This document shows positions 1 to 64,000 of a stretch of DNA of 64,000 nt, one piece after another. How positions within the stretch are numbered: the first letter of the stretch is position 1; every line of letters starts with the position of its first letter. The translations under genes and the position numbers were made by a program. A model generated the notes under the pieces. It had not been told where the DNA came from. It was given only the letters and a program-made list of their open reading frames with translations, and ran no database searches. The DNA comes from Phaeobacter italicus. Lineage in GTDB: Bacteria > Pseudomonadota > Alphaproteobacteria > Rhodobacterales > Rhodobacteraceae. The stretch spans positions 1 to 64,000 of the forward strand of contig NZ_CVRM01000004.1 in NCBI RefSeq assembly GCF_001258055.1, in the 5' to 3' direction.

Positions 1-50
1 AATTCTCAGTGACAATTTATAGGGCTACCGGGTCAGTTCTCAGTGACAAT
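1..50. mobile_element. Terminal repeats of an IS21-like element (end only)
   Basis: The 14-mer TTCTCAGTGACAAT occurs twice, at 3-16 and 37-50, and the second copy is preceded by GGGTCAG. Closely spaced multiple terminal repeats with a GTCACTGAGAA-type core are typical of IS21-family ends (istA/istB elements). No transposase gene is inside the window, so only the element's end is seen and the family call is from motif memory. The repeat stops where the coding frame of the RND adaptor becomes open, which suggests that the element removed the 5' end of that gene. Confidence 0.5.
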
Positions 51-67
51 CAACAGCCGAGCAAGAT

Positions 68-1045
68 TTGGTCCAGCCGGTCACGGTCGAAGTTTCGCGC
101 GCTGAGCTTCGCGACAGCGATAGGGCGCGCAGCCTGGCAGGTCGCGTGGAGCCCGCCCGGACCGTGGATATTGCCTTTCAGGTTTCGGGTCAGCTTTCCG
201 ACCTCGCGGTAGATGCTGGGACTCGGGTTGAGAAAGGCGATTTGATCGCTGCGCTCGACCCGGTCGATTTCGAATTGGCCTTGGACCGGGCACAGGCCTC
301 TTTCGACCTCGCAAAATCCGAATACGATCGTGCGTTGAGTCTGACCGAGAGGGGGGTGGCGACGGACGCCCGTCTCGAAACGAACCGCGCGCAGCAGGTC
401 CAAGCAGAAGTCGCCCTCCGTGAAGCGGAGCGACGCCTGGCTCAAGCCACGATCACCGCGCCCTTCGACGCCATTGTCGCGCGCATCTTTCTGGAGGAGT
501 TTTCGAACGTCACCCCTGCGGCTCCGATTGCCAGGTTGCAGGACATCAGTGAAATGCGGGTCCGGATTTCCCTGCCCGAGGAACTCGCCGCGATGGCACG
601 GGCCCAGCCCGATGCATTCAGGGTAACCGCCACTTTCCCCGCCGTGCCGGGATATGAGGCAACTCTTTATCCGCGGACATTCGTGACCGATGCGGACACC
701 ACGGCCCAAACCTATGACGTCGAGTTCGTGATAGAGGGCGCTATCGACCCACGATTACTGTCCGGAATGACGGCGAATGTGCGCGTAACCGCCGCCGCGG
801 AGGGTGCGCAATCGCGGTCGGTAGTGGTTCCCGTCTCGGCGATCGACACGACGAGCCGGAACGAGCCGTCCGTCTGGCTCTACGACAAAGACTCCGGCCG
901 GGTGTACCGAAAGACAATCCGGCTGGGGCTACCCAACGACGACGAAATCGTCGTGCTTGAGGGACTCGCCGGGGATGAACTGGTGGTGTCAGGCGGCTGG
1001 TGGCGCCTGAAGGAAAACGAACCGGTCGCGGTTCGCGGCCTCTGA
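68..1045 (+). pseudogene. RND efflux periplasmic adaptor (HlyD/MFP family), 5'-truncated
   Basis: Membrane-fusion protein that would link an inner-membrane RND pump to an outer-membrane channel. Visible in order are the first half of a lipoyl domain (about residues 30-65), an alpha-helical hairpin rich in Ala, Arg and Glu (about 70-125), the second lipoyl half starting ATITAPFDAIVAR, and beta-barrel and membrane-proximal domains to the end. No signal peptide or lipobox is present. The frame stays open only from the TGA at 44-46, inside the IS21-like repeat, and the only available start is a TTG at 68. The N-terminal export signal has therefore probably been lost by insertion. The pump gene follows 28 bp downstream. 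A lipoprotein signal further upstream cannot be excluded, but no such sequence is in the window. Confidence 0.75.
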
Positions 1046-1073
1046 ACACCCCTGGACCGGACAAGTCGAAACC

Positions 1074-4000
1074 ATGACAATGAGTATTTCACGCGCAAGC
1101 ATCCGACGTCCGGTCGCCGTTTGGCTGGCAATTGTCTTTTGCCTTATCGGCGGCTTGTGGGGACTGAACACGGTCGGACGCCTCGAAGACCCGAGTTTCA
1201 CGCTCAAGACGGCGCTCGTTTTCGTGCCCTATCCGGGCGCGACCGCGATGGAAGTGGAAGAGGAAGTCGCCGATGTCGTGGAGAGCGCACTCCAACAGAT
1301 GAAGCAGCTCGACCGGGTGGAATCGAAATCCATGCCGGGCATGGCCCAGATCACGGTCGAGATCGAGATGACCTATGGGCCCGACGAGATCCCGCAGGTC
1401 TGGGACGAAATGCGCCGCCGCATCCGCGACATTGAAGGAGATCTCCCCTCCGGTACGCAGCCTCCGATCATCAATGACGATTTCAGCGACGTCTACGGCA
1501 TGTTCTATGCTGTAACGGTCGATGGGTTGAGCGCCACGGAACAGCGAGACCTCGCGACTAAACTGCGGCGCGGCCTTGTCGCCGTCGACGGGGTGGCCAA
1601 GGTCGAGGTTCAGGGGCTGGCGGAAGAGGAGATCATCATCTCGGTCCCTTCGGCGCGCCTGACCGAACTGGGGCTGCCACCGGACCAGATCCTCGGTATC
1701 ATCGCCGACGAAAACCAGGTTTTCTCCAACGGCGAGATCAGCGAAGGGCTGTCTCGACTGGGAGTGTCCGTTCCGCCAGGTTATGTCAGCGTCGAGGGCA
1801 TTGAGGCGCTGCGGCTCGGCGCTCCCGGAGAAGTTGGGCAGATTGCGCTCTACGACATCGCCCGCGTGGTTCGAGAGGAGACGGAGCGACCGAGCCAGAT
1901 CGTGCGCCACAATGGCACGCGGGCTTTCACCCTCGGGGTCTCGGCGCTCGTCGACCGCAACGTGGTCGAGGTCGGCCGATCGGTCGAGGCGCGGCTGGAC
2001 CAGCTGAAGGCCGAACTGCCGGACGGCGTCGAGATCGTACCTATTTATGAACAGCATAAGGTCGTCGACGAAGCGGTCTCGAGCTTTCTCGTCGGCCTCG
2101 GTCAATCCGTGGCCATCGTCATCGGGGCGCTGATGCTGACGATGGGTTGGCGCGCGGGTCTGGTCGTGGGTGCCACGCTGGGCCTCACGGTGTTTTCCAC
2201 GCTGTTCTTCATGTCCGTCTTCGGCATCGAGATGGAACGGATCAGTCTCGGGGCACTGATCATCGCTATGGGTATGCTGGTCGACAACGCCATCGTGATC
2301 GCCGAAGGCATGCTGATTGGCATGGCGCGGGGCAAGTCCGCCGAAGACGCCGCCGCCGATACCGAGACCGCGACAGCGTTGCCCCTGCTTGGGGCCACCG
2401 TGATCGGGATCATGGCGTTTTCGGGTATTGGGCTATCGCCAGATGCTACCGGAGAATTTCTGTTCTCGCTTTTCGCGGTTATCGCGATTTCGTTGCTGAT
2501 GAGCTGGATCCTCGCGGTAACCGTCACGCCCTATTTGGGCAAGCTCCTTCTGAAGGCACCGAAAGACACATCCAAGGACCCCTATGGTGGCTTCATCTAT
2601 TCGGCCTATCGCGGTTTCCTCTGGATGGCGCTGCGCGCCCGTGTGCTCGTCGTCCTGACGATCGTCGGAATCACGGTCTGGTCGGTCATGGCCTTCGGCC
2701 AGGTCAAACAGGCGTTCTTTCCGGCGTCGAACACCCCGATATTCTACGTCGAGCTCCAGATGCCGCAAGGCACGGACATTCGAGTCTCGAATAAAGAAAT
2801 GGCCCGGCTTGAGGAGATCATCTTAGGCGAGGGGATCGTGACGGACGTGACGACGCTTGTGGGGCGAGGGGCCAGCCGCTTCATGCTGACCTACAACCCT
2901 GAGCAGGCCGATGCGAGCTACGGTCAGCTGATCGTGCGTGCGACCGATGCCACACTCATCCCCGATGTTGCGGCGCGTCTCAATCGCGAACTGCCGGCGC
3001 AATTCCCCAATGCTCTTGTCCGCGTCGAGGAAATCGTCTTTGGTCCGCCTGCCGGGGCCGATGTCGCCGTTCGTTTTGCCGGACCAGATCCGGTGGTCCT
3101 CCGGCAGCTATCGGATAATGCGCTTGCAATCTTCGACGAGGCCGGCACAATCACAAACCCGCGCACAGACTGGCGGCAGCGTGAGATCCTTATCGAACCC
3201 ATCGTCGACGAGTCCCGGATGCGGCTGGCCGGTGCGACCCGCGGTTCGATCACCGACACCGTGCAATACGGCACCTCGGGCCTGCGGGTCGGCACCCTGC
3301 GCGAAGGCGATGCCGAAATCCCGATGTATCTGCGGCTTCCCGAGGTCGAGCGCGACGGGCTGGACCGTTTGCGCGATCTCTCCGTCTGGTCGCCAGGTGC
3401 AAATGGCTATGTGCCCATGGCCAACCTCGTCTCCAGTTTCGAGCCCCGCCTCGTCGAGGCGCTTATCCACCGCCGCGACCGTGAGCGCACGATAACGGTC
3501 CTCGGCGGTGCAGGCGGCGACCTGACAGCAGATGAGGCATTTCGCAGTGTTCGCACTGATATCGAAGCCATTCGGCTTCCCGAAGGCTACACGATGGAAT
3601 GGGGAGGCGAATTCGAAAGCGCGGGAGAGGCGCAGGCAAGCCTCGGCAAACAGCTTCCCTTGGGTTTTCTGGTAATGCTGACAATTTCGATCCTGATGTT
3701 CAACAAAGTGCGCCAGCCACTGATCCTATGGCTCGTGGTTCCGATGTCGGTCACGGGGATGGTTCTCGGTCTGCTGTTCACTGGGCTACCGTTTACGTTC
3801 ACGGCGCTTCTCGGCTTCTTGTCCCTTTCCGGGATGCTGATGAAGAATGCCATTGTGCTGGTGGAAGAAATCGATCAGCAACGCGCCGAAGGTGTCGAGG
3901 ACTATCAGGCGGTGATCGATGGCTCGGTCAGCCGTTTGAGGCCCGTCGTGCTGGCTGCGGGCACAACGATTTTCGGTATGATTCCGCTCTTACCAGACGC

Positions 4001-4154
4001 CTTCTTCGCATCGATGGCCGTGACGATCATGGGTGGCCTCGCGTTCGCCTCGATCCTGACCCTGGTCGCGGTTCCTGTATTTTATGTACTGTTCTTCCGG
4101 ATGAAGCCGCCCAAAAAAGAAAACGCTCCTTCAGGTTCCCCAGCGACAGCCTGA
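1074..4154 (+). CDS. RND efflux transporter, inner-membrane permease (AcrB/MexF-type)
   Basis: Proton-driven multidrug/solvent efflux pump of 1026 aa, the normal length for the HAE-type RND family. The first transmembrane segment is near residues 11-30, followed by a large periplasmic loop, a helix bundle around 340-490, a second large loop and a second bundle around 850-1010. The proton-relay region in TM4 reads GMLVDNAIVIAEG (about 400-412), with Asp-Asn where AcrB has Asp-Asp. The TM10 lysine is in GMLMKNAIVLVEE (near residue 924). The start is the ATG at 1074; another in-frame ATG lies 6 bp on. It pairs with the damaged adaptor just upstream, and no outer-membrane channel gene is next to it. 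It may be non-functional without its adaptor. Confidence 0.93.
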   Translation: MTMSISRASIRRPVAVWLAIVFCLIGGLWGLNTVGRLEDPSFTLKTALVFVPYPGATAMEVEEEVADVVESALQQMKQLDRVESKSMPGMAQITVEIEMTYGPDEIPQVWDEMRRRIRDIEGDLPSGTQPPIINDDFSDVYGMFYAVTVDGLSATEQRDLATKLRRGLVAVDGVAKVEVQGLAEEEIIISVPSARLTELGLPPDQILGIIADENQVFSNGEISEGLSRLGVSVPPGYVSVEGIEALRLGAPGEVGQIALYDIARVVREETERPSQIVRHNGTRAFTLGVSALVDRNVVEVGRSVEARLDQLKAELPDGVEIVPIYEQHKVVDEAVSSFLVGLGQSVAIVIGALMLTMGWRAGLVVGATLGLTVFSTLFFMSVFGIEMERISLGALIIAMGMLVDNAIVIAEGMLIGMARGKSAEDAAADTETATALPLLGATVIGIMAFSGIGLSPDATGEFLFSLFAVIAISLLMSWILAVTVTPYLGKLLLKAPKDTSKDPYGGFIYSAYRGFLWMALRARVLVVLTIVGITVWSVMAFGQVKQAFFPASNTPIFYVELQMPQGTDIRVSNKEMARLEEIILGEGIVTDVTTLVGRGASRFMLTYNPEQADASYGQLIVRATDATLIPDVAARLNRELPAQFPNALVRVEEIVFGPPAGADVAVRFAGPDPVVLRQLSDNALAIFDEAGTITNPRTDWRQREILIEPIVDESRMRLAGATRGSITDTVQYGTSGLRVGTLREGDAEIPMYLRLPEVERDGLDRLRDLSVWSPGANGYVPMANLVSSFEPRLVEALIHRRDRERTITVLGGAGGDLTADEAFRSVRTDIEAIRLPEGYTMEWGGEFESAGEAQASLGKQLPLGFLVMLTISILMFNKVRQPLILWLVVPMSVTGMVLGLLFTGLPFTFTALLGFLSLSGMLMKNAIVLVEEIDQQRAEGVEDYQAVIDGSVSRLRPVVLAAGTTIFGMIPLLPDAFFASMAVTIMGGLAFASILTLVAVPVFYVLFFRMKPPKKENAPSGSPATA

Positions 4155-4166
4155 ACGCAGATGCAG

Positions 4167-4397
4167 TTATAAGCGCTTCTCTGCGCGCCCTCGACCCGTC
4201 TTAAGGACGGTGTAGGCATATTCCGCCGCCTCAAGCGCGCCTTCGAGAAAACCGCCGAATGTCGGAGCCACTTCGGAGCCGCCAAAGACGAGCGCTTCGT
4301 CCCGCAGGCCTGAAAGAACGCACGGCAAGCCATAGTTCGGGTGGGCAAAAAAGACAGCGGAACTGCGGCTGGCAGCACGCCAGACGCACTCCCGCTC
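4167..4397 (-). pseudogene. C-terminal remnant of a flavin monoamine oxidase
   Basis: The minus strand encodes a short tail with HPNYGLPCVLSGL followed by GGSEVAPTFGGFLEGALEAA. This is the C-terminal FAD-binding signature of the amine oxidase (MAO/LSD1) superfamily. Only about 70 residues remain. The N-terminal Rossmann region is absent and the frame is lost where the IS66 remnant begins at about 4400. It is therefore a decayed fragment, not a functional gene. Confidence 0.7.
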
Positions 4398-4407
4398 CAT
4401 GGTCTAG

Positions 4408-4803
4408 GCCTTCAAGGCATGGACCGAGGCCCAACTGCTACGCATTCCCGGCAAGGGCGATCTCGTGAAGGCCTTCCGCTATGGTCTCAGCTGCTGGCCG
4501 TCATTCGAGCTCTTCCTTGGAGATGCCCGCGTCGGCATCGACGACAACACGGCCGAGCGCGTCATGCGCCCGATCTGCATCGGGCGAAAAAACTGACTTT
4601 TTGCAGGCTCCGACAGCGGTGGCGAAACGCTGTCCCGGGCGATGTCCCTTGTCGAGACAGCCAAGATGAACGGCCACGATCCGCAAGCCTGGCTGGCCGA
4701 AATCCTCGACCGCATCCACAATCACATGACCAACCCGCTCAACGAACTGCTTCCATGGAACTGGACGCCGATGAACTGATCCGCGGTAACAACCGGGCGG
4801 TTA
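4408..4803 (+). mobile_element. IS66-family element remnant (TnpC C-terminus, with in-frame stop)
   Basis: The plus frame at 4408-4779 reads as the last about 120 residues of an IS66 TnpC transposase, including IDDNTAERVMRPICIGRKN and then LFAGSDSGGE, ending NELLPWNWTPMN and a stop. The usual Trp between IGRKN and LFAGSD is replaced by a TGA at 4594-4596, so the fragment is dead. The sequence GTAAC..CGGGCGGTTAC at 4786-4803 resembles an IS66 right terminal repeat. The left part of the element is missing. Nothing else is recognised between 4803 and the CoA-transferase except a weak operator-like sequence. Confidence 0.75.
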
Positions 4804-4863
4804 CGTTTTCGGGAAGGTGATTACCTTTGAATCTTGAGGTCCGACTTCGCCTTTGCTAGGAAT

Positions 4864-4877
4864 CGAACAACAATTAG
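4864..4877. promoter_or_regulatory. Degenerate copy of the island operator
   Basis: CGAACAACAATTAG, followed by AAAAA, matches 9 of the 12 defined positions of the palindrome CTAACANNTGTTAG found at eight other places in the window. It lies 25 nt upstream of the ATG at 4903, a position like that of the good sites. It is weak and could be chance. Confidence 0.3.
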
Positions 4878-4902
4878 AAAAACAGCAAAGTCGAAAGTGC
4901 AG

Positions 4903-6114
4903 ATGTCTGGACCCCTTGAGCAACTGAGGATTGTAGAACTTGGTCACGTAATTGCCGGACCACTTGCGGCAGCTTTACTCTCGGATTTTGGTGCAGATGT
5001 CATCAAGATCGAAGCCCCCAACCGGACGGATATGATGCGCGACCTTGGACCCAAGGCAGAGGATGGGGTGGGCGTCTGGTGGAAGACTTTGGGCCGCAAC
5101 AAGAAAACACTAGGCCTGGACTGGAAGTCCGACGAGGGCCGGGACATCCTGCGCAGGTTGGTTGAAGATGCCGACGTGCTGATCGAAAATTTCCGTCCGG
5201 GTGTGCTAGAACGTGCTGGTGTTGGGCCAGACGTGCTGCACGATTGGAACCCGGACTTGGTTGTCTTGCGGGTTTCAGGTTACGGACAGGACGGTCCGAT
5301 GCGCGACGTGCCAGCGTTTGGGCGTGCTGCAGAGGCCATGAGTGGATTAGCGCATCTGACCGGTTTTCCCGACGGGCCGCCGATGCACCCCGGCTTTCCG
5401 GCGGCCGACAGCACGACAGGGCTGATGGGCGCTTTGGGAATCATGATCGCGCTATTTGCTCGCGAAAAGGGCATTGCACGCGGTCAGGTCGTCGATCTTG
5501 CGGTGTTCGAGGCGTTGCTTCGGTTGATGGACTATCCTGTTCCCGCATTGACTGGCGCTAACCTCTCGCCGCGACGCAATGGGCTGCGCCAGCCGATGGA
5601 CTTTGCTCCGGGGGGGATGTTCCGAACGTCCGATGGGGTGTGGCTGACCGTTTCGGCAGGGAGCGCGGAAACCGCGCAGCGCCTGTTGCGGGCGGTCGGA
5701 GGCGATGCCCTCGCCGATGACCCGCGGTTCGCGACATTGGGCGAGATGTCGCGGCACATGACGGTGGTCTTTGACGCGATCAATGATTTCGTCACGCAGC
5801 ACACGGCTAAGGAAGTGGAAGCGGTATTCGCCCGCCATGATGCGGTTGCCTCGCGTGTGTTGAGCGTCGAAGAGATCATGACGAACGAGCAGATACGCCA
5901 TCGTGGGGACATCGTGTCGGTCGACGGCAAACAGACCAAGGTCATCGGCCCGATCCCGCATCTAAGCGCCACACCTGGCGAAGTTCGCTGGCTGGGACGA
6001 CCGCTTGGCGCGGACAGCCGAAGTATTCTGCGTGATCTTGGCTTTGACGATGATCGGATCATTGCCCTTTGTGAGGCAGGGCTCGTTAGTCTGGAAGAGA
6101 AGGGGACACCGTGA
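4903..6114 (+). CDS. CaiB/BaiF family (class III) CoA-transferase
   Basis: Moves CoA between a CoA thioester donor and a free carboxylic acid, or acts as an acyl-CoA racemase-type relative. The N-terminus LRIVELGHVIAGPLAAALLSDFGADVIKIE is the classic family signature, and IENFRPGVLERAG and GYGQDGP follow. The residue that normally forms the aspartyl-CoA adduct lies in VVDLAVFEALL, where Glu stands in for Asp, as in many family members. I chose the ATG at 4903 (403 aa) over an upstream in-frame ATG at 4834, because homologous folds begin with MSGPLEQLRI. The stop overlaps the GTG of the next ACAD by 4 bp, so the two are translationally coupled. One of four such transferases in the window. Confidence 0.9.
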   Translation: MSGPLEQLRIVELGHVIAGPLAAALLSDFGADVIKIEAPNRTDMMRDLGPKAEDGVGVWWKTLGRNKKTLGLDWKSDEGRDILRRLVEDADVLIENFRPGVLERAGVGPDVLHDWNPDLVVLRVSGYGQDGPMRDVPAFGRAAEAMSGLAHLTGFPDGPPMHPGFPAADSTTGLMGALGIMIALFAREKGIARGQVVDLAVFEALLRLMDYPVPALTGANLSPRRNGLRQPMDFAPGGMFRTSDGVWLTVSAGSAETAQRLLRAVGGDALADDPRFATLGEMSRHMTVVFDAINDFVTQHTAKEVEAVFARHDAVASRVLSVEEIMTNEQIRHRGDIVSVDGKQTKVIGPIPHLSATPGEVRWLGRPLGADSRSILRDLGFDDDRIIALCEAGLVSLEEKGTP

Positions 6115-7277
6115 CATTTCGAATGACGGACGATCAGAAGGAAATTCGCGACCAGATTCTGCGGATTTGTGCAAGGTTCGACGGCGACTACTGGCTGGAC
6201 CGGGATCGTAACGGTGGTTTTCCCCATGATCTGCACAGGGCAATGGCCGATGGCGGCTGGCTGGGTATCGCCATGCCAGAAGCTGTCGGCGGCGCGGGTC
6301 TGGGGATCACCGAAGCGACCATCATGATGCAGGCAATTGCCGAGTCGGGGGCCGGCGCAAGCGGAGCCTCGGCCATCCACATGAACATTTTCGGGCTCAA
6401 CCCGGTGGTGAAGTTTGGGACCGATGAGCAGCGCGCGCGTATGCTTGGCCCTCTAATAGCAGGCGATGAAAAGGCCTGTTTCGCCGTAACCGAACCGACG
6501 ACCGGGTTGGATACCACAAAGCTGAAGACCATGGCGGTGCGGCAGGGGGACAGATATGTCGTGCACGGACAAAAAGTCTGGATTTCTACCGCGCAGGTGG
6601 CGGACAAGATGTTGCTTCTGGCCAGAACAACGCGGCTAGAGGATGTGAGCAGCCCGACCGAAGGGCTGAGCCTATTCTATACAGATCTCGACCGAAATTT
6701 CGTTGACGTGCGAGAGATCGAAAAGATGGGTCGAAAGGCTGTCGATTCGAACGAAGTCTTCATCGATGGATTGCCGATTCCGGCTGAGGACCTGATCGGG
6801 GAGGAGGGCAAAGGCTTTAGGCAAATTTTGCACGGGTTGAATCCCGAACGCATCCTGGTGGCCGGTGAATGCATCGGTATTGCGCGCAACGCACTGGCGC
6901 GAGCGGCGCATTATGCAAACGAACGTGTGATTTTTGACCGCCCGATCGGCCAAAATCAGGGTGTTCAGCATCCACTCGCCAAAGCCTGGGCGCGAGTGGA
7001 ATCTGCCAATCTCATGGTGATGCACGCTGCAGCCCTCTACGATGCGGGAGAACCCTGCGGCGTCGAGGCGAACGCTGCCAAGCTTTTGGCCGCCGACGCC
7101 GCGGTCGAGGCGACCGAAGCCGCGCAAATTACATTTGGCGGATTCGGATACGCCAAGGAATATCACGTGGAGCGACTGGTACGGGAGGCTCTGCTGTTCC
7201 GCATCGTACCGGTGACACCGCAGATGCTTTTGTCGTTCATAGCAGAAAAAGCCCTTGGGCTTCCAAAGTCTTACTGA
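6111..7277 (+). CDS. Acyl-CoA dehydrogenase family protein (GLPKSY-type)
   Basis: FAD-dependent alpha,beta-dehydrogenation of an acyl-CoA, with electrons to ETF. 388 aa, starting at a GTG overlapping the upstream stop. The FAD-binding signature appears as FAVTEPTTGLDTTKLKT with HGQKVWIS. The canonical C-terminal YEGT glutamate is absent (region RIVPVTPQM). A Glu is present in NPERILVAGECIG, the position used as the base in isovaleryl- and long-chain acyl-CoA dehydrogenases. It is closely related to the ACADs at 34948 and 43827, which share the motif FxxPIGxxQGVQ and a C-terminus ending G(L/M)P(K/R)S(Y/F). It probably acts on the acyl-CoA made by the neighbouring transferase. Confidence 0.9.
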   Translation: MTFRMTDDQKEIRDQILRICARFDGDYWLDRDRNGGFPHDLHRAMADGGWLGIAMPEAVGGAGLGITEATIMMQAIAESGAGASGASAIHMNIFGLNPVVKFGTDEQRARMLGPLIAGDEKACFAVTEPTTGLDTTKLKTMAVRQGDRYVVHGQKVWISTAQVADKMLLLARTTRLEDVSSPTEGLSLFYTDLDRNFVDVREIEKMGRKAVDSNEVFIDGLPIPAEDLIGEEGKGFRQILHGLNPERILVAGECIGIARNALARAAHYANERVIFDRPIGQNQGVQHPLAKAWARVESANLMVMHAAALYDAGEPCGVEANAAKLLAADAAVEATEAAQITFGGFGYAKEYHVERLVREALLFRIVPVTPQMLLSFIAEKALGLPKSY

Positions 7278-7325
7278 TCGGAGATGACGGGCGGGGCTGG
7301 TGCGAAAAGTTGTCTTGATCAATTT

Positions 7326-7341
7326 TCTAACACCCGTTAGA
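7326..7341. promoter_or_regulatory. Operator A (palindrome) upstream of the SDR/transporter operon
   Basis: TCTAACACCCGTTAGA is an inverted repeat with 6-bp arms. Eleven of the 12 core positions agree with the island consensus CTAACANNTGTTAG. It is 42 nt upstream of the ATG at 7383, where a repressor would overlap a promoter. Confidence 0.7.
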
Positions 7342-7382
7342 TTACTGGCAGCTGCCCCTAATGGGGAATGGGAGGAGGCGTC

Positions 7383-8237
7383 ATGAATAAGACGCAGTTT
7401 GGGTCTTCGAGGGAGGACCTATTAAAACGTGCAACCGTTTACGCAAGCGGTTTATTCACCGGCAAAGTCGTTGTGGTGACCGGGGCCGGAGGCGGATTGG
7501 GGCTGGCAATTGCGACTCTGTTCGCAAGGCTCGGGGCCAATCTGGCGATCAATGGACGCAACGAAGAGAAACTGGCTTTGGCCAAGGAGTTCCTTGAAAG
7601 TTTCGGGGGCGAAGTTTTCGCTGTGCCTATGACCATCCGGGAGCCTGAGCAGGTCGAGGATTTTGTCGCCAAGACGAACCAGGAGTTCGGGGCGATTGAC
7701 GTATTGGTGAACAATGCTGGGGGTCAGTTTCCGCAAGCAGCGTTGGAGTTTAGTCCAAAGGGCTGGAATGCGGTCATAGACACCAACCTGAACGGCACGT
7801 GGTGGATGATGCAATCCACGGCGCGCCACTGGGTTGCCAACAAGCAATCGGGCTCCATCGTCAACATCGTGGCCGATATCTGGCGCGGCATGCCCGGCAT
7901 CGCGCATACCTGTGCGGCCCGGGCAGGGGTAGTTTACCTGTCCAAGTCGGTTGCGGTGGAGTGGGCCCCGCACGGTATCCGAGTGAACTGCGTGGCGCCG
8001 GGTTGCTGCGAAAGCAACGGTTTCGGGAACTACCCTCCGGAGGGTTCTGCGACCTTTCAGGACTCCAACCCGATGCGGCACGCCGGGGACGAATGGGATG
8101 TCGCTGAAGGGGTTGTCTATATGGCGGCGAATTCAGGGAAATTCGTAACCGGAGAAGTTCTGAACATCGACGGTGGGCAGCAATTGTGGGGGGATCCATG
8201 GCCAACGGGGCGGCCGGACTACTTCCGGATTACCTGA
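7383..8237 (+). CDS. SDR, peroxisomal trans-2-enoyl-CoA reductase (PECR)/2,4-dienoyl-CoA reductase-like
   Basis: NAD(P)-dependent short-chain dehydrogenase/reductase, 284 aa. The cofactor motif TGAGGGLGLAIA is near residues 35-46 and the NNAGG motif is near 117. In place of the usual YxxxK it has HTCAARAGVVYLSKS, which resembles eukaryotic trans-2-enoyl-CoA reductase (HSGAARAG..NLTKS) and the SDR at 60165. The likely substrate is therefore an enoyl- or dienoyl-CoA rather than a 3-hydroxyacyl-CoA. The start at 7383 follows a strong GGGAGGAGG ribosome site, and an upstream in-frame start at 7368 is rejected. First gene of the transporter operon, just after operator A. Confidence 0.85.
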   Translation: MNKTQFGSSREDLLKRATVYASGLFTGKVVVVTGAGGGLGLAIATLFARLGANLAINGRNEEKLALAKEFLESFGGEVFAVPMTIREPEQVEDFVAKTNQEFGAIDVLVNNAGGQFPQAALEFSPKGWNAVIDTNLNGTWWMMQSTARHWVANKQSGSIVNIVADIWRGMPGIAHTCAARAGVVYLSKSVAVEWAPHGIRVNCVAPGCCESNGFGNYPPEGSATFQDSNPMRHAGDEWDVAEGVVYMAANSGKFVTGEVLNIDGGQQLWGDPWPTGRPDYFRIT

Positions 8238-8274
8238 TGTTGGCCGTGAACCTTAGGGGGACAATGATATCTAG

Positions 8275-9081
8275 ATGACGACAAGGATTAAAACAGCAAT
8301 CGGAGCCGATGATGGGGCGATACTGGAGTGCAGCGGGGTCGAACGACGGTTCGGCGGCATCGTCGCTGTCACCGGTGTTGACCTCGTTATTCGACAAGGG
8401 GAAATCTTTGGACTTGTCGGTCCGAATGGCAGCGGCAAGACAACGCTAACAAACGCAATTACCGGATTTTACCCGCCAAACGAGGGCAGGGTCCGGCTGG
8501 CAGGAAACGACATTACGGGTACGGCGCCTCACAAGGTTGCCAAGCTCGGCGTTGCCAGAACGTTCCAAAATCTTGCCCTGTTCAACGGGATGAGCGTTCT
8601 GGACAACATCCTGCTCGGGCGGCACATCCACATGAGCCCAGGCGTTTTGCGTACGGCGCTATATTGGTGGGCAGCACAGCGTGAAGAAATCGAGAACCGT
8701 AAAATCGTCGAGGAGGTGATCGAGTTTCTACAGCTCGAGAGCATTCGGCATGAGTTGGTCGATGGTCTTCCGATCGGGTTGAAAAAGCGGGTCGAGCTGG
8801 CGCGGGCATTGGTGGCCGAGCCACAGATGCTGATTCTCGATGAACCGATGGCCGGCATGAACCAGGAAGAGAAAGGGTATATGTCCCGTTTCATTCTGGA
8901 TGCCCGTGCCGAACGCGGCGTCAGCGTTCTGCTGATCGAACACCATATGGATGTCATCACCGGCATTTGTGATCGGATGCTGGCACTGAATTACGGTGAA
9001 ATGATCGCCAGTGGCATCCCCAAGGAGGTTGTGAAGGACCCGCGGGTCATCGAGGCATATATCGGAGGGTCGCATGACTGA
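8275..9081 (+). CDS. livG: LIV/HAAT-type ABC transporter ATP-binding protein (LivG)
   Basis: Cytoplasmic ATPase of a branched-chain amino-acid-type importer, 268 aa. Walker A is GPNGSGKTT (about residues 49-57). The degenerate LivG-type signature is LPIGLKKRVELARAL and Walker B is MLILDEPMAGMN. The switch His lies in LLIEHHMDVI. The C-terminus overlaps the following ligase start by 8 bp. Given the operon contents, the importer more likely carries a carboxylic acid than an amino acid; HAAT-family importers are known for aromatic and alicyclic acids. Confidence 0.93.
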   Translation: MTTRIKTAIGADDGAILECSGVERRFGGIVAVTGVDLVIRQGEIFGLVGPNGSGKTTLTNAITGFYPPNEGRVRLAGNDITGTAPHKVAKLGVARTFQNLALFNGMSVLDNILLGRHIHMSPGVLRTALYWWAAQREEIENRKIVEEVIEFLQLESIRHELVDGLPIGLKKRVELARALVAEPQMLILDEPMAGMNQEEKGYMSRFILDARAERGVSVLLIEHHMDVITGICDRMLALNYGEMIASGIPKEVVKDPRVIEAYIGGSHD

Positions 9082-10993
9082 TTTGACGAAGAACCGGTCT
9101 TCAGGCGGCGAAACGATTGGTGCACTTCTGGCGAAGAACGCGTCGCTCCACGGAAAGGATATCGCCCGTCGCGAAAAAGAGCGTGGGATATGGAAAGAAA
9201 CCACCTGGGCGGAATACGCCCAAGAGGTGGTGGCCTGTGCGGCTGGGCTTGAAAAAATCGGCGTGAAGCCTGGCAAAGCAGTGCTTGTTCTGGGCGATAA
9301 CCGTGCGCGGCTCTATGGCGGCATGCTGGCTGTTTCGTTGCTTGGTGCCTACGCCATGCCCGCTTATCCGGGCGCAACTCTTGAGGAACTAAGGCACTTT
9401 CTTGGCGAAGTCGAGATCGTCGCGGCCATTGCGGAAGATCAGGAACAGGTTGACAAGATCCTGGAACTGAAGGACGCGGGCGCCGAGGGCATCGACCACA
9501 TCATTTATGATGAAGCGCGCGGTCTTGGCTTCTACGAGGTTGAAGGGTTGTTGTCCTGGGATCACCTGATCGAAGTTGGTCAGCACGATCTGAACGAAAC
9601 CCCGGGCCTGCGTGAGGAACTGCTTAGTCGTGCGAAGCCGGAAGATCCGGCCATTTTTCTGCACTCCTCCGGAACGACGGGCGCGCCGAAGGGCATCGTA
9701 CTGAGTCAGAAGAACGTTCTTGCTGCTGCTCGGAATGGACATGCGGCGGGTGCCTTCGACGAAAATGAGGAGATCCTCGCGTACTTGCCGATGGCCTGGG
9801 TGGGAGACTACGCCATAACCGTTGCCGCGGCACTCCTTTGGCGTTTCACCGTGAATGTGCCTGAGCGCCAGGAAACGGTCGTGCGCGACATGCGCGAGAT
9901 CGCTCCGACCTTCTATCTGGCGGCTCCGAGAAGCTGGGACCAGATGCTGACGACAATCCAGGTGGGTATCGAAAATTCGACCCCTTTAAAGAAACGGCTG
10001 TACCATTTTTTCATGGATCGGGCCATCGCGGCGGAAACGCGCAAGCTGAATGGCAAAAGCGGCGGTGTTCTTGAGCCTTTGGGCCGACTTTTGGGCGAGG
10101 CAATCATTTTCGGTCCGGTCAAGGACCAGTTCGGAATGAGCCGACTCAAGAACGCGTTCACCGGCGGTGAAGCAATCGGCGAAGACACCTTTGTTTTCTA
10201 CCGAGCCTTGGGAATCAAATTGCGCCAACTCTACGGCCAAACCGAAAACAGCGCGATCAATGCAATTCAGTCTCCGGGTGAAGTGCGCCTTCATACGGTT
10301 GGCAAACCCGCGCCCGGCGTCGAGGTGACCATCGCCGAGGACGGGGAGATCTTGGTACGCTCGGACAGCGTATTCGAAGGGTACTTCAACAAACCCGAAG
10401 CGACCGCCGAAGCCCTTGAGGGCGGGTGGCTGCATACAGGTGATGCCGGGTATTTGGAGGAAGATGGACACCTGGTTGTTCTGGGGCGCGTCTCCGAGGT
10501 CATGCATACGGCCGGAGGCGAGCGGTTTGTGCCAAACTACATCGAGAACCGGTTGAAATTCAGCCCTTATATTAAGGATGCTGCCGTAATCGGCGCCGGG
10601 CTTGACGAATTGACGGCTATGGTCTGCGTGGATTTCGAAGCCGTTGGCCACTGGGCAGAGGTGAACGGCGTGCCCTATGTGTCTTATGCCGATCTTTCTC
10701 AGCGTGAAGAGGTCGCGACGTTGCTTCGCGAGGCCTTCCAACGGGTCAACAAGGCCGTCACCGAACCATTGCGCCTGCAACGCTTTGTAAGTCTGCCGAA
10801 AGAATTCGACCCGGACGATGGTGAAATCACGCGAACCCGAAAACTGCGGAGGAAGGTCGTTCAGGAACGCTATGCCGACGTGATCGCGGCGCTCTACGAC
10901 GGTTCAAAAGAGGTCCATGTAAGCGCGCAGGTGACTTACGAGACCGGGGAAGTAGGGAAGGTCGAAAGAAGCCTTCCCATCAGGGAGGTATAA
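9074..10993 (+). CDS. AMP-forming acyl-CoA synthetase (long-chain-type) encoded inside the importer operon
   Basis: Activates a carboxylic acid to its CoA thioester through an acyl-adenylate. 639 aa. P-loop motif LHSSGTTGAPKG (about residues 195-206), adenylate motif LYGQTEN, WLHTGDAGYLEEDGHLVVLGR, and a C-terminal ITRTRKLRRK carrying the catalytic Lys region. Length and the eukaryote-like linker resemble FadD15/Faa-type synthetases. The gene sits between livG (8-bp overlap) and livH, whose ATG follows its stop directly (TAAATG). This placement suggests uptake coupled to thioesterification of the imported acid. Other acyl lengths and ring substrates are possible; the sequence does not settle this. 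Confidence 0.9.
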   Translation: MTDLTKNRSSGGETIGALLAKNASLHGKDIARREKERGIWKETTWAEYAQEVVACAAGLEKIGVKPGKAVLVLGDNRARLYGGMLAVSLLGAYAMPAYPGATLEELRHFLGEVEIVAAIAEDQEQVDKILELKDAGAEGIDHIIYDEARGLGFYEVEGLLSWDHLIEVGQHDLNETPGLREELLSRAKPEDPAIFLHSSGTTGAPKGIVLSQKNVLAAARNGHAAGAFDENEEILAYLPMAWVGDYAITVAAALLWRFTVNVPERQETVVRDMREIAPTFYLAAPRSWDQMLTTIQVGIENSTPLKKRLYHFFMDRAIAAETRKLNGKSGGVLEPLGRLLGEAIIFGPVKDQFGMSRLKNAFTGGEAIGEDTFVFYRALGIKLRQLYGQTENSAINAIQSPGEVRLHTVGKPAPGVEVTIAEDGEILVRSDSVFEGYFNKPEATAEALEGGWLHTGDAGYLEEDGHLVVLGRVSEVMHTAGGERFVPNYIENRLKFSPYIKDAAVIGAGLDELTAMVCVDFEAVGHWAEVNGVPYVSYADLSQREEVATLLREAFQRVNKAVTEPLRLQRFVSLPKEFDPDDGEITRTRKLRRKVVQERYADVIAALYDGSKEVHVSAQVTYETGEVGKVERSLPIREV

Positions 10994-11881
10994 ATGGACT
11001 GGGTCTTTCTATCAGAGCTTGCGATCAACGGAGCCTTGACGGGTCTGCTGTACTCGCTATTCGCCATCGGCCTTGTGCTGATTTACAAGGCATCTTCGGT
11101 GCCCAATCTGGCTCAGGGCGGGTTGACCATGGTAGGGGCCTATGTGGTCCTGGCGCTGGCACGCGACGTGGGTTTACCCTTGTGGCTGGCCATCCCTCTG
11201 GCTGCGGTTGTCATGTTCGGCCTTGGGTTCGGCATTGAGCGTGTTGCTCTGCGCCGTCTCGCAGGTCGGCCGGTTGTCATGATCTTGATGCTGACACTCG
11301 GCCTCGACATTTTCCTGCGGGGTACAACGCTTGCGATTTGGGGCGGGACGTCACGTTCGATGGAATTGGGCGTCAGCTATGATCCACTGTTTTTTGACGA
11401 CATCTTCATCAGCCGCATCCATCTGGTTGGTGCCGGTGTTGCGCTCGCCTTGTTTGTCGCATTCATGCTGTTTTTCCGAACCCGGACCGGGATCAAGTTG
11501 CGGGCGATCGCGGATGATTACATGGCTTCGTGGTCGGTAGGTATCTCGGTTGAACGCGGAGTTGGCCTGTCCTGGGCGCTGGCATCCGTTGTTGCCGTCG
11601 CTGCGGGCGTTATCTGGGGCGAGATTCAGGGTGTCGATCAGGCGCTGTCGCTGTTGCTTCTCAAAGGTCTGACAGTTGCCGTTCTCGGTGGTCTCGACAG
11701 TATCCTTGGCGCCGTGATCGCAGGCATCATCCTGGGCGTCGTCGAAAACGTTGTTTCTGATTTCCTCGATCCGCTTGTCGGAGGCGGAAGCCGTGAGCTT
11801 ATCGTCGCCGCCGTGCTCATTCTTACCGTCATGATCCGTCCGCACGGGCTGTTCGGTCGTCACGACATCGAAAGGGTGTAA
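10994..11881 (+). CDS. livH: LIV-type ABC transporter permease (LivH)
   Basis: Inner-membrane permease, 295 aa, with about eight hydrophobic segments. It opens with the family-typical NGALTGLLYSLFAIGLVLIYK and contains the conserved cytoplasmic loop RTRTGIKLRAIADD followed by GVDQALSLLLLKGLTVAVLGGLDS. It pairs with the LivM permease 3 bp downstream. Part of the complete importer LivG-ligase-LivH-LivM-LivF-binding proteins. Confidence 0.93.
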   Translation: MDWVFLSELAINGALTGLLYSLFAIGLVLIYKASSVPNLAQGGLTMVGAYVVLALARDVGLPLWLAIPLAAVVMFGLGFGIERVALRRLAGRPVVMILMLTLGLDIFLRGTTLAIWGGTSRSMELGVSYDPLFFDDIFISRIHLVGAGVALALFVAFMLFFRTRTGIKLRAIADDYMASWSVGISVERGVGLSWALASVVAVAAGVIWGEIQGVDQALSLLLLKGLTVAVLGGLDSILGAVIAGIILGVVENVVSDFLDPLVGGGSRELIVAAVLILTVMIRPHGLFGRHDIERV

Positions 11882-11884
11882 GGG

Positions 11885-12958
11885 ATGTTTTACAGACTTT
11901 CCGGCGTCCATCACGCCAACTACGTTTCGGACAGCCGTATCTTCAAGGTGCCTGCCGACAGAAATCTGACAGCATTCATCTTTCTGATCGGTCTTGCCGC
12001 GCCATTCATCATCCCGTCGCTTTATCTGAACAGCTACATGCTTCCCTGGCTGATCTGGACGGCCGCCGCGCTTGGATTGAATCTGGTGACAGGTTGGGCA
12101 GGCCAACTTCACTTGGGTTATGCTGCGGTCATGGCCGTCGGAGCGTATTCGTCGATCCATGCCGCGCGTTTCGGGGTGCCGTGGGAATTCGCCCTGATCA
12201 TCGGCGGATTGACGTCATCCGTGATCGGCAGCCTGTTTGCTTTTGCCGCTTTGCGGGTCAAGGGACTGTATCTCGCCCTTACCACTCTTGCGATGCAATT
12301 CGTGATGGACTGGGTTCTGACCCACTCTCCGGCGATCTCGGGGGGTTCACACGCGTCGCTCCAGTCACCGACATTGGCTCTGCTCGGGCAAGAGATTACC
12401 ACTGATACTGGCTTCTACTATGTCGCCTTCGGCTGGTGTGTGTTGGTGACGATCTTCATGCTTAATCTCAAGCGTACTGGACTCGGTCGCGCCTTGGTCG
12501 CTGTCCGGGAAAAAGACTTTGCGGCCGCGATCCTGGGTGTGAACAGTTTCTACTACAAAATCCTCGCGTTCGCGACTTCGTCGTTCATCGCAGGCGTCAG
12601 CGGTGCGTTGCTTGTTGCCACCTTTTTCTTTCTCGCCGCACCCGAGCAATTTTCGGTTGCCGTTTCGATCCAGGTTCTTGCGATGGTGATTGTTGGCGGC
12701 CTTGGCAGCATTATCGGTTCCTATTTCGGTGTTGCCCTGATCCTTCTTGTTCCGGGTATCGTGAACGGTCTCGTCGTCACGCTGAGTGACGGGCTTGGCA
12801 TGCAGATCGATGTTGAAACACTCGCTCACATCCCGAACGCAGTCTATGGCGCACTGATCGTCATTATCCTTCTGATCGAACCACTCGGTTTGGGAAAACT
12901 CTACGGCAACATCAGAGACTATCTGATGGTCTGGCCCTTCGATCAGTTCAAGAAATAG
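11885..12958 (+). CDS. livM: LIV-type ABC transporter permease (LivM)
   Basis: Second inner-membrane permease, 357 aa. The N-terminal cytoplasmic extension is about 40 residues. Multiple hydrophobic segments follow, with the LivM hallmarks GLNLVTGWAGQLHLGYAAVMAVGAY and RTGLGRALVAVREKDFAAAILGVN. The late segment IQVLAMVIVGGLGSIIGSYFG matches the family. It starts 3 bp after livH. No frameshift or unusual composition is seen. Confidence 0.93.
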   Translation: MFYRLSGVHHANYVSDSRIFKVPADRNLTAFIFLIGLAAPFIIPSLYLNSYMLPWLIWTAAALGLNLVTGWAGQLHLGYAAVMAVGAYSSIHAARFGVPWEFALIIGGLTSSVIGSLFAFAALRVKGLYLALTTLAMQFVMDWVLTHSPAISGGSHASLQSPTLALLGQEITTDTGFYYVAFGWCVLVTIFMLNLKRTGLGRALVAVREKDFAAAILGVNSFYYKILAFATSSFIAGVSGALLVATFFFLAAPEQFSVAVSIQVLAMVIVGGLGSIIGSYFGVALILLVPGIVNGLVVTLSDGLGMQIDVETLAHIPNAVYGALIVIILLIEPLGLGKLYGNIRDYLMVWPFDQFKK

Positions 12959-12962
12959 GGGA

Positions 12963-13778
12963 ATGCCGATGCAAGAAAAAGTTGAAGCCCAGAACATTCT
13001 ATCCATGAACAGCGTCGAAGTACTGTACGACAATGTAATACTGGCGATCAAAGGTGTTTCGGTCCAAGTCCCAAAGGGCGAGATGATCGCACTCTTGGGA
13101 TCGAACGGAGCGGGAAAAAGCACCACGTTGAAAGCGATCAGCGGTCTTTTGAAGGCTGAGCGCGGACGCATCAGCCGAGGTGAGATAACGTTCCAGGGAG
13201 TGGACATTACCGAAGCGCTCGCGCAAGAACGCGTCGAGATGGGCATCTGTCATGTCATCGAAGGGCGGCGGGTCTTCGAACATCTGACCCCCGACGAGAA
13301 CCTGACCGCCGCCGCGCCGCGCGGAATGTCCCGATCAACGCTGAATGCGGAAAAGGACAAGATCTACGGATATTTTCCGCGGCTTGCCGAACGCAAAAGT
13401 TCGCAAGCAGGCTATTTGTCGGGTGGTGAGCAACAGATGCTTGCCATTGGGCGGGCCCTCGTGACCCAGCCGAAGCTGTTGATGCTTGATGAACCAAGTC
13501 TCGGGCTTGCTCCGTTCCTGGTCGAGGAGATCTTCGGCATCTTGCAAAAGATCAATAAGGATGAGGGCCTGTCCGTCCTGCTGGTGGAACAGAACGCCCT
13601 GGCGGCTCTGGAAATCGTTTCGCAAGGGTACCTTATCGAGAACGGCCGCGTTGTTATGCACGGCACCGCCGAGGCGCTCAAATCTAACTCCGACATTCAG
13701 GAGTTCTATCTAGGCGGCGGAGAGACCGACTTTCACAACGTCAAGCACTACAGCCGACGCAAACGTTGGTTGAGTTGA
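12963..13778 (+). CDS. livF: LIV-type ABC transporter ATP-binding protein (LivF)
   Basis: Second ATPase of the importer, 271 aa. Walker A is GSNGAGKST, Q-loop region HVIEGRRVFEHLT, signature YLSGGEQQMLAIGRAL and Walker B LLMLDEPSLGL. It carries a basic C-terminal tail (HYSRRKRWLS) about 20 residues longer than usual LivF. Start ATG at 12963, or the in-frame ATG at 12969. The gene lies 4 bp after livM and 33 bp before the first binding-protein gene. Confidence 0.93.
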   Translation: MPMQEKVEAQNILSMNSVEVLYDNVILAIKGVSVQVPKGEMIALLGSNGAGKSTTLKAISGLLKAERGRISRGEITFQGVDITEALAQERVEMGICHVIEGRRVFEHLTPDENLTAAAPRGMSRSTLNAEKDKIYGYFPRLAERKSSQAGYLSGGEQQMLAIGRALVTQPKLLMLDEPSLGLAPFLVEEIFGILQKINKDEGLSVLLVEQNALAALEIVSQGYLIENGRVVMHGTAEALKSNSDIQEFYLGGGETDFHNVKHYSRRKRWLS

Positions 13779-13811
13779 GGTACTAATCAGAAGTTGTTCA
13801 GGGAGGAACAA

Positions 13812-15050
13812 ATGAAGAAATTTACCAAAGCGTTGGCTGTACTATCCATGTTCGGAGGAGCAGTGTTCAGCACCCAGGCGCTGGCCGAGCCATTCAAGAT
13901 CGGCATCTGCTACGACCTCAGCAAAGCCTATACCTTTGCCACGCCGCAGGTTTCGCAGGCCGCGATGGACCTTGCCAAGCTCATCAACATGAAGGGCGGC
14001 ATCGGTGGCGAACCGGTCGAAGTCATCGTGCGTGACCACGGGAACGAACCGCAGCGCGGAATCGAGTGCTACTCGAAACTCAGCCGCGAGGGCGTCTTTG
14101 TTTTCGATACCCTGTCCACTCCGGTGTCTCTGGCTATCCTGCCGCGGGCCATGGAAGACGGGCGTATCCTGATGCAGTCTCTTGTCGGGCGCGGCGATGC
14201 CGTTGATGGCACCGTCTTCGATTGGGTCTATCCGATCGGGCCGACCTATTGGGGACAGGCCGCCAACGATGTCGCCTACATCAAGCAATTGCATGACGGC
14301 GATCTGTCAGATGTGAAGGTCGGGTTTGTTTACTTCGATTATCCCTTCGGGCAGGAGCCGATCGAGATCCTGGAAACCCTGTCCGAGAAAGAGGGTTTCG
14401 AGCTTGAACTGTACCCCGTGCCACTGCCTGGCAGCGACCAGGCCGGCGTGTGGTCGAAGGTGCGCCGCGACAAGCCCGATCATGTGATCGTCTGGATGCT
14501 GGGCGGTGCCCATGTGGTTGCCTCGAAAGAGATGAAGCGCAATCGCATTCCGATGGACAAATACATCTCGGTCAACTGGCTGAACGAAGTCGATATCGCC
14601 AACATCGGTAAAGAGGCCGCCAAAGGTATCAAGCGCGGGACCAATGTCGTGGGCGGTCAGGATATTGCCCTGTATCAGGAAATCATGGCCGAGCTTTATG
14701 ACAAGGGCGAGGGATCCGGCCCGATCGAGAAGACGCAGGACGTTTTCTACAACACCGGGCTGGCCATGTATTCGATCATGTTCGAAGCCGCGCGCAAGGC
14801 GGCGGAAGCCGAGGGGCTGCCGATCACTCCGACATCCTACAAGGCCGGACTGGAGTCGCTTGAGGGCTATGACGCGAACGGGCTGATGGCCCCCGTTACG
14901 GTGACGGCCGAAGATCATGGCGGCGGGGGCAAGACCCGTATCGAAATGTGGGACGGAGAGACTTGGGTGCCGCAAACCGACTGGATCTCTGCGTACACGG
15001 ACGTTGTGTGGGGTGTGGTTAAAGAGAGTTCCGCGAAATACGAGCAGTGA
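13812..15050 (+). CDS. Periplasmic substrate-binding protein, LIV/HAAT type (copy 1)
   Basis: Exported receptor delivering the substrate to the LivHM permease, 412 aa. The signal peptide runs from MKKFTK through a hydrophobic core to QALA, with mature protein from about residue 26. The type I periplasmic binding fold starts FKIGICYDLSKAYTF. Notable motifs are VRDHGNEPQRGIECY and MQSLVGRGDAVDG. The start is the ATG at 13812 behind GGGAGGA; an earlier in-frame ATG at 13794 would bury the signal peptide. Immediately followed by a close paralogue at 15148. The ligand is unknown; the operon suggests a carboxylate. Confidence 0.9.
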   Translation: MKKFTKALAVLSMFGGAVFSTQALAEPFKIGICYDLSKAYTFATPQVSQAAMDLAKLINMKGGIGGEPVEVIVRDHGNEPQRGIECYSKLSREGVFVFDTLSTPVSLAILPRAMEDGRILMQSLVGRGDAVDGTVFDWVYPIGPTYWGQAANDVAYIKQLHDGDLSDVKVGFVYFDYPFGQEPIEILETLSEKEGFELELYPVPLPGSDQAGVWSKVRRDKPDHVIVWMLGGAHVVASKEMKRNRIPMDKYISVNWLNEVDIANIGKEAAKGIKRGTNVVGGQDIALYQEIMAELYDKGEGSGPIEKTQDVFYNTGLAMYSIMFEAARKAAEAEGLPITPTSYKAGLESLEGYDANGLMAPVTVTAEDHGGGGKTRIEMWDGETWVPQTDWISAYTDVVWGVVKESSAKYEQ

Positions 15051-15147
15051 AAGACTGGTAGCAGGAAGGGCGACGCTACGCGGGGCGGCAGCGGCGTTTA
15101 CAAAGCGGTATCACCGCCCCAAACCAAACCAACGGGAGAGAGAAAAC

Positions 15148-16398
15148 ATGAAAGTCAAACAGCACATTAAGGCAGTGGTACTTGCTACTGCGCTGGCAGC
15201 AAGCGCGACTGTTGCCTCAGCGCAGGACAAGGAGCCGATCCGCTTCGGACTCTGCTTCGACCTCAGTAAATCCTACACGTTCATTTCGCCGCAGGTGGCC
15301 CAGGCCGCGCAGGACCTGGCGATGTACACCAACGAAAATGGCGGTATCGAAGGGCATCCGGTTGAAGTCATCATTCGCGATCACGGCAACGAACCGCAGC
15401 GCGGTGTGGAATGCTACGAGCAGCTCAAGCGCGAAGGCGTTTTCCTTTTCAATTTTCTGTCCACGCCGGTCACGAACGCGGTTCTGCCGCGTGCGATGAA
15501 GGACGGCAACGTGTTGATGCAGTCCTTTGTTGGCCGCGGTGACGCGGTGGACGGCGAAGTGTTCGAATGGGTTTTCCCGGTCGGTCCGACGTACTGGCAG
15601 CAGGCGGCAAATGACGTTGCCTTCATCAAGGGTCAGATGGGCGGTGACTTGAGCAAGGCGAAGATCGGGTTCATCTATCTGGATTATCCCTTTGGCCAGG
15701 AACCGATCGAGATCCTGAAAACGCTTTCCGAAAAGGAAGGGTTCGAACTGGAGCTGTATCCCGTGCCGCTTCCCGGGTCGGATCAGGCCGGCGCATGGAG
15801 CAAAATCCGCCGCGACAAGCCTGACTACGTGATCAGCTGGCTGCTGGCGGGCGGGCATGTGGTCGCCTCGAAGGAAATGCGCCGCAACCGTTTCCCGATC
15901 GACCGCTATCTGTCGGTGAACTGGCTGAACGAAGTTGATATCGCCAATATTGGCGCACAAGAGGCGAAAGGCATCCTGCGCGGGACCAACGTGGCCGGTG
16001 GCCAGGAAGTTCCGATCGTCAAGACGATGCTGGACACCTACTATGCCAATGGCAAGGGCAGCGGTCCCGAGAGCCTGGTGCGCGACGTGTACTACAACAC
16101 GGGCATGGCGATCTACTCGGCCGGTTTCGAAGCCGCGCGGATCGCAATTACTGAAAACGGTTGGCCGATCACACCGGAAAGCATGAAGAATGCCTATGAA
16201 TCGATCGAGGACTTCGATGGAAACGGCATCATGGCCCCGGTTACAGTGACCGACAAAGACCACGGTGGTGGCGGCAAGACTCGGGTCGAACAGTGGAATG
16301 GCGAAACCTGGGTTCCGCTGACCGACTGGAGCGCCGACTATCTCGACGTTGTTTGGGATGTCATCAAGCACAGCTCCGCGACGTTCACCGTCGAATAA
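15148..16398 (+). CDS. Periplasmic substrate-binding protein, LIV/HAAT type (copy 2)
   Basis: 416-aa paralogue of the preceding gene. Long blocks are the same, such as DHGNEPQRG, DYPFGQEPIEIL, LYPVPLPGSDQAG and VNWLNEVDIANIG. The signal peptide ends near ASAQDK. The start ATG at 15148 lies behind a GGGAGAGA ribosome site. Most differences lie in surface segments and in residues that may line the pocket, so the two receptors could present different acids to one permease. Followed by a stem-loop before the crotonase genes, which could make these transcripts more abundant than downstream ones. Confidence 0.9.
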   Translation: MKVKQHIKAVVLATALAASATVASAQDKEPIRFGLCFDLSKSYTFISPQVAQAAQDLAMYTNENGGIEGHPVEVIIRDHGNEPQRGVECYEQLKREGVFLFNFLSTPVTNAVLPRAMKDGNVLMQSFVGRGDAVDGEVFEWVFPVGPTYWQQAANDVAFIKGQMGGDLSKAKIGFIYLDYPFGQEPIEILKTLSEKEGFELELYPVPLPGSDQAGAWSKIRRDKPDYVISWLLAGGHVVASKEMRRNRFPIDRYLSVNWLNEVDIANIGAQEAKGILRGTNVAGGQEVPIVKTMLDTYYANGKGSGPESLVRDVYYNTGMAIYSAGFEAARIAITENGWPITPESMKNAYESIEDFDGNGIMAPVTVTDKDHGGGGKTRVEQWNGETWVPLTDWSADYLDVVWDVIKHSSATFTVE

Positions 16399-16403
16399 GA
16401 CAG

Positions 16404-16437
16404 AGCTTCCCCGCGGCAGACATGTCGCGGGGAAGCT
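16404..16437 (+). terminator. Stem-loop after the binding-protein genes (terminator or attenuator)
   Basis: A 12-bp perfect stem, AGCTTCCCCGCG paired with CGCGGGGAAGCT, encloses a 10-nt loop and is followed by TTTCC rather than a long T run. It lies 6 bp after the stop of binding protein 2 and 41 bp before the next gene. Partial termination or 3'-end protection is plausible. Confidence 0.6.
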
Positions 16438-16477
16438 TTCCGCAGTTAGATTGTCCCGAGAAAGCGAAGCAGGTATC

Positions 16478-17254
16478 ATGAGCCCCATTGACGTGAAGAT
16501 CGAAGACGGAATTGCGACCGTCTGTATCAACCGGCCCGAACGTAAAAACGCGCTTTCCGTGGCGGCGACGAACGGGCTGACCGATGCTTGGGAAAAGATC
16601 GAGGCGGATGACAGCGTTCGTGTGGCCATTCTGACTTCTGCCGATTGCGGCGTTTTCAGCGCCGGACTGGATCTGAAGGAAGCCACACAAATCGCACGCG
16701 ACGAGGGTGTCGATATTCTGACCAAGATGCGCGACCCGTTTCACGAGACCATGCGCGCCTGCAAGAAACCGATCATCGCGGCGATGACAGGGTCGCTGAT
16801 GGCGGGCGGCATGATGCTGACCTTGAATTGCGATCTGCGGGTCGGTCTCAAGGGGACCAAGGTCGGTATCACCGAAGTAAAGATCGGTCGTGGATCGCCT
16901 TGGGCATCGCCAGCATTGTCCATGCTGCCGCAGCCCATCCTTATGGAAATAGTTCTGACCGGCGACTTGATGCCGATCGAGCGCCTGCACGAATACGGGT
17001 TCACCAACTATATCGAAGACACTCCCGATGCTGTCCGCGCACGGGCCTTCGACCTTGCCAAACGCATTGCCAGCGCGGCCCCGCTGTCGGTTGTTGCCGC
17101 GAAAGGCAGTGTTCGCGCAACCATGGATCTGGGCTGTGCCGGTGGCCTGAAAGAGGGCAAGCGCCTGCACGAGGTGGTTTACGCCAGCAACGACGCGATT
17201 GAAGGCCCAAAGGCCTTTGCTGAAAAGCGAGCACCCGTCTGGACCGGGACCTGA
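16478..17254 (+). CDS. Enoyl-CoA hydratase/isomerase family protein
   Basis: Crotonase-fold enzyme, 258 aa. The oxyanion-hole segments are FSAGLDLKEA and GSLMAGGMMLTLNCDLRV. The first hydratase glutamate (GGGCEL in classic enzymes) is Met here, while the second is kept in GITEVKIGRG. Simple syn-hydration is therefore doubtful and an isomerase or hydrolase role is equally possible. Start ATG at 16478; a longer in-frame start overlaps the stem-loop and is rejected. It belongs to the importer operon and is followed by a second crotonase 11 bp on. Confidence 0.82.
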   Translation: MSPIDVKIEDGIATVCINRPERKNALSVAATNGLTDAWEKIEADDSVRVAILTSADCGVFSAGLDLKEATQIARDEGVDILTKMRDPFHETMRACKKPIIAAMTGSLMAGGMMLTLNCDLRVGLKGTKVGITEVKIGRGSPWASPALSMLPQPILMEIVLTGDLMPIERLHEYGFTNYIEDTPDAVRARAFDLAKRIASAAPLSVVAAKGSVRATMDLGCAGGLKEGKRLHEVVYASNDAIEGPKAFAEKRAPVWTGT

Positions 17255-17265
17255 TGGAGACTTGA

Positions 17266-18048
17266 ATGACTGAGCTTATTCGCCTGGACAGGGATGGCCC
17301 TGTCGGAATCCTGCGGTTTCTTCAGCCGACAAAACGCAACCCTTACAGCATCGGGTTCGTCGAAGAACTGGTGGCGCTTCTGCGCGAAGCCGAACGGGAC
17401 GCTACGATCCGTGTCGTTGTCATGACCGGCGGCGATCATTTCAGCAGCGGCGGCGATCTTGTCGGGTTTCAGTCCGAGATCGCCAAAGGCGCGCGGGCGA
17501 CGTCGGAAATGGTGGACCTGGTTCACGATGGCGGACGCGCGGCCTATCTGTTTCGCAAACCTCTGATTTCCGCGGTATGCGGCGTGGCTTTTGGCGCGGG
17601 CCTCAGCCTGGCCTTGTCGGCGGATATTGTCGTTGCCGCCGAAGATGCCCGGCTGTGCGAAGTATTTGCACGCGTCGGCGGTTGTCCCGACACGGGATCA
17701 AGCTGGCTGCTTCAGCAGCGCGCCGGTGCGGGCGTTGCCCGGATGCTTGTGCTCACGGGCCGTGAAATCGACGGGCGCACCGCCAGGGACCTGCGCGTTG
17801 TCGAAGAATGCGTGCCGGCCAACCAGGTCGAGGTACGGGCGCTGGAAATTGCCCGCGAGATTGCAACGCACCCGATGTTTGGCGTTCAGACCGCCAAGCG
17901 TGTGATGCGCGCCGCAGCCGAGTGCAGCTATCTCGAGGCGCTGGATATCGAGCGCGATGCCCAAAGCGTTTTGCTGTGCGCGCATGACTTTCCCGAGGCC
18001 ATGAAAGCGTTTTCGGAAAAAAGAACTCCAGAATTCAAAGACCGTTAG
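17266..18048 (+). CDS. Enoyl-CoA hydratase/isomerase family protein (PaaG-like pocket)
   Basis: Crotonase-fold protein, 260 aa. Oxyanion-hole segments are FSSGGDLVGF and GVAFGAGLSLALSADIV. The position of the first hydratase Glu is Ser, and the second region reads LCEVFARVGGCPDTGSSWLL. The PDTGSSWLL stretch is like the PaaG-type isomerases, which use an Asp there. The likely role is double-bond isomerisation or ring-related chemistry rather than plain hydration, but this is inference. Directly upstream of etfBA. Confidence 0.82.
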   Translation: MTELIRLDRDGPVGILRFLQPTKRNPYSIGFVEELVALLREAERDATIRVVVMTGGDHFSSGGDLVGFQSEIAKGARATSEMVDLVHDGGRAAYLFRKPLISAVCGVAFGAGLSLALSADIVVAAEDARLCEVFARVGGCPDTGSSWLLQQRAGAGVARMLVLTGREIDGRTARDLRVVEECVPANQVEVRALEIAREIATHPMFGVQTAKRVMRAAAECSYLEALDIERDAQSVLLCAHDFPEAMKAFSEKRTPEFKDR

Positions 18049-18090
18049 CTCGGTTGAAACCTTATCGCAAAACTCAAGGAGACCACGCCA

Positions 18091-18849
18091 ATGAAGGTAC
18101 TCGTGCCTGTGAAGCGCGTGATCGACTACAACGTGAAGGTTCGTGTCAAAGCGGACGGAAGCGGTGTCGATCTGGCCAACGTTAAGATGTCGATGAACCC
18201 TTTCGACGAAATCGCCGTCGAAGAGGCGATTCGCCTGAAAGAGGCCGGCAAGGCCGAAGAAATCGTCGTGGTTTCCATTGGCGTCAAACAGGCGCAGGAA
18301 ACCCTGCGCACTGCGCTGGCCATGGGTGCGGATCGTGCCATTCTGGTGGTTGCCGCCGATGATGTGCACACCGACATCGAGCCGCTGGCCGTCGCGAAAA
18401 TCCTGGCCAAGGTGGTCGAGGAAGAGCAGCCCGGTCTGGTTCTGGCGGGCAAACAGGCCATTGACAACGACATGAACGCCACCGGCCAGATGCTGTCGGC
18501 GATCCTCGGTTGGAGCCAGGCGACCTTTGCCTCGGAAATGGGCATCGATGGCGACAGTGCCGTCGTGACCCGCGAAGTTGACGGCGGCCTGCAGACCATC
18601 AAGGTCAAGATGCCCGCGATCGTCACTGTGGACCTGCGCCTGAACGAGCCGCGCTATGCGTCGCTGCCCAACATCATGAAGGCCAAGAAAAAGCCGCTGG
18701 ATGAGAAAACCGCCGATGATTACGGCGTTGATGTCACGCCGCGTCTGGAAATCGTCAAAACCTCCGAGCCCGCGGCACGCGCGGCCGGTATCATGGTCGG
18801 CTCGGTGGACGAGCTGGTCGCAAAACTCAAAGAAGCGGGGGCTGTGTAA
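18091..18849 (+). CDS. etfB: Electron transfer flavoprotein beta subunit
   Basis: Small subunit of the ETF heterodimer that accepts electrons from acyl-CoA dehydrogenases and passes them to ETF-ubiquinone oxidoreductase. 252 aa, normal length. Starts [20 protein letters not shown] and contains the ETF-beta signature region [23 protein letters not shown], which forms the recognition loop. The stop TAA shares its last base with the ATG of etfA. A dedicated ETF inside this island fits the nine ACADs encoded around it. Confidence 0.96.
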
Positions 18850-19775
18850 TGGCTGTTCTTCTTCTCGCAGAAGTCACCAATGGTGAACTGGCAATCGACG
18901 CAACCGCCAAGGCCGTGACCGCGGCCAAGGCCCTGGGCGATGTGACCGTTCTGTGCGCGGGCGCCTCTGCTGCTGCCGCAGGCGACGCCGCCGCCATGAT
19001 CGACGGTGTGGCTAAGGTTCTGGTCGCCGAAGACGCATCGCTGGGTCACCGCCTGGCCGAACCGACCGCCGCGCTGATCGCATCGCTGGCCGGTGACTAT
19101 GAACATATCGTCGCCCCGGCCACCACGGACGCCAAGAACGTCATGCCGCGCGTTGCCGCGCTGCTGGACGTGATGGTCCTGTCGGACGTGTCCGGCGTTG
19201 TCGATGGCAACACGTTCGAGCGCCCGATCTATGCCGGGAACGCGATTCAGACCGTCAAATCGTCGGATGTGAAAAAGGTCATCACCTTCCGCACCTCGAC
19301 CTTTGATGCCGCTGGCGAAGGCGGGTCTGCCTCGGTCGAAAGCATCGGCGCCGGGGACGACCCCGGCTTGTCGGAATGGGTCGAAGACAAGGTCGCCGCA
19401 TCGGATCGTCCCGAACTGACCTCGGCCGGTGTGGTCGTGTCCGGCGGGCGCGGCGTTGGCTCCGAAGAGAACTTTGCCCTGATCGAGAAACTGGCCGACA
19501 AGCTGGGCGCCGCCGTTGGCGCATCCCGCGCCGCCGTCGACTCGGGCTTTGCACCGAACGACTGGCAGGTGGGTCAGACCGGCAAGGTCGTGGCACCGGA
19601 TCTGTACATCGCCGCCGGCATATCGGGCGCGATCCAGCACTTGGCCGGGATGAAGGACAGCAAGATCATCGTCGCGATCAACAAGGACGAAGAAGCCCCG
19701 ATCTTCCAGGTCGCCGACTTCGGACTGGTCGCCGACCTGTTCCAGGCCGTCCCCGAACTGACCGAGAAGCTGTAA
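18849..19775 (+). CDS. etfA: Electron transfer flavoprotein alpha subunit
   Basis: FAD-binding large subunit of ETF, 308 aa. The C-terminal FAD domain is clear: [52 protein letters not shown] and [20 protein letters not shown]. It ends this operon at a strong intrinsic terminator. A copy dedicated to this island is inferred; a second housekeeping etfBA elsewhere in the genome would be expected. Confidence 0.96.
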
Positions 19776-19806
19776 GGGCCACGGCCCAACCCGCCAAAAC
19801 GCATCA

Positions 19807-19838
19807 AAGGCCCGCCGAACCCCCGGCGGGCCTTTTTT
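19807..19838 (+). terminator. Intrinsic terminator after etfA
   Basis: Stem GGCCCGCCG / CGGCGGGCC with a short AACCCC loop followed by six T residues, 32 bp after the etfA stop. This is a textbook rho-independent terminator for the transporter-ETF operon. Nothing further is recognised from here to operator B. Confidence 0.9.
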
Positions 19839-19943
19839 GGTACGAGCCGAATGGGCGGCGAGCGGATCGGACGGACCAGGATGCGCGCGGTCCTAAGCCT
19901 TGTGACGCCTCGTCAGAACGGCTCCGGTTCATTGTCAAGAAGC

Positions 19944-19957
19944 AAAACACTTGTTAG
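19944..19957. promoter_or_regulatory. Operator B upstream of the ACAD at 19998
   Basis: AAAACACTTGTTAG, followed by ATTT, keeps the right half-site TTGTTAGA exactly and 10 of the 12 defined core positions. It lies 40 nt upstream of the ATG, the same spacing as operator A. Confidence 0.55.
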
Positions 19958-19997
19958 ATTTTGGCTCAACACAAGCTTGAATCGATAGGAAAAATTC

Positions 19998-21155
19998 ATG
20001 TCTCTGATTAAGAACTCCCCTAGCTGGGCAGTGGATGAACACAAGATGTTCGCCGATAGTACACGCAGGCTTTTCGATGCAGAGATGGCTCCGAAGATTG
20101 AAAAATGGACGGAACAGGGAATTGTTGACCGCGACTTCTGGAAAACAGTCGGTCAGCAGGGTGTCATGGGTGGCTCGATTGCCGAAGAATATGGTGGGTT
20201 CGGTGGCGGCATCGGGTTCGACGCGATTACCGTCTACGAGCAGGGGCGCACCGGTGATACGGGTTGGGGCTATGGGATCCAGTCCATCGTAATCCATTAT
20301 CTCAACGCATATGGCAGTGAGGAACAGAAGAAAAAGTGGTTGCCGAAACTGGTCAGCGGCGACAGCGTTGCGGCGATTGCCATGACCGAGCCTGGAACGG
20401 GCTCTGACCTCCAGAACGTACAAACCTATGCGGAAAAGGATGGCAACCACTACAAGATCAACGGATCGAAGATCTTCATCACCAACGGGCACGCGGCGGA
20501 TCTGGTTGTGATCGTGGCAAAGACCGACCGCAACGCCGGCGCCAAGGGCCTTTCGTTGATCGTTCTGGAAACCGAGGGTGCCGAGGGCTTTCGCCGGGGA
20601 CGGAACCTGAAGAAACTGGGTATGAAAGGTTCGGATACGGCTGAGCTGTTCTTCGAAGATGTACGCGTGCCTACGGCGAACCTGCTTGGTCCGGAAGAGG
20701 GGCAGGGGTTCTACCAGCTGATGAAGCAGCTGCCTTGGGAGCGGCTGATGATCGGCATTACCGCGCTCGGTTTTATTGATTTTGCGATCGGTGAAACGGT
20801 CAAATATGTTCAGGACCGCAAGGCATTTGGAAGCCGGATCATGGACTTCCAGAATACGCGCTTCAAACTGGCGGAATGCAAAACCAAGGCCGAATTGCTA
20901 CGTTCCTTCGTCAATGATGGGCTCGCGCGTCTTGAAGCGGGCGAACTTGATACGGCCACGGCTTCGATGGCGAAATGGTGGGGCAGCCAGACGCAGAACG
21001 AGGTCATGCATGAATGCCTGCAACTGCACGGTGGTTACGGTTTCATGATGGAATACCCCATCGCGCGTCTTTATGCCGACAGCCGGGTCCAGATGATCTA
21101 TGGCGGCACCAACGAGATCATGAAGGAATTGATCGCACGTTCGATGGACGTTTGA
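19998..21155 (+). CDS. Acyl-CoA dehydrogenase (LCAD-like)
   Basis: 385-aa FAD enzyme introducing an alpha,beta double bond into an acyl-CoA. FAD and substrate motifs are IAMTEPGTGSDLQNV and INGSKIFITNGHAADL. The C-terminal region reads HGGYGFMMEYPIAR and then MIYGGTNEI, with Gly in place of the medium-chain catalytic Glu. The base is likely the Glu of LPWERLMIG, as in long-chain and isovaleryl-CoA dehydrogenases. It is a single-gene unit behind operator B. The gene converges on the minus-strand CoA-transferase, 21 bp away. Confidence 0.92.
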   Translation: MSLIKNSPSWAVDEHKMFADSTRRLFDAEMAPKIEKWTEQGIVDRDFWKTVGQQGVMGGSIAEEYGGFGGGIGFDAITVYEQGRTGDTGWGYGIQSIVIHYLNAYGSEEQKKKWLPKLVSGDSVAAIAMTEPGTGSDLQNVQTYAEKDGNHYKINGSKIFITNGHAADLVVIVAKTDRNAGAKGLSLIVLETEGAEGFRRGRNLKKLGMKGSDTAELFFEDVRVPTANLLGPEEGQGFYQLMKQLPWERLMIGITALGFIDFAIGETVKYVQDRKAFGSRIMDFQNTRFKLAECKTKAELLRSFVNDGLARLEAGELDTATASMAKWWGSQTQNEVMHECLQLHGGYGFMMEYPIARLYADSRVQMIYGGTNEIMKELIARSMDV

Positions 21156-21176
21156 TCCGTCCGGTGCCGGGTGGGG

Positions 21177-22355
21177 CTATTCCCTACCCGGCCCCAGAAT
21201 TTCGTCGCTGTGTTCCCCAAGTCGCGGGGCCGGGCGATGATCATGTCGCGCCGGGGTCGCTGAGAAGCGTATCGGCGGGCGTGTCGTCCAGATCGCACCT
21301 TCGGTCGGGTGATCAATCCGTTGAAAGAACCCGGTCGCGGCAAGATGGGGATCGTTCGGCAAATCTGACAGGTTGCGCACCGGCATGGCTGGTATGTCTG
21401 CCTGCTCCATCAGGGCAAGCCAGTCATTCGTGGTCCGGGTCAGCGCAATCTGCGCCACCATATCGTATACCGCGCCGATGTTGCGGCTACGGGTGTCCAT
21501 GTCCGTGACCCAGACATGGTCGATCATGTCATTGCGCCCAACCGCCTTGAAAAACCGTGCCCATTGTACGTTGGTGTAGGGCAGAATGGTGATGTAGCCA
21601 TCAGCGGTCTGAACTGGACGCCGGTGCGGAACCAGCATGCGGGCATAGCCGAAATCCTGCGGAGTCTCTTCAAAGGTGGCCCCATCCATATGTTCGGCCA
21701 ACAGGAAGGCGGCCAGCGTTTCAAACATCGGAACCTCGACATGCTGGGCCTCTCCAGTACGTTCGCGGTGGAACAGGGCACCCATCACGGCATAGGCGGC
21801 GGTGACCCCGCCAAGCTTGTCGGCGAGAATTGTCGGGGCATAAGCGGGCGGTACCCCAGGGTCGCGCAAGGTTGCCAAGCTGGCCAATCCCGACACCGAC
21901 TGGACGGAATCGTCGAATGCAGGCTTGGCGGCATAGGGCCCGTCCTGCCCGAAACCGGTGGCGGATACCATGATCAGGTTCGGGTTTTCCTGGCGTAGAG
22001 TTTCGGGATCCAAAGACAATCTGGCCAGCGCCGCAGGCCGAATGCTCGAAATCATCACATCGGCATCGATGAGCAGTTTGCGCAACTGATCGCGACCGGT
22101 TTGCGTTTTTAGGTCCAGTACGACACTGCGCTTGTTACGGTTGGCCCCCAGAAAAGCGGCACCCATCAGCTTGTTGCGCGATGGCTGGACCTGGCGAAGA
22201 AGATCGCCCTCGGGGCCTTCCACCTTGATCACATCGGCCCCCAGATCGCCCAGCATCTGCGTCGCCAAAGGTCCGAAAACCACAGAAGTCAGATCGACGA
22301 TCTTCACGCCTTGAAGAAGCCCCGGTTTGTTCTCAGCGGTCATTTGGTTGTCCAC
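21177..22355 (-). CDS. CaiB/BaiF family CoA-transferase
   Basis: Class III CoA-transferase, about 390 aa. Family signature VKIVDLTSVVFGPLATQMLGDLGADVIKVE near the N-terminus, then ISSIRPAALARL and GFGQDGPYA. The adduct-residue region is HVEVPMFETLA (Glu in place of Asp). The start is GTG at 22355 or ATG at 22343; a GGGTGG sequence could serve either. It is the second gene of a two-transferase operon read leftward from operator C, 21 bp after its partner. Two different class III proteins side by side may form a heteromer or act on successive acids. Confidence 0.88.
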   Translation of the reverse strand: MDNQMTAENKPGLLQGVKIVDLTSVVFGPLATQMLGDLGADVIKVEGPEGDLLRQVQPSRNKLMGAAFLGANRNKRSVVLDLKTQTGRDQLRKLLIDADVMISSIRPAALARLSLDPETLRQENPNLIMVSATGFGQDGPYAAKPAFDDSVQSVSGLASLATLRDPGVPPAYAPTILADKLGGVTAAYAVMGALFHRERTGEAQHVEVPMFETLAAFLLAEHMDGATFEETPQDFGYARMLVPHRRPVQTADGYITILPYTNVQWARFFKAVGRNDMIDHVWVTDMDTRSRNIGAVYDMVAQIALTRTTNDWLALMEQADIPAMPVRNLSDLPNDPHLAATGFFQRIDHPTEGAIWTTRPPIRFSATPARHDHRPAPRLGEHSDEILGPGRE

Positions 22356-22376
22356 CCTTTTAGTTGCCCACCGTTT

Positions 22377-23522
22377 TTATGAACGACGGCCGAACTCGGC
22401 GCGAAGGGCTTTGCCTTGCGCATCGAAGGCCGGGCAGGGGCCCAGTGCCGTTTCGCCGAGGCTGCGCCGGATCGGGGGGGTCGGGACGTTGATTTCACCG
22501 GAAGGCGTGCGAATTACGGACCGGTCAAGCTGGGGGTGACCGGACAGGGTCGCCACGTCGTTCACCGCGCCCGAGGCAATGCCCGCAGCGTCAAGCCGCT
22601 TCAGCATCTCGGCGCGGTCATGCGAGGCGAACACGGCCTTGATGAGAACTTCGAGCGCGGGTTTGTTTTCAATTCGCGACGTGTTGTCATGGAACCGGGG
22701 GTCGGTTGCCAAAGCCGCATCGCCCAGTATGTGTTCACAGAACCGTTGCCATTCGCCGCTGTGCTGAACGGTAATGACGACAAGCTGACCGTCCTTGCAT
22801 TCATAGGCCCCGTACGGGCAGATGACCGTGTGGTTCAGTCCGACACGAGGTGTCGGCTTGCCAAGGTGATCGTGATACAGCAGCGGAACCGACATCCAGT
22901 CGGCCATCACATCAAACATTGCCACGGAAACGCCGCTGCCCTTGCCGGTGCGATCACGCCCGACAAGTGCTTCGCAGATTCCAGCATGGGCTGTCATACC
23001 GGTGGCGATATCGCAGACCGACACGCCCACCCGTCCTGGTCCGTCGGGTGTACCGGTCACTGATGCCAGACCGCTCTCGCATTGCACCAGAAGGTCATAG
23101 GCCTTGGCGTCGCGCATCGGGCCGTCTTCGCCATATCCGGTGATGTCGCAGGTCACGAGACGCGGGAAGCTCTCTCGCAGAGTCGCGGAATCGAGCCCGA
23201 GCTTGGCCAGCGCGCCAGGCAGCAGGTTCTGAATAAACACATCTGCGTTTTCCAGCATCCTGAGCAGGATTTCACGGTCTTCGTCGGCTTTAATGTCCAA
23301 GGCGACCGATTCTTTGCCTCGGTTCAGCCATGTGAAATAGGCGCTTTCACCGTTGGCGGCGGTATCGTAGGCGCGGGCGAAATCGCCTGCGCCCTTGCGT
23401 TCGATCTTGATCACGCGCGCGCCGGCGTCGGCCAGCCGCGAGGAGCAAAAAGGCGCGGCGACTGCCTGTTCCAGCGCAACGACGAGTTTGCCGGAAAGGG
23501 GGGCTAAGTCTGAACCTGGCAT
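22377..23522 (-). CDS. CaiB/BaiF family CoA-transferase
   Basis: Class III CoA-transferase, 381 aa. N-terminus LSGKLVVALEQAVAAPFCSSRLADAGARVIKIE, followed by VFIQNLLPGALAKLG and GYGEDGPM. Unlike the other three transferases in the window it has Asp in the adduct position (GVSVAMFDVMADW). This is the form found in CaiB and formyl-CoA transferase, so it is the best candidate for an active transferase of the pair. Its start is 37 nt from operator C, shared with the divergent DUF35/Ltp2 operon. Confidence 0.9.
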   Translation of the reverse strand: MPGSDLAPLSGKLVVALEQAVAAPFCSSRLADAGARVIKIERKGAGDFARAYDTAANGESAYFTWLNRGKESVALDIKADEDREILLRMLENADVFIQNLLPGALAKLGLDSATLRESFPRLVTCDITGYGEDGPMRDAKAYDLLVQCESGLASVTGTPDGPGRVGVSVCDIATGMTAHAGICEALVGRDRTGKGSGVSVAMFDVMADWMSVPLLYHDHLGKPTPRVGLNHTVICPYGAYECKDGQLVVITVQHSGEWQRFCEHILGDAALATDPRFHDNTSRIENKPALEVLIKAVFASHDRAEMLKRLDAAGIASGAVNDVATLSGHPQLDRSVIRTPSGEINVPTPPIRRSLGETALGPCPAFDAQGKALRAEFGRRS

Positions 23523-23558
23523 GAGTTTCTCTCAATTGATCCTGAAAGGTTGACTAAA

Positions 23559-23574
23559 TCTAACAATTGTTAGA
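23559..23574. promoter_or_regulatory. Operator C, perfect palindrome in a divergent promoter region
   Basis: TCTAACAATTGTTAGA is a perfect 16-bp inverted repeat matching the island consensus. It lies 37 nt from the CoA-transferase start at 23522 (minus) and 53 nt from the DUF35 gene start at 23627 (plus), so one bound repressor could silence both operons. Confidence 0.85.
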
Positions 23575-23626
23575 AAGATTATCAATACGCTTAAACAATG
23601 ACTGGGTCGCTTGAAGGAGAACACCT

Positions 23627-24004
23627 ATGCAGGATGCCAAAGGACCAGACCAGCTTTTCCAACGCGCGCTGGCAGAGGGCGAGATTCTGCTGCCCAAGTG
23701 CGACGACTGCAGGGCCTATCACTTTTTCCCGCGAGTCTTGTGTCCACATTGTCATGGCACCGCGATTTCGTGGAAGCAGGCTGGCGGCAAGGGACGGGTC
23801 CACACCACAACAGTCGTGCGCCGAAAGCCCGAACGGGGCGGCGACTACAACGTATGCGTCGTCGAGCTGGACGAGGGTGTCCGGATGATGAGCCGGGTCG
23901 AGGGCATTGCCCCGGGTGAGGTCGTCATCGACATGCCTGTAACCGCATTCGTGGGCGAGGCCGAGGGTGTTCCGGCCGTGCTTTTCAAACCGTCGGAGGG
24001 ATAG
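23627..24004 (+). CDS. Zn-ribbon OB-fold protein (DUF35), partner of the Ltp2-like protein
   Basis: Small 125-aa protein with an N-terminal rubredoxin-like zinc ribbon (CDDC near residues 25-28, CPHC near 39-42) and a C-terminal OB fold. Known DUF35 proteins bind and stabilise SCP2-type thiolases or aldolases; in actinobacterial steroid side-chain degradation the DUF35 domain of ChsH2 binds the aldolase Ltp2. Here the SCP2-like gene begins 3 bp downstream, so a complex is likely. First gene behind operator C. Confidence 0.88.
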   Translation: MQDAKGPDQLFQRALAEGEILLPKCDDCRAYHFFPRVLCPHCHGTAISWKQAGGKGRVHTTTVVRRKPERGGDYNVCVVELDEGVRMMSRVEGIAPGEVVIDMPVTAFVGEAEGVPAVLFKPSEG

Positions 24005-24007
24005 GCC

Positions 24008-25159
24008 ATGACCACTGAACTTCGGGGAAAATCCGCCATCGTGGGAGCCGGTCATGCCGGTTTCGGAGAGGCCCATGGCCTGACGGCCTATGATGTCATG
24101 GCGCAATCCGCGCTTGCGGCGCTTGGCGATGCCGGGCTGAAACTGTCCGACGTCGACGGGCTGTTCTGCACCATGATGGAAGACAGCATGCCGGCGCTTA
24201 TGGCGGCGGAGTATCTGGGCATCCAGCCCCGGTTCATTGATGGCACGATGTCGGGCGGTTCGTCCTTCGTAAACTACCTGACGTCCGCGACCATGGCGCT
24301 GGACGCCGGTCTGTGTGATGTCGCGCTGATTGTTTATGGCTCCAACCAGCGCACCGCGTCGGGCAGACTGGTGACCGCTTCACGTCCGCCGGCCTACGAG
24401 GCGCCGTATAATCCGCGCTATCCGATCTCGGCCTATGCGATGGCGGCGGCGCGGCACATGCATGAATATGGTACCACCCGCGAACAGCTGGCCGACGTGG
24501 CCGTTGCCGCGCGGGCCTGGGCGCAGCGCAACCCCGAAGCGTTCGAGCGCGGCCCGCTGACCCGCGAGGACGTGTTGGGTGCGCGCATGGTGGGCGATCC
24601 ATTGACCGTGCGCGACTGTTGTCTTGTCACCGACGGTGGCGGCGCGATCGTAATGGTCCGCGCGGACCGCGCCCGGGATTTCCCGAAGGCACCTGTCTAT
24701 GTGCTGGGCAGTGCTGCGGCAAGCTCGCACCGGCAGATTTCCCAGATGAAGGATTTCACCGTGACCGCGGCCCGCGACTCGGGCGCGCGCGCCTTTGCGG
24801 CGGCCGGAGTGACCCCTGCGGATATCCAGGCGGTCGAGCTCTATGATGCCTTCACCATCAACACGATTTTGTTTCTCGAAGATCTTGGGTTCTGCGCGAA
24901 GGGCGAGGGAGGGGCCTTTGTCGAGGGCGGACGCATCGCGCCTGGCGGCGTGTTGCCGGTGAACACGAATGGCGGCGGCCTGTCCTGCGTGCACCCCGGG
25001 ATGTACGGCATCTTCACAGTGATCGAGGCTGCTCGTCAGATCCGTGGCGACGCGCCGGGCATTCAGTTGAAGGATATCGACCTGGCGCTGGCGCATGGCA
25101 ACGGCGGTGTGCTGTCCAGCCAGGTCACGGCGATACTTGGATCGCAAAACACGCTCTGA
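24008..25159 (+). CDS. SCP2/thiolase-fold protein without the nucleophilic Cys, Ltp2-like aldolase candidate
   Basis: 383-aa thiolase-superfamily protein. Where thiolases carry the acylated Cys, this sequence has GTMSGGSSFVNYL, with no cysteine. This matches the Ltp2 type of retro-aldolase, which releases a C2-C3 acyl-CoA from a beta-hydroxy, beta-branched CoA ester. A conserved ELYDAFTINTILFLEDLG supplies the Tyr/Asp region used in Ltp2, and GGGLSCVHPGMYG keeps the His loop. It lies between its DUF35 partner and a hydratase-2-type MaoC, the order expected for hydration then carbon-carbon cleavage. Thiolase annotation by name alone would be misleading. Confidence 0.82.
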   Translation: MTTELRGKSAIVGAGHAGFGEAHGLTAYDVMAQSALAALGDAGLKLSDVDGLFCTMMEDSMPALMAAEYLGIQPRFIDGTMSGGSSFVNYLTSATMALDAGLCDVALIVYGSNQRTASGRLVTASRPPAYEAPYNPRYPISAYAMAAARHMHEYGTTREQLADVAVAARAWAQRNPEAFERGPLTREDVLGARMVGDPLTVRDCCLVTDGGGAIVMVRADRARDFPKAPVYVLGSAAASSHRQISQMKDFTVTAARDSGARAFAAAGVTPADIQAVELYDAFTINTILFLEDLGFCAKGEGGAFVEGGRIAPGGVLPVNTNGGGLSCVHPGMYGIFTVIEAARQIRGDAPGIQLKDIDLALAHGNGGVLSSQVTAILGSQNTL

Positions 25160-25182
25160 CGGCAACTAAGGGAGGAAAGTAA

Positions 25183-26040
25183 ATGCCATTGGATTTCGAG
25201 GCATTGTCGAACTGGGACTTTGAGGAAATCGAACAGACGCTGACCGAACGGGATACCATCCTGTATGCACTCGGCCTTGGGTTCGGCGAGGATCCGACCG
25301 ACAAAAAGGAGCTGGCCTATGTCTATGAGGACGGGCTCAAGGCAGTTCCCTCGATGGCGGTCATTTTGGGGTATCCCGGCTTCTGGCTGCGCGATCCCAA
25401 GACCGGCGTAAACTGGCAGAAAGTGCTGCACGGCGAACAGTGGCTCGACATCTACAAGCCGCTGCCGACAACTGGCCGGATTGTCGGCCGCAGCAAGATC
25501 GACTTCATCGCCGACAAGGGCGAGGGCAAGGGAGCCGTCATTTACCAAAGCCGTGATATTATCGACGCGGACAGCGGTGAAAAACTGGCGCGCGTGGCGA
25601 TGTCGGCTTTCTGTCGCGGTGATGGGGGGTTCGGCGGTGAAAACCAAGCGGGTCCGGCACCCGCAGTGCTGCCTGATCGGGCGCCTGATCATGTATGTGA
25701 TATCGATACCCTGCCGCGCCAAGCCCTTATTTATCGTCTCAGCGGTGATTTCAATCCGCTTCATGCTGACCCGGATGTTGCCCGTTCTGTCGGGTTCGAC
25801 CGCCCGATCCTGCATGGTCTGGCGACCTATGGGCTGGCGGCCCGGGCGATTCTAAAGACGTTGCTTGACTATGATTCTGCCCGGCTTGTCGGTCTGGATG
25901 TTCGGTTCTCGGCGCCGGTCTATCCCGGCGAAACCGTGCGGTTCGAAATCTGGGAAGAGGACGGCGAGGCCCGGTTTCGAGCATCTATTCCGGCACGCGA
26001 CGTGGTTGTTCTGAACAACGGCGCGGCGCGCTTCGCCTGA
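25183..26040 (+). CDS. Double hot-dog MaoC family enoyl-CoA hydratase 2
   Basis: 285-aa protein with two hot-dog repeats. The C-terminal half carries the hydratase-2 motif YRLSGDFNPLHADPD, with catalytic Asp and His, followed by FDRPILHGLATYGLAARA. This is the arrangement of the hydratase domain of eukaryotic MFE-2, which makes (3R)-hydroxyacyl-CoA. The N-terminal half lacks the motif and probably shapes the acyl pocket. Good ribosome site GGGAGGAAAG precedes the ATG. It lies between the Ltp2-like gene and a CoA-transferase. Confidence 0.9.
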   Translation: MPLDFEALSNWDFEEIEQTLTERDTILYALGLGFGEDPTDKKELAYVYEDGLKAVPSMAVILGYPGFWLRDPKTGVNWQKVLHGEQWLDIYKPLPTTGRIVGRSKIDFIADKGEGKGAVIYQSRDIIDADSGEKLARVAMSAFCRGDGGFGGENQAGPAPAVLPDRAPDHVCDIDTLPRQALIYRLSGDFNPLHADPDVARSVGFDRPILHGLATYGLAARAILKTLLDYDSARLVGLDVRFSAPVYPGETVRFEIWEEDGEARFRASIPARDVVVLNNGAARFA

Positions 26041-26050
26041 GGCAGTGAAG

Positions 26051-27187
26051 ATGGCTCAACCGCTCAAGGATATCCTGGTGCTGGATTTCAGCACCCTTCT
26101 TCCCGGTCCGATGGCGACGCTCATGCTGTCTGAGGCCGGCGCCGAAGTGATCAAGTTCGAGCGTCCCGGAGTCGGCGAGGACGCGCGCCACACGGAGCCA
26201 AAGATCGACGGAGAGAGCATCGGATTTGCTGTGTTGAACCACGGCAAGCGATCGGTGGCCATCGACCTCAAGTCAAGGGGCGCAGTGGAACGTCTGCGCC
26301 CCTTAATCGAGAAGGCCGATGTTCTGGTAGAGCAGTTCCGTCCCGGCGTGATGGACCGGCTCGGGCTTGGTTATGATGCTCTGCGCGAGATCAATCCCGG
26401 TCTCATCTATTGTTCGATCACCGGCTATGGCCAGACCGGACCAAAGGCCAGCGCCGCCGGCCACGACCTCAACTATGTTGGTGATGCGGGTATCCTGTCG
26501 CTCAGTCGCGGACCCGATGACCAGCCAACGGCACCGTTCGGGCTGGTCGCCGATATCGGAGGCGGAACCTATCCTGCGGTGATGAATATCCTGCTGGCCC
26601 TGATTGCGCGGCAGGCGAGCGGGCAGGGGACGCATCTGGATATCGCAATGTCCGAGGGAGCGTTCGCCTTTGCCTATTGGGCCCATGCCGAAGGTGTGAT
26701 TGCCGGGCAGAACATCAAGAACGGTGGCAGCCGCCTGACGGGTGGCCTGGCCCGGTATCGGCTTTATACGGCCGCGGACGGGCGTCAGATCGCCGTCGGC
26801 GCGTTGGAAGAAAAGTTCTGGCAGTCGTTCTGCGATGTCATTGGTTTGCCGGTGGCGCTTCGCGATGACTGGTCCGATCCAAATGCCTGTGCCGCGGAGG
26901 TTGCACGTCGTCTTAGGGAACATCCCTCGACCCATTGGGAGGCTTTGCTGGCAGCGGCAGATTGCTGCTGTTCGGTCGTGAAAACGCCCGCCGAGGCGGC
27001 ACATGACCCGCATTTCAAAGCGCGTGACGTGTTCGGGCGGGCCGTAAAAATCTCCGGCCGGAACGCGCCTGCTTTGCCGCTGCCAATTGCGCCGGAGTTC
27101 CGTTCTTCGGGAAATTCGGTCGGAGTTGCAGCCACTCTGGGCGAAGACAATACGCGTTATGGCGTGGACCAACCAAAGACAGAGTAA
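26051..27187 (+). CDS. CaiB/BaiF family CoA-transferase
   Basis: Class III CoA-transferase of 378 aa. N-terminal signature ILVLDFSTLLPGPMATLMLSEAGAEVIKFE resembles alpha-methylacyl-CoA racemase (AMACR)-like members as much as true transferases. The adduct position is Glu (HLDIAMSEGAFAF). In AMACR the acid/base residues are an Asp-His pair and a Glu, so racemisation of a 2-methyl branch is a reasonable alternative. ATG at 26051 is preferred over the in-frame GTG at 26045 because of the GAGG spacing. Last gene of the operon behind operator C. Confidence 0.85.
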   Translation: MAQPLKDILVLDFSTLLPGPMATLMLSEAGAEVIKFERPGVGEDARHTEPKIDGESIGFAVLNHGKRSVAIDLKSRGAVERLRPLIEKADVLVEQFRPGVMDRLGLGYDALREINPGLIYCSITGYGQTGPKASAAGHDLNYVGDAGILSLSRGPDDQPTAPFGLVADIGGGTYPAVMNILLALIARQASGQGTHLDIAMSEGAFAFAYWAHAEGVIAGQNIKNGGSRLTGGLARYRLYTAADGRQIAVGALEEKFWQSFCDVIGLPVALRDDWSDPNACAAEVARRLREHPSTHWEALLAAADCCCSVVKTPAEAAHDPHFKARDVFGRAVKISGRNAPALPLPIAPEFRSSGNSVGVAATLGEDNTRYGVDQPKTE

Positions 27188-27219
27188 ATCCCGTTGACGG
27201 GCAGGTTTTGAATCGGCAA

Positions 27220-27235
27220 TCTAACATATGTTAGA
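27220..27235. promoter_or_regulatory. Operator D, perfect palindrome
   Basis: TCTAACATATGTTAGA is a perfect inverted repeat. It ends about 16 nt upstream of the ATG at 27251, closer than at most sites. A bound repressor would cover the ribosome-binding leader or the -10/+1 region of the operon 27251-32737. Confidence 0.85.
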
Positions 27236-27250
27236 AAAAGGGAGGGGCCA

Positions 27251-27970
27251 ATGGACAAGTCTGACGATGACCTGCCGACAGAAGCTGAGCGTTATGTCAT
27301 GCCATCGCGCTTTGTGGAAAGCGATAGCTTGGAAGTGCAGGGTTTCGTGACATCGGCTTTGCGTGATCTTCCTGTGGACGCAACCAATCGCGACAAGGCA
27401 ATCCGCCTGTTCGAAGCGGTGCGCGACGATATTCGCTATGATCCCTATTGTTTTGCGCTGGATGAGGACTCTTACCGTGCCAGCCGTATCGCTGGGGCGG
27501 AAGCGGCGTTTTGCGTTCCCAAGGCAATTCTTCTGGCGGCTTGTTTGCGTGCTGTGGGTATCCCCGCCGCTCTGGGGTTTGCGGATGTGCGCAACCACCT
27601 GAATACACCCAAGTTGCAGGAGTTGATGGGGACCGATCTCTTTATCTACCACGGCTATGTTCAGCTGTGGTTGGGGAATGAGGCCTACAAAGTGACACCT
27701 GCATTCAACATGGAACTGTGTGAAAGATTCGGGGTCAAACCCCTGGTCTTCGACGGCTATCACGACGCGCTCTTTCACGAGTTCGACGAACAGAATCACC
27801 GGCACATGGAATATGTGAACGACCGTGGTCTCTATTTCGACGCGCCGATGGGTGAGTTCCTGGTGGCGTTCAAGGAAACCTATCCGAAGCTGGAAGAATT
27901 CAACCGCATCCGGATATCCAAGGATGCGAGCGGATACGATGACGGTTTCGCAAAGGAGGGTGCCTCTTGA
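27251..27970 (+). CDS. Transglutaminase-like (cysteine protease fold) protein of unknown role
   Basis: 239-aa protein. The segment EAAFCVPKAILLAACLRAVGI holds the expected active Cys of transglutaminase-core domains, followed by GFADVRNHL. A His lies in YHGYVQLWLGNEAYKV and an acidic/Asn residue in TPAFNMELC, consistent with a Cys-His-Asp triad. No signal peptide is visible, so it is probably cytoplasmic. It is the first gene of an operon for acyl-CoA oxidation, under operator D, with its stop overlapping the TTG of the next gene. Its task there is not known; amidohydrolase or acyl-transfer chemistry on a CoA or amide conjugate is only a guess. Confidence 0.75.
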   Translation: MDKSDDDLPTEAERYVMPSRFVESDSLEVQGFVTSALRDLPVDATNRDKAIRLFEAVRDDIRYDPYCFALDEDSYRASRIAGAEAAFCVPKAILLAACLRAVGIPAALGFADVRNHLNTPKLQELMGTDLFIYHGYVQLWLGNEAYKVTPAFNMELCERFGVKPLVFDGYHDALFHEFDEQNHRHMEYVNDRGLYFDAPMGEFLVAFKETYPKLEEFNRIRISKDASGYDDGFAKEGAS

Positions 27971-28416
27971 GGTATCTGGAAGACTTCTCGCCGGGCCAAG
28001 TCTATCGCTTTCGCAGCGCTCCGATGAGCGCGGATTCAATAAAGGCGTTTGCCAAGGAGTGGGATCCGCAGCGGCTGCACACCGATGAAGACTATGCAAC
28101 CGCCATACATGGCAGCCTGATCGCCTCGGGCTTTCAGACGATGCTGGAAGTGTTCAGGCCGGTCATGTCTGAAATGATGGTCGATGTCGCCAATATCGGT
28201 GGCATGGGCTTTGACAATCTGCGCTGGCTGCGGCCGGTGCGCCCGAACGAAACCCTTGATGTCGAACTGACGGTCAACGCGGTCACGCCGTCAAAAAGCA
28301 AGCCCGACAGAGGTGTTTTGCACTATACGCTCAGCGCCAAAAACCCTGCGGGCGAGGTCGTTTTTTCGACCGAAACCCCCGTGATGATTCAGCGAAAACA
28401 AAATGACACAGACTGA
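27967..28416 (+). CDS. Single hot-dog MaoC-like dehydratase
   Basis: 149-aa hot-dog protein resembling MaoC/NodN (R)-specific enoyl-CoA hydratases. The segment EWDPQRLHTDEDYA corresponds to the DxxxxH hydratase motif, followed by HGSLIASGFQTM. It starts with TTG overlapping the upstream TGA and ends inside the next ACAD gene (14-bp overlap), so translation is coupled across three genes. Likely acts as a homodimer, or with the partner protein, on the enoyl-CoA made by the ACAD pair downstream. Confidence 0.85.
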   Translation: MRYLEDFSPGQVYRFRSAPMSADSIKAFAKEWDPQRLHTDEDYATAIHGSLIASGFQTMLEVFRPVMSEMMVDVANIGGMGFDNLRWLRPVRPNETLDVELTVNAVTPSKSKPDRGVLHYTLSAKNPAGEVVFSTETPVMIQRKQNDTD

Positions 28417-29527
28417 TATCCTTTCCAGCGAACAAGAAGACCTTCGCCTGTTGCGCGAGAGCGCGCGCACGTTGTTTGAACGGGCGGGCGGAAGTGACAG
28501 AGCCCGAAAACTTCGTGATGCCGGGGGCGGTTTCGATGCTGAGATGGTCCGGGAACTCGCCGAGGCCGGTGTTTTCGGGGTGGCGGTGCCTGAAGATCAG
28601 GGCGGGCTTGGCATGGGCCTAGCCGCCGGGGGTGTCATCGCCGAGGAAGTCGGCCGTGTGATTGCACCGGAACCGGTCGTGTTGACAATCGGTCTGAGTC
28701 TTGGCCTTCTGCGCCGCCTTTGTCCGGCTCATCCGAAGATGGCACAGCTCATCGGCGGCGAAATTTCCTTGGCGGTTGCCTGGCAGGAACGCGGCCCCGA
28801 CGGGGCGCTTGCCGATGCGACCTGCCGATACGCGGACGGAAAGCTGACCGGTGGCAAGGCCTGGGTCGTCGGTGCGATCGGATCTCTAGGGTTCCTGGTC
28901 GTGGCTGAAGGAGATGACGGCCCGGTTCTGGTTCTGGCCGAGGCAGACGCGGACGGGCTTGTCATTGACAAACGAGCGCAGGCCGACGGCAGCTCTCTGG
29001 GCGAGCTTTCTTTTTCGGGCACCCCGGCCGTGGAATTGGCCAGCGGCGGTGCGGTTCCCACTGCACTGGCCGAGGCTGTCGCTGATGCAACGGCGCTTGC
29101 TGCGGCCGAGCTTGTCGGCCTGAGCGAGCGTGCCTTCGAGATCACGCTCGACTACATCAAGACGCGGGAGCAGTTCGACAAGCCGATCGGGTCTTTTCAG
29201 GTCATCCAGCACCGTGCCGTCGACCTCAACGTGATATGCGAGGTCGCGCAGGCCGGAGTGCGGGAGGCGCTTGCGCAGATGGACAGCGAAACCGATCCGA
29301 AGGTTCGGGCCCCGATTGCCAGCCGTGCGAAGGCGCGGGCGGTTACGGCCGCCAAAAGAATTACCCGTGATGCGATCCAGTTGCACGGGGCGGTCGGGTA
29401 CACGGATGAGTTCGATATCGGGCTCTACCTGAACCGGGCGCTGGTGCTGTCGGCCTGGTTGGGCGACGATGCCTATCACAGGCGGATTTGGTTCGAGGCA
29501 CGCGAAGCAGAGGGGGCAGCACAATGA
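28403..29527 (+). CDS. Acyl-CoA dehydrogenase family, non-catalytic-type subunit of a heteromeric ACAD
   Basis: 374-aa ACAD with divergent sequence. Substrate/FAD loops such as GSDLxN are replaced by WQERGPDGALAD. The C-terminus reads QLHGAVGYTDEFDIG then LSAWLGDDAYHRR, with no catalytic Glu at either the medium-chain or the isovaleryl position. Such proteins pair with a catalytic ACAD in alpha2-beta2 enzymes, as known for FadE28-FadE29 (ChsE1-ChsE2) of the mycobacterial cholesterol side-chain operon. Its gene overlaps the next ACAD by 4 bp (ATGA), which supports a stoichiometric complex. Confidence 0.85.
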   Translation: MTQTDILSSEQEDLRLLRESARTLFERAGGSDRARKLRDAGGGFDAEMVRELAEAGVFGVAVPEDQGGLGMGLAAGGVIAEEVGRVIAPEPVVLTIGLSLGLLRRLCPAHPKMAQLIGGEISLAVAWQERGPDGALADATCRYADGKLTGGKAWVVGAIGSLGFLVVAEGDDGPVLVLAEADADGLVIDKRAQADGSSLGELSFSGTPAVELASGGAVPTALAEAVADATALAAAELVGLSERAFEITLDYIKTREQFDKPIGSFQVIQHRAVDLNVICEVAQAGVREALAQMDSETDPKVRAPIASRAKARAVTAAKRITRDAIQLHGAVGYTDEFDIGLYLNRALVLSAWLGDDAYHRRIWFEAREAEGAAQ

Positions 29528-30675
29528 CCGACTGGAATGCAATTAGCGATGTGGAATTCCGCAAAGAAGTGCGCCAGTTCTTCGAAGCGGAATATCCCGA
29601 GGAGCTGCGTCATCTGCCGCACCGCCCGAAGTTCGCCGAGATCGAACATTGGCACCGCAAGCTGCACGCCAAGGGCTGGGTTGCGCCAGCTTGGCCCGCT
29701 GAATTCGGCGGTATGGGCCTAAACGCTGCTAAGCTGCTGATCTTTTATGAAGAGCAGCAGCGCTGGGGCGTCAATCGCGGTCGCGACATGGGCGTGCAGA
29801 TGGTCGGTCCCCTGATCATCAAATTCGGCACCCAGGAACAAAAAGACTACTGGCTGCCGCGTATCCTGAGTTGCGAAGACATCTGGTGCCAGGGATACTC
29901 GGAACCCGGCGCCGGGTCCGATCTGGCGAACCTGCGCACACGCGCAGAGATTGACGGCGACGACTTTGTCATCAACGGACAGAAGATCTGGACCACGATG
30001 GCGCATGACGCCACGCATATTTTCATGCTGGTGCGCACCGATCCCGATGCGCCCAAGAAACAACAGGGTATCAGTTTCCTGCTCGCTCCGATGAATCAGC
30101 CTGGAGTCGATGTACGCACCATCACGACCCTGTCGGGCGAGACCGAGTTTTGCGAGGTCTTCTTTGACAATGCACGGACGCCCCGCGAGAACCTCGTGGG
30201 CGAGCTGAACAAGGGTTGGACGATGGCCAAGGCGCTCTTGAGCTTCGAACGCATTTTCATCGGTTCGCCAAGTCTGGCCCAGAACGCTCTGGGACAGCTT
30301 GAAAGCTTTGCCCGTGGCCGTGGCGCGTTTGACGATCCGGTGTTCCGTGACCGCTTTGCCCAGGCGGCACTGGATGTGGAAGATCATGCCGCGCTTTATG
30401 CCCGTTTTGCAGATCAGCTCAAACGTGGCGAGACGCTGGGTGCGGATGTCTCCATGCTGAAGATTTGGGTGACTGAATGCTTCCAGCGCATCACCGAACT
30501 GATGATCGAAGCAGCCGGTCCCGATGGCGGCTCCATCGGGCCGCTTCAGGTTGGCAATGTTAGCGTCGACGTTTTGTCGAGCTTCTACAAGGCCAGACCT
30601 ACCACGATCTATGGTGGATCGAACGAAATCCAAAGAAACATCCTGTCCAAGGCCGTCCTGGGACTGCCTGGCTGA
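29524..30675 (+). CDS. Acyl-CoA dehydrogenase, catalytic-type subunit of a heteromeric ACAD
   Basis: 383-aa ACAD similar to the FadE29/ChsE2 side of heterotetrameric dehydrogenases. Motifs: GYSEPGAGSDLANLRT, INGQKIWTT, LLSFERIFIG (Glu at the isovaleryl/long-chain base position) and TTIYGGSNEIQRNILSK. The start chosen is the ATG at 29524, overlapping the upstream stop; an in-frame codon at 29488 is inside the previous gene. The pair probably oxidises a short or branched CoA side chain, with electrons to the EtfAB encoded at 18-20 kb. Confidence 0.9.
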   Translation: MTDWNAISDVEFRKEVRQFFEAEYPEELRHLPHRPKFAEIEHWHRKLHAKGWVAPAWPAEFGGMGLNAAKLLIFYEEQQRWGVNRGRDMGVQMVGPLIIKFGTQEQKDYWLPRILSCEDIWCQGYSEPGAGSDLANLRTRAEIDGDDFVINGQKIWTTMAHDATHIFMLVRTDPDAPKKQQGISFLLAPMNQPGVDVRTITTLSGETEFCEVFFDNARTPRENLVGELNKGWTMAKALLSFERIFIGSPSLAQNALGQLESFARGRGAFDDPVFRDRFAQAALDVEDHAALYARFADQLKRGETLGADVSMLKIWVTECFQRITELMIEAAGPDGGSIGPLQVGNVSVDVLSSFYKARPTTIYGGSNEIQRNILSKAVLGLPG

Positions 30676-30703
30676 CTCAATACCCCACGGAGGAAATAGA
30701 ACC

Positions 30704-31513
30704 ATGTCGGAGCGTTACGCAAAATACGACAAACTGAAATTTGACTACCCGGCGGATCGCGTGCTGCGCATCACGTTCGACCGGCCCGAGACGTTTAACT
30801 CGGTCGATGCCGAAACTCACACCCAGATGACGGACATGTGGATCGATATCGACCGTGACCCAGACATCAATTCGGTCATCGTGACCGGTGCGGGCAAGGC
30901 GTTTTCCGCCGGGGGTGATTTCAGCCTGATCGAAAACATGATTGGCAACTCGCACGAGATCATGAAGACGTGGAAAGAAGCCAAGGATCTCGTCTATAAC
31001 ATCATCAACTGCAACAAGCCGATCATTTCCGCGATCAATGGCCCTGCGGCCGGCGCGGGCCTTGTGGTTGCCATTCTGGCCGATATCTCGATAGCCGGAA
31101 AACGGGCCAAGATCGTTGATGGTCACCCGCGTCTGGGTGTTGCCGCCGGTGACGTCGCGGCGATCATCTGGCCGCTGCTGACCTCGATGGCCAAGGCGAA
31201 GTACTATCTGATGACCTGCAAGCCCGTATCGGGCGAAGAGGCCGAGCGTATCGGTCTGGTATCAATGTGCGTCGAGGATGATGAGCTGCAGCAGATCGCG
31301 CTGGATACAGCCGTCGAACTGGCCAACGGCTCGCAAAGCGCGATCCGCTGGACCAAGTATTCACTGAACAACTGGCTGCGTCAGGCCGGGCCGATCTTTG
31401 ATGCGTCGACCGCGCTGGAGATGCTTGGCTTCATGAGCGAGGACGTCAAGGAAGGTGTGTTGTCGCACCGCGAGAAGCGCGCGCCGAACTTCCGTAAGGA
31501 CTGCCCGCTTTAA
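30704..31513 (+). CDS. Enoyl-CoA hydratase/isomerase family protein without either hydratase glutamate
   Basis: 269-aa crotonase-fold protein. Oxyanion segments FSAGGDFSLIENM and NGPAAGAGLVVAILADIS are intact, but the first hydratase Glu is Val and the second region reads IVDGHPRLGVAAG with no Glu. Hydrolase, isomerase or retro-Claisen (6-oxocamphor hydrolase/BadI-like) activity fits better than hydration. The start is the ATG at 30704, behind GGAGGAAA; a much longer in-frame extension reads through the ACAD gene and is rejected. Fifth gene under operator D. Confidence 0.82.
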   Translation: MSERYAKYDKLKFDYPADRVLRITFDRPETFNSVDAETHTQMTDMWIDIDRDPDINSVIVTGAGKAFSAGGDFSLIENMIGNSHEIMKTWKEAKDLVYNIINCNKPIISAINGPAAGAGLVVAILADISIAGKRAKIVDGHPRLGVAAGDVAAIIWPLLTSMAKAKYYLMTCKPVSGEEAERIGLVSMCVEDDELQQIALDTAVELANGSQSAIRWTKYSLNNWLRQAGPIFDASTALEMLGFMSEDVKEGVLSHREKRAPNFRKDCPL

Positions 31514-31540
31514 CGCCCGATTGGACGAGGAGGCATGGAA

Positions 31541-32737
31541 ATGTCTGATGATATCTACAAAGATATAGCGCAAGCCTATGCCGCTGCGGCCAACAAGGCT
31601 CCTGGCCTGAAATCGCGATTTACGGCTGCCGGATTCGATCCGGCAGCTGTCACATCGGTGGCGGACCTCTCGCGTCTTCCAGTGATGAAAAAAGAAGAGC
31701 TTCTGAAGATCCAGCGCAAAAATCCGCCCTTTGGCGGGTTCCTGGCCTCGGATCTGAAGGATGTCGGGCGGATCTACGTGTCCCCCGGCCCGATTTTCGA
31801 ACCGGCCCTTTCGGACGGTGGCGGCCACGGCCTTGAACTGCTGTTCAAGGCGGCAGGCGTGGGGCCGGGGGATATTATCCTGAACACATGGATGTATCAT
31901 CTGGTGCCCGCGGGGCTTTTGTTCGACGAAGCGGCACAGGCCGCAGGCGCCACGGTTATCCCCGGCGGCGTCGGCAATACGGAGCTTCAGGCACAGATCA
32001 TCGTCGAAACCGGCGTGACTTCGATCTGCGCTTCGACCGCGTTTTTCCTGACGCTGGCGGACAAGGTGGTCGAAACCTATGGGCGCGACGCCTGGAAGGT
32101 GAAAACAGCCTTCCTCGGCGGAGAGATGGGCGACTGGATGGCCAAACGCCGCCGGATCGAGGAAGACTATGGCGTGTCGACCTGGGCTGCCTATGCCACC
32201 GCCGATCTGGGCCTTATTGCATATGAGGATGGCGGCGAAGGCTATGTGGTTCATCCCGGCCGCGTGGTGCAGATCTGCGATCCGGTCAGTGGCGAACAGG
32301 TCGCTCACGGGGAACCGGGCGAGGTTGTTGTGACCGCGCGCGATGCCACCTGGCCGATGATCCGGTTCGGCACCGGCGACAGCGCCTTTGCCCTGGAAAG
32401 CAACGCGGATGGCACCGTCAGCCGGATTTCAGCATTGCAGGGCCGTGTCGGGGCAGCGGTCAAAGTGCGCGAGATTTTCGTTTATCCGCGCGTGGTTGAA
32501 GAAGTCGTCATCGGCACGCCGGGCGCAAAGGCCGCGCAGGCCGTGGTAGTGCGCGAGAACGATCGCGACATGATCCGCCTCTCGCTTGTGCTTGAAGACG
32601 GTGCCGACGCTTCTGCTGCGGAAGCAGCCGCCGCCGAAAGCTTTAAACTGCATGCGCGAATTCGCGCCGACGCGGTGAGCATCGTTTCGGAACTACCCGA
32701 GAATGCAGAACTGATCGTCAACCAAAAAGACGTCTGA
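31541..32737 (+). CDS. PaaK-like (phenylacetate-CoA ligase superfamily) protein with degenerate P-loop
   Basis: 398-aa member of the PaaK branch of AMP-binding enzymes, shorter than the usual about 430 aa. Where PaaK has SSGTTGxP, this protein has YVSPGPIFEPALSDGGG, so the ATP-phosphate loop is not canonical. Retained are PVMKKEELLKIQ near residue 50, AYATADLGLIAY, and MIRFGTGDSA. It may therefore bind an acyl-CoA or acyl-adenylate without making it, or be a thioester sensor or transferase. The ATG at 31541 is preferred over 31535 because of GGAGG spacing. Last gene of the operon, followed by a strong terminator. Confidence 0.8.
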   Translation: MSDDIYKDIAQAYAAAANKAPGLKSRFTAAGFDPAAVTSVADLSRLPVMKKEELLKIQRKNPPFGGFLASDLKDVGRIYVSPGPIFEPALSDGGGHGLELLFKAAGVGPGDIILNTWMYHLVPAGLLFDEAAQAAGATVIPGGVGNTELQAQIIVETGVTSICASTAFFLTLADKVVETYGRDAWKVKTAFLGGEMGDWMAKRRRIEEDYGVSTWAAYATADLGLIAYEDGGEGYVVHPGRVVQICDPVSGEQVAHGEPGEVVVTARDATWPMIRFGTGDSAFALESNADGTVSRISALQGRVGAAVKVREIFVYPRVVEEVVIGTPGAKAAQAVVVRENDRDMIRLSLVLEDGADASAAEAAAAESFKLHARIRADAVSIVSELPENAELIVNQKDV

Positions 32738-32777
32738 GATCGCGTCTCGATCTTCGGCGACAACCGCAGAAACAGAT

Positions 32778-32808
32778 GGGCGGCCGGGTGACCGGCCGCC
32801 CTCTTTCG
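32778..32808 (+). terminator. Intrinsic terminator after the PaaK-like gene
   Basis: A perfect 10-bp stem (GGGCGGCCGG with CCGGCCGCCC) around a GTGA tetraloop is followed by TCTTTCG. It lies 40 bp after the stop at 32737 and ends the operon that begins at operator D. It can also fold on the other strand, where it would serve the minus-strand remnant. Confidence 0.8.
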
Positions 32809-32940
32809 TCAGGAACAGAGCGCATCTTTGGCGGCGTGGTATTCTCGGTCGAGACGGTCGATGTAGGCCGCCGTGGTCATCACCTCTTTCACCGCTCCGA
32901 TCCTGAGCAGCCCGATCTGATTGGCCCAAGGTAATTGTTA
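32809..32940 (-). pseudogene. C-terminal remnant of an unrecognised minus-strand gene, cut at the IS630 element
   Basis: The minus frame reads LPWANQIGLLRIGAVKEV, then MTTAAYIDRLDREYHAAK, and ends DALCS with a stop at 32809-32811. It looks like real alphaproteobacterial coding sequence but is only about 40 codons, with an in-frame TAA just before the IS630 target TA. I cannot name the family. Most of this gene seems to have been deleted, and operator E on the far side of the IS may have been its promoter. Confidence 0.4.
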
Positions 32941-32953
32941 AAGCGTTTCGATA

Positions 32954-33493
32954 TTAACCTGAGACATATCCGGCAGCCCTGAAGTAATTCCAGCACTCTT
33001 CTGGATCGTAGAGATCGCAGATTGATCCGATAGCGTCGAAGACCTCGGTGAAGCTTCTAGCCCCGATCCGTCGCAAGTGGGCTTTCAGCTTTGAATATGC
33101 CTGTTCGATGGGGTTCAAATCGGGCGAGTAAGGCGGCAGGTACAGAAACCAGCAGCCGTGGTCGCGCAGGGCCTGCGCGGCGTCCTTGTTGCGATGCGTC
33201 GCGAGGTTGTCGAGGATAACAACGGTTCCTGGTGCGATCTCTGGGACCAGCACTTGGCGTATGTAGGCGGCAAAGGCCGGGCCGCCCATCGCACCCTGTA
33301 TAACCCAAGGCGCGATCAGTGCATCCTGCGTCAGGCCCGCGATCAGTGTCTGCGTCCCCCAGCTTCCAAAGGGCGCGTCCATGGTCAGACGCTCGCCTCG
33401 TCTGGATCGGCCACGCAGGCGGGTCAGGTTCGTCTTCACTGCAGTTTCGTCAATAAAGACAACGCGGTCTGGCATCCGGGAGATGGTGGGCAA
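32954..33493 (-). CDS. IS630-family transposase, C-terminal frame (DDE catalytic part)
   Basis: Catalytic frame with the DDE triad visible: RVVFIDETAVKTN, VVILDNLATHRNK and YSPDLNPIEQAYSKLKAHL. The shown start is only the first ATG of the open frame; the natural product is probably the frameshift fusion with the upstream frame. No internal stop is seen, so the element may still be active. Confidence 0.88.
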   Translation of the reverse strand: MPTISRMPDRVVFIDETAVKTNLTRLRGRSRRGERLTMDAPFGSWGTQTLIAGLTQDALIAPWVIQGAMGGPAFAAYIRQVLVPEIAPGTVVILDNLATHRNKDAAQALRDHGCWFLYLPPYSPDLNPIEQAYSKLKAHLRRIGARSFTEVFDAIGSICDLYDPEECWNYFRAAGYVSG

Positions 33494-33525
33494 GCGATGC
33501 TTGAACCAATCGCCGCGCTGTTGCC

Positions 33526-33912
33526 TTACCTTGGCGCGACGGCGCTCGGTGGCAACCGGAGACTTTTTTTGTATGTGAACCCGAGCCGGGACAGCAGGTT
33601 GGAGATGGAAGAGTGATGCACTTGCACGCCCTCTGCCTCGGCCAGCGCGTCGCGTAGCTCGAAGAGGGTGATGTCGGGGTCTTGTGCAATCAACTCCTCA
33701 AGGAAAGTCTGATGCGGTGCCAGCTTGCCTTTGCCGCGCGGCGGTCCCTGCGGTGCGGGTTCCGCGTGACCCTTGGTCCTCACTTGGCGCGCCCATCGCG
33801 CACCTGTCGCAGGTGACAATTTCAGACGCAACGCCGCCGCACGCCCGCTTAACCCTTCGTCAATATATCTCTGAAACCGCGTCCTTAGTGCCGAAGGTAA
33901 AGGTGCTGACAT
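33526..33912 (-). CDS. IS630-family transposase, N-terminal frame (DNA-binding part)
   Basis: First transposase frame, with helix-turn-helix region LSGRAAALRLKLSPATGARWARQ and the segment VHHSSISNLLSRLGFTYKKS typical of IS630 OrfA. I start it at the ATG at 33912, behind GGAGG. Near its end the coding strand has seven A residues followed by G (complement of 33563-33570). A -1 slip there joins FTYKKS to PVATERRRAK and then to the catalytic frame, giving one protein of about 319 aa. Confidence 0.88.
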   Translation of the reverse strand: MSAPLPSALRTRFQRYIDEGLSGRAAALRLKLSPATGARWARQVRTKGHAEPAPQGPPRGKGKLAPHQTFLEELIAQDPDITLFELRDALAEAEGVQVHHSSISNLLSRLGFTYKKSLRLPPSAVAPR

Positions 33913-34040
33913 GATCCATCCTCCCAAACAGGATGAAACAAACCTGATGCCTTAAGGGAATCCCTCGCGATTCAGGTTCAATCAGAAATGCTTTAATTCA
34001 GAGGTTTGCCTGGTCTATTTACCAAGCCTCTCCGCAAAGC

Positions 34041-34054
34041 CTAACAGATGTTAG
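34041..34054. promoter_or_regulatory. Operator E, orphaned copy near the IS630 element
   Basis: CTAACAGATGTTAG, followed by AAAAAT, matches all 12 defined positions of the island consensus. It is downstream of the 3' end of the minus-strand operon (stop at 34097) and 46 bp from the IS630 end, so no intact gene starts beside it. It probably drove the gene now reduced to the remnant at 32809-32940. Confidence 0.75.
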
Positions 34055-34096
34055 AAAAATTGGTCAACAACTGAATCCGCTACCAAAGGAAACTGA

Positions 34097-34936
34097 TCAG
34101 ATCGCCGCGTACTCTGCGGAAAAGCTTCGAAGACCGTTTTGATCCTGACACCAGACTGTCCCGGAGGCGCCGGTCCCTTCATTGTGCAGTTGCAATTCGC
34201 AGGGCAGGGTGAGCGGCGCGAGTCCGCGGAACGAAAACCGGTGGGGCGATGTTTTTAACGCATCCGCCGCCAGATTCAGAAGCAGCGTGGCCTGCAATGG
34301 GCCATGCACAACAAGTCCGGAATAGGCTTCGGTTTCGGTGGCGTAGATGTGGTCATAGTGAATGCGATGGGCATTGAACGTCAGCGCCGAATAGCGAAAC
34401 AGTAGAACAGGATCCGGTGTCAGGGTCGATCTGAGCGTGGTGGGGTCACCCGCGTCAGGTGCGCTCTCGCCCGTGCGGGGGGCGGAAATCTCACGATAAA
34501 CGATCGTTTGCTGCTCCCGGATACAAAGCCGGTTGCCACTCGAATACTCATGTTCGACGGTCACAAAGACCAATGGGCCACTGCGGCCCTGCTTGGCCAC
34601 TATGTCCCCGATCACCGAGCGGCGGGTGATGGTTTCGCCGATTTTCAGCGGCGCGATATGCGTAACATCGCCGCCAGCCCACATGCGGGCGGGCAGCGGA
34701 ACAGGGGGCAGAAATCCACCCCTCGCGGCATGGCCGTCTTCTGACAGGGCGGCAGCTGGCACGGTATCAAGGACAAGGCACCAATGAATTCCCAGCGGGA
34801 CATCGCCTGATCCGTCCCAAAGATGCGGACCGAGCGTGGCGCGGAATTTGTCGATCAGCCCCTCCGTCAGAACATCTTCCTTAGTCTCGGTGCGTCCCAG
34901 CCAGGGCGCCAGCGCGTCAAGGTCGATCTCACCCAT
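34097..34936 (-). CDS. Meh/HTD2-like hot-dog hydratase (FAS1-like dehydratase plus MaoC)
   Basis: 279-aa double hot-dog protein like mesaconyl-C4-CoA hydratase, itaconyl-CoA hydratase and HTD2 proteins. The N-terminal half contains PARMWAGGDVTHIAPLKIGE and RSGPLVFVTVEHEY. The C-terminal half has the motif FRYSALTFNAHRIHYDHIYA, with catalytic-type Asn/His, followed by YSGLVVHGPLQATLL. These enzymes hydrate branched C4-C5 dicarboxylyl-CoAs or beta-hydroxyacyl thioesters. This is the last gene of the 11-gene minus-strand operon, 11 bp after the ACAD, and fits a branched dicarboxylic intermediate. Confidence 0.85.
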   Translation of the reverse strand: MGEIDLDALAPWLGRTETKEDVLTEGLIDKFRATLGPHLWDGSGDVPLGIHWCLVLDTVPAAALSEDGHAARGGFLPPVPLPARMWAGGDVTHIAPLKIGETITRRSVIGDIVAKQGRSGPLVFVTVEHEYSSGNRLCIREQQTIVYREISAPRTGESAPDAGDPTTLRSTLTPDPVLLFRYSALTFNAHRIHYDHIYATETEAYSGLVVHGPLQATLLLNLAADALKTSPHRFSFRGLAPLTLPCELQLHNEGTGASGTVWCQDQNGLRSFSAEYAAI

Positions 34937-34947
34937 AACCCTGGCCT

Positions 34948-36099
34948 TCAGAACGATCTTGGCATGCCGAGGATATGTTCTCCGACATATGACAGGATCA
35001 GGTTGGTCGAGATCGGGGCGACCTGATAGAGGCGCGCCTCGCGGAACTTGCGCTCGACATCGTATTCCCGTGCGAAACCGAAGCCGCCATGGGTCTGGAT
35101 GCAGGCATTGGCCGCTTCCCAGCTGGCCTCCGAAGCCAGCAGCTTAGCCATATTCGCCTGCGCTCCGCAATCCAGCCCGGCATCGAAGCGCCTGCAGGCT
35201 TCAAAGCGCATCAGATTGGCGGCCTCGATGTTCACATAGGACCTGGCGATAGGGAATTGCACGCCTTGGTTCTGGCCGATGGGACGGTCAAAGACCACGC
35301 GGTCACCGGCATAGGCGCGGGCCTTGTCGACGAACCAGTATCCATCACCGATACATTCCGCCGCAATCAGGGTCCGTTCGGCGTTCAGCCCGTCAAGAAT
35401 ATGGTAAAATCCGCGCCCCTCGGTGCCGATCAGGTTCTCGGCGGGGATTTCCAGGTTGTCGAAAAACACTTCATTGGTTTCGTGGCCGGGCATATTGGCG
35501 ATGGGGCGGACCTCCATCCCGTTGCCGATGGCCTCTTTCAGATCGACCATAAAGATCGACAGGCCCTGCGACTTTTTCTTGACCTCGCTCAGCGGCGTGG
35601 TGCGTGCCAGCAGGATCATCAGGTCGGAATGCTGGATACGGCTGATCCAGACCTTCTGGCCATTGATCTCATACCGGTCACCCTTCTTGACCGCGGTGGT
35701 CTTCAGTTTGGTGGTGTCGGTCCCGGTTGTCGGTTCGGTCACGGCCATGGATTGCAGGCGCAACGCGCCGCTGGCGATGCCGGGCAGGTATTTCTGCTTT
35801 TGCTTCTCCGAACCGTGCCTGAGAAGCGTGCCCATGTTATACATCTGCCCGTGGCAATGGCCCGCGTTTCCGCCGCAGCGGTTCACCTCTTCCATGATGA
35901 TCGAGGCTTCCGTCAACCCCAGATCCGAGCCACCGTATTCCTCGGGGATCATCGCGGCGAGCCAGCCCTCGCGGGTCAGCGCATCGACGAATTCCTCGGG
36001 GTAGGTTTCGCGGCGGTGATAGTCGGGCGGGAACTGCGCGCAAAGCGCGCGCATGGCGTCGCGCAGGTCGTTATGGCTGTCGGGGGCCGAGGTCTGCAT
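34948..36099 (-). CDS. Acyl-CoA dehydrogenase family protein (GMPRSF-type)
   Basis: 383-aa ACAD of the same subfamily as those at 6111 and 43827. Motifs: MAVTEPTTGTDTTKLKT, INGQKVWIS, DRPIGQNQGVQFPIA, and C-terminus GMPRSF. The YEGT region reads VAPISTNL; the probable base is the Glu in LNAERTLIAAECIG. Three linked paralogues suggest successive or parallel dehydrogenations of related CoA esters. It begins 3 bp after the citryl-CoA-lyase-like gene. Confidence 0.9.
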   Translation of the reverse strand: MQTSAPDSHNDLRDAMRALCAQFPPDYHRRETYPEEFVDALTREGWLAAMIPEEYGGSDLGLTEASIIMEEVNRCGGNAGHCHGQMYNMGTLLRHGSEKQKQKYLPGIASGALRLQSMAVTEPTTGTDTTKLKTTAVKKGDRYEINGQKVWISRIQHSDLMILLARTTPLSEVKKKSQGLSIFMVDLKEAIGNGMEVRPIANMPGHETNEVFFDNLEIPAENLIGTEGRGFYHILDGLNAERTLIAAECIGDGYWFVDKARAYAGDRVVFDRPIGQNQGVQFPIARSYVNIEAANLMRFEACRRFDAGLDCGAQANMAKLLASEASWEAANACIQTHGGFGFAREYDVERKFREARLYQVAPISTNLILSYVGEHILGMPRSF

Positions 36100-36102
36100 C
36101 GC

Positions 36103-36897
36103 TTATGCCGCCCCCGGACCCGACGTTTCAAGAATTTCCTGCTCGGCACGCTGCCACAGCTCATAGGAAATCGGGTTTTCGCTCTCTTCGAGGATATGAC
36201 CGACCAGCCCGATGGACCGCGCCATGACGCCAAAGCCGCGCACGATCTTCCAGGGAAAGCCGAATTCACAGCAGATCGCCCCGATCGCGCCGGTGGCGTT
36301 GATCGGCAGCATCTTACCCGATTTTTCTTCGGCAACGGCCTGAATTTTCTGGATCAACTCGATGTATTCACCGGACTTGCCGTTCTCGGCAGCGATCTGG
36401 AACAGGCGCGGGGTGCGCGGATCGACCGGTTTGTGCACCGGATGGCCCAGCCCCGGCACGATCATCTTGCGGGCGCGAAATTTTTCTACCGTCTCGACGG
36501 CCAGCGCATCCAGATCGACACCGGTGCCCAACTTGTCCTGTGGCAGTGCCTCGTAAAGCATTTTCGAGGCACCTTCCATAGAACCGACAAAGACGGTGCC
36601 CAGCCCACACAAGCCAGCCGCCACAGCCGCCTGAAGCGATTCCGGCGCCCCCATATAGGTCATCCGCGCCGCCAGGGCCGAGGGCGTGATACCATGTTCG
36701 ACCAGGGTAATGACGATGGCGTTAAAGACGCGGCTTTCCTCGGGCGTGGCCTTGCGGCCCGTTAGTTGCAGGAACGCCAGATCGCCAAGGTTCATATGGC
36801 CCAGGATCTCGTTGGGCAGGTCGAGGCCACGCACGCTGATCTTGTCAGGGGTGCTCCAGGCAATGCTGGAGCTGATTTTTTCTTTGCGTTTTCCCAT
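36103..36897 (-). CDS. Citryl-CoA lyase-like protein (citrate synthase superfamily, short form)
   Basis: About 264 aa, much shorter than citrate synthase (about 430 aa) and like the lyase domain of ATP-citrate lyase and citryl-CoA lyase. Conserved segments: YMGAPESLQAAVAAGLCG, GLGHPVHKPVDPRTPRLF with the catalytic His region, and ARSIGLVGHILEE. Expected chemistry is reversible aldol-type cleavage of a tertiary 3-hydroxyacyl-CoA into acetyl-CoA and an oxo acid. The ATG at 36897 overlaps the upstream stop as TGATG; a start at 36912 is possible. Linked to carboxylase and HMG-CoA-lyase-like genes, it may cleave an unusual hydroxy-dicarboxylyl-CoA. Confidence 0.85.
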   Translation of the reverse strand: MGKRKEKISSSIAWSTPDKISVRGLDLPNEILGHMNLGDLAFLQLTGRKATPEESRVFNAIVITLVEHGITPSALAARMTYMGAPESLQAAVAAGLCGLGTVFVGSMEGASKMLYEALPQDKLGTGVDLDALAVETVEKFRARKMIVPGLGHPVHKPVDPRTPRLFQIAAENGKSGEYIELIQKIQAVAEEKSGKMLPINATGAIGAICCEFGFPWKIVRGFGVMARSIGLVGHILEESENPISYELWQRAEQEILETSGPGAA

Positions 36898-37811
36898 CAG
36901 ACCGGATCCCATGAAAAGACATCCGCCGAAACCTCGAGCGGCGTGAATTGCGATTTGAGCGCGGGAATGGCGCGCTCGGCGATTTCATCTGCGGTCCAGC
37001 CATCGCCGGAATGAACCGAGCGCACCGGGCGGGGCTGGTTGAACAGGAAAATCTCGTTGTTGCGCACGGCAAAGATCTGTCCGCTGACGCCTTCGGCCCT
37101 GTCCGACATCAGGAAACAGGCCATCGGCGCCACTTTGGCGGGCGTCATCTGCTTGAGCTTTTCAACCCGCGCCTCCTGTTCGGGCGTGTCGGTCTTGATC
37201 GAGGAAATCATCCGGCTCCAGGCGAAGGGCGCGATGCAGTTCGACCGCACGTTCCAGCGTTTCAGGTCAAGCGCGACCGATTTCGAGAAGGCCGCGATGC
37301 CCAGCTTTGCCGCCGCGTAATTCGCCTGCGCCAGATTGCCGATCAGCCCCGAGGTCGAGGTCATATGCACCAGCGCGCCGCCCTCCTGTTCGCGGAAATA
37401 ATCGGCCGCCGCGCGGCTGGTGTTGAAGGCGCCATAAAGATGAACCTTCACCACCGCGTCGAAATCCTCGTAGGTCATTTTGTGGAAGAACCCGTCGCGC
37501 AGGATGCCGGCGTTGTTCACCACCGCGTCGATGCGGCCGAATTCCTTGACACCCGCCTCGATCATCGCGCGCGCGGCGTCCGGATCGGTGACGTTGCCGC
37601 CATCGGCGATCGCATCGCCGCCCGCCGCCCTGATCTCGGCAACAACTTTCTGCGCAGCGGTTTCGGTCTGGCCCGTGCCTTTCAGCGAGGCACCCAGATC
37701 ATTGACCACCACGGCGGCGCCTTCTGCGGCTGCCATCAAGGCGATATCACGCCCGATCCCACCGCCGGCCCCGGTGACCAGAACGACCTTTCCGTCAAGT
37801 GCTTTTGTCAT
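36897..37811 (-). CDS. SDR similar to the 3-hydroxyacyl-CoA dehydrogenase domain of MFE-2
   Basis: 304-aa short-chain dehydrogenase. The cofactor loop TGAGGGIGRDIALM, VNDLGASLKGTG, VNNAGILRDGFFHKMT and active site SGLIGNLAQANYAAAKLG (Tyr-x3-Lys) match the (3R)-hydroxyacyl-CoA dehydrogenase part of eukaryotic multifunctional enzyme 2. A C-terminal extension of about 50 residues ends DVFSWDPV. It would oxidise the product of an R-hydratase such as those at 34097 or 25183. Stop overlaps the next start (TGATG). Confidence 0.9.
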   Translation of the reverse strand: MTKALDGKVVLVTGAGGGIGRDIALMAAAEGAAVVVNDLGASLKGTGQTETAAQKVVAEIRAAGGDAIADGGNVTDPDAARAMIEAGVKEFGRIDAVVNNAGILRDGFFHKMTYEDFDAVVKVHLYGAFNTSRAAADYFREQEGGALVHMTSTSGLIGNLAQANYAAAKLGIAAFSKSVALDLKRWNVRSNCIAPFAWSRMISSIKTDTPEQEARVEKLKQMTPAKVAPMACFLMSDRAEGVSGQIFAVRNNEIFLFNQPRPVRSVHSGDGWTADEIAERAIPALKSQFTPLEVSADVFSWDPV

Positions 37812-37823
37812 CTTCTTGCTCCC

Positions 37824-38783
37824 TCAGCGTGACTTGCGGTATTTGTCCAACCCGCCGGTGTGCATGACCCGGCCCATGAGCGGCACACCGATGATCTCTT
37901 CTGCTTTGACCGCCGCTGCGATCAGCTTGTCCAGATCAATGCCGGTTTCGATGCCGAGCTCGTGACACAGGAACACTGCATCCTCGGTGCAGACATTTCC
38001 TGCGGCGCGCGCGTGGCCGTGGCCCGCGAAAGGACAGCCGCCAAGACCGGCGACGGAGCTTTCGAACATGTCCACGCCCATCGACAGGGCCGCATAAACG
38101 TTGGCGATCCCCAGCCCACGTGTGTCATGGATGTGCATACCGATGCGCGCCTCGGGCGCCAATTCGCGCAGGGCGCCGATCATCCGTTTGACCGCCTCGG
38201 GGTTTCCCCAACCCATGGTGTCGGCGATCACAAGGATCGGCACGGGGATGTCCTCTTCCTCGCACAGTTGGAGGATAAAGCGGAAATCGTCCAAGATGCG
38301 TTCTTGGGGGATGGGGCCCTCGAGGTTGCAGCCGAAGGCGGTCATCACATAGGCCGCGTCGACGGTATATCCCTCTTCCTTGTAAAGACGGACCCAGTCA
38401 CGTTGTTTTTCCCGCATCTCGGCCGAGGAACAATTGTTGTTCGATTGGGCGAATGCTTCGGAAGGATAGAACAGCAGACGCGGGTCGATATCGACCTCAT
38501 GCGCGGTCAGGGCCTTGCGAAACCCTTTGTCGTTCAGCCACAGCGATGTGTAGTTCACGCCCGGTTTGCGCTTGATACGCTGGAACAACTCGCCGGTGTC
38601 CGCCATCTGAGGAACGTATTTCGGGCTGACAAAGCTGCCGACCTGAATGCGTTTCAGACCGGTTTCGCTGAGCATGTCGATCAGTTCGATCCGCTCTTCG
38701 ACCGGATAGATCTTTTTTTCGATCTGGAATCCCTCGCGCGGGCCTTCTTCACGAAATTCGACGAATTTGGGAAAGTCGCTCAT
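37824..38783 (-). CDS. HMG-CoA lyase-like protein with an altered signature loop
   Basis: 319-aa TIM-barrel of the DRE/HMGL family. N-terminus EFREEGPREGFQ carries the metal-binding region (canonical RDGLQ becomes REGFQ). MHIHDTRGLGIANV supplies the HxH metal ligands. The signature SSVAGLGGCPF keeps the catalytic Cys, but is followed by AGHGHARAAGNVCTED, which is about four residues longer than in HMG-CoA lyase. The true substrate may be a larger 3-hydroxy-3-methyl-type dicarboxylyl-CoA. ATG at 38783 lies 4 nt after the carboxylase stop, behind GGAGTG; the longer frame is rejected. Confidence 0.85.
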   Translation of the reverse strand: MSDFPKFVEFREEGPREGFQIEKKIYPVEERIELIDMLSETGLKRIQVGSFVSPKYVPQMADTGELFQRIKRKPGVNYTSLWLNDKGFRKALTAHEVDIDPRLLFYPSEAFAQSNNNCSSAEMREKQRDWVRLYKEEGYTVDAAYVMTAFGCNLEGPIPQERILDDFRFILQLCEEEDIPVPILVIADTMGWGNPEAVKRMIGALRELAPEARIGMHIHDTRGLGIANVYAALSMGVDMFESSVAGLGGCPFAGHGHARAAGNVCTEDAVFLCHELGIETGIDLDKLIAAAVKAEEIIGVPLMGRVMHTGGLDKYRKSR

Positions 38784-38787
38784 TTCA

Positions 38788-40794
38788 TCACTCCTCGGAT
38801 GGCAGGATCTCGGCGATGACCTGGCCGCGATCGACCATGTCCCCATTCGAGACGGATATATTGCTGGCGATCCCGGCCGCGGCCGCCCGGATCGAGATTT
38901 CGAGTTTCATGGATTCCATGACCGCGACCACGTCGCCTTCGGCTACGCTCTGACCACCGGAGACCTTGATTTCGACAATCATGCCGGTCAGCGGAGAGGT
39001 CACGGCGCGATCCCCCGCGGCATCGCCGCCGGCAAAGGCAAGGGGCGCGGCGGGGCGGAAGACCAGGCGGCCTTCGGGCGTGTCCAGTTCGATCACGCCC
39101 GCGTGCAGACGTGCCTCGATCAGATGGACGGTGTCGCCTTCGCCGACACGCCAACAGCCCGGGGTCAGTTCACGTGCCGACAGTGTCAGCGCCTCGCCGT
39201 TTTCCGAATAGACGGTGTATCTGGCACCCGGTTTGACAGGGCCGATGCGCAGTTCTTCGGATACCTCGTCAGAATCGGTGAGCGTCACGCTTTGCCCTGC
39301 TTCCATCGCATCGCCGCCCAGGCCGAGCCGCCAGCCGGTAAAGGCATCACGGTTGGTCCAGGGATTGGCATCCGTATCGCCGCGCGAGGCGGCCACGAAC
39401 AGAATGGCGGCAACCGCTTTCCACAGATCAGGGCGAACGAGGGGGGACGCCTGTGTCAGCTCGGCCAACCGGCCGTCGATCCACCGTGTATGAACCTGCA
39501 TCCGTTCGAATTCAGGGTTTCGCGCCAGTGCCCTCAGAAAGGCGCGATTGGTCTCGACGCCTTCGACCGCGACATGATCAAGCGCCGTGGCCAGACGTGC
39601 CAATGCGGTTTCCCGGTCGGGCGCGTGCACGATCAGCTTGGCGATCATCGGGTCGTAATAAGGCGTGACCGCATCGCCTTCCTCGACGCCGCTGTCGATG
39701 CGCAGGCCCGACGGCAGGCTGAGCGTGGTCAAGGTGCCGGTCGACGGGGCGAATTGCATCGCCGGATCTTCGGCGTAAAGCCGCGCCTCGACCGCGTGGC
39801 CGTTGATCGTCAGATCGTCCTGCACCAATCCAAGGCCCGCGCCTTCGGCAATCCGCAGGTGAAGCGCGACAAGGTCCAGCCCGGTGATCGCTTCGGTGAC
39901 GGGATGTTCCACCTGAATGCGCGGGTTTACCTCAAGGAAGAAATACTCGTCCCCCGCGACCAGAAACTCGACCGTGCCCAGCCCGCGATAGTCCAGCGTT
40001 TCACCAAGGCGCACCGCGTCGCGCGCGATGTCGTCCATAAGCGTCCGGGGCAGACCCCAGGCCGGGGCTTCCTCGATGACCTTCTGGTGGCGGCGCTGAA
40101 GCGTGCAATCGCGTTCGAACAGATGCACCACATGGCCCTTGCCGTCACCTGCGATCTGCACTTCAACATGGCGCGCCTCGGGCAGGAAACGCTCCAACAG
40201 CAGCCCTTCGGAGCCGAAGGTGGATTTTGCTTCGCGCAGCGCGCCTTCGATGTCCTCGACCAGCGTGGTTTCGTCAGTGACGAGCCGTTGCCCTCGCCCA
40301 CCACCGCCGCCGACAGCCTTGAGCAGCACCGGCAGGCCCATTTGGCGCACCTCCTCTACAATCTGCTCGGGATCGGACCGCGCACCTTCGGCGCCCGAAA
40401 TCACCGGGACGCTGGCCGCCACGGCGGCCTCTTTGGCGCTGGCCTTGTCGCCGAAACGTTCAAGCGTTTCCGGCGTCGGCCCCATGAAGATCATGCCAGC
40501 GGCTTCGACCGAACGAGCAAAATCGGGGTTTTCGGCCAGAAAGCCATAACCGGGATGGATCGCATCCGCGCCCACTGATTGCGCAGCGGCAATCACCGCG
40601 TCGATTTTCAGATAGCTCTCGGATGCAGGTCCGGCGCCGATACAGACCGACCTGCCGATTTCGCGGACATGCAGGGCATTGGCGTCGGCCTGCGAATGCA
40701 CGCCGACAGGGGTGATCCCGCTGGCCCGCGCGGTGCGCGCGATCCGGCAGGCAATTTCACCGCGGTTGGCGATCAGAAGCGTTTTGATTTTCAC
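38788..40794 (-). CDS. Acyl-CoA carboxylase alpha subunit (biotin carboxylase + biotin carrier)
   Basis: 668-aa fused subunit like MccA/PccA/LiuD-type proteins. N-terminal ATP-grasp biotin carboxylase with MKIKTLLIANRGEIACRI, the glycine-rich loop KAVGGGGGRGQ and FLEVNPRIQVEHPVTE. Biotin attachment is at AVMESMKLEI, about 35 residues from the C-terminus. It carboxylates an acyl-CoA together with the beta subunit encoded immediately upstream. Substrate choice (methylcrotonyl, geranyl, propionyl or a novel acyl-CoA) lies in the beta subunit and cannot be read from this protein. Confidence 0.94.
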   Translation of the reverse strand: MKIKTLLIANRGEIACRIARTARASGITPVGVHSQADANALHVREIGRSVCIGAGPASESYLKIDAVIAAAQSVGADAIHPGYGFLAENPDFARSVEAAGMIFMGPTPETLERFGDKASAKEAAVAASVPVISGAEGARSDPEQIVEEVRQMGLPVLLKAVGGGGGRGQRLVTDETTLVEDIEGALREAKSTFGSEGLLLERFLPEARHVEVQIAGDGKGHVVHLFERDCTLQRRHQKVIEEAPAWGLPRTLMDDIARDAVRLGETLDYRGLGTVEFLVAGDEYFFLEVNPRIQVEHPVTEAITGLDLVALHLRIAEGAGLGLVQDDLTINGHAVEARLYAEDPAMQFAPSTGTLTTLSLPSGLRIDSGVEEGDAVTPYYDPMIAKLIVHAPDRETALARLATALDHVAVEGVETNRAFLRALARNPEFERMQVHTRWIDGRLAELTQASPLVRPDLWKAVAAILFVAASRGDTDANPWTNRDAFTGWRLGLGGDAMEAGQSVTLTDSDEVSEELRIGPVKPGARYTVYSENGEALTLSARELTPGCWRVGEGDTVHLIEARLHAGVIELDTPEGRLVFRPAAPLAFAGGDAAGDRAVTSPLTGMIVEIKVSGGQSVAEGDVVAVMESMKLEISIRAAAAGIASNISVSNGDMVDRGQVIAEILPSEE

Positions 40795-40804
40795 GGTTCG
40801 CTCC

Positions 40805-42412
40805 TCACATCCTGAACACGCCGAAGTTGGTATCGACCTTGGGTCTGCGCGATGTCACATCCAGCATCAGCGCCATGACGTCACGGGTCTCACAGGGTTC
40901 GATCACGCTGTCGATCCAAAGGTTGGACGCGAAATTATAGGCCCCCTGAAAATCCTCGTATTCCTTGCGGATCGGCGCCTTGAAGGCTTCCTCCTCCTCG
41001 GGGGTCCAGCTTTTGCCTTCGCGCTCGTTGATCTGGGCGCGGACCTGGGCCAGCACGCTTGCGGCCTGTTCCGGCCCCATGATCGCCGACCGTCCCGTCG
41101 GCCAGGCAAACATTGCGTCCGGCTGGAACGGGCGGCCCAGCATCGCCAGGTATCCGGCCCCGTAAGAGCCACCGGTGATGATTGTGAATTTCGGCACCCG
41201 GGCCGAAGACATGGCCGTGATCATCTTGGCGCCGGCCTTGGCAATGCCCATCTGCTCGACCTCGCGGCCCACCATGAAGCCGTTCACATCGGCCAGGAAC
41301 AGCAGCGGAATATCACGCTGGACGCAGAGATTGATGAAATGCGTCGCCTTCAGCGCGGCTTCGACGAAAAGCACGCCTGTATTGGCGATGATCCCGACCT
41401 CATGGCCGTGGATGCGCCCCCAGCCGGTCATGATCGTGTCGCCATAAAGCGGCTTGAATTCGTGAAAATCGCTGTCATCCACCAGCCGGGCGACGATCTC
41501 GCGGTTGTCGGTCGGCACCTTGGGGTCGCGGCTGACGAGACCATATATTTCCTCGACCGGATAGGCAGGTTCACGCGGCGTTTCCGGCGTCTTGCGGGGC
41601 AGGGGCTTTTCGCCCAGGTGTCGGACGATATCGCGGGTGATGGCCAAAGCATGGGCATCGTCCTCGGCCAGATGGTCGGTCACGCCGGAGACAGAACAAT
41701 GCATCTTGCCGCCGCCCAATGTTTCGGCATCCACTTTTTCGCCGGTCGCGGCAAAGGTCAGCTCTGGTCCGCCCAGGTACATGAAGCCCTGGCCGCGCAC
41801 GATGACCACCTCGTCGCAGAGCGCGGGGATATAGGCACCACCCGCGGTGCAGGGCCCCATGACCACGGCGATTTGCGGCACACCGTCACCCGACATGCCG
41901 ATCTGTTGGTGAAAGATGGACCCGAACTGGCCTTCGTCGGGGAAAAGGTTGGCTTGGTCGGGCAGGAAGGCCCCGCCGGAATCCACGAGCGTGATAACAG
42001 GCAGGCGGTTTTTCCAGGCGATCTTTTGTGCCCGGACATGTTTGCGGCAGGTGATCCCGAAATAGGTGCCGCCTTTCACTGTAGCATCGTTGGCGATGAT
42101 CATGCACTGGCGGCCTTCGATCACTCCGATACCGGTGATGATGCCGGCGCCGGGCGGAACACCCTTGTGCATGTTCAGTCCGGCCAGCTCGCCGAGTTCC
42201 AGAAAGGGGGTGCCCGGATCGATCAGCCGTTCGATCCGTTCGCGGGGCAGGATCTTGCCTTTTTCCACATGACGTTCGCGCGCCATTTCGGGGCCGCCGA
42301 CGCGCTGTGAGAGCCGGAGGGCATGCAGTTCATCGACCTTTTCGCGGTAAGACGCGTCGTTGGCGCGGAAGTCGTCCGACGCAGTGTCGAGAAGGGATTT
42401 CATTCTAGTCAT
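40805..42412 (-). CDS. Acyl-CoA carboxylase beta subunit (carboxyltransferase)
   Basis: 535-aa carboxyltransferase of the methylcrotonyl/geranyl/propionyl-CoA carboxylase family. Conserved segments: ERIERLIDPGTPFLELG, ITGIGVIEGRQCMIIANDATVKGGTYF, PDQANLFPDEGQFG and SYGAGYLAMLGRPFQPD. Length and the KGGTYF segment are closest to MCC-beta (LiuB) and geranyl-CoA carboxylase types, which act at the gamma-methyl of a 3-methyl-2-enoyl-CoA. Start overlaps the ligase stop by 4 bp. With an HMG-CoA-lyase-like gene downstream, the logic resembles leucine or acyclic-terpene degradation. Confidence 0.92.
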   Translation of the reverse strand: MTRMKSLLDTASDDFRANDASYREKVDELHALRLSQRVGGPEMARERHVEKGKILPRERIERLIDPGTPFLELGELAGLNMHKGVPPGAGIITGIGVIEGRQCMIIANDATVKGGTYFGITCRKHVRAQKIAWKNRLPVITLVDSGGAFLPDQANLFPDEGQFGSIFHQQIGMSGDGVPQIAVVMGPCTAGGAYIPALCDEVVIVRGQGFMYLGGPELTFAATGEKVDAETLGGGKMHCSVSGVTDHLAEDDAHALAITRDIVRHLGEKPLPRKTPETPREPAYPVEEIYGLVSRDPKVPTDNREIVARLVDDSDFHEFKPLYGDTIMTGWGRIHGHEVGIIANTGVLFVEAALKATHFINLCVQRDIPLLFLADVNGFMVGREVEQMGIAKAGAKMITAMSSARVPKFTIITGGSYGAGYLAMLGRPFQPDAMFAWPTGRSAIMGPEQAASVLAQVRAQINEREGKSWTPEEEEAFKAPIRKEYEDFQGAYNFASNLWIDSVIEPCETRDVMALMLDVTSRRPKVDTNFGVFRM

Positions 42413-43800
42413 GGCAGGTCTGGATATTTCCTGAGAACGAAGGCGACCTTCGCGGCGCCGGGTTTTTCAAAAGTGTCGGCCGCAACCAGGTGAACGTCGG
42501 CCTTGAAGACCAAGGAGTCGCGCAGCCGCTGCTCGATTTTCTTTTTGAGGGTGACGTCATCGGCCGGATCGCGATCGGGGCCGCGTTCGACAATCACCGT
42601 CAGCGCGCCCTGCGTGGTGTGGCCCTCGAAATCGGCCACGATTCGCATGACGCCGTTGGTGTCCGGCACCATTTCGGTAATGATGCTGTTGATCGCCGAC
42701 GGGAAGACATTGGCCCCGCGCACGATCAGCATGTCGTCGGTGCGGCCGGTGCAGCGGATCTTCGGTCCGGTGCGGCCGCAGGAGCATTCGGTATCGATCA
42801 CTTCGATATAATCGCCTGACCGGAACCGCACGAGCGGGCTCGCCTGGCGGCCGAGCGCGGTATAGACCATCTCGCCTTCTGCGCCTTTTTTCCAGGGAAT
42901 GATCCTGCCGCTCTCCGGGTCGAGCAGCTCGGTCAGGACATAATCCATGTTGACCATGTGCATACCCGACTGGGCGTCGCACTCGGCCCAGTATGTCACG
43001 CCCAGATCGGTGCCGCCCAGCATCTCGGTGCATTTCGCACCCCAGGCCTTTTCGATCTTTGCCCGAATTGCGGGAATGCCGCCGCCGGGTTCGCCGCCGA
43101 CGATCACGCGCTCGATACCCAGTTCGCTGGCCTTGCAGCCAAGCACCTCGGGAGCCTTTTCGGCCAGGTGCAGCACAAAGTTCGGGGCGCCGACCACGCA
43201 ACGCGGGCGGGTGTCGGCGCAGGCGCGCAGCAGCCGTTCCGCACCGCCATCGGCGCCCACCGGCACATCGATCGTGCCCATGTACTGCAATCCCTGCATC
43301 ACGGGGATGCCGCCGACAAAGCCCTTGGCGAGCGAAAATGCGTGCAGCACCATATCGCCGGGACGCACACCATTGGCAAAGAAACAGCGCGCTGTCATCT
43401 CGTGCCACATTTCGGCGTCGGATTCTGTCAGGGCCACATATGAGGGGCTGCCGGTCGTGCCCGACGAGGCCTGCATCTGGATGATGTCCGACATGGGCGC
43501 GGTACGGTGCTTGCCAAAGGGCGGCTCGGCGGCGAGGCTTTCGCGGATCTCGGTCTTGTAGGTATAGGGAAGTTTTTGCAGGTCTTCGATAGTGCGGATA
43601 TCGTCGAATTCCACACCGGCCTCGGCGAACTTTTCCTGATAGAAGGTCGAGTTCGCCTTGAGATACGCCATCTGATCGCGCAGCCGCTCTTCCTGAATAC
43701 GGCGCACCTCGTCGAGCGGTGTGCCCTCGATCAGGTGCCAGAAGCGATCATTTACCTTGTCGGCGGCATCCTCCCGCCGGAAGCGCATTCCAAATTGCAT
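42409..43800 (-). CDS. Phenylacetate-CoA ligase family (PaaK-like) acyl-CoA ligase
   Basis: 463-aa AMP-forming ligase of the PaaK branch with an intact P-loop QASSGTTGSPS. Also MLGGTDLGVTYWAECD, VRFRSGDYIEVID, and GRTDDMLIVRGANVFPSAI typical of PaaK-type ligases. A cysteine-containing ECSCGRTGPKIRC motif is present. It would activate an aryl, alicyclic or branched acid to the CoA ester for this operon. The start at 43800 has a GGAG site; an upstream in-frame start at 43878 would lie within the ACAD gene. Confidence 0.9.
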   Translation of the reverse strand: MQFGMRFRREDAADKVNDRFWHLIEGTPLDEVRRIQEERLRDQMAYLKANSTFYQEKFAEAGVEFDDIRTIEDLQKLPYTYKTEIRESLAAEPPFGKHRTAPMSDIIQMQASSGTTGSPSYVALTESDAEMWHEMTARCFFANGVRPGDMVLHAFSLAKGFVGGIPVMQGLQYMGTIDVPVGADGGAERLLRACADTRPRCVVGAPNFVLHLAEKAPEVLGCKASELGIERVIVGGEPGGGIPAIRAKIEKAWGAKCTEMLGGTDLGVTYWAECDAQSGMHMVNMDYVLTELLDPESGRIIPWKKGAEGEMVYTALGRQASPLVRFRSGDYIEVIDTECSCGRTGPKIRCTGRTDDMLIVRGANVFPSAINSIITEMVPDTNGVMRIVADFEGHTTQGALTVIVERGPDRDPADDVTLKKKIEQRLRDSLVFKADVHLVAADTFEKPGAAKVAFVLRKYPDLP

Positions 43801-43826
43801 GTCGTTCTCCATGTCGGGCAGAGCGA

Positions 43827-44987
43827 TCAATAAGACCGCGGCAGACCCATGACCTTTTCGCCGATAAAGCTCAGGCACAGTTCGCGATTCACCGGTGCTG
43901 TGCGCAAAAGGCGGACCAGCGGGTACATTTCGTAAAGCCCCGTATCTTCGGTAAAGCCCGATCCGCCATGCGCCTGAAGCGCCGCGTCGACCGCTTCGAT
44001 CCCGGCCTCGGCGGCGGCATATTTGGCCATGTTCGACGACGCACCGGCGGGCAGCTTGTTGTCAAACTCCCATGCCGCGCGCCGGGTCATCAGACTGGCC
44101 ATTTCGACTGCCGCATGCGCCTTGGCCATCGGGTGCTGCACGCCCTGGTGCGCACCGATGGGTTGGCCGAACACATTGCGTTCGGAGGCATAGGCCACGC
44201 CCTTGTTCAGGGCGAACCGGCCGATGCCGCAGCACAGTGCGGCCAGGATGATGCGTTCGGGGTTGAGGCTGTCGAACAGAATCGAGAATCCTTCGTCAAC
44301 TTCGCCGACCACATCCTCGGGGCCGAGATCCACCTCGTCGAAGAACAGTGTCCACTGCTCCTCGGGCAGGGGGATCGAGATCTTCACCCGCTGCTTGTCG
44401 ACGCCTTTTTTCTTCAGATCGACGGCGAACAGGGTAAAGCCGTCGGTCTTGCGGCTGACCTCGGTATGCGGTTTGGTCCGCGCCACCACGAGGCAGTAGT
44501 CGGCCACTTCGGCCCCGGTGATGAAGGTCTTTTCGCCCGACAGGCTGAACCGGTTGCCTCGACGCTTGGCAAGCGTAGTGGCCTTCATCGTGTTCGACCC
44601 GGCCCCCGGTTCGGTGATCGCGAAACAGAACTGGATATCACCGCGGCAGGCGGCCGGCAGTAGCTCTTTCTTGTGGAATTCGCTCCCGTGGCTGGCGATA
44701 TGGGCCAGCGACATGGTCGGCCCGACCACCATCATCAAAAGCGGAATGCCGTGATTGGCGGTGCCTTCCATGAACAGGGCCATTTCGGTCATGCCAAGGC
44801 CCGCGCCGCCATATTCCTCGGGCACCATGATGCCGAGGAAGCCGTCATCGGCGATCTGGTGGAACATTTCGTGCGGAAACTCGTGCTTGCGCGCGTGTCT
44901 CAGCCAGTAATCGTTGTCGAACTTCTGCGCCAGCTGGCCGCCATACTCGTAAATCTGGCGTTGTTCGTCGTTCAAAGTGAAATCCAT
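43827..44987 (-). CDS. Acyl-CoA dehydrogenase family protein (GLPRSY-type)
   Basis: 386-aa ACAD of the subfamily also found at 6111 and 34948. Motifs: FAITEPGAGSNTMKATT, LSGEKTFITGAEVADY, GQPIGAHQGVQHPMA and C-terminus GLPRSY. The C-terminal canonical Glu is missing (LRTAPVNREL) and the candidate base is the Glu of SLNPERIILAALCCG. It lies 26 bp upstream of the PaaK-like ligase gene and 9 bp after the crotonase gene. It could make the alpha,beta-unsaturated ester that the carboxylase uses. Confidence 0.9.
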   Translation of the reverse strand: MDFTLNDEQRQIYEYGGQLAQKFDNDYWLRHARKHEFPHEMFHQIADDGFLGIMVPEEYGGAGLGMTEMALFMEGTANHGIPLLMMVVGPTMSLAHIASHGSEFHKKELLPAACRGDIQFCFAITEPGAGSNTMKATTLAKRRGNRFSLSGEKTFITGAEVADYCLVVARTKPHTEVSRKTDGFTLFAVDLKKKGVDKQRVKISIPLPEEQWTLFFDEVDLGPEDVVGEVDEGFSILFDSLNPERIILAALCCGIGRFALNKGVAYASERNVFGQPIGAHQGVQHPMAKAHAAVEMASLMTRRAAWEFDNKLPAGASSNMAKYAAAEAGIEAVDAALQAHGGSGFTEDTGLYEMYPLVRLLRTAPVNRELCLSFIGEKVMGLPRSY

Positions 44988-44996
44988 GTTCTGTCC

Positions 44997-45776
44997 TCAG
45001 GCCTTGAATCTGGGGGCGCGCCGGTTCTCGAATGCGTCGAGGCCCTCGGCCACGTCATCGCTGGGCAGTGCACGCACGGCGGCATCGCGCTCAAGCCGCA
45101 TCTGTTGGTCGATACCAAGGTCCGCGCCTTCACGCGCCAACCGCTTCATCTCGGCGATGCCGGGACGTGAACGGGTGGCGATCTTCTGGCAGTATTCCAG
45201 CGAGATCTTGTGCAGATCCGCATCCGGCACGACGTAGTTGACCAGGCCGGCCTCTTTGGCCTCGTCCGACTTGAGCCAGCGGGCCGAGAACATCAGGTCG
45301 AGCGCCCGGCGCTGCCCCATCAACCGTGTTAGCCGCTGCGAGCCACCCCAACCGGGAATCAGCCCGAATTGCGCGTGCTGATCGCCAAACTGGGCGCTTT
45401 CGGCCGCGAAACATACATCGCATGCCAGCATCAGTTCGATCCCGCCGGCCAGACACAACCCCTGCACTGCCACCACGACAGGGAGGGAGGAGGTTTCGAG
45501 CGCACGCAGGTTGTTCATGCCAAAGGCGATGAAATGGTCCAGCGCGGCGGGATCGTTCAATTTACCCTTCACTTCCACCAGATCGGCGCCGGTGCAAAAG
45601 TGCTTGCCCTGCGCCCGGATGAGGATCGCCCGGATATCCGGGTTCGCCTCGAATTCCGCACGCGCGACAGAAATACGCTCATGCACCTCAAGTGACAGGC
45701 AATTGAATTTCTCGGGGCGGGCCAGTTCGATGATGCCGGTGTTGCCCTCGGAAGTGACGAGGATGGGGTCGCTCAT
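44997..45776 (-). CDS. Enoyl-CoA hydratase/isomerase family protein
   Basis: 259-aa crotonase-fold protein. First catalytic Glu present (CLAGGIELMLACDVCF), but the second site is FGDQHAQFGLIPGWGGSQRL with His where hydratases have Glu. FCTGADLVEVKG forms the other oxyanion-hole strand. Activity as a hydratase is uncertain; 3-methylglutaconyl-CoA hydratase-like, isomerase or lyase functions are all open. Start overlaps the stop of the AliB-like gene by 4 bp. Confidence 0.85.
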   Translation of the reverse strand: MSDPILVTSEGNTGIIELARPEKFNCLSLEVHERISVARAEFEANPDIRAILIRAQGKHFCTGADLVEVKGKLNDPAALDHFIAFGMNNLRALETSSLPVVVAVQGLCLAGGIELMLACDVCFAAESAQFGDQHAQFGLIPGWGGSQRLTRLMGQRRALDLMFSARWLKSDEAKEAGLVNYVVPDADLHKISLEYCQKIATRSRPGIAEMKRLAREGADLGIDQQMRLERDAAVRALPSDDVAEGLDAFENRRAPRFKA

Positions 45777-46954
45777 TTCGCGGCTCCCTTCGCCTTCTTG
45801 TCATACTGCAGCGCCATGCGACCGACCTTTTCGCGGGCGATCACCAGCTTCTGGATCTGCGCGGTGCCGTCACCGATCTGCAGGCCGAGCACATCGTTGT
45901 AGCGCTGGTGGTGGGGCAGGTCGGTGGTGTAGCCGTAATGTCCGTGCAGGATCAGGCACTGGTGAAGGATCTCGCAGGCGGTTTTGGGCAGGTACCACTT
46001 GCACATGGCGGCCTGAGAGGTGTGCGGCAGGCCACGGTCGCGCAGGTCCAGCGTGTAATAGCAAAGCTGGCGCATCATGGTCAGTTGGGTCTCGGCCTCG
46101 GCCAGGGGAAAGCTGACACCCTGATACTGCACGATCGGGGCTCCGAATGCCTCGCGCTCCTGAACGTAGGCCCAGGTTTCATCCACCGACGCTTGCGCGG
46201 CCCCCAGGCACTCCAGCCCGATCAGTGCGCGGGAATAGTCGAAGCCCGCCATGATCGTGCCAAAGGCACGGTCCTGTTCCGCCATCATATTTTCGGCCGG
46301 AACGAAAACATCGTCAAAGAACACCGACCCGCGCCCGACAGGCTTGGTGCCGATGTCGTCAAAATGGGTGCGCTTGATGCCTTCCTGGTTCAGATCGACG
46401 AAAAAGGCGCTGACCCCGCGTGAGCCGCCGTTAGGATCGCCGGTACGGGCAAAGACGACCGCCGCATCCGCCTGACTGGCAAAACTCATGGATGTCTTTT
46501 CACCGTTCAGCCGCCAGCCGTTGCCGGATTTCTCAGCTCTCAGAATCAGGTTCGCCGCATCCGAACCGCCGCGCGGCTCTGTCAGGCCCAGGCCAATGAC
46601 CGCATCACCCGAAACAACCTTGGGCACCCATTCCGACGCGATGTCCTTGGAGGCATGTTTGGCAACCATTCCGCCCATGAGAGAGCCCAGAAGCTGCACG
46701 TAACTTGCGTTGAAATCGGCATAGGCGATCTCTTCGACGATCAGCCCTGACGTGACAGAGCTTTCGCCGAGTCCCCCGAATTCCTCGGGCAGATCGGCCC
46801 CGATCAGCCCCAGTGCGCCCATCTCCTTGATCAGAGCACGGTCGAATGTATGGCCGCTGGCGCGTTCTTGATATGTGGGCGCAAGCCTTTCAGTTGCGAA
46901 GCGCTTTGCGGTCTCGCGAAACGCCTTCTGATCGTCTGTAGGCTGGAATTGCAT
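45773..46954 (-). CDS. Cyclohexanecarboxyl-CoA dehydrogenase-like ACAD (AliB-like)
   Basis: 393-aa ACAD that resembles AliB-type alicyclic acyl-CoA dehydrogenases. It has ADFNASYVQLLGSL, LGLTEPRGGSDAANL, LNGEKTSMSFASQADAAVVFARTG, FDYSRALIGLECLGAAQAS, AAMCKWYLPKTACEILHQC and IGDGTAQIQKLVIARE. The canonical YEGT is GDGT, and the Glu of the isovaleryl position is not in the usual ER context. Alicyclic dehydrogenases are known to use a different acidic base. ATG at 46954 follows GGGGAGGAG; a longer frame to 47002 runs into operator F. First gene of the minus-strand operon. The AliB assignment is from remembered family motifs. Confidence 0.8.
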   Translation of the reverse strand: MQFQPTDDQKAFRETAKRFATERLAPTYQERASGHTFDRALIKEMGALGLIGADLPEEFGGLGESSVTSGLIVEEIAYADFNASYVQLLGSLMGGMVAKHASKDIASEWVPKVVSGDAVIGLGLTEPRGGSDAANLILRAEKSGNGWRLNGEKTSMSFASQADAAVVFARTGDPNGGSRGVSAFFVDLNQEGIKRTHFDDIGTKPVGRGSVFFDDVFVPAENMMAEQDRAFGTIMAGFDYSRALIGLECLGAAQASVDETWAYVQEREAFGAPIVQYQGVSFPLAEAETQLTMMRQLCYYTLDLRDRGLPHTSQAAMCKWYLPKTACEILHQCLILHGHYGYTTDLPHHQRYNDVLGLQIGDGTAQIQKLVIAREKVGRMALQYDKKAKGAAK

Positions 46955-46994
46955 CGGTGCTCCTCCCCATGAGCGAAAATCTTCTTTCCAAAAA

Positions 46995-47010
46995 TCTAAC
47001 AAATGTTAGA
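46995..47010. promoter_or_regulatory. Operator F in a divergent promoter region
   Basis: TCTAACAAATGTTAGA matches all defined consensus positions. It lies 41 nt from the AliB-like start at 46954 (minus) and 38 nt from the GTG at 47048 (plus), so it can control both the 11-gene operon and the dienoyl-CoA-reductase-like operon. Confidence 0.82.
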
Positions 47011-47047
47011 ATGTAGATCAAGTGCAGTTTTGAGGAGGAGAACCAAA

Positions 47048-49081
47048 GTGAAAAATAGACCAGATGGAAGCTTTGAAACCATGCTCTCGCCCATCCGCGC
47101 AGGCCAGCATACATTGCGAAATCGTGTCATCATGGGGTCGATGCACACGCGGTTGGAAACCGAGCCTGACGGCATAGCCAAACAGATCGCGTTTTACGCC
47201 GAGCGTGCGCGGGGGGAGGCGGCGATTCTGATCACCGGCGGGTTTTCGCCCAATGCCGAGGGCATATTCGATCCAGAAGGTCCGCGAATCGATGATCCGG
47301 AAGAAGCGCTTAGCCTGCGCCCGATCTGCGAGGCGGTGCAGGCCGAAGGCAGCCTGATCTGCGCGCAACTCCTCCACGCCGGGCGCTATGCCAAGATCGA
47401 AGGGTGTGTGGCCCCGTCACCGATCCGCGCCCCGATCAACCGTTTCATCCCGCGTGAAATGACCGACGCCGACATTCTCCGTACCATCGAGGATTTTGCC
47501 GTGGCGGCCGCCAATGCGCAGGCCGCAGGCTTTGATGGCGTCGAGATCATGGGGTCCGAGGGATACCTGATCAACGAATTCACCGTCACCCATACCAACA
47601 AGCGCCAAGACGACTGGGGCGGCAGCGCCGCGAACCGCCACCGATTCCCGGTCGAGATCGTGCGCGCGGTGCGCGAACGTTGCGGCCCCGAGTTTCTGGT
47701 CATCTACCGGATTTCGGCGGCCGATCTGGTCGAGGGCGGCGCGCCCGCCGATGAAATTGCCGCACTGGCCCGCAAGATCGAGGCCGCAGGTGCGGATATT
47801 CTGAACACCGGCATCGGCTGGCACGAGGCCCGTGTGCCGACGATCGCCTATCCGGTGCCGCGCGGTGCCTGGCGCAAGGCGGCAGCCAACGTGAAAGCGG
47901 CCGTGTCGATCCCGGTGGTCGCCTCGAACCGGATCAACACACCCCAGCTTGCCGAAGACATACTTGCCTCTGGCGATGCGGACATGATCTCGATGGCGCG
48001 CCCGTTTCTGGCCGATCCGCATTTCGTGAAAAAGGCGCGAGAGGGCCGCGCGGACGAGATCAACACCTGCATCGCCTGCAACCAGGCCTGTCTGGATTTC
48101 ATCTTTTCGGACCGGCCGGTCGGATGTCTGGTCAATCCAAGGGCCGGGCGTGAAACCGAATTCCAGGATACGCCAACCGACGCGCCAAAGAAAGTGGCCG
48201 TCGTCGGCGGTGGTGCCGCGGGCATGGCCACAGCCGCCGAGGCGGCGCGGCTGGGCCATGCTGTCACGCTGTTCGAGGCGCAGGACAAGCTGGGCGGTCA
48301 GCTGAATCTGGCCCGCGCCGCACCCGGCAAGGACGAATTCGACGAAACCCTTCGGTATTATGCCGGTCAGATGCAGAAACACGGGGTCACGCAGCGTCTG
48401 GGACAACGGGCAGAGGCGAGCGATCTTGAAGGCTTCGACCATGTGGTCATCGCTACCGGGGTCACGCCGCGGGTTCCCGACCTGCCGGGTATCGACCATC
48501 CCAGCGTCGCGACCTATGCCGAAATTCTGTCCGGCGACCGTGTGGCGGGCGACCGTGTCGTCGTGATGGGGGCAGGGGGCATCGGTCATGATGTGGCCGA
48601 GTTCTTGGTGACCGAACCCGCCGAGACTGCCAACTCCGACGTCTTTTGCGAAACCTGGGCTGTGGACCCCGAATTTGTCTCCTCGGGTGCCCTGAGTGGC
48701 GACCCTCTGGCCCCGGAACCATCGCGCCGCAAAGTCGTCATGCTTCAGCGCAAGACATCGAAACCCGGTGCAGGTCTGGGCGTCTCGACAGGGTGGATTC
48801 TGCGGAATGCGCTGCGCAAACACGGGGTCGAGGCCATGGGCGGCGTGACCTATGAATATATCGACGACGCGGGGCTGCACATCGTTGTGGATGGAAAGCC
48901 AAAGGTCATCGCGGCCGATACAATCGTGTTGTGCACCGGTCAGGAGCCGGAACGGGCCCTGGCAGAAGAGCTTGCCGCGCGCGGCGTCCCGGTTACAATG
49001 ATCGGCGGGGCAAAGGAGGCCGCCGAACTGGATGCGCTGCGCGCCATTGATGAAGGCGTGCGCCTGGCGCAGGGTCTCTGA
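47048..49081 (+). CDS. NADH:flavin oxidoreductase / 2,4-dienoyl-CoA reductase-like Fe-S flavoprotein
   Basis: 677-aa three-domain enzyme like FadH and BaiCD/BaiH: an N-terminal FMN TIM barrel (to about 360), a [4Fe-4S] cluster motif CIACNQACLDFIF..GCLVNP (C-x2-C-x3-C-x11-C), and a C-terminal FAD/NAD(P) Rossmann part (VAVVGGGAAGMATAAEAARLG and VVVMGAGGIGHDVAEF). It would reduce an enoyl/dienoyl-CoA or an enone. The GTG at 47048 is chosen for the GAGGAGGAG site 7 nt upstream. Followed 27 bp later by the acyl-CoA ligase interrupted by IS5. Confidence 0.9.
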   Translation: MKNRPDGSFETMLSPIRAGQHTLRNRVIMGSMHTRLETEPDGIAKQIAFYAERARGEAAILITGGFSPNAEGIFDPEGPRIDDPEEALSLRPICEAVQAEGSLICAQLLHAGRYAKIEGCVAPSPIRAPINRFIPREMTDADILRTIEDFAVAAANAQAAGFDGVEIMGSEGYLINEFTVTHTNKRQDDWGGSAANRHRFPVEIVRAVRERCGPEFLVIYRISAADLVEGGAPADEIAALARKIEAAGADILNTGIGWHEARVPTIAYPVPRGAWRKAAANVKAAVSIPVVASNRINTPQLAEDILASGDADMISMARPFLADPHFVKKAREGRADEINTCIACNQACLDFIFSDRPVGCLVNPRAGRETEFQDTPTDAPKKVAVVGGGAAGMATAAEAARLGHAVTLFEAQDKLGGQLNLARAAPGKDEFDETLRYYAGQMQKHGVTQRLGQRAEASDLEGFDHVVIATGVTPRVPDLPGIDHPSVATYAEILSGDRVAGDRVVVMGAGGIGHDVAEFLVTEPAETANSDVFCETWAVDPEFVSSGALSGDPLAPEPSRRKVVMLQRKTSKPGAGLGVSTGWILRNALRKHGVEAMGGVTYEYIDDAGLHIVVDGKPKVIAADTIVLCTGQEPERALAEELAARGVPVTMIGGAKEAAELDALRAIDEGVRLAQGL

Positions 49082-49108
49082 ACCGAAGCCCGCGCAAGGG
49101 GGGATACC

Positions 49109-49224
49109 ATGCTGACCGAAGTTTCGCGTGCAGGACGCGCCGACCTTTATTCGATCTTTCGAACCCGCGCACAGGATTGCGCGGGGGATCTGGCCATCGA
49201 GGACGGCAGCAAGAGACTGAGCTA
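49109..49224 (+). pseudogene. 5' fragment of an acyl-CoA synthetase gene interrupted by an IS5-family element
   Basis: The frame from the ATG at 49109 encodes MLTEVSRAGRADLYSIF, then RTRAQDCAGDLAIEDGSKRL, ending CTG AGC TAG at the IS border. After the IS the same codons CTG AGC TA(T) resume and continue GCC GAA TTG in the ligase frame. Without the IS and one copy of the 9-bp duplication, the two parts give one uninterrupted ligase of about 506 aa. Confidence 0.85.
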
Positions 49225-50717
49225 GTTCACCCTGAACAAGTCCCAACGCATTGATTTTGTTTTATGAAGCGGCGTTTTCAGTATTCTGGAACTGCAGGAT
49301 TTGGTAGGTTTCGGGCGAGAAGCCTGCAATTTCGGATCAACGTATGAAGCCCAAATCCCGCGCCCCTGAACAGGACGACCTGTTGCGCCCACGCCTGACG
49401 GACATGATCGACATGCGCCACGAGCTGGTGAAGCTGGCCGCCCTGATCGACTGGGAGTTCTTCGAGGATGAGTGGGCGGGGTTCTTCACGTCGCACACCG
49501 GCCGCCCGGCGACGTCGCCGCGACTGGTGGCGGGGTTGCTCTATTTGCAGCATGCCTACCGGCTCTCGGACGAGGCGGTGGTGGCGCGGTGGGTGGAGAA
49601 CCCCTATTACCAGCACTTCTGTGGCGAGACGTTCTTCCAGCATTGCTTCCCGCTCGATCCTTCGTCGCTGACGCGGTGGCGCAAGCGGATCGGGGAAGAG
49701 GGCGTCGAATGGCTTCTGACCAAGACGATCGAGGCGGGCCGTGAAGCTGGAGTGATCTCCGAGCGGAGTGTCGAGGCGGTGATCGTGGACACGACGGTGA
49801 TGGAGAAGGCGATCGCGCATCCCACGGACGCGCGGCTCTGCGAGAAGGCGCGCCGGCGCCTGGTGGCGCTCGCGCAGGAGGCAGGCCTGTCCCTGCGCCA
49901 GAGCTACGCGCGGCTTGCGCCGCGGCTGTCGGGCCAGGTCGGGCGCTACGCGCATGCGCGCCAGTTCAAGCGGATGCGCAAGGCCCTGCGGCGGCTGAAG
50001 GGCTATACCGGGCGCGTCCTGCGCGACATCCAGCGCCAGTTGGGCCGTGTGGCCGACGCCGGTTTGCGGGAGCGGATCGAGGCGGAGATTGCCTTGTCGG
50101 GCCGGCTCTTGCGGCAGAAGCCGAAGGACAAGGGCAAGCTCTACGCACTGCACGAGCCCGAGGTGGACTGCATCTCCAAGGGCAAGGCGCGGGTCCGTTA
50201 CGAGTTCGGCACTAAGGTGTCGGTGGCAACCACGCACCGGGAGGGCTTCGTCGTCGGCATGCGGTCGATGCCCGGCAACCCCTATGACGGGCACACCCTT
50301 CGCGAGGCGCTGGAGCAGGTGGAGATCCTGACCGAGACCCGGCCCAGGAGGGCCTTCGTCGACCGCGGCTACCGCGGCCACGGTGTGCAGACGACCGAGG
50401 CGTTCATCTCGGGCCAGCGCCGCGGGATGACGCCGGCGCTCCGGCGCGACCTGCGCCGGCGCAGCGCAATCGAACCTGTGATCGGGCACATGAAGACCGA
50501 CGGCCGCCTTGCCCGCTGCGCTCTCAAGGGCACGCTCGGAGACGCGCTCCACGCTGTGCTCTGCGGCTGCGGGCACAACATCCGCATGATCCTGGCCCAT
50601 CTGAGGGCTCTCGTGGCCGAAATCCTCGCCGCTCTCATCGCCGCGATCGGTGCGATCATCGCTCTACCGCGGCCGAAATGCGGCATCAGAGCCGCAGCTG
50701 CGTGATGTTCAGGGGCG
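49225..50717 (+). mobile_element. IS5-family insertion sequence within the ligase gene
   Basis: About 1493 bp, bounded by the direct repeat ACTGAGCTA (49216-49224 and 50718-50726), the target duplication. The ends are imperfect inverted repeats sharing CCCTGAACA. It carries one transposase gene. The perfect duplication and intact transposase suggest a recent insertion. Exact ends may differ by 1-2 bp. Confidence 0.88.
49344..50705 (+). CDS. IS5-family transposase (DDE)
   Basis: 453-aa transposase. The N-terminal DUF772-type domain contains LAALIDWEFFEDEW, VAGLLYLQHAYRLSDEAVV and RWVENPYYQHFCGETFFQH. The catalytic domain shows VIVDTTVMEKAI (first Asp), RRAFVDRGYRGHGV (second Asp) and RRRSAIEPVIGHMKTDGRL (Glu). 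Frame is intact. The C-terminus is Ala-rich, ending close to the right inverted repeat. Confidence 0.93.
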   Translation: MKPKSRAPEQDDLLRPRLTDMIDMRHELVKLAALIDWEFFEDEWAGFFTSHTGRPATSPRLVAGLLYLQHAYRLSDEAVVARWVENPYYQHFCGETFFQHCFPLDPSSLTRWRKRIGEEGVEWLLTKTIEAGREAGVISERSVEAVIVDTTVMEKAIAHPTDARLCEKARRRLVALAQEAGLSLRQSYARLAPRLSGQVGRYAHARQFKRMRKALRRLKGYTGRVLRDIQRQLGRVADAGLRERIEAEIALSGRLLRQKPKDKGKLYALHEPEVDCISKGKARVRYEFGTKVSVATTHREGFVVGMRSMPGNPYDGHTLREALEQVEILTETRPRRAFVDRGYRGHGVQTTEAFISGQRRGMTPALRRDLRRRSAIEPVIGHMKTDGRLARCALKGTLGDALHAVLCGCGHNIRMILAHLRALVAEILAALIAAIGAIIALPRPKCGIRAAAA

Positions 50718-52131
50718 ACTGAGCTATGCCGAATTGCTGGGGAGGGTCGATCGTCTGGCTGCCGTGTTTCTGGCCAGGGGCGTGGCGCCCGGCGACCGGA
50801 TCGCGATTCTGTCGCATAAACGCTCGGAGTACCTGGAGGTCGAACTGGCAGCGGCAGGAATTGGCGCGATTGTCGCTTGCCTGAACTGGCGGCTTGCCCC
50901 CGATCAACTGTGGCACTGCATCGATCTGGTCGAGCCGGTGCTCGCGATCGTCGAACCGGACTTTTCAGAAATGTATCACGCCGTCGCGTCGACACCCTGT
51001 CTGACCATCGGGCCAGACCTGGAAACGGCCATTGCCGGGGCCGAGCAAGACCCGCGCATCGGGACCATGGTCGACGATCCAGAGGCTGGTCTGACGATCT
51101 TGTATACCTCGGGGACTACGGGCCTGCCCAAAGGGGCGCTCATCAGCCACCGCGCGCATATCGCCCGATCCATGGTTTTTGCGGCGCAGCTGGCGCTGGA
51201 TCCCGGCGACGGGTTCATCGCTTGGGCACCTATGTTCCACATGGCGTCCACCGATCATGCGCTGGCGACGGTCCTGCGGGGCGGAACCGTGGTGATGGTA
51301 GACGGTTTGCAGCCTGCGGTCATCAACGAGGCGTTGTCGCGCCACCGGATCGGCTGGTTCGTGATGATGCCCGGTGCGCTGGACGCCTTTATCGCAGAAC
51401 GACGCGCCAACCCTTTGCCGCTGAAGGGAATCAAGGTTTGCGGCGCAATGGCCGATCTGGTGCCGCCGCATCAGATCGCGGAACTGACGGCCCTTCTGGA
51501 CACGCCCTATCTGAATTCCTTCGGCGCAACTGAAACCGGCCTGCCGCCGGGGACCGCCGATCTGATTGCGCCGGGTGTGACCCCGGACCGGCTTTCCAAG
51601 CGCATAAGCGCATTTTGCGAGGTTCGGCTGGTCGATCCCGACGACCGCGAAGTGCCGGATGGAACGCCGGGCGAAATGGCTGTGCGGGGCCCGACATTGT
51701 TTTCAGGCTACTGGAACGCCGACGACGCCAACGCCCGCGACTTTCGCAACGGCTTTTTCCACATGGGCGATCTGTTCCGGCGCAATGCGGACGGCACCAT
51801 CGACTTTGTGGACCGGGCGAAATACTTGATCAAGACTGGCGGCGAGAACGTCTATCCTGCGGAAATCGAGCGTGTGCTTCTTTCCCATCCCGATGTGGTC
51901 GATGCCGCCGTGATCCGGGCCTTCGACGCGAGATGGGGGGAAAGCCCGGTGGCCTTTGTCGCCTGTGGCGATGACGGGCCGGATGCCGAGGCGCTGATGA
52001 ATTTGTGCCGCGAAAACCTCGCTGGCTACAAACGGCCGCGCGAGTTTCTTTTCATCGCGTTCGAGGATTTTCCCAGATCGACCAGCGGCAAGATCCAGCG
52101 CCATATGCTCGAAGCCCGGCTCGCGGATTAA
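50718..52131 (+). pseudogene. 3' fragment of an acyl-CoA synthetase (AMP-binding), possibly still translated from the IS end
   Basis: Holds nearly all of the ligase: P-loop TILYTSGTTGLPKGALIS, SFGATETGLPPGT, MAVRGPTLFSGYWN, YLIKTGGENVYPAEIERVLL and the catalytic-Lys region SGKIQRHMLEARL. Only about the first 38 residues were separated by the IS. An ATG at 50650 within the IS is in frame and would give a 493-aa chimeric protein with about 24 IS-derived residues, so residual activity is possible. It belongs to the operon behind operator F. Confidence 0.85.
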
Positions 52132-52151
52132 TTTGCGCCCCGGCCCGATCG

Positions 52152-52607
52152 TCACCCCGCCACGCCCGTTCGCCCCACCAGCGCCATGAGCGTTCCGGTC
52201 ATCGTTGCGACGAGCTTTTCATCCTGGCCCTTCACGGCATAGGCACGCGCCTCGCATATGGTCAGCGTCCTGCCTGGTTTCACCACGTCAGCGACGAAGC
52301 GAAACCGTTCGCCGTCCGCCGGGTTGAGTAGGTTGATCTTGAATTCGGCCGTCAACACTGCCGCGTCCGCTGGCATCAGCGAAAAGGCCGCGTATCCGCA
52401 GGCGCTGTCCAGCGCTGTCGACACGATTCCGGCATGCAAAAACCCATGTTGCTGGGTCAGAGCATCCTCATGTGCCATCTCCAGAACAATGCGGCCGGGC
52501 GATAGCTCGGCAATGCTGATCCCCAGCGTGTGCATCACCTTCTGGCGATTGAAACTGTTGCGCACGCGTGCGTCATAGTCGGGGTTTTTCGGTTTGAATT
52601 GCGTCAT
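52152..52607 (-). CDS. PaaI-family hot-dog thioesterase
   Basis: 151-aa hot-dog thioesterase. The family motif QQHGFLHAGIVSTALDSACGYAA contains the HGG-like loop (here LHAG) and the acidic residue of the helix. It would hydrolyse stalled acyl-CoA esters and recycle CoA. It converges with the ligase, the two stops being about 20 bp apart. No operator is seen in front of it; it is the last gene of the 52.1-57.0 kb minus-strand series. Confidence 0.85.
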   Translation of the reverse strand: MTQFKPKNPDYDARVRNSFNRQKVMHTLGISIAELSPGRIVLEMAHEDALTQQHGFLHAGIVSTALDSACGYAAFSLMPADAAVLTAEFKINLLNPADGERFRFVADVVKPGRTLTICEARAYAVKGQDEKLVATMTGTLMALVGRTGVAG

Positions 52608-52628
52608 GGCGGGTCTTCCTCTTCGATT

Positions 52629-53333
52629 TCATTCGTCAATGACCAATCTTAGGCGGTCTTTGAGGCGCGTATCTTGTAGCGAAAGGTCAAAACGACGCGG
52701 AACGGACTGAGCGCGCAACGCGCCGGGCGGTTTGCCGGCGAAGACCCGGCAAGCGACGGACATATGGGATTGATCGCAATATCCGGCGTCCAGCGCCAGA
52801 TCGCTCAGCGGAAGGCTCTGTGACGCGAGCTGCCCAAGAGCCTGGCGAAAGCGCCGCGAGGCGGCAAGCCGCCGCCGCGACACGCCGGTTTCCGCCCGCA
52901 CCTTTCGACGTTCGGTCCGGTCGCTGTACGCTCCGGGTGGCGCGGCAAAGCCCATGCCTTTCGCGAGGCCGTCAAGCACTGCGATGAGCGCGGGCAGGTC
53001 ACCGTCCCCGATCTGAACCCGGGCCAGTTCTGCGGCCAGCATGTCCAGCCCTTTGGAGTCGGGTAAGTGCTTCGGTCGTGACGACAACCTCAGCCCGGCC
53101 ACGACACCATGGAATGGCCTTGGGCGGGGAGTGAAACCCGAGCGCGGTGGCGCCAGCGATACACGCGCCCCGCCGCTGTGGTCGCGCGTTACCGAAAGGG
53201 TAAAGAGGTCGGTTGCGAACCGCCCGCGTCCACCACCGCTCAGCACACCGGTATCGCGAAACACGAACAGATGATCGATCTCAGTGGCCGCTTCCTCAGG
53301 CGGCGCCAGTTCGAGATAAAGCGGCACCGCCAT
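52629..53333 (-). CDS. AraC-family transcriptional regulator
   Basis: About 234 aa, with a C-terminal double helix-turn-helix including LPLSDLALDAGYCDQSHMSVACRVFAGKPPGAL. The N-terminal part has HLFVFRDTGVLSGGGRGRF, like the small inducer-sensing domains of the family. ATG at 53333 follows the NmrA stop by 4 bp; longer frames overlap that gene. It probably controls the NmrA-type gene next to it and may be unrelated to the catabolic island. Confidence 0.85.
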   Translation of the reverse strand: MAVPLYLELAPPEEAATEIDHLFVFRDTGVLSGGGRGRFATDLFTLSVTRDHSGGARVSLAPPRSGFTPRPRPFHGVVAGLRLSSRPKHLPDSKGLDMLAAELARVQIGDGDLPALIAVLDGLAKGMGFAAPPGAYSDRTERRKVRAETGVSRRRLAASRRFRQALGQLASQSLPLSDLALDAGYCDQSHMSVACRVFAGKPPGALRAQSVPRRFDLSLQDTRLKDRLRLVIDE

Positions 53334-53337
53334 CAGG

Positions 53338-54192
53338 TTACTTGACGAAAGCATCCCGGTTCTCGGTGACGAAATCGGCAAATCGGCGCGCCGGGCGCTC
53401 CAGCACCTCGCTGACCGTGGTCTCGATGCCGGCTAGGTAGCCCCTGGGCGCGATAGAGGCCAGTTCGACCATGGCCCCGGCGACCTCGTCCTGCATTCCG
53501 CCGGCCACCATGCCCGCCCTGGCATCCTCGGCCGAAAGGGACACGCACGACACTGTTCGTCCCGTCACCCCGGACAGAAGGGCCGCGATGTCATCCCCTG
53601 CAAGAGCTTCGGGCCCGGTCAGACCAAGAGCCTTGCCTTCGTACCCCGGAGCGGTCAGCGCCTCGGCGGCGACATCCGCGATGTCGCGAGCGTCGATCCA
53701 GGCCACGGGTCCGCCCAGGTCGTCATAGTACACGGCGTCCTTTGCAATGTTGCCGGCCTGCCACAGCAGGTTCTGCATGAAATAGGTCGGCTGGACAAAA
53801 GTCCAGTCAAGGCTGCTTTGCTTCAGCAGTTCCTGGGTTTCGGAATGCCACTTTCCAAAGGTCAGCCCCGCCTTGGGCGACGCGCCAAGCCCCGTGGCCA
53901 CAACGATATGGCGCACGCCCGCGGCCTTGGCCGCCTCGATCACGTTCGCCTTCCACTGACGCATGTCCAGATGGGCAGGCGTGACCAGGTATATCTTTTC
54001 CGCCCCGTCACAGGCCCGCGCCAGCGCGGCAGGGTCCGTGAAATCCGCTGCTACCGCCTCGCATCCTTTGGCTTTTAGCGCGTCTAACTTGAAGGGGTCG
54101 CTGGTGACAGCGCGCACGGTCGCGCCTTTTGCCATAAGCGTATCGACGAGGGGCGCGCCGGTGTTGCCCGTGGCTCCGAAAACAGTAATCAT
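53338..54192 (-). CDS. NmrA/QorB-like NAD(P)-binding oxidoreductase or sensor
   Basis: 284-aa atypical SDR. N-terminus MITVFGATGNTGAPLVD is the GxxGxxG cofactor loop; the Tyr-x3-Lys active site is not evident. Similar to quinone oxidoreductase 2 and NmrA-like redox sensors. The start overlaps the stop of the Acs-like gene by 4 bp, and the AraC-family gene follows closely downstream. Role in the pathway is unclear. Confidence 0.85.
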   Translation of the reverse strand: MITVFGATGNTGAPLVDTLMAKGATVRAVTSDPFKLDALKAKGCEAVAADFTDPAALARACDGAEKIYLVTPAHLDMRQWKANVIEAAKAAGVRHIVVATGLGASPKAGLTFGKWHSETQELLKQSSLDWTFVQPTYFMQNLLWQAGNIAKDAVYYDDLGGPVAWIDARDIADVAAEALTAPGYEGKALGLTGPEALAGDDIAALLSGVTGRTVSCVSLSAEDARAGMVAGGMQDEVAGAMVELASIAPRGYLAGIETTVSEVLERPARRFADFVTENRDAFVK

Positions 54193-56126
54193 GGCTTTTC
54201 CTTTTGCAGGTCTACGATGGGTTGAATGGTTTCCGGGTTGCTGATCGACGACAGATCGCCCAGATCTTCGCCCAGCAAGGCGGCGCGCACGATCCGGCGC
54301 ATGGTCTTCATGCTACGCGTCTTGGGCAGGGCCTCGATAAAGTGGATCTCGCGCGGGCGGAAGGGTTTCGAGACGATCTCTCCGACCCGATTCTTGAGCC
54401 GGTCCACAAGCTCTGCGTCAGGCGTAACACCTTGCGCCGCCACGCAGAAACAGACGACGGCCACGCCTTTGATATCGTCGGGTGCGGCAATGGCAGCGGC
54501 GTCAACCACCTCTCCGGTTTCGGTCAGGGCCGCCTCGATCTCGGGCGGACCGATGCGTTTACCTGCGATGTTCAGCGTGTCGTCGGACCGGCCCAGGATA
54601 TACCATGTCCCGTCCGGATCGCAGCGCACCCAGTCGCCGTGCCGCCAGATGCCGGGGTAGGTGGACCAATAGGTTTCAAAATAGCGATCGCGGTCGCCCC
54701 GGATGGCCGGGGTCAGACCCAAAGGCGGCTGGGTCACGACCAGTTCGCCGACCTCGCCCGGTGCGGCTTCGCTGCCGTCCTGGCGCAACACCTTGGCGCC
54801 GACACCCAGGGCCTGGGCCGAAAATCCGCCGGGCTTGATTTCATGCAGCACGGTCGAGGTAAGGATCGCGCCAAAAAGCTCGGTCCCACCCGAGATGTTA
54901 AGCGGCACCGCGCGGCGGCGACAGATATGATCCAGTTGCCAAAGCCAGGCATCGTCGGTCCAGGGTTCACCGGTCGAGGCGACAATGCGCAGGGGCGACA
55001 GGTCGTAGCCCAACAAAGGTTCAGTATCCTGCGTCATGAACTGCCGTACCAGGGTCGGAGCCACACCAAGATGCGTGACCTCCATATCGAACGCAAGACG
55101 CAGCAGCCTGAAGGGATCGCCGGGCATTGATGGTGCGCCTTCGGCCAGCACCAGAGTTGAACCGGACAAGAGCACCGACAAAAGGGTGAGCGGCCCCATG
55201 ACCCACCCCATGTCAGTCATCCAGAGGTGCCGGTCGTCCCGTTTCATGTCGAGGCAAAGCAGGAAATCGGCCGTGGCCTTGGCCTGTACGCCCAGATGGG
55301 TATGCACGACACCCTTGGGCCGCCCGGTCGTGCCCGATGTATAGGCGATCAGAAAGGTGTCATCGGCACTGACGGGAACGGCGGCAAACTCCGGACTGGC
55401 GCGGCCCACTGTTTCGGTCCAGTCCAGATCGCGGGCCGGATCGGCCACCGCACCGCCGAACCGTCGCAGGCTGATCACGGTATGAACCGATGGCAGGTCG
55501 GTCAAAGCCTGGGCAAGGGTCGCTTCCATCCAGACCGGCTTGCCTCGCCGGGGTGTGGCATCCGCCGTCAACACCGCCACGGCATCCGCGTCGTTCAGGC
55601 GCGATACGATGGCATGGGGCGCAAAACCGGAAAACAGCGGCACCGCAACCGCGCCCAGCCGGGCAATACCCAGAAGCGCGGCCTCGATTTCGGGGATCAT
55701 CGGCATATAGATGCCCACCGCCTGACCCGGCTTTACACCGCGTGCGGCAAGGGCCGAGGCGACGCGGGAGGCTTCGGCGGCAAGGTTGCAATAGCTCCAG
55801 CGGCGGCGGCTTCCGTCTTCGCCGACCCAGTCGATAGCGACCTTGTTACCCAGGCCATCGGCAATTCGGGCGTCAAGACAGGTTTCCGTCAAATTCAACG
55901 TACCTTCCACGGCCCATCTGATCGATTCAGGCCCTGTGGAGATATCTCGCAACCGGCTGTAGGGCCGCTCGAACCATATCCCGGCATGGTCAATGATCTG
56001 GCCCCAGAACCAGTCTGGGTCTTCATTCGAACGGCGGACGAGTTCCTCGTAACTGTCAATGCCGCAGCCCTTCAGAAATGAGGTCAGAGTGCTTGTCCGC
56101 TGGATGTCAGAGCCTGGCTGAAACAT
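54189..56126 (-). CDS. Acetyl-CoA/acetoacetyl-CoA synthetase-like AMP-forming ligase
   Basis: About 645-aa ligase of the ACS-like branch. N-terminal ACAS-type cap region (WFWGQIIDHAGIWFERPY), P-loop IAYTSGTTGRPKGVVHTH, SGGTELFGAILT, WRHGDWVRCDPDGTWYILGR and GRSDDTLNIAGKRIGPPEIE. The catalytic-Lys segment is LPKTRSMKTMRRI, where the usual Gly before Lys is Met. Candidate substrates are acetate, acetoacetate or a short branched acid; acetoacetate would fit an HMG-CoA-lyase end product. ATG at 56126 has an AAAGG site; the frame open to 56159 is not needed. Confidence 0.85.
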   Translation of the reverse strand: MFQPGSDIQRTSTLTSFLKGCGIDSYEELVRRSNEDPDWFWGQIIDHAGIWFERPYSRLRDISTGPESIRWAVEGTLNLTETCLDARIADGLGNKVAIDWVGEDGSRRRWSYCNLAAEASRVASALAARGVKPGQAVGIYMPMIPEIEAALLGIARLGAVAVPLFSGFAPHAIVSRLNDADAVAVLTADATPRRGKPVWMEATLAQALTDLPSVHTVISLRRFGGAVADPARDLDWTETVGRASPEFAAVPVSADDTFLIAYTSGTTGRPKGVVHTHLGVQAKATADFLLCLDMKRDDRHLWMTDMGWVMGPLTLLSVLLSGSTLVLAEGAPSMPGDPFRLLRLAFDMEVTHLGVAPTLVRQFMTQDTEPLLGYDLSPLRIVASTGEPWTDDAWLWQLDHICRRRAVPLNISGGTELFGAILTSTVLHEIKPGGFSAQALGVGAKVLRQDGSEAAPGEVGELVVTQPPLGLTPAIRGDRDRYFETYWSTYPGIWRHGDWVRCDPDGTWYILGRSDDTLNIAGKRIGPPEIEAALTETGEVVDAAAIAAPDDIKGVAVVCFCVAAQGVTPDAELVDRLKNRVGEIVSKPFRPREIHFIEALPKTRSMKTMRRIVRAALLGEDLGDLSSISNPETIQPIVDLQKEKP

Positions 56127-56201
56127 TCGCAACCTTTCTAGAATGAAAAAGGGCCGCACTTAAGGCGCGGCCAGTCGGGGAGGTAACTCTTGGCACGGTT
56201 T

Positions 56202-56233
56202 GGCAGCAGCGCCTTGAGTCCGGCGCTGCTGCC
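56202..56233 (-). terminator. Stem-loop between the BadH-like and Acs-like genes
   Basis: A 12-bp perfect stem, GGCAGCAGCGCC with GGCGCTGCTGCC, around an 8-nt loop, 6 bp after the SDR stop. No T run follows on the minus strand, so partial attenuation or mRNA processing is more likely than full termination. Confidence 0.5.
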
Positions 56234-56239
56234 AGCGTT

Positions 56240-57001
56240 TTAACCGTGCATGGACAGGCCGCCCGAAACCGAAATCACCTGGCCGGTAATGAACCCTGCG
56301 TCGTCCGACGACAGGAAGCAGATGATGCCAGGGTAATCCGTCGGCTGCGCAAGACGCTTCATCGGAATCGCCCGCTTGAGACCTTCGGCGATCTTTTGAC
56401 CGGCCTCGCCTTCGGCAACCTGAGCGAACAGCGGCGTATCGGTCGGGCCGGGGGCGACCGCATTCAATTGAATACCTTTACGCGCCAGTTCACGCGCTAC
56501 GGTTTTGGTGAACGAGATGATGCCACCCTTGCAGGCCGAATACACGGCTTCGCCGGATGATCCGACGCGTCCGGCGTCGGACGCGATGTTGACCACACGG
56601 CCGCCACCGTTCTTGACCATGCCCGGAAGCACCGCGTGATGCATATTCAGCGGACCGTAAAGATTGATGTCGATGACCTTCTTCCAAAGGTCGGGATCGG
56701 TGTCGAGGAACGGTTTGATCACGTCCCAGCCCGCGTTGTTCACCAGCACATCAATCGGTCCGCCGGATTCGAACTCGGCAACGGCGCTGTCGACCTGGGC
56801 ACGATCGGTAATATCCGCCTGAAATGCCGTCGCTTTTCCGCCGGATTCAGTGATTAGTTTGGCGGTTTCATCCGCTCCGGCTTTGTTCAGATCGAAAACG
56901 GCGACTTCGGCACCCTCCGCGCCGAACCGTTCGCAAACCGCTCGGCCAATGCCGCTCCCACCGCCGGTCACAACGACCCGTTTTCCACTCAACCCTCGCA
57001 T
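56240..57001 (-). CDS. SDR similar to 2-hydroxycyclohexanecarboxyl-CoA dehydrogenase (BadH-like)
   Basis: 253-aa short-chain dehydrogenase. Cofactor loop TGGGSGIGRAVCERF, VFDLNKAGADE, VNNAGWDVIKPF, NMHHAVLPGMV, SDAGRVGSSGEAVYSACKGG (Tyr-x3-Lys) and CFLSSDDAGFITGQVISVSGG. The blocks VNNAGWDV, MHHAVLPGMV and RVGSSGEAVY recall BadH of Rhodopseudomonas palustris, which oxidises a ring hydroxyl of an alicyclic CoA ester. The gene is transcribed away from the double-TetR gene, with operator G between. It is the most direct hint of a ring-containing substrate. Identity to BadH is judged from memory. Confidence 0.82.
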   Translation of the reverse strand: MRGLSGKRVVVTGGGSGIGRAVCERFGAEGAEVAVFDLNKAGADETAKLITESGGKATAFQADITDRAQVDSAVAEFESGGPIDVLVNNAGWDVIKPFLDTDPDLWKKVIDINLYGPLNMHHAVLPGMVKNGGGRVVNIASDAGRVGSSGEAVYSACKGGIISFTKTVARELARKGIQLNAVAPGPTDTPLFAQVAEGEAGQKIAEGLKRAIPMKRLAQPTDYPGIICFLSSDDAGFITGQVISVSGGLSMHG

Positions 57002-57065
57002 GTGGAGGTCCTCCTCTTCCGTTGCACCTTGAAAAGAGTTTGATTCGACACTCTCTCCGATGTAT

Positions 57066-57081
57066 TCTAACAGTTGTTAGA
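57066..57081. promoter_or_regulatory. Operator G, next to the double-TetR gene
   Basis: TCTAACAGTTGTTAGA matches the consensus at all defined positions. It ends 10 nt before the ATG at 57091 and is 65 nt from the BadH-like start at 57001. This position implies negative autoregulation of the regulator and control of the divergent SDR. Confidence 0.85.
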
Positions 57082-57090
57082 TTTTTTGCA

Positions 57091-58491
57091 ATGGACAGCC
57101 TCATCTACGACAAGTATCGACAATGGATGGCACGACAGATTGAAGATACCAGGATAGTGAATGACGATCTAAGCAAGTCGGAGAGGACCCGCGAAGCCAT
57201 ACTCGCTGCGGCTGCGCGACTTTTTCGGTATGAAGGCTATCACGCAACGACTATGCGCGACATCGCGCAGGAAGCTGGCATTGAGGCCGGCAGCATTTAT
57301 TATCATTTTCAATCCAAGGACCAGATGCTGTGCGAAGTTCTCGATCTTGGCGTCCGTCAACTATATCAGGCGGTCAGTGAAATCGTTCGGTCGGCACCGA
57401 CAAGTTCGGAGGATTTTCGCAAGACTTTCAGACTGCTGATTGAAACACACCTTACATACCTATTGACCGACAGTGACTTTACGTCAGCCAATATTCGTAA
57501 CTATCCGATGTTGTCGGACGAAACACGCGCCCCGCATCGCGAATTGCGTGCATCATATGCGGATGCCTGGGGCAAATTCCTGAATGACGCCAAACGCGCC
57601 GGCCACCTTCGAAGCGACATATCCACTGCTGTGATCCGCCAGTTCATCCTAAGTGCCATGAACTGGACCGTAGAATGGTACGATGTCGACAAGTATCCGG
57701 TGCGCATCCTCGCGGAACGAATGTGTAAGCTGATACTTGACGGAATGTGTCCACATCGCAAGGCGGGTACCGAAGGCTTGAAGCTGTGCCCCGCCACTCC
57801 CGCCAAAACCCCGGATCCCGACGGCAAGGCGGCTAAGACCCGTGCAGAAATTCTAAAGGCCGCAGCGCGCGTTCTGAGGGACAATGGCTACAAGGCGACC
57901 ACGCTGAGAAAGATCGCGGAAGAAGCGGACATGAAAGCGGGAAGCGTCTATTACCATTTCAACTCCAAAGAAGCGATCGTTGACGAAGTTCTAAACGCCG
58001 GACTGAGAGACTTGCTATCAGGTGTCGAAGCCGCCGTTCGGAAATTCGATGCCCCGTACGATCATCACGCCAGGATAGCGACTGCAATCTGGGCGCACCT
58101 GGATTTCCTCTTCAAGGCAAGCGAATTCACCTCGGCGAATATCAGAAGCTATGGAATGCTCCCCAATCATTTCAGGGAGAGGCAAAGGGGTATTCGCCAT
58201 GAATATGGAAAACTCTGGGATCGGATACTCCGTGAAGCTCAGGACGACGGTGCCATACGGTCGGATATCAAGATCGTCCCCTTGCGCCAGGTGATGTTGG
58301 GCGCTTTGAACTGGACGGTGGAATGGTTCGACCCGAACAAGGCAGGAGTGGAAGGATATCTATCACTGCCTGAATTCTCCAGCATGCTCATCAATCTGTT
58401 ACTGGAAGGAATTTGTAACCGGGAAGCGGCCCCGTCCACAGGACAAGGTAGCCCAGAAAGCGGTTGCCCCGGTCAGACCAGAAGGAAGTGA
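57091..58491 (+). CDS. Single-chain double TetR regulator (two full TetR units in tandem)
   Basis: 466 aa, over twice the usual TetR length. Unit 1 has an HTH at about 29-80 (ERTREAILAAAARLF, then AGSIYYHFQSKDQM). Unit 2 has one at about 245-297 (KTRAEILKAAARVL, then AGSVYYHFNSKEAI). The ligand domains also repeat: TSANIRNYPML/TSANIRSYGML and NWTVEWYDVDK/NWTVEWFDPNK, with a constant period of 216-217 residues. This is therefore an internal gene duplication, and one chain could bind a palindrome as a pseudo-dimer. The start is uncertain: ATG 57091 lacks a clear ribosome site, and ATG 57127 or GTG 57157 are alternatives. It is the probable repressor acting at operators A-H; an acyl-CoA ligand is inferred from the regulon. 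Its 3' end overlaps the convergent thioesterase by 19 bp. Confidence 0.9.
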   Translation: MDSLIYDKYRQWMARQIEDTRIVNDDLSKSERTREAILAAAARLFRYEGYHATTMRDIAQEAGIEAGSIYYHFQSKDQMLCEVLDLGVRQLYQAVSEIVRSAPTSSEDFRKTFRLLIETHLTYLLTDSDFTSANIRNYPMLSDETRAPHRELRASYADAWGKFLNDAKRAGHLRSDISTAVIRQFILSAMNWTVEWYDVDKYPVRILAERMCKLILDGMCPHRKAGTEGLKLCPATPAKTPDPDGKAAKTRAEILKAAARVLRDNGYKATTLRKIAEEADMKAGSVYYHFNSKEAIVDEVLNAGLRDLLSGVEAAVRKFDAPYDHHARIATAIWAHLDFLFKASEFTSANIRSYGMLPNHFRERQRGIRHEYGKLWDRILREAQDDGAIRSDIKIVPLRQVMLGALNWTVEWFDPNKAGVEGYLSLPEFSSMLINLLLEGICNREAAPSTGQGSPESGCPGQTRRK

Positions 58492-58874
58492 TACAGCCCT
58501 TCGGCAACCGCCTTTTCCCGATCCGTCTGCCAGCTGAGCACGCTGACGCTTGCCATCCGCTTGCCCTTGCGCGTGACGTTTGCGCGCGCAAAAAGCGGTC
58601 CCTTCACACCGGGTCTGAGGTAATCGACGGTCAGGTTGATCGGCTTGGCCGGAACGTCGGCGAAATCGGGCTGTACCGCGACGGCGGCAGTGGCCTCCAT
58701 AAAACTCGCGATTATGCCGCCATGGTAGTACTCCATGATCGGGTTCCCGATATGGCGGTCATCAAAGGTCATTTCCGCTTCGGCATGGAGGCTATCCAAG
58801 CTTTGGACCTCAAAGTTGAGAAATCGGAAAAACGGCACCCGGGATACGTGGGCATTGACAGTTTGCAAATCCAT
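58473..58874 (-). CDS. PaaI-family hot-dog thioesterase
   Basis: 133-aa hot-dog protein with NPIMEYYHGGIIASFMEATAAVAV, the PaaI/YbgC-like active loop (HGG and a Glu in the following helix), and INLTVDYLRPG. It follows a second thioesterase gene with TGATG overlap; together they may act as a heteromer or on different chain types. Last gene of the minus-strand operon that starts at operator H. It converges with the regulator gene. Confidence 0.85.
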   Translation of the reverse strand: MDLQTVNAHVSRVPFFRFLNFEVQSLDSLHAEAEMTFDDRHIGNPIMEYYHGGIIASFMEATAAVAVQPDFADVPAKPINLTVDYLRPGVKGPLFARANVTRKGKRMASVSVLSWQTDREKAVAEGLYHFLLV

Positions 58875-59356
58875 CACGAGGCTTTTCCTTTGGTCATCGC
58901 TTCAAACAGGCTGGTTTCCCCACGCGTCAATGCAAACGAGGCGGTTCCACGGGCGATTTCAGCATTATCATGGCCCTCGAACCAGACGCTGCCGGAATTG
59001 AAGGCGATGTGGCGGGTCTGGCGAAAACAATGCGCTTGAACGATGACATCCGCGCGCGAACGAGCAGGGCGCAGGTAATCAACTCTCAGATCAAGAGTGG
59101 CCATGGTACTGACGCCTTCGATGGCGACAAAGTTAGCCAATCCAAAGACACTGTCCAGAAGCGCCGTCAGGATACCACCATGGAGCAGCGTTTGTTCCGC
59201 ATCGGCGCAAAAGTCCGGATTGAACGGCATCCGAACGCGAACGCCTTCGGTCGAGACCTCTTCGATCTCAAGCGCCATATGCGTAATCAGACCCTTGCCG
59301 CGCGCATTCCACATCTGCGCGATTTGCTCCATTTTCTTTTTGGAGATATCAGACAT
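58874..59356 (-). CDS. PaaI-family hot-dog thioesterase
   Basis: 160-aa hot-dog protein with QTLLHGGILTALLDSVFGLAN and MATLDLRVDYLRPARS, which are PaaI-family features. The Asp of the LLDS helix is the expected catalytic acid. Paralogous to the next gene, with the same VDYLRP block. Probably removes CoA from dead-end intermediates of this pathway. It lies 12 bp after the crotonase gene. Confidence 0.85.
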   Translation of the reverse strand: MSDISKKKMEQIAQMWNARGKGLITHMALEIEEVSTEGVRVRMPFNPDFCADAEQTLLHGGILTALLDSVFGLANFVAIEGVSTMATLDLRVDYLRPARSRADVIVQAHCFRQTRHIAFNSGSVWFEGHDNAEIARGTASFALTRGETSLFEAMTKGKAS

Positions 59357-59368
59357 GCAATTCTTCCA

Positions 59369-60172
59369 TTAGCGCCCTGTGAAGTTGGGTTTTCGTTTCT
59401 CGATGAACGCAGCAACCGCCTCGTGATGGTCTTCGGTCTGATGCATGAGCGCCTGATAGGCCGCCGCAGAATTCAGGAAATCCGGTAGATCCATCCGTTC
59501 GGCATTGCGCATCAGACGCTTGGCGACGCGCACCGCACGCGGTGGTTTCGCTGCGATGACGGCGGCCCGTTCGCGAGCCCGTGCCATCAATTTTTCATGA
59601 GGCACCAGCTCAAGCACCATGCCAAGCTCCAGCGCTTCCTTGGCCTCGACCATGCGCCCTGAGAAGGTCAGATCGGCGGCCTTCTGGTGGCCCAGACGAC
59701 GCAACAGGAACCAGCTGCCCGCATCGCCCGGAATGATTCCGAGATTCAGAAACACCTCGCCGAACCTTGCTTTTTCGGACGCGATGCGCATGTCGCACAT
59801 CATGGTCAGGTCGCACCCCGCGCCCACCGCCGGGCCGTTGACTGCGGCGATGGTCGGAATATCCATGTTGTAGAGCGCAAGCGGCAGCCGCTGCACCCCA
59901 TCAACATAGCTCTGCGCCGCCGCCAGCGGCTCCTTGCGGAACACGCTGTCGGAATCGTTCATTTCCTTGATGTCGCCGCCGGCACAAAAGGCCGGGTCGG
60001 CGCCGGTCAGGATCATGACGCTGACCTGCGGGTCTGCCTGCACCTTGGCGAAGGTCTCCAGAAGAGCAGCGATCATGTCGTTTCCGGTGACCGGGTTGCG
60101 CCGCTCGGGATCGTTCAGCGTAACCGTGGCGATCCTGTCGGACATCTCCAGAAGGACTGGGTGTTTACTCAT
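59369..60172 (-). CDS. Enoyl-CoA hydratase/isomerase family protein
   Basis: 267-aa crotonase-fold protein. FCAGGDIKEMN and NGPAVGAGCDLTMMCDMRIA form the oxyanion hole. The first acidic position is Asp (GCDL) rather than Glu; the second Glu is present (FGEVFLNLGIIPGDAGSWFL). This makes it one of the more hydratase-like crotonases of the window. ATG at 60172 is used because it has a GGGGAG site 9 nt upstream and overlaps the SDR stop by 8 bp; 60181 would leave no spacing. Confidence 0.86.
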   Translation of the reverse strand: MSKHPVLLEMSDRIATVTLNDPERRNPVTGNDMIAALLETFAKVQADPQVSVMILTGADPAFCAGGDIKEMNDSDSVFRKEPLAAAQSYVDGVQRLPLALYNMDIPTIAAVNGPAVGAGCDLTMMCDMRIASEKARFGEVFLNLGIIPGDAGSWFLLRRLGHQKAADLTFSGRMVEAKEALELGMVLELVPHEKLMARARERAAVIAAKPPRAVRVAKRLMRNAERMDLPDFLNSAAAYQALMHQTEDHHEAVAAFIEKRKPNFTGR

Positions 60173-61019
60173 TCTTGCCATCTCCCCGTTCGCGTTTCTC
60201 GAACATCGCGGGGTTGATCATGTCCCGCGCGTCATGACCCATATGCAAGGTCTCACCGCCGTCTACATAAATGTCTTCTCCGGTGATGAAACCGCCAAGT
60301 TTCGAGGCCAGGAAAATGATCGTGCCTGAGATGTCCTCGGCCGCCCCCATCCGGTTTAGCACCGAGCGGTTCAGCTTTTTCCACTGTTCCGGCGGAATCG
60401 GATAGCGGCCAAGCGCATCGGTCTTGATCGTGCCCGGCGCGACACAGTTCAGCCGGATGCCGTATTCGCCCCATTCGGCGGCCAGCGTTTTCATCATGCC
60501 CGTCACACCGGCGCGGGCGGCGACGGTGTGTGTAAAGCCGGTAAGCGCGGTGCGCGCCGAGATGGCGGTGACAAACACAACCGATCCACCATTGTCGTAC
60601 ATGAAGTGATCCGCCGCTGCCCGGGTCATCTGCCAAGACCCGATCAGGTTGTTGCGGATCACGGCTTCGAAGCCCTTGTTGGTGATATCGCGGGCGGCCG
60701 CGATATACTGGCCGCCGGCATTGTTCACCAAAACATCCAACTGCCCATAGTGCTCCTTGATCCGCCCCATCGCAGCTTCGATACTGTCTTCGTCGCGGGT
60801 GTCTCCGGGCACGACAAAGGCCTCGCCCCCCGCCGCCCGGATCATTTCGGCGGTCTCTTCCAGCGGTTCTTCGCGGCGCGCGAACAGCGCAAGCCTGGCC
60901 CCGCAAGCGGCCATTTCGATCGCCGTCGCCCGGCCCATTCCAGATCCGGACCCCGTGACCAGGGCAACCTGGCCCGCCATGAGATCCGACGCGTAACGCC
61001 TTGATTTCGCTTCGTTCAT
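60165..61019 (-). CDS. SDR, trans-2-enoyl-CoA reductase (PECR)/dienoyl-CoA reductase-like
   Basis: 284-aa SDR with TGSGSGMGRATAIEM, VNNAGGQYIAAARDIT and, in place of Tyr-x3-Lys, FTHTVAARAGVTGMMKTLAAEW. This is the same unusual motif type as the SDR at 7383. The motif resembles PECR-type enoyl-CoA reductases. The C-terminal tail (about 25 charged residues) is longer than usual. Located between two ACADs upstream and a crotonase downstream in one operon. Confidence 0.86.
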   Translation of the reverse strand: MNEAKSRRYASDLMAGQVALVTGSGSGMGRATAIEMAACGARLALFARREEPLEETAEMIRAAGGEAFVVPGDTRDEDSIEAAMGRIKEHYGQLDVLVNNAGGQYIAAARDITNKGFEAVIRNNLIGSWQMTRAAADHFMYDNGGSVVFVTAISARTALTGFTHTVAARAGVTGMMKTLAAEWGEYGIRLNCVAPGTIKTDALGRYPIPPEQWKKLNRSVLNRMGAAEDISGTIIFLASKLGGFITGEDIYVDGGETLHMGHDARDMINPAMFEKRERGDGKNE

Positions 61020-61028
61020 GTTCCGCCC

Positions 61029-62228
61029 CTAGTTCTTCAGCAATTCGCCAGAGATGATGAGTTTGCGAACCTCCTGGGTGCCTGCGCCGACCTCAAGCAC
61101 GCGACCGGTCCGGTACAGCCGGTTCACTTCTGTATCACGCATGTAACCCGAGCCGCCGTGAATCTGGACAGCTTTGTCCAGCACGAAGGATGTCGCCTCA
61201 GCGGCCTTGTAGATCGCCGCAGCGGTGAGCTTGTGGATTTCGCCGCGCCCGCCTTCGCCCTCTTCGAGGCCTTCACACATGGCAGCGGTGCGCAAGGACA
61301 GGCTGCGCGCGGCCTCGATCTGCGTATACATGTCGGCCAGCATCGCCTGAACCATCTGAAAACTGGCGATCGGTTTGCCGAATTGCTGGCGTGTCTTGGC
61401 GTAATCGATGGAAATATCCAGCGCCCGCTGCGCAATGCCCAGAGCGTTGAAACAGACGATGGCACGTTCCAGATCAAGTCCGGACATGGTAACGGCAACC
61501 CCGCCATCCAGCTTGCCGACCATGTTTCTGGCCGGAACACGGCAATCTTCGAATACCAGTTCGCCCGTCGGCGAGCCGCGGAATCCCATCTTGTTGAGCT
61601 TCTGCGCCACCTTGAAACCGGGCGTGTCGGTTTCCACGATAAAGGCGGAAATGCCCTTGGCCCCTTTTTCGGGCGATGTCTTGGCATAGACCAGCACCAG
61701 ATCGGCAATCGGCCCATTGGTGATGTAGATCTTGGCGCCGTTCAGGATGTAGTCGTCGCCATCCTTTTTGGCCGTGGTCCGCATCGAGCCAAGCGCATCA
61801 GACCCCGCGCCGGGTTCGGTCAGGCCCAGGGCGCCGATCAGCGTGCCGTCGCACAGACCTGGCAGGTATTTTCGGCGCAACTCGTCATTGGCGTTGCGAT
61901 AGATGTTGTTGACGCACAAATTGTCATGCGCCACATGGGTCAGTCCGATGGCCGCAGAGGACCGCGACAGCTGTTCGGTGATGATGCAGGCCGAGGTGAA
62001 ATCCAACCCAGCGCCGCCGAATTCCGGCGGCACGTTCAGTCCCAGGTAGCCCATTTCGCCCAGCTTGGGGAAAACCGAAGACGGCAGATCATCAGTATCG
62101 TCCATTTCGGCGTTCAGATGGTGGAATTCTGACATGAAGAACTTGCCGGCCTGATCGGCCAGCGCCTGCTGTTCGTCCGTCATGAAATGTGTCGGCAGAG
62201 CGATGTCGTTGCGCAGTTGCTTGTTCAT
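61029..62228 (-). CDS. Acyl-CoA dehydrogenase, isovaleryl-CoA dehydrogenase-like
   Basis: 399-aa ACAD. LGLTEPGAGSDALGSM, NGAKIYITNGPIADL, MSGLDLERAIVCF (Glu at the isovaleryl-CoA dehydrogenase base position), QIHGGSGYMRDTEVNRLYR and GAGTQEVRKLIISGELL. It is a close paralogue of the next gene upstream. ATG at 62228 follows GGGAG; an open extension to 62372 lies inside the neighbouring gene and is rejected. Likely acts on a 3-methyl-branched or similar short acyl-CoA. Confidence 0.92.
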   Translation of the reverse strand: MNKQLRNDIALPTHFMTDEQQALADQAGKFFMSEFHHLNAEMDDTDDLPSSVFPKLGEMGYLGLNVPPEFGGAGLDFTSACIITEQLSRSSAAIGLTHVAHDNLCVNNIYRNANDELRRKYLPGLCDGTLIGALGLTEPGAGSDALGSMRTTAKKDGDDYILNGAKIYITNGPIADLVLVYAKTSPEKGAKGISAFIVETDTPGFKVAQKLNKMGFRGSPTGELVFEDCRVPARNMVGKLDGGVAVTMSGLDLERAIVCFNALGIAQRALDISIDYAKTRQQFGKPIASFQMVQAMLADMYTQIEAARSLSLRTAAMCEGLEEGEGGRGEIHKLTAAAIYKAAEATSFVLDKAVQIHGGSGYMRDTEVNRLYRTGRVLEVGAGTQEVRKLIISGELLKN

Positions 62229-62241
62229 TGTCTCGTCTCCC

Positions 62242-63456
62242 TCAGGCGCGCAAAAGTTCTTCGGCAATGATGATCTTGCGGACTTCGCTTGTGCCCGCGC
62301 CGATTTCCAGCAGCTTGTTGGCGCGGAACAGCCGGTTGATCTCGGTGTCCTGCATGTAGCCAGAGCCACCATGGATATGGCAGGCTTCGGTCACCGCCTT
62401 GTTGAATGCCTCGCCGGCGTAAAGACAGGCCGCCGCTGTCAATTTGTGGATTTCGCCGCGGCCCCCGGCCCCTTTTGGCAGGCCGGTACAGGCGGCCAGC
62501 GCACGATAACTGAAGGCACGCGCGGTTTCGACCTCGGTGTAGATCTCGGCCAATTTCGACTGCATCATTTGGAAACTTGCAATCGGCTTGCCGAATTGTT
62601 CGCGAATCTTGGCGTATTCCAGCCCAAGTTCCAGCGCGCGTTCGGCCATGCCAACGCAGACTGAGGCAACCATGGCACGCTCCAGATCCAGCCCGCTCAT
62701 TACCACCGAAACGCCGGTGTTTTCCTGTCCAACCATGGCGGACGCGGGTACGCGGCAATCCTCAAACACCAGTTCTCCGGTTGGCGAACCGCGAAAGCCC
62801 ATCTTGACAAGCTTTTGCGCCACCTTGAAACCGGGATTGTCCGTCTCGATGATGAAAGCAGAAATGCCCTTGGCGCCCTTCGACTTGTCGGTTTTGGCGT
62901 AAAGCAGGATCACATCGGCAATCGGTCCGTTAGTGATATAGATCTTCGAGCCGTTGATGATGTATTCGTCGCCGTCGCGGCGCGCGGTGGTCGCCATGGA
63001 CCCAAGCGCATCGGACCCCGCGCCCGGTTCGGTCAAGCCCAAAGCACCAACCAGTTCGCCCGAGCAAAGACCCGGCACGTATTTCTTTACCTGCTCTTCG
63101 GATCCATTGCGCAGCAGGTTATTCAGGCACAGGTTGTCATGCGCCCCGTGTGAGAGGCCCACAGCCGGATTCCACTTCGAAATCACCTCGGATACCAGCG
63201 CCTGGGTGAATTCGTTCTGTCCCGATCCACCTAGCTCTTCGGGTGCGGTAATCCCCAGCAGGCCCAGCTCGCCCATCTGCTTGAACAGATCATCGGGCCA
63301 CCATTCCTCGTCATCCATACGCGCTTGCAGCGGGTGCAGCACCTCGCGCGACACCCGATCCACGTGGTCGACGATCTGGCGTTGCTCATCAGTCAAAGAA
63401 TAGTTCGCCCTGATGGCTTCCAGATCAGCCGAGATGGCCTCACTTTGAGTGGTCAT
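62242..63456 (-). CDS. Acyl-CoA dehydrogenase, isovaleryl-CoA dehydrogenase-like
   Basis: 404-aa ACAD, paralogue of the 61029 gene, sharing LGLTEPGAGSDALGSM, MGFRGSPTGELVFEDCRVPA and MSGLDLERAMV, and likewise with Glu at the isovaleryl base position. ACHIHGGSGYMQDTEINRLFR and GAGTSEVRKIIIAEELL close the protein. ATG at 63456 has an ideal GGAGG site; the frame to 63507 would run through operator H. First gene of the operon 63456 to 58473. Confidence 0.92.
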   Translation of the reverse strand: MTTQSEAISADLEAIRANYSLTDEQRQIVDHVDRVSREVLHPLQARMDDEEWWPDDLFKQMGELGLLGITAPEELGGSGQNEFTQALVSEVISKWNPAVGLSHGAHDNLCLNNLLRNGSEEQVKKYVPGLCSGELVGALGLTEPGAGSDALGSMATTARRDGDEYIINGSKIYITNGPIADVILLYAKTDKSKGAKGISAFIIETDNPGFKVAQKLVKMGFRGSPTGELVFEDCRVPASAMVGQENTGVSVVMSGLDLERAMVASVCVGMAERALELGLEYAKIREQFGKPIASFQMMQSKLAEIYTEVETARAFSYRALAACTGLPKGAGGRGEIHKLTAAACLYAGEAFNKAVTEACHIHGGSGYMQDTEINRLFRANKLLEIGAGTSEVRKIIIAEELLRA

Positions 63457-63498
63457 ATAATCCTCCCGCAAAATGTCGTCCGCAGTGTTGACCAAAAT

Positions 63499-63512
63499 CA
63501 AACACATGTTAG
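63499..63512. promoter_or_regulatory. Operator H in a divergent promoter region
   Basis: CAAACACATGTTAG, followed by AAAATAG, matches 11 of 12 defined consensus positions. It is 42 nt from the ACAD start at 63456 (minus) and 83 nt from the crotonase start at 63596 (plus), again a shared divergent site. Confidence 0.7.
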
Positions 63513-63595
63513 AAAATAGATCAAGCCAAGCTTTTGGCGACCTGACGTTAGAAAGCGCGGTGGTCAGAATAGAATACAGGGGGGGAGCTTCGGAA

Positions 63596-64000
63596 ATGAC
63601 TGAGAGCGTTGTTCAATCGCAGGCGCGCGGCAAAGAAGTGCGTATCACGATAAAACGTCCTGACCATCGAAATGCCCTCAACCGCGAGGTCGCGGACGGG
63701 ATCATGGCCGCCATATGTGCTGCCGAGAGGGACAGCGATTGCCGCGTGATCGTTTTGACCGGCGAGGGTGAGCGCGCCTTCTGTGCCGGGGGCGACATCA
63801 AGGCGGGTGCGGATGGCGGCCCGTTTATTCAGGATCCGGCGGACCCGGATCATTTTGCCGGAAGGTTGTTCGAGACGGTACAGGCGTGCCGAAAGCCAAC
63901 GATCGCACGCATCAATGGCGTCGCGATGGGGGCGGGGGCGGGCATCATCTGTGCCTGCGATCTGGCTGTGATGGCGGATCACGCCCGCATCGGAACGCCC
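63596..64000 (+). CDS. Enoyl-CoA hydratase/isomerase family protein (N-terminal part, cut by window end)
   Basis: First 135 residues of a crotonase-fold protein, continuing past the window. Begins MTESVVQSQARGKEVRI; FCAGGDIKAGADG and NGVAMGAGAGIICACDLAVMA form the oxyanion hole. The first hydratase Glu is replaced by Gly. The second catalytic position is just beyond ARIGTP and is not visible. ATG at 63596 lies behind a GGGGGGAG site. Divergent from the ACAD operon, with operator H between. Confidence 0.85.
   Translation, partial: MTESVVQSQARGKEVRITIKRPDHRNALNREVADGIMAAICAAERDSDCRVIVLTGEGERAFCAGGDIKAGADGGPFIQDPADPDHFAGRLFETVQACRKPTIARINGVAMGAGAGIICACDLAVMADHARIGTP

Follow-up and report, generated by a model that had tools for sequence, protein, structure and literature searches.

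The double TetR protein encoded in the window (the whole stretch of 64,000 nucleotides analyzed here) is probably a single-chain repressor, in which one polypeptide takes the place of the usual homodimer on the palindrome TCTAACN4GTTAGA; this reading draws on sequence comparisons and on a predicted structure. In the scheme that we propose, an ancestral homodimeric TetR regulator of an acyl-CoA catabolic island would have undergone tandem duplication and then fusion, and its two units would now pair within the chain through their own four-helix bundle, like the two chains of a TetR homodimer. The two near-identical recognition helices would enter the two halves of one 16-bp palindrome, with one chain per operator. 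The repressed targets would be the gene itself, the divergent SDR group and about six further promoter regions of the island, and binding of an acyl-CoA of the pathway to one or both pockets would cause the repressor to leave the DNA. Binding, its stoichiometry, repression and induction by acyl-CoA are the steps of this scheme that we infer.

Two TetR units in one open frame

The initial annotation described two complete TetR units in one chain, with shared sequence blocks, and this was confirmed. The segment 57091–58491 (+ strand) is one open frame of 466 amino acids with two full TetR units inside, and Pfam finds TetR_N twice and TetR_C_24 twice in the whole protein, above the gathering cut-offs, which places it in the TetR family. 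Units 1 and 2 align with 41% identity (88 of 213 columns, E 2e-52), far beyond chance, and the blocks AGS(I/V)YYHF, TSANIR and NWTVEW each occur in both. Against the model for ScbR-type autoregulator-binding factors (NCBIfam NF041196) the single units score 85 and 79.6, below the curated cut-off of 150, which the whole protein passes (160.5) merely through the summing of its two units.

The gene had been delimited as 57091–58491; the single open frame stands, but the start is probably ATG 57127 (454 amino acids). Upstream of 57091 the frame stays open as far as a TTG at 57022. We surveyed the start in 84 double TetR loci, window included, 70 of which could be scored (nine lacked the HTH motif used by the script and five an operator matching at least 11/12). 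In 19 of the 70 a stop codon in frame separates the operator from the first HTH, and in L014, L037, L063, L064 and L098 it stands just 5' of the position matching 57127; moreover, a methionine is found at or near the equivalent of 57127 in most scored rows, L049 being one exception. It is because of these stops and of this methionine that ATG 57127 is the likely start. All 70 scored loci have the HTH motif 103–107 bp beyond the end of the operator. The features of the gene and of its divergent neighbor are as follows.

56240..57001, − strand: divergent SDR oxidoreductase, first gene of the leftward group, putatively controlled from the same gap
57127..58491, + strand: double TetR gene, likely start ATG 57127 (454 aa), open from 57091 (466 aa) and TTG 57022
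57199..57336, + strand: unit 1 HTH, TetR_N, residues 37–82 of the 466-aa form (Pfam)
57427..57744, + strand: unit 1 ligand/dimerisation domain, TetR_C_24, residues 113–218 (Pfam)
57748..57834, + strand: inter-unit linker, 29 residues (alignment of doubles)
57850..57987, + strand: unit 2 HTH, approximate limits from the alignment to unit 1
58063..58410, + strand: unit 2 ligand/dimerisation domain, approximate limits (Pfam, unit alignment and model)

The double TetR gene also overlaps tail to tail, by 19 bp (58473–58491), with a gene for a PaaI-type thioesterase on the opposite strand.

That an indel or an assembly error fused two separate TetR genes, a concern raised in the initial annotation, is refuted by the relatives. 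A scan of species genomes gave 139 relatives, and in all of the best 80, which were kept (a single metagenome bin accounts for two of them), both units lie in one stop-to-stop ORF. Likewise, 37 of the 60 plasmid matches listed are in one piece over at least 87% of the query, three of the 37 being Rhodococcus sequences at 30% identity. A triple TetR, considered for L080, L081, L083 and L084, was rejected: in L080 and L081, on reading, a double TetR precedes a distinct single TetR, and no ORF with three TetR units came up in the scripted survey of the kept relatives.

Fold, linker and conservation of the two units

Structure prediction of the monomer, one of the checks proposed earlier, was carried out with AlphaFold2 using 38 natural sequences, and the single-chain model has a mean pLDDT of 83.8 and a pTM of 0.82. 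The two units of the chain form one omega-shaped pseudo-dimer in this predicted model, with the caveat that AlphaFold2 may pair linked homologues from its knowledge of TetR homodimers. The top Foldseek match is Mce3R (9b7y_A), over both units (E 5.5e-10, 421 columns, TM 0.64 by query and 0.74 by target); the rmsd is 6.4 Å, and thus the halves are not placed identically. Every single TetR ranks below Mce3R, the best of them with E 1.5e-6 and a TM by query of 0.37. A family search for tandem TetR proteins with the same linker, also suggested at the outset, found 28–30 linker residues in 38 of 38 aligned doubles. The linker varies in sequence while its length is constant, as expected of a tether.

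The mean frequency of the major residue in the HTH is 0.81 for unit 1 and 0.82 for unit 2, and the recognition helices of the two units are nearly the same; equally conserved HTHs with near-identical recognition helices are what a symmetric palindrome needs. Identity between the units of one chain is 57% for the HTH and 39% for the ligand domain. Were the chains instead to pair in the classical manner, through unit 1 (or unit 2) only, the other unit would be a ligand sensor or a leftover, and the slightly unequal constraint on the ligand domains (0.778 in unit 2 vs 0.742 in unit 1) might be read in this way. We consider such a use of one unit very unlikely, however, given the equal conservation of the HTHs, the fit of the predicted model to Mce3R across both units and the preserved length of the linker.

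A palindromic candidate operator confined to the island

The palindrome was read by direct scan of the gap 5' of the double TetR gene, a repeat finder run on this promoter gap having given no output. Its existence had been claimed before, and is borne out by scans of the window and of the whole genome. The window contains the following sites, which are listed without a strand.

57066..57081: candidate operator TCTAACAGTTGTTAGA, exact, in the divergent gap between the SDR gene (−) and the double TetR gene (+)
7326..7341: candidate operator TCTAACACCCGTTAGA, exact, before SDR, Liv transporter and CoA ligase genes
23559..23574: candidate operator TCTAACAATTGTTAGA, exact, between a CaiB gene (−) and a thiolase gene (+)
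27220..27235: candidate operator TCTAACATATGTTAGA, exact, 5' of ORF 27251 (+), which has no Pfam match
46995..47010: candidate operator TCTAACAAATGTTAGA, exact, between an acyl-CoA dehydrogenase gene (−) and a dienoyl-CoA reductase-like gene (+)
34040..34055: candidate operator CCTAACAGATGTTAGA, near match (11/12), no obvious target gene
63498..63513: candidate operator TCAAACACATGTTAGA, near match (11/12), between an acyl-CoA dehydrogenase gene (−) and an enoyl-CoA hydratase gene (+)
4863..4878: weak operator-like site TCGAACAACAATTAGA (10/12), near the start of a CaiB gene, absent from the genome-wide matches

On sequence criteria, then, the gene has a palindromic operator nearby, as a TetR family member should. 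The operator is separated by 45 bp from ATG 57127 and overlaps a sigma70-like promoter at 57091..57064 on the − strand (a match to the consensus only), an overlap that fits repression by occlusion. Between 32737 and the site at 34040, ORFs that by eye resemble pieces of an IS-type transposase occupy 32954–33927. The operator at 34040 may have been cut off from its target by an insertion.

In the whole genome (4.05 Mb), TCTAACANNTGTTAGA with up to two mismatches occurs at nine places, all of them in C4:7326–70719 and so within 63 kb, vs ten places for a reversed control in the same genome. The count is no larger than that of the control, and it is therefore the clustering, and not the number, that constitutes the evidence; as the motif was read from the window, its own genome is not independent evidence. 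Among 100 genomes of the family, the three with the gene have five, four and four exact copies, and the exact palindrome is absent from 94 of the 97 that lack the gene and occurs once in each of the other three (Fisher p 6e-6 for the co-occurrence of gene and palindrome, the own genome having defined the motif). In eight genomes of the class that carry relatives, the palindrome with one mismatch is rarer than the reversed control in seven. Moreover, a site matching at least 11/12 lies near the start in 79 of the 83 double loci other than the window, against a maximum of one for 89 permuted arms; the 83 loci are not independent, many being near copies, and when thinned to less than 85% identity 25 of 28 loci (window included) have such a site. 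The four loci without a near-start operator are L067, at a contig edge, L078, with an exact site about 2.5 kb away, L099, with only a 10/12 match, and L122, with none.

The island encodes a second, single TetR at C4:72994–73620 (L126:16995–17621), with a variant palindrome, CCTAACAGGCGTTAGT, upstream. Conceivably the operators serve mainly this protein, which is 38% identical to unit 2 and has this related palindrome before its own gene, while the double TetR has its targets elsewhere. We find this quite improbable, since the site of the second TetR is a variant with different outer bases, which is also found before relatives in L052, L067 and L080, and since, of six genomes searched, only G000 and G044 have close copies of the protein (at least 75% identity), whereas G061, G363, G439 and G156 lack a close copy and yet have the exact palindrome. 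The 79 of 83 loci with the palindrome at the double gene's own promoter argue in the same direction. The related idea that fusion insulates the regulator, by barring mixed dimers with the second TetR, was dropped as unsupported, since, of five genomes with a double that were searched, G000 and G044 have close copies of the second TetR and G061, G363 and G439 have none.

Two operator-like sites, at C4:70622 (two mismatches) and C4:70704 (one mismatch), lie about 82 bp apart in one gap, and no other two of the nine genome-wide places are so close together. Two chains, paired through another face and with four HTHs, could form a clamp that bridges two operators and loops the DNA, an arrangement compatible with the intramolecular pseudo-dimer. 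For Mce3R, a C2 homodimer with each chain on its own duplex is described and looping is proposed by the authors (PMC11667970), and the island has several operators, this pair included. On the other hand, one palindrome wants only two HTHs, both of which the fused chain provides, an unfused relative at the same palindrome requires no bridging, and the operators of the window are solitary, one per gap. We hold such a dimer of doubles to be possible but doubtful.

Fused and unfused relatives

Single-unit TetRs in general act as homodimers (PMC11667970), and most single-unit relatives of the protein have related palindromes. Of 31 such relatives, 23 have an upstream site matching at least 10/12, 10 at least 11/12 and four 12/12; 89 permuted arms scored at 10/12 upstream of the same 31 averaged 0.45 and reached nine at most. 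No upstream site of at least 10/12 was found in the other eight of the 31. In a related island (L134, genome G156), a single-unit TetR (L100), 52% identical to unit 2 and 50% to unit 1, is divergent from an SDR gene whose product is 75% identical to the SDR of the window, and TCTAACGTGTGTTAGA lies in between, with two more near-palindromes within about 4 kb. Ten of 11 proteins compared from this island match the window's contig, in a partly rearranged order, and the nine matches other than TetR range from 63 to 85% (SDR 75%, acyl-CoA dehydrogenase 84%, enoyl-CoA hydratase 85%, LivH 76%, LivM 71%). Judged by these comparisons, a one-unit TetR in G156 takes the slot and the palindrome that belong to a fused TetR here. 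The initial suggestion of an intramolecular pseudo-dimer on a palindrome thus gains indirect support from the equal HTHs, the linker, the predicted fold and the palindromes of the unfused relatives.

When 28 doubles and 30 singles are placed in one tree, the copies of unit 1 form a clade (support 100/92), as do those of unit 2 (100/99), and both clades share a single clade (100/99) with two singles, L100 and L123. This topology is best read as one old tandem duplication and fusion, the exact placement of L100 and L123 within the clade being ambiguous. The most diverged double (42%) is L122, at 8142–9473 of L136 (G439:C5). No TCTAACN4GTTAGA site is found near its start, and its neighbors are a DctM transporter, TauD and an amidohydrolase, with acyl-CoA dehydrogenase domains a few kb away. 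A changed function and operator are likely for this protein, for which we do not claim the pseudo-dimer model.

The island and its spread

Around the operators lie genes for acyl-CoA dehydrogenases, enoyl-CoA hydratases, SDRs, CoA ligases and CaiB transferases, as well as for a Liv-type ABC transporter, ETF, a thiolase, and HMG-CoA lyase together with sets of acyl-CoA carboxylase; the annotation of a matching island on a Roseibium plasmid includes an AtuA-family protein. Together, this gene set and the AtuA-family protein of the Roseibium island point to a branched or isoprenoid-like acid as the substrate. Carboxyltransferase and biotin carboxylase genes at 37824–42412, C4:64403–69797 and C4:73559–75226 seemingly form three acyl-CoA carboxylase sets, and an AtuA-like protein and HMG-CoA lyase are encoded in the same island. 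An AraC-type (HTH_18) regulator is encoded at 52629–53381, within the leftward gene group that starts at the divergent SDR.

The double TetR had been called the likely master regulator of the island. A role across the island is in keeping with the confinement of the near-matches to it and with the co-occurrence of gene and palindrome, but "master" is too strong, because the island also has the single TetR with its variant palindrome and the AraC-type regulator.

The distribution of the gene is patchy. Three of the 100 family genomes have it at E 1e-50, and it is missing from the one further member of the genus whose genome was searched. In the class, 25 of 385 genomes have a match at 1e-30 or better, and among the matches listed full-length doubles occur in G000, G363 and G439 (two copies), the rest being single units. 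Matches occur in 69 plasmid records (19 conjugative, 13 mobilizable and 37 non-mobilizable), 58 of them covering at least 80% of the query, a figure that is not a count of doubles, as single TetRs matched by both halves are joined (e.g., H65–H74). The DNA around the gene is about 90–92% identical to the window over about 80–100% of 17-kb loci in several genera, including Shimia, Maritimibacter, Ruegeria and Sulfitobacter. Closely similar flanks across genera and the absence of the gene from the searched genome of the same genus make it very probable that the island is mobile.

Comparison with known systems

The initial annotation knew of no characterized example, which is incorrect: Mce3R of Mycobacterium tuberculosis is a characterized double TetR with a solved structure and a lipid regulon (PMC11667970). 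In its structure, M1 and M2 of one chain form a four-helix bundle bound to one operator (PMC11667970), its gene is divergent from the target operon and autoregulated (PMC11667970; PMC3511530), and a prediction of 204 Mce3R-like proteins in actinomycetes is mentioned (PMC11667970). The protein studied here resembles Mce3R in having two TetR units per chain, with Mce3R as its best fold match over both, and in its link to an acyl-CoA island, Mce3R regulating lipid-metabolism genes. However, the sites of Mce3R are asymmetric and of 25 bp (PMC11667970), rather than a symmetric 16-bp palindrome as predicted here, and its two halves reportedly resemble different TetR subgroups (PMC11667970), whereas here the units are sisters with nearly the same recognition helix. 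The best sequence matches to Mce3R, which is in none of our trees, are crossed (unit 1 to M2 and unit 2 to M1). Searches of the literature on tandem, fused or single-chain TetR proteins returned, among the matches listed, only Mce3R and engineered Tet proteins as relevant; GplR1 is not called a double TetR in the available text of PMC12455991. Like the double TetR, the engineered sc-rtTA consists of two TetR moieties in head-to-tail order with a flexible linker between them (PMC1797012), and it is described as folding intramolecularly, its molecules being said not to dimerise with each other (PMC1797012); sc-rtTA is man-made from Tn10 TetR, whereas the present double is natural, with halves diverged to 41% identity.

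The single-unit acyl-CoA TetRs FadR of Bacillus, KstR2 and AibR have the same fold per unit. FadR of Bacillus and AibR have one unit per chain and are homodimers. KstR2 also has one unit per chain and is a homodimer (PMC11667970), in contrast to the two units of the double TetR.

A second natural double, of 440 amino acids, is encoded on plasmid pRB98 of Rhodococcus oxybenzonivorans (L128:5971–7293). As here, acyl-CoA genes lie beside it, the gene being divergent from genes for CaiB, acyl-CoA dehydrogenase and HMG-CoA lyase, but it is only about 30% identical to the double described here. Its halves group together (100/85), apart from the alphaproteobacterial units, in a tree with some long branches, and a single clade of all unit 1 copies, pRB98 included, is rejected (p-AU 1.8e-4). 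The tree with the pRB98 double thus suggests at least two fusions within this group of TetR proteins. No TCTAACN4GTTAGA site of at least 10/12 lies within 400 bp 5' of the start of the pRB98 gene; candidate operators for it are palindromes such as CCTAATCCAGATTAGG and CGGCATGTACACATGCCG, which lie 283 and 155 bp upstream, respectively.

A possible route from homodimer to single chain

The concept of a double TetR is already known from Mce3R, and what appears new here is a double TetR that would read a palindrome and whose unfused counterpart still exists. These findings bear on the question of why a homodimeric repressor ever turns into a single chain. In its most far-reaching form, which we put forward as rather unlikely in its entirety, the conversion from homodimer to single chain, with both states still alive, would have let the two ligand pockets drift apart with the recognition helices still tied to the palindrome, two different acyl-CoA signals would be integrated by one chain (as an AND or OR gate) for a mobile island, and a pairing like that of Mce3R may loop operators. 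The pair at C4:70622 and C4:70704 would be the natural place for cooperative binding or looping. Since the Rhodococcus double has similar neighbors and yet lies apart in the tree, repeated selection for fusion among the regulators of acyl-CoA islands is suggested. Finally, because fused and unfused forms stand beside the same palindrome in related islands, one can measure directly how fusion alters affinity, cooperativity and ligand logic.
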